Source: an uncultured Oscillospiraceae bacterium (GTDB taxonomy: Bacteria; Bacillota; Clostridia; Oscillospirales; Oscillospiraceae). Taken from it: a stretch of DNA of 16,040 nucleotides. The notes under the pieces are model-generated. The model was not told the origin of the DNA. It ran no database searches and saw only the letters and a program-made list of their open reading frames with translations. The translations under genes were made by a program, and so were the position numbers. The stretch spans positions 1 through 16,040 of the forward strand of contig CAKTHQ010000045.1 in the NCBI GenBank assembly GCA_934565415.1, read 5' to 3'. Positions 1 to 16,040 of the stretch are shown here, piece by piece. The first letter of the stretch is position 1. Every line of letters begins with the position of its first letter.

Positions 1-1754
1 GGGAAGGTATATACCCGCTTGCGGATGTCCACAAACCGCATGGCCATATCCAGGAAATCCGCCTCGGGATGCTCGTACAGCACCCACATGATCTTACCGG
101 CATCCATGGCGGAGCCGCCGCCAATGGCCAGAATCAGGTCCGGCTGGAAAGCGGCCATTTGCTTGGCACCCTCCCGGGCGCAGGCCAGGCTGGGGTCCGG
201 GGCTACATTATAGAAGGTGGTGTGGGCAATGCCCATTTCCTCCAGCTTTTCCTCCACAGGCTTGGTGTAGCCGTTCTGGAACAGGAAGGAGTCGGTGACA
301 ATAAAGGCCTTTTTGTGGCCCTTCAGTTCGGCCAATGCCACGGGCAGACAGCCCTTCTTGAAATAAACCTTTTCAGGCGCACGGAACCACAGCATATTCT
401 CCCTCCGGATGGCAACGGTTTTGATGTTCAGCAGGTGCTTGACGCCCACATTCTCCGACACGGAGTTGCCGCCCCAGGAGCCGCAGCCCAGGGTCAGGGA
501 GGGGGCCAGCTTGAAGTTGTACAGGTCGCCGATGCCGCCCTGGGAGGAGGGGGTGTTTACCAGAATCCGGCAGGCCTTCATGGCGGCGGCAAAGGCATCC
601 AGCTTGTCTTTCGCCCCCACGGGGTCCAGGTACACGGAGGCGGTATGACCGAAGCCGCCGTCCCGGACCAGCTTATCCGCAATGGTCAGGGCATCGTCAA
701 AGTCCTTGGCCCGGTACATGGCCAGAACGGGGGATAGCTTTTCGTGGGCAAAGGCCTCGCTCAGGTCCGTAGAGGTCACTTCGCCGATCAAAATCTTGGT
801 GGCCTCCGGAACCTCCACCCCGGCCAGGGCGGCGATGGTGCAGGCGGACTGGCCCACGATTTTGGCGTTCAGGGCCCCGTTTACCAAAATGGTGCCCCGG
901 AGCTTTTCCGTCTCCTCCTCCGTCAGGAAGTAGCAGCCCCGGCGGGCGAACTCGGCCTTGACCGCATCGTAAACCCTGTCTAGAACGACTACGCTTTGCT
1001 CGGAGGCGCAGATCATGCCGTTATCAAAGGTCTTGGAGTGGATGACGGAGGATACCGCCAGCAAAAGGTCGGCGGAGTCGTCGATCACCGCGGGGGTATT
1101 GCCCGGGCCTACGCCCAGGGCGGGCTTGCCGGAGGAGTAGGCTGCCTTGACCATGCCGGGGCCGCCGGTGGCCAGAATCAGGTCCGCTTCCCGCATAACC
1201 TGGTTGGTCAGCTCCAGGGAGGGTACATCGATCCATCCGATGATTCCCTCCGGGGCACCGGCCTCTACTGCTGCCTCCAGAACCACCTTGGCGGCGGCAA
1301 TGGTGCTGTTCTTGGCCCGGGGGTGGGGGCTGATGACAATGCCGTTCCGGGTTTTCAGACAGATGAGGGCCTTGAAGATAGCGGTGGAGGTGGGGTTGGT
1401 GGTGGGGATTACCGCCGCAATCACGCCGATGGGTTCGGCAATTTTCCGGATGCCGTAGGCCTCGTCGGTTTCGATAACACCGCAGGTTTTGGTATCCTTA
1501 TAGGCGTTATAGATGTACTCAGCGGCATAGTGGTTTTTAATGACCTTGTCCTCCACAATGCCCATGCCGGTCTCTGCCACAGCCATTTTGGCCAGGGGGA
1601 TCCGCATTTTGTTGGCCGCAATGGCGGCGGCCTTGAAAATTTGGTCCACCTGCTCCTGGGAGTAGGACGCGAATTCCTTTTGGGCCTGACGGCAGCGCTC
1701 CATGACGGCGGTCAGCTCCTGGGGGGTGGTGACAACGGGATAGGTCTTTTCCAT
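1..1754 (-). CDS. adhE: Bifunctional acetaldehyde-CoA/alcohol dehydrogenase AdhE, 3' part outside window
   Basis: This cytosolic fermentation enzyme reduces acetyl-CoA to acetaldehyde and then ethanol, regenerating NAD+. The start ATG at 1754 follows an AAAGGA ribosome binding site. About 584 codons are visible out of the family's usual 860-890, and the frame is open to the window edge, so the gene is cut by the window rather than broken. The N-terminal aldehyde dehydrogenase half shows the TTNPTSTAIFK segment (about 118-128), the ALGVGPGNTPA segment (about 212-222) and the catalytic cysteine in NGMICASEQ (C249). A linker near residue 460 leads into the iron-type alcohol dehydrogenase half, whose nucleotide-binding GGGSAMDAGK motif lies at about 540. 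The metal-ligand region is beyond the edge. The gene has its own promoter and follows the terminator of the DUF3048 gene, so it is an independent unit. Identification is very secure. Confidence 0.96.
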   Translation of the reverse strand, partial: MEKTYPVVTTPQELTAVMERCRQAQKEFASYSQEQVDQIFKAAAIAANKMRIPLAKMAVAETGMGIVEDKVIKNHYAAEYIYNAYKDTKTCGVIETDEAYGIRKIAEPIGVIAAVIPTTNPTSTAIFKALICLKTRNGIVISPHPRAKNSTIAAAKVVLEAAVEAGAPEGIIGWIDVPSLELTNQVMREADLILATGGPGMVKAAYSSGKPALGVGPGNTPAVIDDSADLLLAVSSVIHSKTFDNGMICASEQSVVVLDRVYDAVKAEFARRGCYFLTEEETEKLRGTILVNGALNAKIVGQSACTIAALAGVEVPEATKILIGEVTSTDLSEAFAHEKLSPVLAMYRAKDFDDALTIADKLVRDGGFGHTASVYLDPVGAKDKLDAFAAAMKACRILVNTPSSQGGIGDLYNFKLAPSLTLGCGSWGGNSVSENVGVKHLLNIKTVAIRRENMLWFRAPEKVYFKKGCLPVALAELKGHKKAFIVTDSFLFQNGYTKPVEEKLEEMGIAHTTFYNVAPDPSLACAREGAKQMAAFQPDLILAIGGGSAMDAGKIMWVLYEHPEADFLDMAMRFVDIRKRVYTF

Positions 1755-1788
1755 AGGGGATCATCCTTTCTGAGACGGGAAGATTGTT

Positions 1789-1806
1789 TCGGTATTTTCG
1801 TACCGA
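1789..1806. promoter_or_regulatory. Perfect palindrome in the adhE leader, possible operator
   Basis: TCGGTA and TACCGA form a perfect 6+6 inverted repeat around a 6-base centre. It begins about 10 bases downstream of the inferred adhE transcription start. It could be a repressor operator or a small leader hairpin. It does not resemble the Rex consensus (TTGTTAA-N4-TTAACAA), although adhE is often Rex-controlled. The binding factor is unknown. Confidence 0.4.
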
Positions 1807-1821
1807 TAAATTATTATTGAT

Positions 1822-1849
1822 ATATTAGCACAGATTAACCGTTTGTCAA
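1822..1849 (-). promoter_or_regulatory. Sigma-A promoter of adhE
   Basis: On the minus strand a consensus -35 TTGACA (1849-1844) is followed after 16 bases by TAATAT (1827-1822). A TG dinucleotide one base upstream makes it an extended -10. The predicted start is near 1815, giving a leader of about 60 nt before the adhE ATG. Confidence 0.7.
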
Positions 1850-1860
1850 TAAAAATTTTG

Positions 1861-1890
1861 AAAAGGAATCCCCTCCCTGGCGGGAGGGGA
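1861..1890 (-). terminator. Intrinsic terminator after the DUF3048 lipoprotein gene
   Basis: A 9-bp G+C-rich stem (TCCCCTCCC with GGGAGGGGA, loop TGGC) lies 7 bases beyond the stop codon of the lipoprotein gene. On the minus strand it is followed by ATTCCTTTTC, an imperfect U-tract. It separates the lipoprotein gene from the adhE promoter. Confidence 0.65.
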
Positions 1891-1896
1891 AAAGGC

Positions 1897-2994
1897 TTAT
1901 TCGTAGGTTACAGCGGATTCCTGGGGGGCAATGGCCATATAGGTATTGCCGACGCCCAGCTGCAGCTCTTCGCCGTCCTCGGTCTTGAACCAGAAGGGGC
2001 TGGTGTCACTGTCGGCACCCCAAACGATGGGGATGATTTTGCCGCCATTGGCATAGTAGCCGGTACCGCCTTCCGTAAAGTTGGCAGTATAGTACACGGG
2101 GCCCCGGGTAATGTCGGCCAGCATGACAATCACATTGGTGAAGCACTCAGGATCCTCGGTATCGCCCACGGTCATGGTCTTGCCGTACTGGTTGTAAACA
2201 TACTTGCCCAGGGATTCGTCATACACCATGGTGGTGTCCTTCTTCATACCGCTGTAGGTAAAGGTCACGTTCACGGTGGAGGCGTTTTCGCCGTCAGGGG
2301 TGCCGTCCTCGGTAAAGCGGAGATTATAGTCCTTGTCGGCAGGCTGGGTAATGGAGAAGCCCTTCTTCTGAGCGAATTCTTCCAGGCCTGCGCCCTTGGC
2401 GAACAGGGTGTGCTCGTACTTGGAGTCGGGCTGGAAGGTGAACACCCGGTCCTTGGCCCGGTAGGAGTAATCGGTGGAGGAGCCGGTATCGATGGTCATC
2501 CGGTTCACCCCGGTGTTGATGGCGTCGTTCAGAACCTGGTCGGAACCGGCAGCATCGCAGATGATGGCATCGTAGGCCTTGGCAATCTGGTTGAACATCA
2601 GCCGGTCGGACCGGACGGAACCGATATCCCCGGCATCGGCAATATTGGTGTACAGAGCCAGGTCACGGACGATGGAGCCGTTGACCCACATTTCCATCAG
2701 GATATCCGCGTTCATGGTGCCGTAATGGGGCAGGGCGTCCCGGATGTTGCTGATGGTCACAGCGAAGACACGGCCGGTATAGGGCTCGTCCAGCACTTCA
2801 CCGTTCAGGGGGTTGCGGTACACCACAGGGGGCTCGGTAGGGGCCTCGGTGGTTTCCGTGGGGGCTTCCGTTGCCTCCGTTGTGGGGGCCTCGGTGGGGG
2901 TGGTGGGAGCTTCCGTCGTGGGGGCGGCAGTGTTGGAGCCACAGCCGCACAGAATCATGGCTGCGATCAGAAGCAATGCAATCAGTTTCTTCAT
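1897..2994 (-). CDS. DUF3048 domain-containing (YerB-like) lipoprotein
   Basis: This predicted 365-residue lipoprotein is anchored on the outer face of the membrane. The start at 2994 has AGAGGAAG at good spacing; an in-frame ATG at 3024 would overlap the probable -10 box and lacks a ribosome binding site. The signal peptide ends in a lipobox at about LCGC (acylated Cys18). A low-complexity linker of Thr, Pro and Glu repeats (about 24-58) follows, probably a wall-spanning spacer. The remainder matches DUF3048, with NPLNGE at the domain start, VTISNIRDALPHYGTMNADILMEM, and the GSVRSDR and TGSSTDY regions. The biochemical role of the family is not established. It lies 69 bases after the solute-binding protein gene and may have its own promoter. 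Family assignment is good; function is unknown. Confidence 0.88.
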   Translation of the reverse strand: MKKLIALLLIAAMILCGCGSNTAAPTTEAPTTPTEAPTTEATEAPTETTEAPTEPPVVYRNPLNGEVLDEPYTGRVFAVTISNIRDALPHYGTMNADILMEMWVNGSIVRDLALYTNIADAGDIGSVRSDRLMFNQIAKAYDAIICDAAGSDQVLNDAINTGVNRMTIDTGSSTDYSYRAKDRVFTFQPDSKYEHTLFAKGAGLEEFAQKKGFSITQPADKDYNLRFTEDGTPDGENASTVNVTFTYSGMKKDTTMVYDESLGKYVYNQYGKTMTVGDTEDPECFTNVIVMLADITRGPVYYTANFTEGGTGYYANGGKIIPIVWGADSDTSPFWFKTEDGEELQLGVGNTYMAIAPQESAVTYE

Positions 2995-3022
2995 AGCAAA
3001 CTTCCTCTTTTCAATGTTTTTC

Positions 3023-3028
3023 ATTATA
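3023..3028 (-). promoter_or_regulatory. Possible -10 box for the DUF3048 gene
   Basis: A consensus TATAAT lies on the minus strand 28 bases upstream of the lipoprotein start codon. No good -35 hexamer sits at 16-18 bases. A short ACAGC-AAAA-GCTGT hairpin lies just upstream. This may be a weak or activator-dependent promoter inside the gene cluster, or chance. Confidence 0.35.
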
Positions 3029-3063
3029 CTTCAACAGCTTTTGCTGTATCCGTTTGATTGGGG

Positions 3064-4656
3064 TTAGCCCGTGGACTCCTCCAGAATGGAATTCATGGTC
3101 TTGCCTACGGTATAATAGAATACGTTGTCCCGGGAGGGCTGCAGGTCCAGCAGCTCGCCGCGCTTGGAATAGATGTTGTAGGTACCGAAGAGTACCGGAA
3201 TCACAACTCCGCTGTCGGCTACGGCCTGGTTCAGGTTATAGAAGTTGCCGCTGTTGGACAGGGCCTCTTTGGCCATGTTCAGCAGGGTTTCGCTGGCAAG
3301 AACGCCGTTGCCCAGGGTGCCGTAGCCTTTGAAAAACTCCGATACATCGTAGTTGGGAGGCAGCCGGGTCTGCCCCATGTATACATCGTAGGTATTGGCA
3401 TTGATTACATGGCGGAAAGTGGTGGCCCCGGAGGTGCCGTATTCCAGAACACCTGTGGGGATGCCCAGCTCCGTTAAATGGGAGGCAATTTGTCTGGCTG
3501 CCCGGAGCCGGGCGGAGTCGTCGGCATTTACCAGCAGCTTCATTTTCTGCACTTCGTTCTTGTCGTTCTTAGGCAGGGTAAAGCCGCCGATGGCATCCAG
3601 GAATTTCATGGGGTCGTATTCGTATTTGGCTGCCAGCTCCGCATTGTAGTAGGGGGACTTGGGGGAGGTAATCAGGGTGCTGGGCTGGCCCATGCCCCGG
3701 TAGTTGTCGCTGTTGATCGTCTCCCGGTCGATGGCGTAAGTCAACGCTTTTCGCAGAACATCGGATTTTTCAAAATAGGGGCTCCACAGCGTGTTGCAGG
3801 CCAGATAGACCATCATGCCGTTGTCTACCTCCCACAGCTCAAAGTCGCAGCGGTATTCGCCGTAGGAGTCAAGCAAGGGGTCTGCGCAGGCCAGGTTCAG
3901 GTCGCCGAACTCGAATTCGTCACGGAGCTGGGTCTGGCTGGCAGACTCGATGACCTGGATGGTCTTGGCTCTGGTGGAAAGCTGGGTATCCTTACACCAC
4001 CAGTTCTCCACACGGGTCAGGTCCGCCCCATCCTCTCCGGCATGGAATTCGTAGGGGCCGGTGCCCAGGGGATGCTCATCCGCCACCTGGGAGGCCTTGA
4101 CAATGGGAATGTCCAGCAGGAGCGGCAGATTCTCGTAGGCCGTATCCAGGAAGAAGGTCAGGCCCCCGTCCTCCCGGAGCTTATATTCCACAATGTGGGT
4201 AAAGCGGCCCTTATAATAGTCGCTTTGCTTGGCTGCATCGTAGGAGGCGATGACATCTCCAATCGTCACCTTGGTGCCATCCGAAAAAGTAGCATTGGGA
4301 TCTACATAAAAGGTATATACCGTCCGGTCGTTGGATACCCGGTACTTGGAGCACAGGATGGGTACGGTCTGATTTTTGCTGTTGTAGGCAAAGAGCCCCT
4401 GGTACATCAGAGAAAACAGCACCCGATTGGTAAAGTTCATGGCGATGAGGGGGTTCATGGACCGGTTGGGATAGTAGGCCAGAACCAGGCTCTCTTCCTC
4501 CGTTACCGGAGCCTCCGTAGGCAACTCCTCGTCCTCCATCAGGATGGCGTCGCCGGTGGGAGTGTAGGCTTCCGTATCGGTGCTTTTGGAGCCGCAGCCC
4601 GCAAACAGGGTAACCACGCTGGCAAAGCACAAAATCAGTGCAAGAATTCGTTTCAC
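3064..4656 (-). CDS. Family 5 extracellular solute-binding lipoprotein (peptide/nickel ABC type)
   Basis: This predicted 530-residue SBP_bac_5 (DppA/OppA-like) lipoprotein would capture a peptide or similar ligand for an ABC importer. It starts at a GTG at 4656, with AAGGAGG seven bases upstream. That GTG shares bases with the pgeF stop codon (GTGA, 4-base overlap), which implies translational coupling. The signal peptide has lipobox LFAGC (Cys21). An acidic spacer follows, then family landmarks: SMNPL, SLMYQGLFAYN, TYTFYVDPNATFSDGTKVTIGDVIASYDA-type start of lobe I (about 100-140), HPLGTGPY (about 220), and DVLRKALTYAIDRETI in the middle. No permease or ATPase gene is adjacent, so the transporter partner and ligand are unknown. 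Recruitment to a non-transport envelope role is possible. Confidence 0.9.
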   Translation of the reverse strand: MKRILALILCFASVVTLFAGCGSKSTDTEAYTPTGDAILMEDEELPTEAPVTEEESLVLAYYPNRSMNPLIAMNFTNRVLFSLMYQGLFAYNSKNQTVPILCSKYRVSNDRTVYTFYVDPNATFSDGTKVTIGDVIASYDAAKQSDYYKGRFTHIVEYKLREDGGLTFFLDTAYENLPLLLDIPIVKASQVADEHPLGTGPYEFHAGEDGADLTRVENWWCKDTQLSTRAKTIQVIESASQTQLRDEFEFGDLNLACADPLLDSYGEYRCDFELWEVDNGMMVYLACNTLWSPYFEKSDVLRKALTYAIDRETINSDNYRGMGQPSTLITSPKSPYYNAELAAKYEYDPMKFLDAIGGFTLPKNDKNEVQKMKLLVNADDSARLRAARQIASHLTELGIPTGVLEYGTSGATTFRHVINANTYDVYMGQTRLPPNYDVSEFFKGYGTLGNGVLASETLLNMAKEALSNSGNFYNLNQAVADSGVVIPVLFGTYNIYSKRGELLDLQPSRDNVFYYTVGKTMNSILEESTG

Positions 4657-5453
4657 CTTGTGCCCTCCTTGCATACAATGACGGCCCCCTGGCTGCCCCG
4701 CCGGCCCTGGGTTACCCGATGGGACCAGAAACGGTCCGGGCTGCACATGGTACACTCGGTACTTACATCAATGGTCTTGACCCCGGCGCGCCGCAGCACC
4801 CAGGCGTTGACGGCTTTCAGGTCTACATAATACTTTTTTCCCCGGGGCCGGATGTATTCGTTCATCTCTTCCCCAAAGGCATCCAACAGGGCCTTGGGCA
4901 CATCCCCGTCGGTTTCAAAGTGACAGAACCCAATGTTGGGGCCGACGGCGCAGCACAGGTCCTCCGGCTTGCTTCCGTAAAGGGCGGCCATTTTTTCCAC
5001 CACCCTGGCAGCAATGCCCAGGGCCGTTCCCCGCCACCCGGCGTGGGCGCCGCCCACGGCGCCGCTTACGGGATCGTAAAAGAGAATGGGGGTGCAGTCG
5101 GCGGTAAATACCGTCAGGGCAGTGCCCGGGGTATTCGTTACCAAAGCGTCGCAGTCCGGCAGGTGCCGGGTATAGAGCCCGGCCCCCCAGTCCTTTTCCG
5201 TCACGGCATAAACAATATCGGAATGGACCTGCCGGGACAGCACCGCCCTGTGGGGATCGAAGCCCAGGGCCTGCCCCAGAATGGCGTAATTTTCCCGCAC
5301 ATTCTCCGGGTCATCCCCCCGGCTCATGCCCAAATTCAGGGAGCTCAGGACTCCGGTGCTGACGCCGCCCAGCCGGGTGGTGAAGCAGTGGGGGGCGGCA
5401 ATGTGTTCTGCCGTCAGATATTCCAGAGTACCCTTTTTTTGTGTGATTACCAT
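4653..5453 (-). CDS. pgeF: Laccase-domain (YfiH/DUF152) protein, peptidoglycan editing factor PgeF family
   Basis: This 266-residue protein is full length for the family. The start at 5453 is preceded by AGGAG five bases away; longer in-frame readings run into secA and are rejected. The expected metal/active-site residues are present: His77 in RQVHSD, Cys120 in TADCTPILFYD and His137 in HAGWRG. From family knowledge, PgeF homologues prevent L-serine from remaining in place of L-alanine in peptidoglycan precursors, and some relatives act on purine nucleosides. The older name polyphenol oxidase is misleading. It begins 22 bases after the secA stop and overlaps the next gene by four bases, so it is probably read from the secA transcript. 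Family identity is strong; the exact substrate here is inferred. Confidence 0.9.
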   Translation of the reverse strand: MVITQKKGTLEYLTAEHIAAPHCFTTRLGGVSTGVLSSLNLGMSRGDDPENVRENYAILGQALGFDPHRAVLSRQVHSDIVYAVTEKDWGAGLYTRHLPDCDALVTNTPGTALTVFTADCTPILFYDPVSGAVGGAHAGWRGTALGIAARVVEKMAALYGSKPEDLCCAVGPNIGFCHFETDGDVPKALLDAFGEEMNEYIRPRGKKYYVDLKAVNAWVLRRAGVKTIDVSTECTMCSPDRFWSHRVTQGRRGSQGAVIVCKEGTR

Positions 5454-5475
5454 AGTATCTCCTACGGGGAGAGAT

Positions 5476-8244
<2,769 letters not shown>

Positions 8245-8316
8245 GGGGATCGCTCCTTTCTCTTCTTCCGCACCGACAGAGCCGCCGGTTTTTCCAAAAT
8301 CCTCGGAATCTATGGC

Positions 8317-8325
8317 ATTATATCA
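8317..8325 (-). promoter_or_regulatory. Extended -10 promoter of secA
   Basis: On the minus strand TG-A-TATAAT forms an extended -10 box with only a weak A+T-rich -35 region upstream. The predicted start near 8310 gives a leader of about 65 nt before the secA ATG. The 127-base gap between alaX and secA holds this promoter and no coding frame. Confidence 0.55.
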
Positions 8326-8371
8326 CAGGTGACAGGAAAAATATAGAGTTTTTTGTAAACATTCGCTTTTC

Positions 8372-9532
8372 TTAATGTTCCCGGAAGCCTTTTTCCAGGA
8401 AAAAGGCCCGGAGCTCTGCTTCATTTGCCCCAATTCTTCCCTGCTGGAAGAAGGGCTTTCCGCCGCCCCGGCCATTCAGGGCTGCGTTCATTTCTTTGTT
8501 CAGGGCTCTCAGGTCCCCGTCCGGCTGGGCCAGGCAGTATCCGAAGCCCTCGGCTGTCTGCCCAAAGACTGCGGTAATGCCCCCCGTTACCTTGGCGGCG
8601 GCGTCGGCCAGCTCCCGCAGGCCGTCCGGGGACAGGTCTTCCTGGACGGTAAAGCAGTTTCCGGCACCGGCCATTTTTTCCGCCTGCCGGGCGCAGAGCT
8701 TCCGCTCCAATTTGGTCAGCTGGAATTTAAGGGTGTCCAGGCTTTCCAAAGTCTGTTTGACAGAGGCAGCCGTCTGGGTGATCTGGGCGGATACCAGCCG
8801 GGATACCTGGCGGTTTTGGTCATACACCTGGTTCAGGATATTCAGGGCCGCCCCGCCGCAGGCCATTTCGATCCGGGTACCGCCCCGGCAAGGGATGGCG
8901 GAGAAGAGCTTAATAAGACCGATCTCCCCCGTAGCCGCCACATGGGTACCGCAGCAGGCGCAGGTATCGTACCCCGGAACTTCCACAATCCGTACCGGCC
9001 AGGGCAGGGCTTTTTTTGTGCGGTAGGATACCTTTTCCAACTCCTCCGGTCCCGGGACCCAGATATGCAGGGGGATGTTCTGCCACACGGCCCTGTTGGC
9101 CTCCGCCTCGATTTCCGGCAGGGTTTCCACCGGGACTGTGCCGTCGAAATCAATGACGATGCTGTTCAGGTTCATATGAAAGCCCACGTTGTGCCAGCCC
9201 CAGCGTTTAAAAATGATACCGGAGACAATATGCTCTCCGCTGTGCTGCTGCATCCGCAGGAACCGGTTTTCGTAGTCGATTTTCCCGTGGACGGTTTGTC
9301 CCACAGTCAGGGGGCCGTCGCATAGATGGATGATTTCTGCCCCCTTTTCCCGGGTATCCAGCACATGAACACCGCCAAGAGTGCCGGTGTCCGCCGCCTG
9401 GCCGCCGCCTAAGGGATAGAAGGCGGTGGCATCTAAGGTAATTTCCCAACCGGCGTCCGTTTGCGCGCAGGCCAGAACTTTTGCATCAAATTCTTGCAGG
9501 TGGCTGTCTTGGTAGTAAAGTTTATCCGTCAT
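8372..9532 (-). CDS. AlaX-type alanyl-tRNA editing protein with DHHA1 domain
   Basis: This predicted 386-residue trans-editing enzyme would hydrolyse Ser (or Gly) mischarged onto tRNA-Ala in the cytosol. It resembles AlaRS without the catalytic and tRNA-recognition domains. The zinc ligands of the editing site are visible: HSGEH (His97, His101) and CCGTH (Cys193, His197). The FYPLGGGQAADTG motif typical of the domain start lies at about 38-50. A helical segment near 245-290 leads to a DHHA1 domain with GRGGGKP (354-360). The start at 9532 has AAAGGA about nine bases upstream and begins the recognisable domain. An in-frame ATG at 9679 would translate through a strong palindrome and is rejected. 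It is transcribed from a near-consensus promoter and lies 127 bases upstream of secA. Confidence 0.9.
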   Translation of the reverse strand: MTDKLYYQDSHLQEFDAKVLACAQTDAGWEITLDATAFYPLGGGQAADTGTLGGVHVLDTREKGAEIIHLCDGPLTVGQTVHGKIDYENRFLRMQQHSGEHIVSGIIFKRWGWHNVGFHMNLNSIVIDFDGTVPVETLPEIEAEANRAVWQNIPLHIWVPGPEELEKVSYRTKKALPWPVRIVEVPGYDTCACCGTHVAATGEIGLIKLFSAIPCRGGTRIEMACGGAALNILNQVYDQNRQVSRLVSAQITQTAASVKQTLESLDTLKFQLTKLERKLCARQAEKMAGAGNCFTVQEDLSPDGLRELADAAAKVTGGITAVFGQTAEGFGYCLAQPDGDLRALNKEMNAALNGRGGGKPFFQQGRIGANEAELRAFFLEKGFREH

Positions 9533-9606
9533 AAGGATGGTTTCCTTTCTTACAGCTTTTCGCTTTGGAAAATAAGGGCTTGTGGGGGTGAATGGTAGGC
9601 ACTGGA

Positions 9607-9654
9607 GGCACGTTCTCCTAGCTTTCCCCTCCCAGGGGAAGACTAGGACGTGCC
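9607..9654. repeat. Long imperfect palindrome in the alaX leader, REP/MITE-like
   Basis: The arms GGCACGT / ACGTGCC, CCTAG / CTAGG and TTCCCCT / AGGGGAA fold into one hairpin with a three-base loop (9631-9633) and small bulges. A short CCCC-TGC-GGGG hairpin (9653-9663) follows. It lies in the inferred 5' untranslated region of alaX, and no U-tract follows on either strand, so it is not a standard terminator. The shape suggests a dispersed intergenic palindromic repeat, but only one copy is seen here. Confidence 0.6.
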
Positions 9655-9702
9655 CCTGCGGGGCGCTGGGGTTATCCATACAAATCCCAACTTATAAGAT
9701 TT

Positions 9703-9731
9703 ATTATACCATTTCCTCCGCTGCCTTTCAA
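9703..9731 (-). promoter_or_regulatory. Sigma-A promoter of alaX
   Basis: The minus strand carries TTGAAA (9731-9726), a 17-base spacer and TATAAT (9708-9703). The predicted start near 9696 leaves a leader of roughly 165 nt that contains the palindrome at 9607-9654. Confidence 0.75.
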
Positions 9732-9773
9732 CGGCATCTCCTCCCCGTATAGAAAATTTTACGGAAAAAGGTC

Positions 9774-9802
9774 TGGTTTTTCTAGGCGGAATGCGGTACA
9801 AT
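9774..9802 (+). promoter_or_regulatory. Probable promoter of the phospholipase-like/MFS pair
   Basis: TACAAT at 9797-9802 lies 29 bases before the start codon. A weak -35 (TGGTTT) sits 17 bases upstream. It diverges from the alaX promoter; the two -35 regions are about 40 bases apart. Confidence 0.45.
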
Positions 9803-9830
9803 GGGAGAAAAATTCCAACGAGGTGATCCT

Positions 9831-10601
9831 ATGCCCGCAGCCTATGCCCATATCCGTTTTGGGAAAGCCCAGACGCTTCCCGGAAAATACGGGGCCCTGC
9901 CGAAGCACTTTCCCCAGCTCTATACCGTAGGGCTCCAGGGGCCGGACCTGCTGTTTTATCACAACCCCCTGTTTCCCACCGCCGCTGTGCGGGAAGGGCA
10001 GCGGCTCCACGGCTTGAGTGGGCAGAACTTTTTTGCCCAGGCCATTGCCGCCTACAAGGCCGCCCCTTCCGATGGGGCCCTGGCCTATCTCTTTGGCGTT
10101 CTGGGCCACTATTGCCTGGATTCCCGGGCCCACCCGGTTATCAACCAATTGGTGGAGTCGGAAAAAATAAACCATGTGGCCCTGGAAACGGAGTTTGACC
10201 GGTTTTTGCAGCAGCAGGATGGCCTGATTCTCCTGCAAAATCGCCGGATCGGCAAATACCTCCGGCTGACCCGGGGGGAAAAGGCTACCGTTGCCGGGTT
10301 TTACAAGGACCTGGGGCCGGCTTCCGTAGGCTGGTGCCTGGGCAATATGCGCCGGGTTTACCGGATTGCTTTTTCCCGGAAACGGCGCCTGGCAAGGCTG
10401 ATTCTGGGCCTGGGCGGGGAAACCGGCCGGAGCCTGATTCCAACCGTGGGGCCGGATCCCCGGTGCGCGCACCTGGATGGGCTCCTGCTGGAGGCCTATG
10501 AGAATGCCGCAAGGGATTACCCGATACTGGCCCGGGAATTGATTGCTGCACTGGAAGCGGATGCCCCCCTGGAAGAGGCCTTCGGCCCCACCTTTGGCTG
10601 A
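9831..10601 (+). CDS. Zinc-dependent phospholipase C-like family protein
   Basis: This 256-residue protein has no signal peptide and resembles the intracellular members of the zinc-dependent phospholipase C/S1-P1 nuclease-like fold that are common in Clostridia. The ATG at 9831 follows AGGTGA. Putative metal-binding residues appear in family order: His7 in AYAHIRFG, GPD at 37-39, His60, the HYCLDSRAHP segment (His93, Asp97, His101), and His115 with Glu119. The substrate is unknown; phospholipase activity is not demonstrated for such short cytosolic relatives. The stop lies 18 bases before the MFS permease gene, so the two are probably an operon. Family call is fairly secure; the reaction is uncertain. 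Confidence 0.8.
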   Translation: MPAAYAHIRFGKAQTLPGKYGALPKHFPQLYTVGLQGPDLLFYHNPLFPTAAVREGQRLHGLSGQNFFAQAIAAYKAAPSDGALAYLFGVLGHYCLDSRAHPVINQLVESEKINHVALETEFDRFLQQQDGLILLQNRRIGKYLRLTRGEKATVAGFYKDLGPASVGWCLGNMRRVYRIAFSRKRRLARLILGLGGETGRSLIPTVGPDPRCAHLDGLLLEAYENAARDYPILARELIAALEADAPLEEAFGPTFG

Positions 10602-10619
10602 CAGAAAGGAAAGAGAAAT

Positions 10620-11909
10620 ATGAAGGATAAATTTCATCTCACGGCACTGGAACGCAGTTGGATTTTGTATGATGTGGGCAACTCTGCCTTTATCCTGCTG
10701 GTATCTACCCTGGTGCCCATTTACTTTAATTACCTGGCAGGCCTGGGCGGCCTGAACGAAAGCGAATACTTGGCCTTTTGGGGATACGCGGGGTCTGTTT
10801 CCACCATTTTGGTAGCGATCATTGGCCCGATCTGCGGCACACTGGCAGACCGGAAGGGCTTTAAAAAACCCATTTTTCTGGCCTGTATGCTGCTGGGTGT
10901 CCTGGGCTGCGCCGCTCTGGGGTTTGCCTCCGGCTGGCTGCTGTTTTTGATGATTTTTATACTTGCCAAGGTGGGCTTTTCCTCCAGCCTGGTGTTCTAC
11001 GATGCCATGCTGCCGGAGGTCACCACGGAAAATCGCATGGACAATGTATCTTCTCTCGGCTATGCCTACGGCTACATCGGCTCTGTGATTCCCTTTGTGA
11101 TCTGCCTGGCCCTGGTACTGCTGGGGGATAAAATCGGGCTGAGCATGACCTCTGCCATGGTTATATCCTTTTTGCTCATTGCCGCCTGGTGGCTGGTTTG
11201 TACGCTGCCCCTGCTGCGCCGGTACCGGCAGAGCGCCTATGTGGAGAGCACCGAGCATCCCATCCTCGGCACCTTCCGTCAGCTGGCCAAAACCTTCCGG
11301 GAGGTCCGGGGGCAGAAGCATATTTTCCTGTACTTATTGGCATTTTTCTTCTTTATTGACGGCGTTTATACCATTATCGACATGGCAACGGCCTACGGCA
11401 CCGCTTTGGGCCTGGACAGCACCGGACTGCTGCTGGCCCTGCTCCTGACCCAGATCGTGGCCTTCCCCTGCGCGCTGATTTTCGGCCGGCTTTCCGCCAT
11501 GTGCGATACGGGCAAGCTGATTAAAATCTGCATTCTGGCCTATACGGGGATTACGGTCTTTGCGGTGTTCCTGCAGAGCCAGTGGCAGTTCTGGGTATTG
11601 GCCGTTCTTGTGGGGATGTTCCAGGGCGGCATTCAGGCTTTGAGCCGGTCCTACTTAGGCAAGATCATTCCACCGGAGCGCAGCGGCGAATACTACGGGC
11701 TTATGGACATCTGCGGCAAGGGCGCCTCCTTCCTGGGCACCACCCTGATTGCCGTCATCAGCCAGGCCACCGCCGGTATGACGGTTTCGATTTTCGGCCA
11801 GAGGCTGCAAAACGAGAGCCTGGCCGTAGGGGCCTTGGTGATTTTGTTCGTCCTGGGCTTTGCGGTCTTCTGTAAGGCCGACCGGCTGAATAAAGAGCGG
11901 GCGCGGTGA
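10620..11909 (+). CDS. MFS transporter, UMF1 (Atg22-like) family
   Basis: This is a predicted 429-residue, roughly 12-helix permease of the inner membrane. The start at 10620 has AAAGGA upstream. The UMF1/Atg22 signature YDVGNSAF lies at 17-24 just before the first membrane helix. The MFS loop motif GTLADRKGFKK is at 73-83, YDAMLPEV at 127-134 and SLGYAYGYIG at 145-154. A central hydrophilic loop (about 195-225) separates two six-helix halves, and the second half contains GGIQALSRSYLGKIIPPERSGEYYG. Fungal Atg22 exports amino acids from the vacuole; bacterial substrates are mostly unknown. It is downstream of, and probably co-transcribed with, the phospholipase-like gene. Confidence 0.88.
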   Translation: MKDKFHLTALERSWILYDVGNSAFILLVSTLVPIYFNYLAGLGGLNESEYLAFWGYAGSVSTILVAIIGPICGTLADRKGFKKPIFLACMLLGVLGCAALGFASGWLLFLMIFILAKVGFSSSLVFYDAMLPEVTTENRMDNVSSLGYAYGYIGSVIPFVICLALVLLGDKIGLSMTSAMVISFLLIAAWWLVCTLPLLRRYRQSAYVESTEHPILGTFRQLAKTFREVRGQKHIFLYLLAFFFFIDGVYTIIDMATAYGTALGLDSTGLLLALLLTQIVAFPCALIFGRLSAMCDTGKLIKICILAYTGITVFAVFLQSQWQFWVLAVLVGMFQGGIQALSRSYLGKIIPPERSGEYYGLMDICGKGASFLGTTLIAVISQATAGMTVSIFGQRLQNESLAVGALVILFVLGFAVFCKADRLNKERAR

Positions 11910-11917
11910 TTTTCCCA

Positions 11918-11946
11918 TGTAGGGGCGGCTAATAGCCGCCTCTACA
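11918..11946. repeat. Near-perfect palindrome after the MFS gene
   Basis: Thirteen-base arms TGTAGGGGCGGCT and AGCCGCCTCTACA pair around an AAT loop with a single G-U wobble. It starts nine bases after the MFS stop. No U-tract follows on either strand, so a plain terminator is unlikely. It may be a dispersed palindromic repeat or an mRNA 3'-end stabiliser. Confidence 0.55.
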
Positions 11947-11998
11947 GTACGAAATTTTGAACTCCCTCAAAAATCAATCCATCTGTCGCAAGCACCTG

Positions 11999-12013
11999 TC
12001 CGCACCTTGCGGA
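11999..12013 (+). terminator. Weak terminator-like hairpin upstream of the T-box promoter
   Basis: TCCGCA and TGCGGA form a 6-bp stem with a CCT loop, followed by A5TTAT5. The U-run is displaced by an A-run, so termination efficiency is doubtful. It is the only terminator candidate between the MFS gene and the next promoter besides the palindrome at 11918. Confidence 0.3.
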
Positions 12014-12034
12014 AAAATTATTTTTCAAAAGGGC

Positions 12035-12063
12035 TTGACAAACAGACCGTTTTCCTGTATTAT
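12035..12063 (+). promoter_or_regulatory. Strong sigma-A promoter of the T-box transcript
   Basis: A consensus -35 TTGACA (12035-12040), a 17-base spacer and TATTAT (12058-12063) make this one of the best promoters in the window. The predicted start is near 12070, just upstream of the T-box leader. Control is therefore probably by attenuation rather than initiation. Confidence 0.8.
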
Positions 12064-12091
12064 CACCACAACAACTTCACACCGCTTCCAA

Positions 12092-12367
12092 ATGTGTTGA
12101 ATCAGAAGAGTAAGATCCCGTTTCCTTGTCCAGAGAGCTGCCGGTTGGTGCGAGGCAGTTGAGGGCCCGATCCGAAAATCCCTGAGGAGCAGCCTGCTGA
12201 AAGATTTCGAGTAAGTTAGGACGTAGGGCATACGTTACCGTGCCGCACGTTTAACCGACAAGGGCGACGTGGCTAAGGGGCCGAGTATCTCGGCAATTTG
12301 AGTGGTACCGCGGAACTGTATTTTCACAGCTTCGTCTCAAGCAAAACTTGAGACGAAGCTGTTTTTT
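12092..12367 (+). promoter_or_regulatory. T-box riboswitch leader, probably sensing uncharged tRNA-Ile
   Basis: All main T-box parts are visible. In Stem I, TCAG (12102-12105) pairs with CTGA (12182-12185) and GATC (12114-12117) with GATC (12169-12172). These frame a specifier loop with AGTA (12109-12112) opposite CGAAA plus ATC (12173-12180). An AG-rich bulge and a CTGCC/GGCAG distal hairpin with GGTGCGA in the loop complete the stem. Stem III is GCCGAG/CTCGGC (12280-12294). The T-box core AGTGGTACCGCGG spans 12301-12313. TTGAG just before and in the core pairs with CTCAA of the terminator arm, giving mutually exclusive antiterminator and terminator. By alignment with the known glyQS loop (CGAAA then specifier) the codon is AUC, Ile; the UGGU bulge requires discriminator A, which suits tRNA-Ile. 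The riboswitch call is near certain; the amino acid is moderately supported. Confidence 0.95.
12326..12367 (+). terminator. Intrinsic terminator of the T-box leader
   Basis: A perfect 16-bp stem (12326-12341 with 12347-12362, loop CAAAA) is followed by six T residues. It ends 24 bases before the start codon of the dehydrogenase gene. Its 5' arm contains the CTCAA that pairs with the T-box in the antiterminated state. Confidence 0.93.
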
Positions 12368-12391
12368 ATTTGCGAAAAGGAGAAAAAGAAC

Positions 12392-13498
12392 ATGAATACT
12401 TACACCAACTGTCTGCCCGCCTGGAGCGTTGGCCCGGATTGCTACAAGGAAGTTTGGAACGTTGTCCACCGGTATGGCAAAACCGCTGCGGTGGTTGGCG
12501 GCAAGACGGCTTTGGAAAAGGGCTACGGCAAACTGAAGGCCGCCGTAGAAGGTACCGGCCTGACCCTGACTGCCCCGATCTGGTACGGCGGCAACTCCAC
12601 CTACGAAAACGGCGACACGGTGGCCGATCTGGAAGAAGTAAAGAATGCGGATATGCTCTTTGCCATGGGCGGCGGCCGGGCGGTGGATACCTGCAAGTAT
12701 GTGGCAGAAAAGCTGGATAAGCCTCTGTTTACTTTCCCCACCATCGCTTCCAACTGCGCTCCCGTCACCGCTATCGGCGTGTTCTACAACCCGGACGACA
12801 GCTTTAAAAACTACTTCTATCCCAGCCGCTGCCCCCTGCACACCTTCCTTGACACCCAGGTTGTGGCGGAGGCCCCGGAAAAGCTGCTGTGGGCCGGCAT
12901 CGGCGACGCCCTGAGCAAGGAATGTGAGGTAGAGCTGTGCACCCGGGGCCGGGACCTGCCCCACACCCCCCTGATGGGCCGGACCATGGCCGCCTGCTGC
13001 ACCGATCCCTTGGTCAAGTATGGCAAAGAAGCCCTGGAAGAGTGCCGGAACAACAAGGCGGGGGACGCCCTGCAGCAGGTGGCCCTGTGCATCGTGGTCT
13101 CCACGGGCCTGGTTTCCAACTTCACCACCACGGCTGACGACTACTACTACAATAGCTCCCTGGCCCACTGCGTATACTACGGCGCCACTTTGGTGCCCGC
13201 CTCCGGACACAACCACCTCCACGGTGAAATCGTCTCCTTCGGCGTACTGACGCTTCTGACCTACGACAAGAACTTCGCACGGCGGGACGAGGTACTGGCC
13301 TTTAACGCCTCCGTAGGCCTGCCCGTGACCCTGGCAGAAATCGAATTGACGGAAGCGGATCTGCAAACCGTTGCTGATAAGGCCTCCACCGTTCTGGAAT
13401 GGACCTGCTCTTTGCAGACCTTCACCAAGGAAGCCTTTATGCAGGCCATGCGGGACGCCGACGCTGCCGGTAAAAAATATCTGGAAAGCCATAAATGA
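12392..13498 (+). CDS. Iron-containing alcohol dehydrogenase, glycerol-dehydrogenase-like
   Basis: This predicted 368-residue cytosolic NAD(P)-dependent dehydrogenase belongs to the GldA-like branch of the group III (iron/zinc) ADH family. The ATG at 12392 has AAGGAG upstream; an in-frame GTG at 12302 lies inside the T-box and is rejected. The Rossmann-like half carries GGGRAVDTCKYVAEK (93-107) and TIASNCAPVTAIGVFY (117-132). The metal site matches GldA: Asp172 in IGDALSKECE, His259 in LAHCVYY and His277 in HLHGE, with the same 18-residue spacing between the histidines as in GldA. Substrate is unknown: glycerol is possible, but T-box control points to a compound tied to amino-acid supply. It is the first gene of the T-box unit, 132 bases before the transporter gene. 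Confidence 0.88.
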   Translation: MNTYTNCLPAWSVGPDCYKEVWNVVHRYGKTAAVVGGKTALEKGYGKLKAAVEGTGLTLTAPIWYGGNSTYENGDTVADLEEVKNADMLFAMGGGRAVDTCKYVAEKLDKPLFTFPTIASNCAPVTAIGVFYNPDDSFKNYFYPSRCPLHTFLDTQVVAEAPEKLLWAGIGDALSKECEVELCTRGRDLPHTPLMGRTMAACCTDPLVKYGKEALEECRNNKAGDALQQVALCIVVSTGLVSNFTTTADDYYYNSSLAHCVYYGATLVPASGHNHLHGEIVSFGVLTLLTYDKNFARRDEVLAFNASVGLPVTLAEIELTEADLQTVADKASTVLEWTCSLQTFTKEAFMQAMRDADAAGKKYLESHK

Positions 13499-13502
13499 TC
13501 TC

Positions 13503-13596
13503 GGCCTGACCAGCTTCCCCATCATAAGTCTTCCCCGGCCTGACCAGCCTGCGCATAGAAGAGAAGTAAGAAATCCCCGGGCCTGACCAGCCCGGG
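13503..13596 (+). repeat. Three copies of a 12-base motif between the ADH and transporter genes
   Basis: GGCCTGACCAGC occurs exactly at 13503-13514, 13537-13548 and 13580-13591 (start spacing 34 and 43 bases). The third copy lies inside a 7-bp hairpin, CCCGGGC (13576-13582) with GCCCGGG (13590-13596), whose loop is CTGACCA. The other copies have weaker flanking complementarity. No U-run follows, so it is not a terminator. The gap has no gene; it ends with the AAAGGAG ribosome binding site of the transporter gene. Confidence 0.75.
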
Positions 13597-13630
13597 ACCC
13601 GAAATGAAAATGAAAAAGGAGAAAAACGCC

Positions 13631-14815
13631 ATGTCTACCAAGAAGAAATCCTCCTGGGCCACTGCCCTGAGCATCGGCTTTACCGCCTTCGCAGCCCATG
13701 CCGGCGGCGGCTTCGCCACCGGAAACCAGGCCAATACCAACTTTGTCTCCCTGGGCTGGGTGGGCATTTTCAGTGCCCTGCTTGCCATGGTTCTGCTGGC
13801 CCTGTCCACCCGGGAAGCCCAGCTCCTGTGGAATACCCGGGGCTGCAAGAGCTACAAGGACCTGTTCTCTGCCCTGTATCACCCCTACGATAAGCTGTGG
13901 GTCACCTTCGATGTATTCTACGACATCATGATCCTCATGGTGGTTGCCTCCTGCATCGCCGGTGCCGCCAGTGCTCTGCAGCAGTACCTGGGCGTCAACT
14001 ACTACCTGGGCGCTCTGGTAGTAGGCGTTGTGATCCTGCTCCTGTCCATCTTCGGCGCGGACCTGGTCCGGATGGGCTCTTCCTATATGGGTCTTGCCAT
14101 CCTGGTGCTGTCCCTCGTTATCTACTTCTATGGGCTTATGAAGGGCGTAAACCTCTTCGATACCCTGAAAGCCAGCTTCGAAGCCGACGGCTTCTCCAAT
14201 GTGCCTAAGGCCCTCTTCAACGGTGTCAACTACGCTGCCTTCCAGTGGGTTACCATTCCCGGCGTTCTGGCCTGCGGCACTGTGCTGAAAACCAAGAAGG
14301 ACTGCACCCGGGGCATGAGCTGTATGCTTCTGTTTAATGTATTGGGCTTAGGGCTCTCCGTACTGATGCTCACCGCCTGGAGCGGCTACTTCACCACCGT
14401 CACCGGCGGCACCACCCTGCCCACCCTTACCGTCCTTATGAGCCTAGATATGAACTGGCTGGTGGTCCTCTACTGCCTGGTGCTGTTCCTGTGCATGATC
14501 TCCTCCGGCGTTGTGGTGGTCTTCGGCTTCATCAACCGGTTTGAAAACGCCAGCTATCTGCAGTTCGTCAAGAACACCCATGTCCGCCGGGGTGCCATTG
14601 CCACTGCCATCATGTGCGTATCCATGTTTATCTCCTTTGCGGGCCTGACGAACATTGTCAAGTACGGCTACGGCTACTGCGGCTACTGGGCCATCGTATT
14701 CGTCATCGTCCCCCTGCTGACCATCGGTGCCTATAAAAACCGCCGGTTCCTGAAGGGCCTCCCCGACGAGGACAGCACCTTCGATACCGCCACCAAGACG
14801 GAGGCGGCTGTGTAA
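13631..14815 (+). CDS. YkvI-like membrane transporter of the APC/NSS-type fold
   Basis: This predicted 394-residue inner-membrane protein has roughly ten to eleven hydrophobic helices. The ATG at 13631 is chosen because AAAGGAG lies nine bases upstream; ATGs at 13604 and 13610 have no ribosome binding site. The first helix contains AHAGGGFATGNQ (22-33), an unwound glycine-rich substrate/Na+ site typical of the YkvI (COG3949) group and related to the amino-acid-polyamine and neurotransmitter symporter folds. Later landmarks are ASCIAGAASALQQYLG, SIFGADLVRMGS and NGVNYAAFQWVTIPGVLACG. The C-terminal tail is short and acidic. The substrate is not established; its place behind an Ile-type T-box suggests an amino acid or a related organic acid. 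It probably shares the T-box transcript with the ADH gene and ends at the bidirectional terminator. Confidence 0.82.
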   Translation: MSTKKKSSWATALSIGFTAFAAHAGGGFATGNQANTNFVSLGWVGIFSALLAMVLLALSTREAQLLWNTRGCKSYKDLFSALYHPYDKLWVTFDVFYDIMILMVVASCIAGAASALQQYLGVNYYLGALVVGVVILLLSIFGADLVRMGSSYMGLAILVLSLVIYFYGLMKGVNLFDTLKASFEADGFSNVPKALFNGVNYAAFQWVTIPGVLACGTVLKTKKDCTRGMSCMLLFNVLGLGLSVLMLTAWSGYFTTVTGGTTLPTLTVLMSLDMNWLVVLYCLVLFLCMISSGVVVVFGFINRFENASYLQFVKNTHVRRGAIATAIMCVSMFISFAGLTNIVKYGYGYCGYWAIVFVIVPLLTIGAYKNRRFLKGLPDEDSTFDTATKTEAAV

Positions 14816-14874
14816 AAAATACGCCCCGCAAACCAGGTTTTGCCTTGGCTTGCGGGGCGTACTTTGTTTATTTC
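14813..14874. terminator. Bidirectional intrinsic terminator between transporter and hsp20
   Basis: TACGCCCCGCAA (14820-14831) pairs perfectly with TTGCGGGGCGTA (14850-14861), with a smaller CCAGG/CCTTGG stem inside. On the plus strand CTTTGTTTATTT follows. On the minus strand a TTTTTT run follows directly. The convergent transporter and hsp20 genes therefore share one terminator, which is stronger for hsp20. Confidence 0.88.
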
Positions 14875-14889
14875 GCAATTGCTTACAGA

Positions 14890-15330
14890 TCACTCAATGG
14901 CAATGGTGGTCTTCTCCGGCAGGCGGCGCTTGTCAGCCTTGGGCACGGACAGCTTCAGAATGCCGTCCTCGTACTTGGCCCCAATGTCGCTGGGCTGCAC
15001 ATCACCCACATAGAAGCTCCGGCTGCAGGCGCCGGCGTAACGCTCCCGGCGGATGTAGCGGCCGTTCTTGTCCTGCTCATCCTTATCCAGGCCTTTGGTC
15101 GCGCCAATGGTCAGGTAGCCGTTCTTCAGGTCGATGCTGATCTCGTCTTTCTTGAAGCCAGGCAGGTCAATGTCCAGCTCGTAGGCGTTCTCGGTTTCCC
15201 GAACATCGGTCTTCATCATATTCTTTGCGTGCTTGCCGTACAGGGGGTTTTCCACCTGGCTGGTCATCATGCTGAAAGGATCATTAAAGAAATCATCGAA
15301 CAGGTTTTCACCAAAAATGCTGGGCAACAT
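14890..15330 (-). CDS. Hsp20/alpha-crystallin small heat shock protein
   Basis: This 146-residue ATP-independent holdase would bind unfolding proteins in oligomeric assemblies. The start at 15330 has GGAGG eight bases upstream. An N-terminal Phe-rich arm (FGENLFDDFFNDPF, 6-19) precedes the alpha-crystallin domain (about 40-135). That domain includes DVRETENAYELDIDLPGFKKDEI, an acidic/basic loop at 80-95 and EDGILKLSVPK (121-131). A C-terminal I-A-I motif (143-145) is the usual oligomerisation contact. It is a single-gene unit with a CIRCE-like operator over its promoter and a strong terminator. Confidence 0.95.
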   Translation of the reverse strand: MLPSIFGENLFDDFFNDPFSMMTSQVENPLYGKHAKNMMKTDVRETENAYELDIDLPGFKKDEISIDLKNGYLTIGATKGLDKDEQDKNGRYIRRERYAGACSRSFYVGDVQPSDIGAKYEDGILKLSVPKADKRRLPEKTTIAIE

Positions 15331-15423
15331 AAGTCATTCCTCCATTCATCCGTTGGCGTTCCTATTTTGAACGTTGGCGGTCATCACGTTTCCCTTTTTG
15401 CCCCTCTCTCAAGGAACAGCTAT

Positions 15424-15451
15424 ACTATACCACCTTTTTTAGCAGCGTCAA
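15424..15451 (-). promoter_or_regulatory. Sigma-A promoter of hsp20
   Basis: On the minus strand TTGACG (15451-15446) is followed after 16 bases by TATAGT (15429-15424). The predicted start is near 15417, giving a leader of about 87 nt. The -35 hexamer falls inside the CIRCE-like palindrome, a layout expected for repression. Confidence 0.7.
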
Positions 15452-15465
15452 GGGGAGAGTGCTAA
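15439..15465. promoter_or_regulatory. CIRCE-like operator, probable HrcA site
   Basis: The CIRCE consensus is TTAGCACTC, nine bases, GAGTGCTAA. Here the right arm GAGTGCTAA (15457-15465) is perfect, the spacer is exactly nine bases, and the left arm TTAGCAGCG (15439-15447) keeps six of nine positions. HrcA normally releases CIRCE on heat stress. Binding would cover the hsp20 -35 box. Confidence 0.75.
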
Positions 15466-15547
15466 TTTTCTGATGAACATTTTTTGAACGTTTTTATATC
15501 ATTTTGTGTAATTCCGGGGAATTTTTACAATTTCGGCAAAAACCTAC

Positions 15548-15575
15548 TTGATTTCTCAGCAATCCGTGCTATAAT
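15548..15575 (+). promoter_or_regulatory. Promoter of the 81-residue protein gene
   Basis: TTGATT (15548-15553) and TATAAT (15570-15575) are separated by 16 bases. A TG one base upstream of the -10 makes it an extended box. A weaker candidate upstream is TTGAAC (15484-15489) with TGTAAT (15507-15512). The predicted start is about 40 nt before the ATG. Confidence 0.65.
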
Positions 15576-15620
15576 TTCCGCATTGGTTCCAAAACGAACC
15601 TATAGGAGGCGAAATTTTCA

Positions 15621-15866
15621 ATGGCATTTGGTGACAGGATCCGCCTGGCCAGCGCCGCGGGAATGAGTGCCCGGGAAAGTCTTCTCGGCTACGCCGTCCG
15701 GTTTCAGGAGTGGACCGACTTCTACCGCTCTATGCCCTCCGACGGCCTGCGCAAAGAGCTGGCCCGTTTCCACCGGGATACCGTCCCCACATCCACCCAC
15801 CAGGGCCCCCGCTACGCCGCCCTGCGGCACATCCTCCAGGAACGGAATTTCAAAGAGGACCGGTAA
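15621..15866 (+). CDS. Hypothetical small protein, 81 residues, no family recognised
   Basis: An ATG at 15621 follows AGGAGG (spacing 11, rather long) and an extended -10 promoter, which supports a real gene. The protein has no signal peptide or hydrophobic helix. It is charged and Arg-rich, with an aromatic patch YAVRFQEWTDFYRSM near 24-38 and a basic amphipathic C-terminal segment YAALRHILQERNFKEDR, so a small soluble helical protein is likely. No metal or nucleotide motif is visible. It is divergent from hsp20 and lies 98 bases before the initiator tRNA. Function is unknown. Confidence 0.7.
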   Translation: MAFGDRIRLASAAGMSARESLLGYAVRFQEWTDFYRSMPSDGLRKELARFHRDTVPTSTHQGPRYAALRHILQERNFKEDR

Positions 15867-15897
15867 AGCCCCCTTTTCCGTTCTGCAAAAATAATGC

Positions 15898-15926
15898 TTG
15901 ACAAAACGGCGGCGCTATGTTACAAT
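15898..15926 (+). promoter_or_regulatory. Consensus promoter of the initiator tRNA gene
   Basis: TTGACA (15898-15903), a 17-base spacer and TACAAT (15921-15926) lie about 38 bases before the mature tRNA 5' end. This near-perfect box suits a stable RNA gene. Only a short leader would need RNase P removal. Confidence 0.85.
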
Positions 15927-15964
15927 ACCCAAGCAATGAGGCATTCTCCTCAGCACTTCAATAT

Positions 15965-16040
15965 CGCGGAGTAGAGCAGTTGGAAGCTCGTCGGGCTCAT
16001 AACCCGGAGGTCGTAGGTTCGAGTCCTGCCTCCGCAACCA
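15965..16040 (+). tRNA. Initiator tRNA-fMet (anticodon CAU), CCA encoded
   Basis: The gene folds as a full cloverleaf with anticodon CAT at 15998-16000. Initiator hallmarks are present: the first base C opposes A at the end of the acceptor stem (unpaired C1-A72), and three consecutive G-C pairs close the anticodon stem (GGG/CCC). The T arm GGTTCGAGTCC is canonical. The discriminator is A and the CCA is encoded, ending exactly at the window's last base. More tRNA genes could follow outside the window. Confidence 0.97.

Follow-up and report, generated by a model that had tools for sequence, protein, structure and literature searches.

The leader RNAs closest in kind to the one described here are the T-box riboswitches (Rfam RF00230) of ileS, brnQ and leuA, which are of the same RNA type and have the same Ile specifier. 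Known T-boxes control a synthetase, a biosynthetic enzyme or a known amino acid carrier, whereas that of the present locus precedes a dehydrogenase and a transporter. For the dehydrogenase, the closest described enzymes are GldA and E. coli HcxA (YbdH), a GldA-fold protein that acts on 2-oxobutyrate and 2-oxoglutarate, and whose gene adjoins the methionine transaminase gene ybdL. Excerpts of one report (PMC3228920) place hcxA/ybdH under MetJ control in common with methionine salvage genes, and by analogy the hcxA-ybdL-MetJ system appears to follow the salvage logic proposed below, with a different regulator. Solved structure 6csj is, from its title, a double mutant of a Bacillus coagulans polyol dehydrogenase that acquired D-lactate dehydrogenase activity, and thus a GldA-fold enzyme in which two changes produced 2-hydroxy acid dehydrogenase activity; a mutated glycerol dehydrogenase acting on pyruvate also appears in excerpts of PMC4222570.

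The window, a 16,040-nucleotide stretch of DNA from an uncultured Oscillospiraceae bacterium, had been predicted from its letters to hold a complete T-box with a promoter and a 16-bp terminator (Table 1). This was borne out by a search with the RF00230 covariance model, in which the match, at 123.5 bits, exceeded the cut-off of 93 (E 1.7e-27) and covered the full length of the model (positions 1-219), and by folding. The terminator hairpin (12326-12362) gave -27.3 kcal/mol for a folded 48-base stretch, and the antiterminator stretch folded alone gave -9.6 kcal/mol, so that the alternative of antiterminator and terminator is present by prediction. Sensing of a charged tRNA of branched-chain type had also been proposed with the codon left unnamed; the specifier is now read as AUC, for Ile, from a position rule. 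When applied to 13 T-boxes whose downstream genes are known, this rule picked the correct codon at the first anchor in 11. In the genome of the closest relative (G001), the ileS and brnQ T-boxes both read AUC.

Table 1. Features of the T-box operon in the window, with the basis for each
Feature	Position	Strand	Basis and details
Sigma-70-type promoter	12035..12063	+	TTGACA 12035-12040, 17-bp spacer, TATTAT 12058-12063; from sequence
T-box riboswitch (RF00230), transcriptional	12088..12342	+	Covariance model match
Specifier codon AUC (Ile)	12178..12180	+	6 nt upstream of GAGC closing Stem I; position rule
T-box bulge UGGU	12303..12306	+	Pairing with tRNA acceptor end expected
Intrinsic terminator	12326..12367	+	16-bp hairpin 12326-12341 / 12347-12362, then T run
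GldA-fold Fe-ADH family gene (ADH), 368 aa	12392..13498	+	Putative 2-hydroxy acid dehydrogenase
YkvI-like transporter gene	13604..14815	+	APC/LeuT-type fold; putative importer of hydroxy acid or related acid
Terminator-like hairpin, end of two-gene operon	about 14816..14865	+	Folding, -31.0 kcal/mol for a 66-base stretch

The ADH open reading frame, with AAAAGGAG directly upstream, encodes a protein of the Fe-ADH family (PF00465, 62 bits) that reached the curated cut-off of no named enzyme among the NCBIfam profiles, scoring 197.7 bits with NF006941 (glycerol dehydrogenase, cut-off 336) and 100.3 bits with NF007880 (HcxA hydroxycarboxylate dehydrogenase, cut-off 429). Its fold is like that of GldA, the 19 top-ranking solved chains (TM 0.81-0.89) being without exception glycerol or polyol dehydrogenases, and the metal ligands Asp171, His254 and His271 (GldA numbering) are common to both, being kept in 57 of 57 family rows. 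The family differs from GldA, apart from the score far under the NF006941 cut-off, in that Asp121 is aligned with Cys and Thr175 with Lys in all 57 rows, whereas Asp is found at 121 in 4/4 GldA rows. In the window ADH the two residues are Cys122 and Lys176. Position 121 presumably has a role in the substrate site, and is taken here to be one of the two changes in the D-lactate mutant, the second presumably being position 245. The latter was rejected as a diagnostic, as Ser at this position in one alignment was not upheld in a larger alignment. The 6csj enzyme is a laboratory mutant acting on pyruvate/lactate, whereas the window family is natural and has Cys at 121. The Cys/Lys pair is also found in E. 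coli HcxA, which further resembles the window system in its amino-acid-responsive control and transaminase neighbour, but differs in its 26% identity to the window ADH, in the amino acid concerned (Met, not Ile), in its protein rather than RNA regulator, and in annotated neighbours that include no YkvI or BASS gene. HcxA is on a long branch outside the ADH family, and in a larger tree the midpoint leaves it on the same side as GldA.

Partner genes in relatives add to the picture of the reaction. A BASS transporter gene comes next after the ADH behind Ile or Val T-boxes in L002, L003, L004, L006 and L082, and in partial form in L005, whereas the window has the YkvI-like gene and no BASS gene. 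The relatives' BASS proteins score 198-227 bits with the PanS model, under its cut-off of 400, and the best solved relative of the L006 protein is ASBT of Neisseria. Pantoate is a 2-hydroxy acid. Binding of pantoate in the ASBT(NM) structure is described in PMC10645422. TrpX-type ABC transporters are also among the partners, and one row, L138, has in order an Ile T-box, a YkvI-like gene, IlvE (493.9 bits, cut-off 307) and the ADH. Taken together, the residues of the active site, the resemblance to HcxA, the BASS partner and the adjoining aminotransferase genes argue for interconversion of a 2-hydroxy acid and a 2-oxo acid by the ADH. The original prediction that the pair salvages a branched-chain amino acid, or the carbon skeleton of one, is supported, whereas the alcohol or aldehyde step it contained is not. 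Salvage of a fusel-type alcohol, aldehyde or short acid, in which the ADH would oxidise 2-methylbutanol or similar and further enzymes (e.g., 2-oxoacid ferredoxin oxidoreductase) would rebuild the 2-oxo acid, is in keeping with the many alcohol dehydrogenases of the Fe-ADH family and with the T-box link to Ile supply. It is nevertheless quite improbable, as several more enzymes would be required, none of which was among the scanned neighbours in T-box operons; the actual partners are branched-chain aminotransferase, BASS and TrpX-like transporters, and Cys/Lys at GldA 121/175 is common to HcxA. It is very unlikely that the ADH is unconnected with amino acid supply and is carried along with a transporter needing T-box control, as the family rows lacking a visible T-box (30/57) might suggest, since the ADH stays while the transporters are swapped (YkvI-like, BASS, TrpX ABC), and an Ile T-box precedes the ADH in L133 and L134 with no recognised transporter adjoining.

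The transporter reading frame has a likelier start at ATG 13631, after AAGGAG; homologues P0124-P0133 have 392-395 aa and the top homologue, P0123, has 460 aa. No Pfam or NCBIfam match was obtained, and the name YkvI comes from a single source's label for P0237, a 53% homologue. The fold is of LeuT/APC type, which suits amino acids as much as acids. The protein would be an importer of a hydroxy acid or related acid in the reading proposed here, and could instead carry the amino acid as such, a peptide or a different compound. If an amino acid were imported, the ADH might work as a reductase and convert excess 2-oxo acids to hydroxy acids for redox balance or export; such dehydrogenases are reversible, and T-box control of amino acid transporters of TrpX and BrnQ type is found in related genomes. 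This arrangement is unlikely, however, as removing the precursor of the missing amino acid under starvation would be wasteful, and as the L138 operon has IlvE placed between its transporter and ADH genes.

It is considered probable, with real room for doubt, that the two genes form a salvage operon switched on by an Ile-responsive T-box, by which a hydroxy acid is imported and oxidised and the product transaminated to Ile. Uncharged tRNA-Ile would pair with AUC and UGGU, the antiterminator would form, and transcription would read through into both genes of the operon. The transporter would bring in a 2-hydroxy acid of branched-chain type. The likeliest candidate is the hydroxy analogue of Ile, 2-hydroxy-3-methylvalerate, which fermenting neighbours would give off as a by-product. 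The metal-dependent dehydrogenase would oxidise this acid to 3-methyl-2-oxovalerate, and IlvE, the cell's branched-chain aminotransferase, would convert the oxo acid to isoleucine. Substrate, direction of reaction, transport and tRNA response are all putative in this scheme. Formation of branched-chain hydroxy acids by gut bacteria is described in PMC11239411.

Recurrence of the arrangement in relatives, on which the original prediction depended, was found at close and wider range. The closest relative, L001, has a T-box (AUC), the ADH (90% identical) and the transporter (90%) in the same order as the window, and in 27 of the 57 family rows in the tree a T-box accompanies the ADH or the operon it belongs to. 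No T-box was seen at the 14 GldA control loci (Fisher p 0.00055, a rough guide only because the rows are related). The figure of 27/57 is a lower bound since, among the 30 rows with no T-box, 20 were scanned with Rfam and 10 by core motif only (L135-L137, L139-L142, L170, L173, L176), the motif is imperfect (5 of 6 Rfam-found T-boxes in the one locus set shown, L133 being missed), and L007 and L008 were scanned at gathering scores only. In rows outside the tree (L146, L147, L148, L167, L174, L175, L179, L180), a scan by core motif rather than Rfam gave no motif beside the ADH. SAM riboswitches near L132, L168 and L053 follow rather than precede the ADH or GldA gene and were left out of the counts.

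Specifiers among the 27 T-box rows are Ile (10), Val (1), Leu (5) and Trp (11), and are kept within ADH clades of the tree. Branched-chain and Trp specifiers are separated by one change on the tree, against a mean of 8.69 and a minimum of 5 in 500 shuffles; a single change is also expected from simple operon inheritance, and the rows are not 27 independent cases. A reading of the L003/L004 upstream T-box as Trp (UGG, 6-nt rule) was given up in favour of Leu (CUG, 7-nt spacing), since CUC is read in the aligned T-box of sister L099, where ADH and YkvI are close kin; were these two rows Trp, there would be more than one change on the tree. For L143, where the anchor is GAAC, the rule gives CUA, and this codon is less sure. 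Discriminator pairing (UGGU/UGGC) was set aside as proof, as it fails to tell Ile, Leu and Val apart, and both forms occur in the Trp T-boxes. Read as Ile, Val, Leu and Trp, the T-boxes suggest that the ADH family serves amino acids with a common 2-oxo / 2-hydroxy acid derivative.

A broader reading, judged slightly on the probable side, is of a salvage widespread among Clostridia in which one GldA-fold 2-hydroxy acid dehydrogenase family works with interchangeable transporters (YkvI-like, BASS, TrpX ABC), the T-box codon names the substrate, and gut auxotrophs live on hydroxy acids from lactic acid and Stickland bacteria. The codons would then correspond to 2-hydroxy-3-methylvalerate (Ile), 2-hydroxyisovalerate (Val), 2-hydroxyisocaproate (Leu) and indolelactate (Trp). 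In the literature, covered largely at the level of titles and abstract beginnings, nothing was found on a T-box with YkvI, a glycerol/alcohol dehydrogenase or a hydroxy acid, and the word "dehydrogenase" is absent from the main text of a T-box survey (PMC2494555). If correct, the T-box codon would label substrates both for enzymes now annotated as glycerol/alcohol dehydrogenases and for the YkvI-like transporter family, and gut branched-chain hydroxy acids and indolelactate would be tied to the amino acid nutrition of gut Clostridia.

Branched-chain biosynthesis was judged on relatives' genomes, G001-G006 being the six with the closest ADHs. In these, ilvC was found in 0/6; ilvE was above cut-off in 5/6, with no match in the 1.2 Mb scanned of G006, which bears an Ile T-box ADH; and ilvD gave no match in G001, G002 and G005. 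Such absences are soft, as genome completeness is not given. The ilvC and ilvE findings are on the whole in keeping with salvage of the hydroxy analogue, and that on ilvC also bears on the proposal that the ADH makes or uses another precursor, such as a 2-oxobutyrate-like or acetohydroxy-acid-like Ile intermediate, or an epimer rather than the direct analogue. LarC serves the nickel cofactor of lactate racemase. A larC gene close to the ADH in L165, and a Ni_insertion-family gene in L165 and L166, count in favour of the 2-hydroxy acid reading, but the former is also a hint of epimer conversion, as the HcxA substrates are of 2-oxobutyrate; a CobT-like gene of L165 is under its NCBIfam cut-off. 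Such a precursor is nonetheless improbable, as the Leu and Trp specifiers of sister clades would be left unexplained, and as upstream intermediates would have no usual route to Ile where ilvC is not found. With salvage of the hydroxy analogue, auxotrophy predictions would need correction, since ilvC-less, ilvE-bearing genomes such as the nearest relatives could make isoleucine from hydroxy acids. Salvage would not be only for auxotrophs, as ilvC is present in four Ile T-box ADH hosts (G419, G726, G630, G678), and ilvD is above cut-off in G004, G419, G630 and G678, with weaker ilvD-like matches in G003 and G006.

The complete T-box proposed in the original prediction was borne out by a full-length Rfam match (123.5 bits; cut-off 93), and the leader has the promoter, the 16-bp terminator and a UGGU bulge. 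Codons were assigned from the three bases lying six bases 5' of the GAGC or GAGG that closes Stem I, a rule calibrated on 13 T-boxes of relatives with downstream genes named by NCBIfam (TyrS, BrnQ, PheS, IleS, ValS, LeuA twice, AlaS, CysS, ThrS, AsnB and TrpX-like twice). For 11 of the 13 the first anchor already gave the expected codon; the AlaS T-box was misread, and the CysS T-box came out correctly at the second anchor only. The window codon is AUC by this rule, and isoleucine specificity is nearly certain.

A scan of genome contigs for relatives of the window dehydrogenase (ADH) gave ten loci, L001-L010. Recurrence of the arrangement was also confirmed, as L001-L006 (Clostridia, ADH 54-90% identity) each have a T-box 5' of the orthologue, and an Rfam scan found none at L007-L010 (L007 and L008 at gathering scores only). 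In a family-level draw, ADH matches occurred in 17 of 200 genomes (E 1e-30); glycerol dehydrogenase (GldA) was the best match for 14 of the 18 listed loci, and none of these 14, taken as a control set, has a T-box. At E 1e-80 the ADH family was found in 18/394 (order), 17/391 (class) and 15/398 (phylum) genomes, with G001, one of the genomes with the closest ADHs, in each count. The tree took in 57 family rows, 8 further loci being left out, and in 27 of the 57 a T-box, in every case an Rfam match, stands at the ADH or the operon head. Twenty exceed the gathering score and seven fall below it (61.4-91.6 bits, E <= 6.7e-11: L002, the second of L003 and of L004, L005, L006, L088, L091).

Specifier codons of T-boxes at family loci
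Specificity	n	Loci
Ile AUC	10	window, L001, L002, L003 second, L004 second, L006, L082, L133, L134, L138
Val GUC	1	L005
Leu	5	L003 first, L004 first, L099, L100, L143
Trp UGG	11	L085, L088-L092, L144, L145, L171, L172, L178

One change on the 62-row tree is enough to split the 16 branched-chain rows from the 11 Trp rows, and every Trp row lies inside one 20-row clade (support 97/95). Shuffling labels 500 times on the same tree gave a mean of 8.69 changes and a minimum of 5; the shuffles disregard kinship, so the result means that clades retain their specificity and does not amount to 27 independent cases. Four-state coding (Ile, Val, Leu, Trp) requires four changes, and T-box presence versus absence nine.

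Ile or Val T-boxes precede ADH-YkvI, ADH-BASS, YkvI-IlvE-ADH or ADH alone; Leu T-boxes precede YkvI-ADH; and Trp T-boxes precede ADH-YkvI, YkvI-ADH or ADH-TrpX ABC. L003 and L004 each carry a Leu and then an Ile T-box, with a separate ADH and transporter behind each T-box, and offer a natural side-by-side test of specificity. The BASS partners are similar to PanS and ASBT, and PMC10645422 describes pantoate bound in an ASBT structure. A TrpX-like ABC operon, with no T-box visible, lies 3' of the ADH in L101 and L135 (substrate-binding protein scanned) and in L102, L136, L137 and L139 (by gene lengths). The window transporter has no curated family, the YkvI label coming from one source, and has an APC/LeuT-type fold; among its 50 listed structural matches are carriers of amino acids as well as the auxin carriers LAX3 and AUX1, both solved with indole-3-acetate.

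The window ADH is a GldA-fold iron-dependent protein scoring under the glycerol dehydrogenase cut-off, and its predicted model (pLDDT 92.1) resembles solved glycerol dehydrogenases (TM 0.81-0.89, 19 best-ranked chains). Metal ligands are conserved in the family alignment. Positions 121 and 175 (E. coli GldA numbering) are Cys and Lys throughout the 57 family rows, as they are in E. coli HcxA, and Asp and Thr in the four GldA rows. Judged from sequence, this Lys, four residues past the metal-binding Asp, would be a natural carboxylate partner. The mutations of 6csj presumably include loss of Asp121. The 6csj entry notes a mutant with D-lactate activity, which suggests that Asp121 loss accompanies 2-hydroxy acid activity.

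A role of the window operon in branched-chain amino acid supply is very likely. Its best specific reading, held with moderate confidence, is import of a branched-chain 2-hydroxy acid, oxidation by the ADH to the 2-oxo acid and transamination by IlvE to isoleucine. The alcohol or aldehyde salvage of the original prediction is possible, but requires further steps, none of which is seen in the loci. At L138 the whole set stands behind one Ile T-box: a transporter, a branched-chain aminotransferase (493.9 bits against a cut-off of 307) and the ADH. An aminotransferase also adjoins the ADH, with no T-box seen, in L105 (344.7 bits, under the cut-off of 498) and L176 (639.8 bits, over 549). Among G001-G006, whose completeness is unstated, ilvE is over cut-off in five of six, ilvC has no match, and ilvD has none in G001, G002 and G005, is over cut-off in G004 and matches more weakly in G003 and G006. 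A T-box reading CUC (Leu) lies directly 5' of ilvE in G003 (L076) and G004 (L181), at 92.5 and 87.1 bits, just under the gathering score. As trpB is over cut-off in 8 of 20 hosts, several Trp T-box genomes included, the Trp version too is not restricted to auxotrophs.

T-boxes, GldA-fold enzymes and HcxA (YbdH) are already known, and PMC3228920 states that MetJ controls both ybdH and a gene for a methionine aminotransferase. The literature searched contained no account of T-boxes on such dehydrogenases, a weak negative with subscription journals mostly outside coverage.

Positions of features in the window and at loci of relatives
Locus	Feature	Position	Strand
L003	Leu T-box	1861-2105	
L003	Ile T-box	4681-4929	
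L004	Leu T-box	1868-2112	
L004	Ile T-box	4690-4938	
L165	CobT-like (DBI_PRT) gene	1346-2185	
L165	Ni_insertion/LarC gene	2230-3228	
window	AdhE-like gene, start	3-1754	minus
window	GGCCTGACCAGC, three copies	13503, 13537, 13580	
window	tRNA gene	15965-16037	

In L165 the ADH is followed by CobT-like and LarC genes, and a Ni_insertion-family gene is near the ADH in L165 and L166; these neighbours at L165-L167 raise a possible link to nickel-pincer hydroxy acid racemases. L166 and L167 (the latter by gene lengths only) have a similar layout, and a CstA gene lies opposite in L165, as E. coli likewise has cstA near hcxA. In the window itself, the three GGCCTGACCAGC copies lie inside the 105-base gap between ADH and transporter, the tRNA gene at the window end (RF00005, 61.2 bits) has, by eye, the anticodon CAU, and the bifunctional aldehyde/alcohol dehydrogenase AdhE-like gene is, by eye, a second Fe-ADH-type protein.
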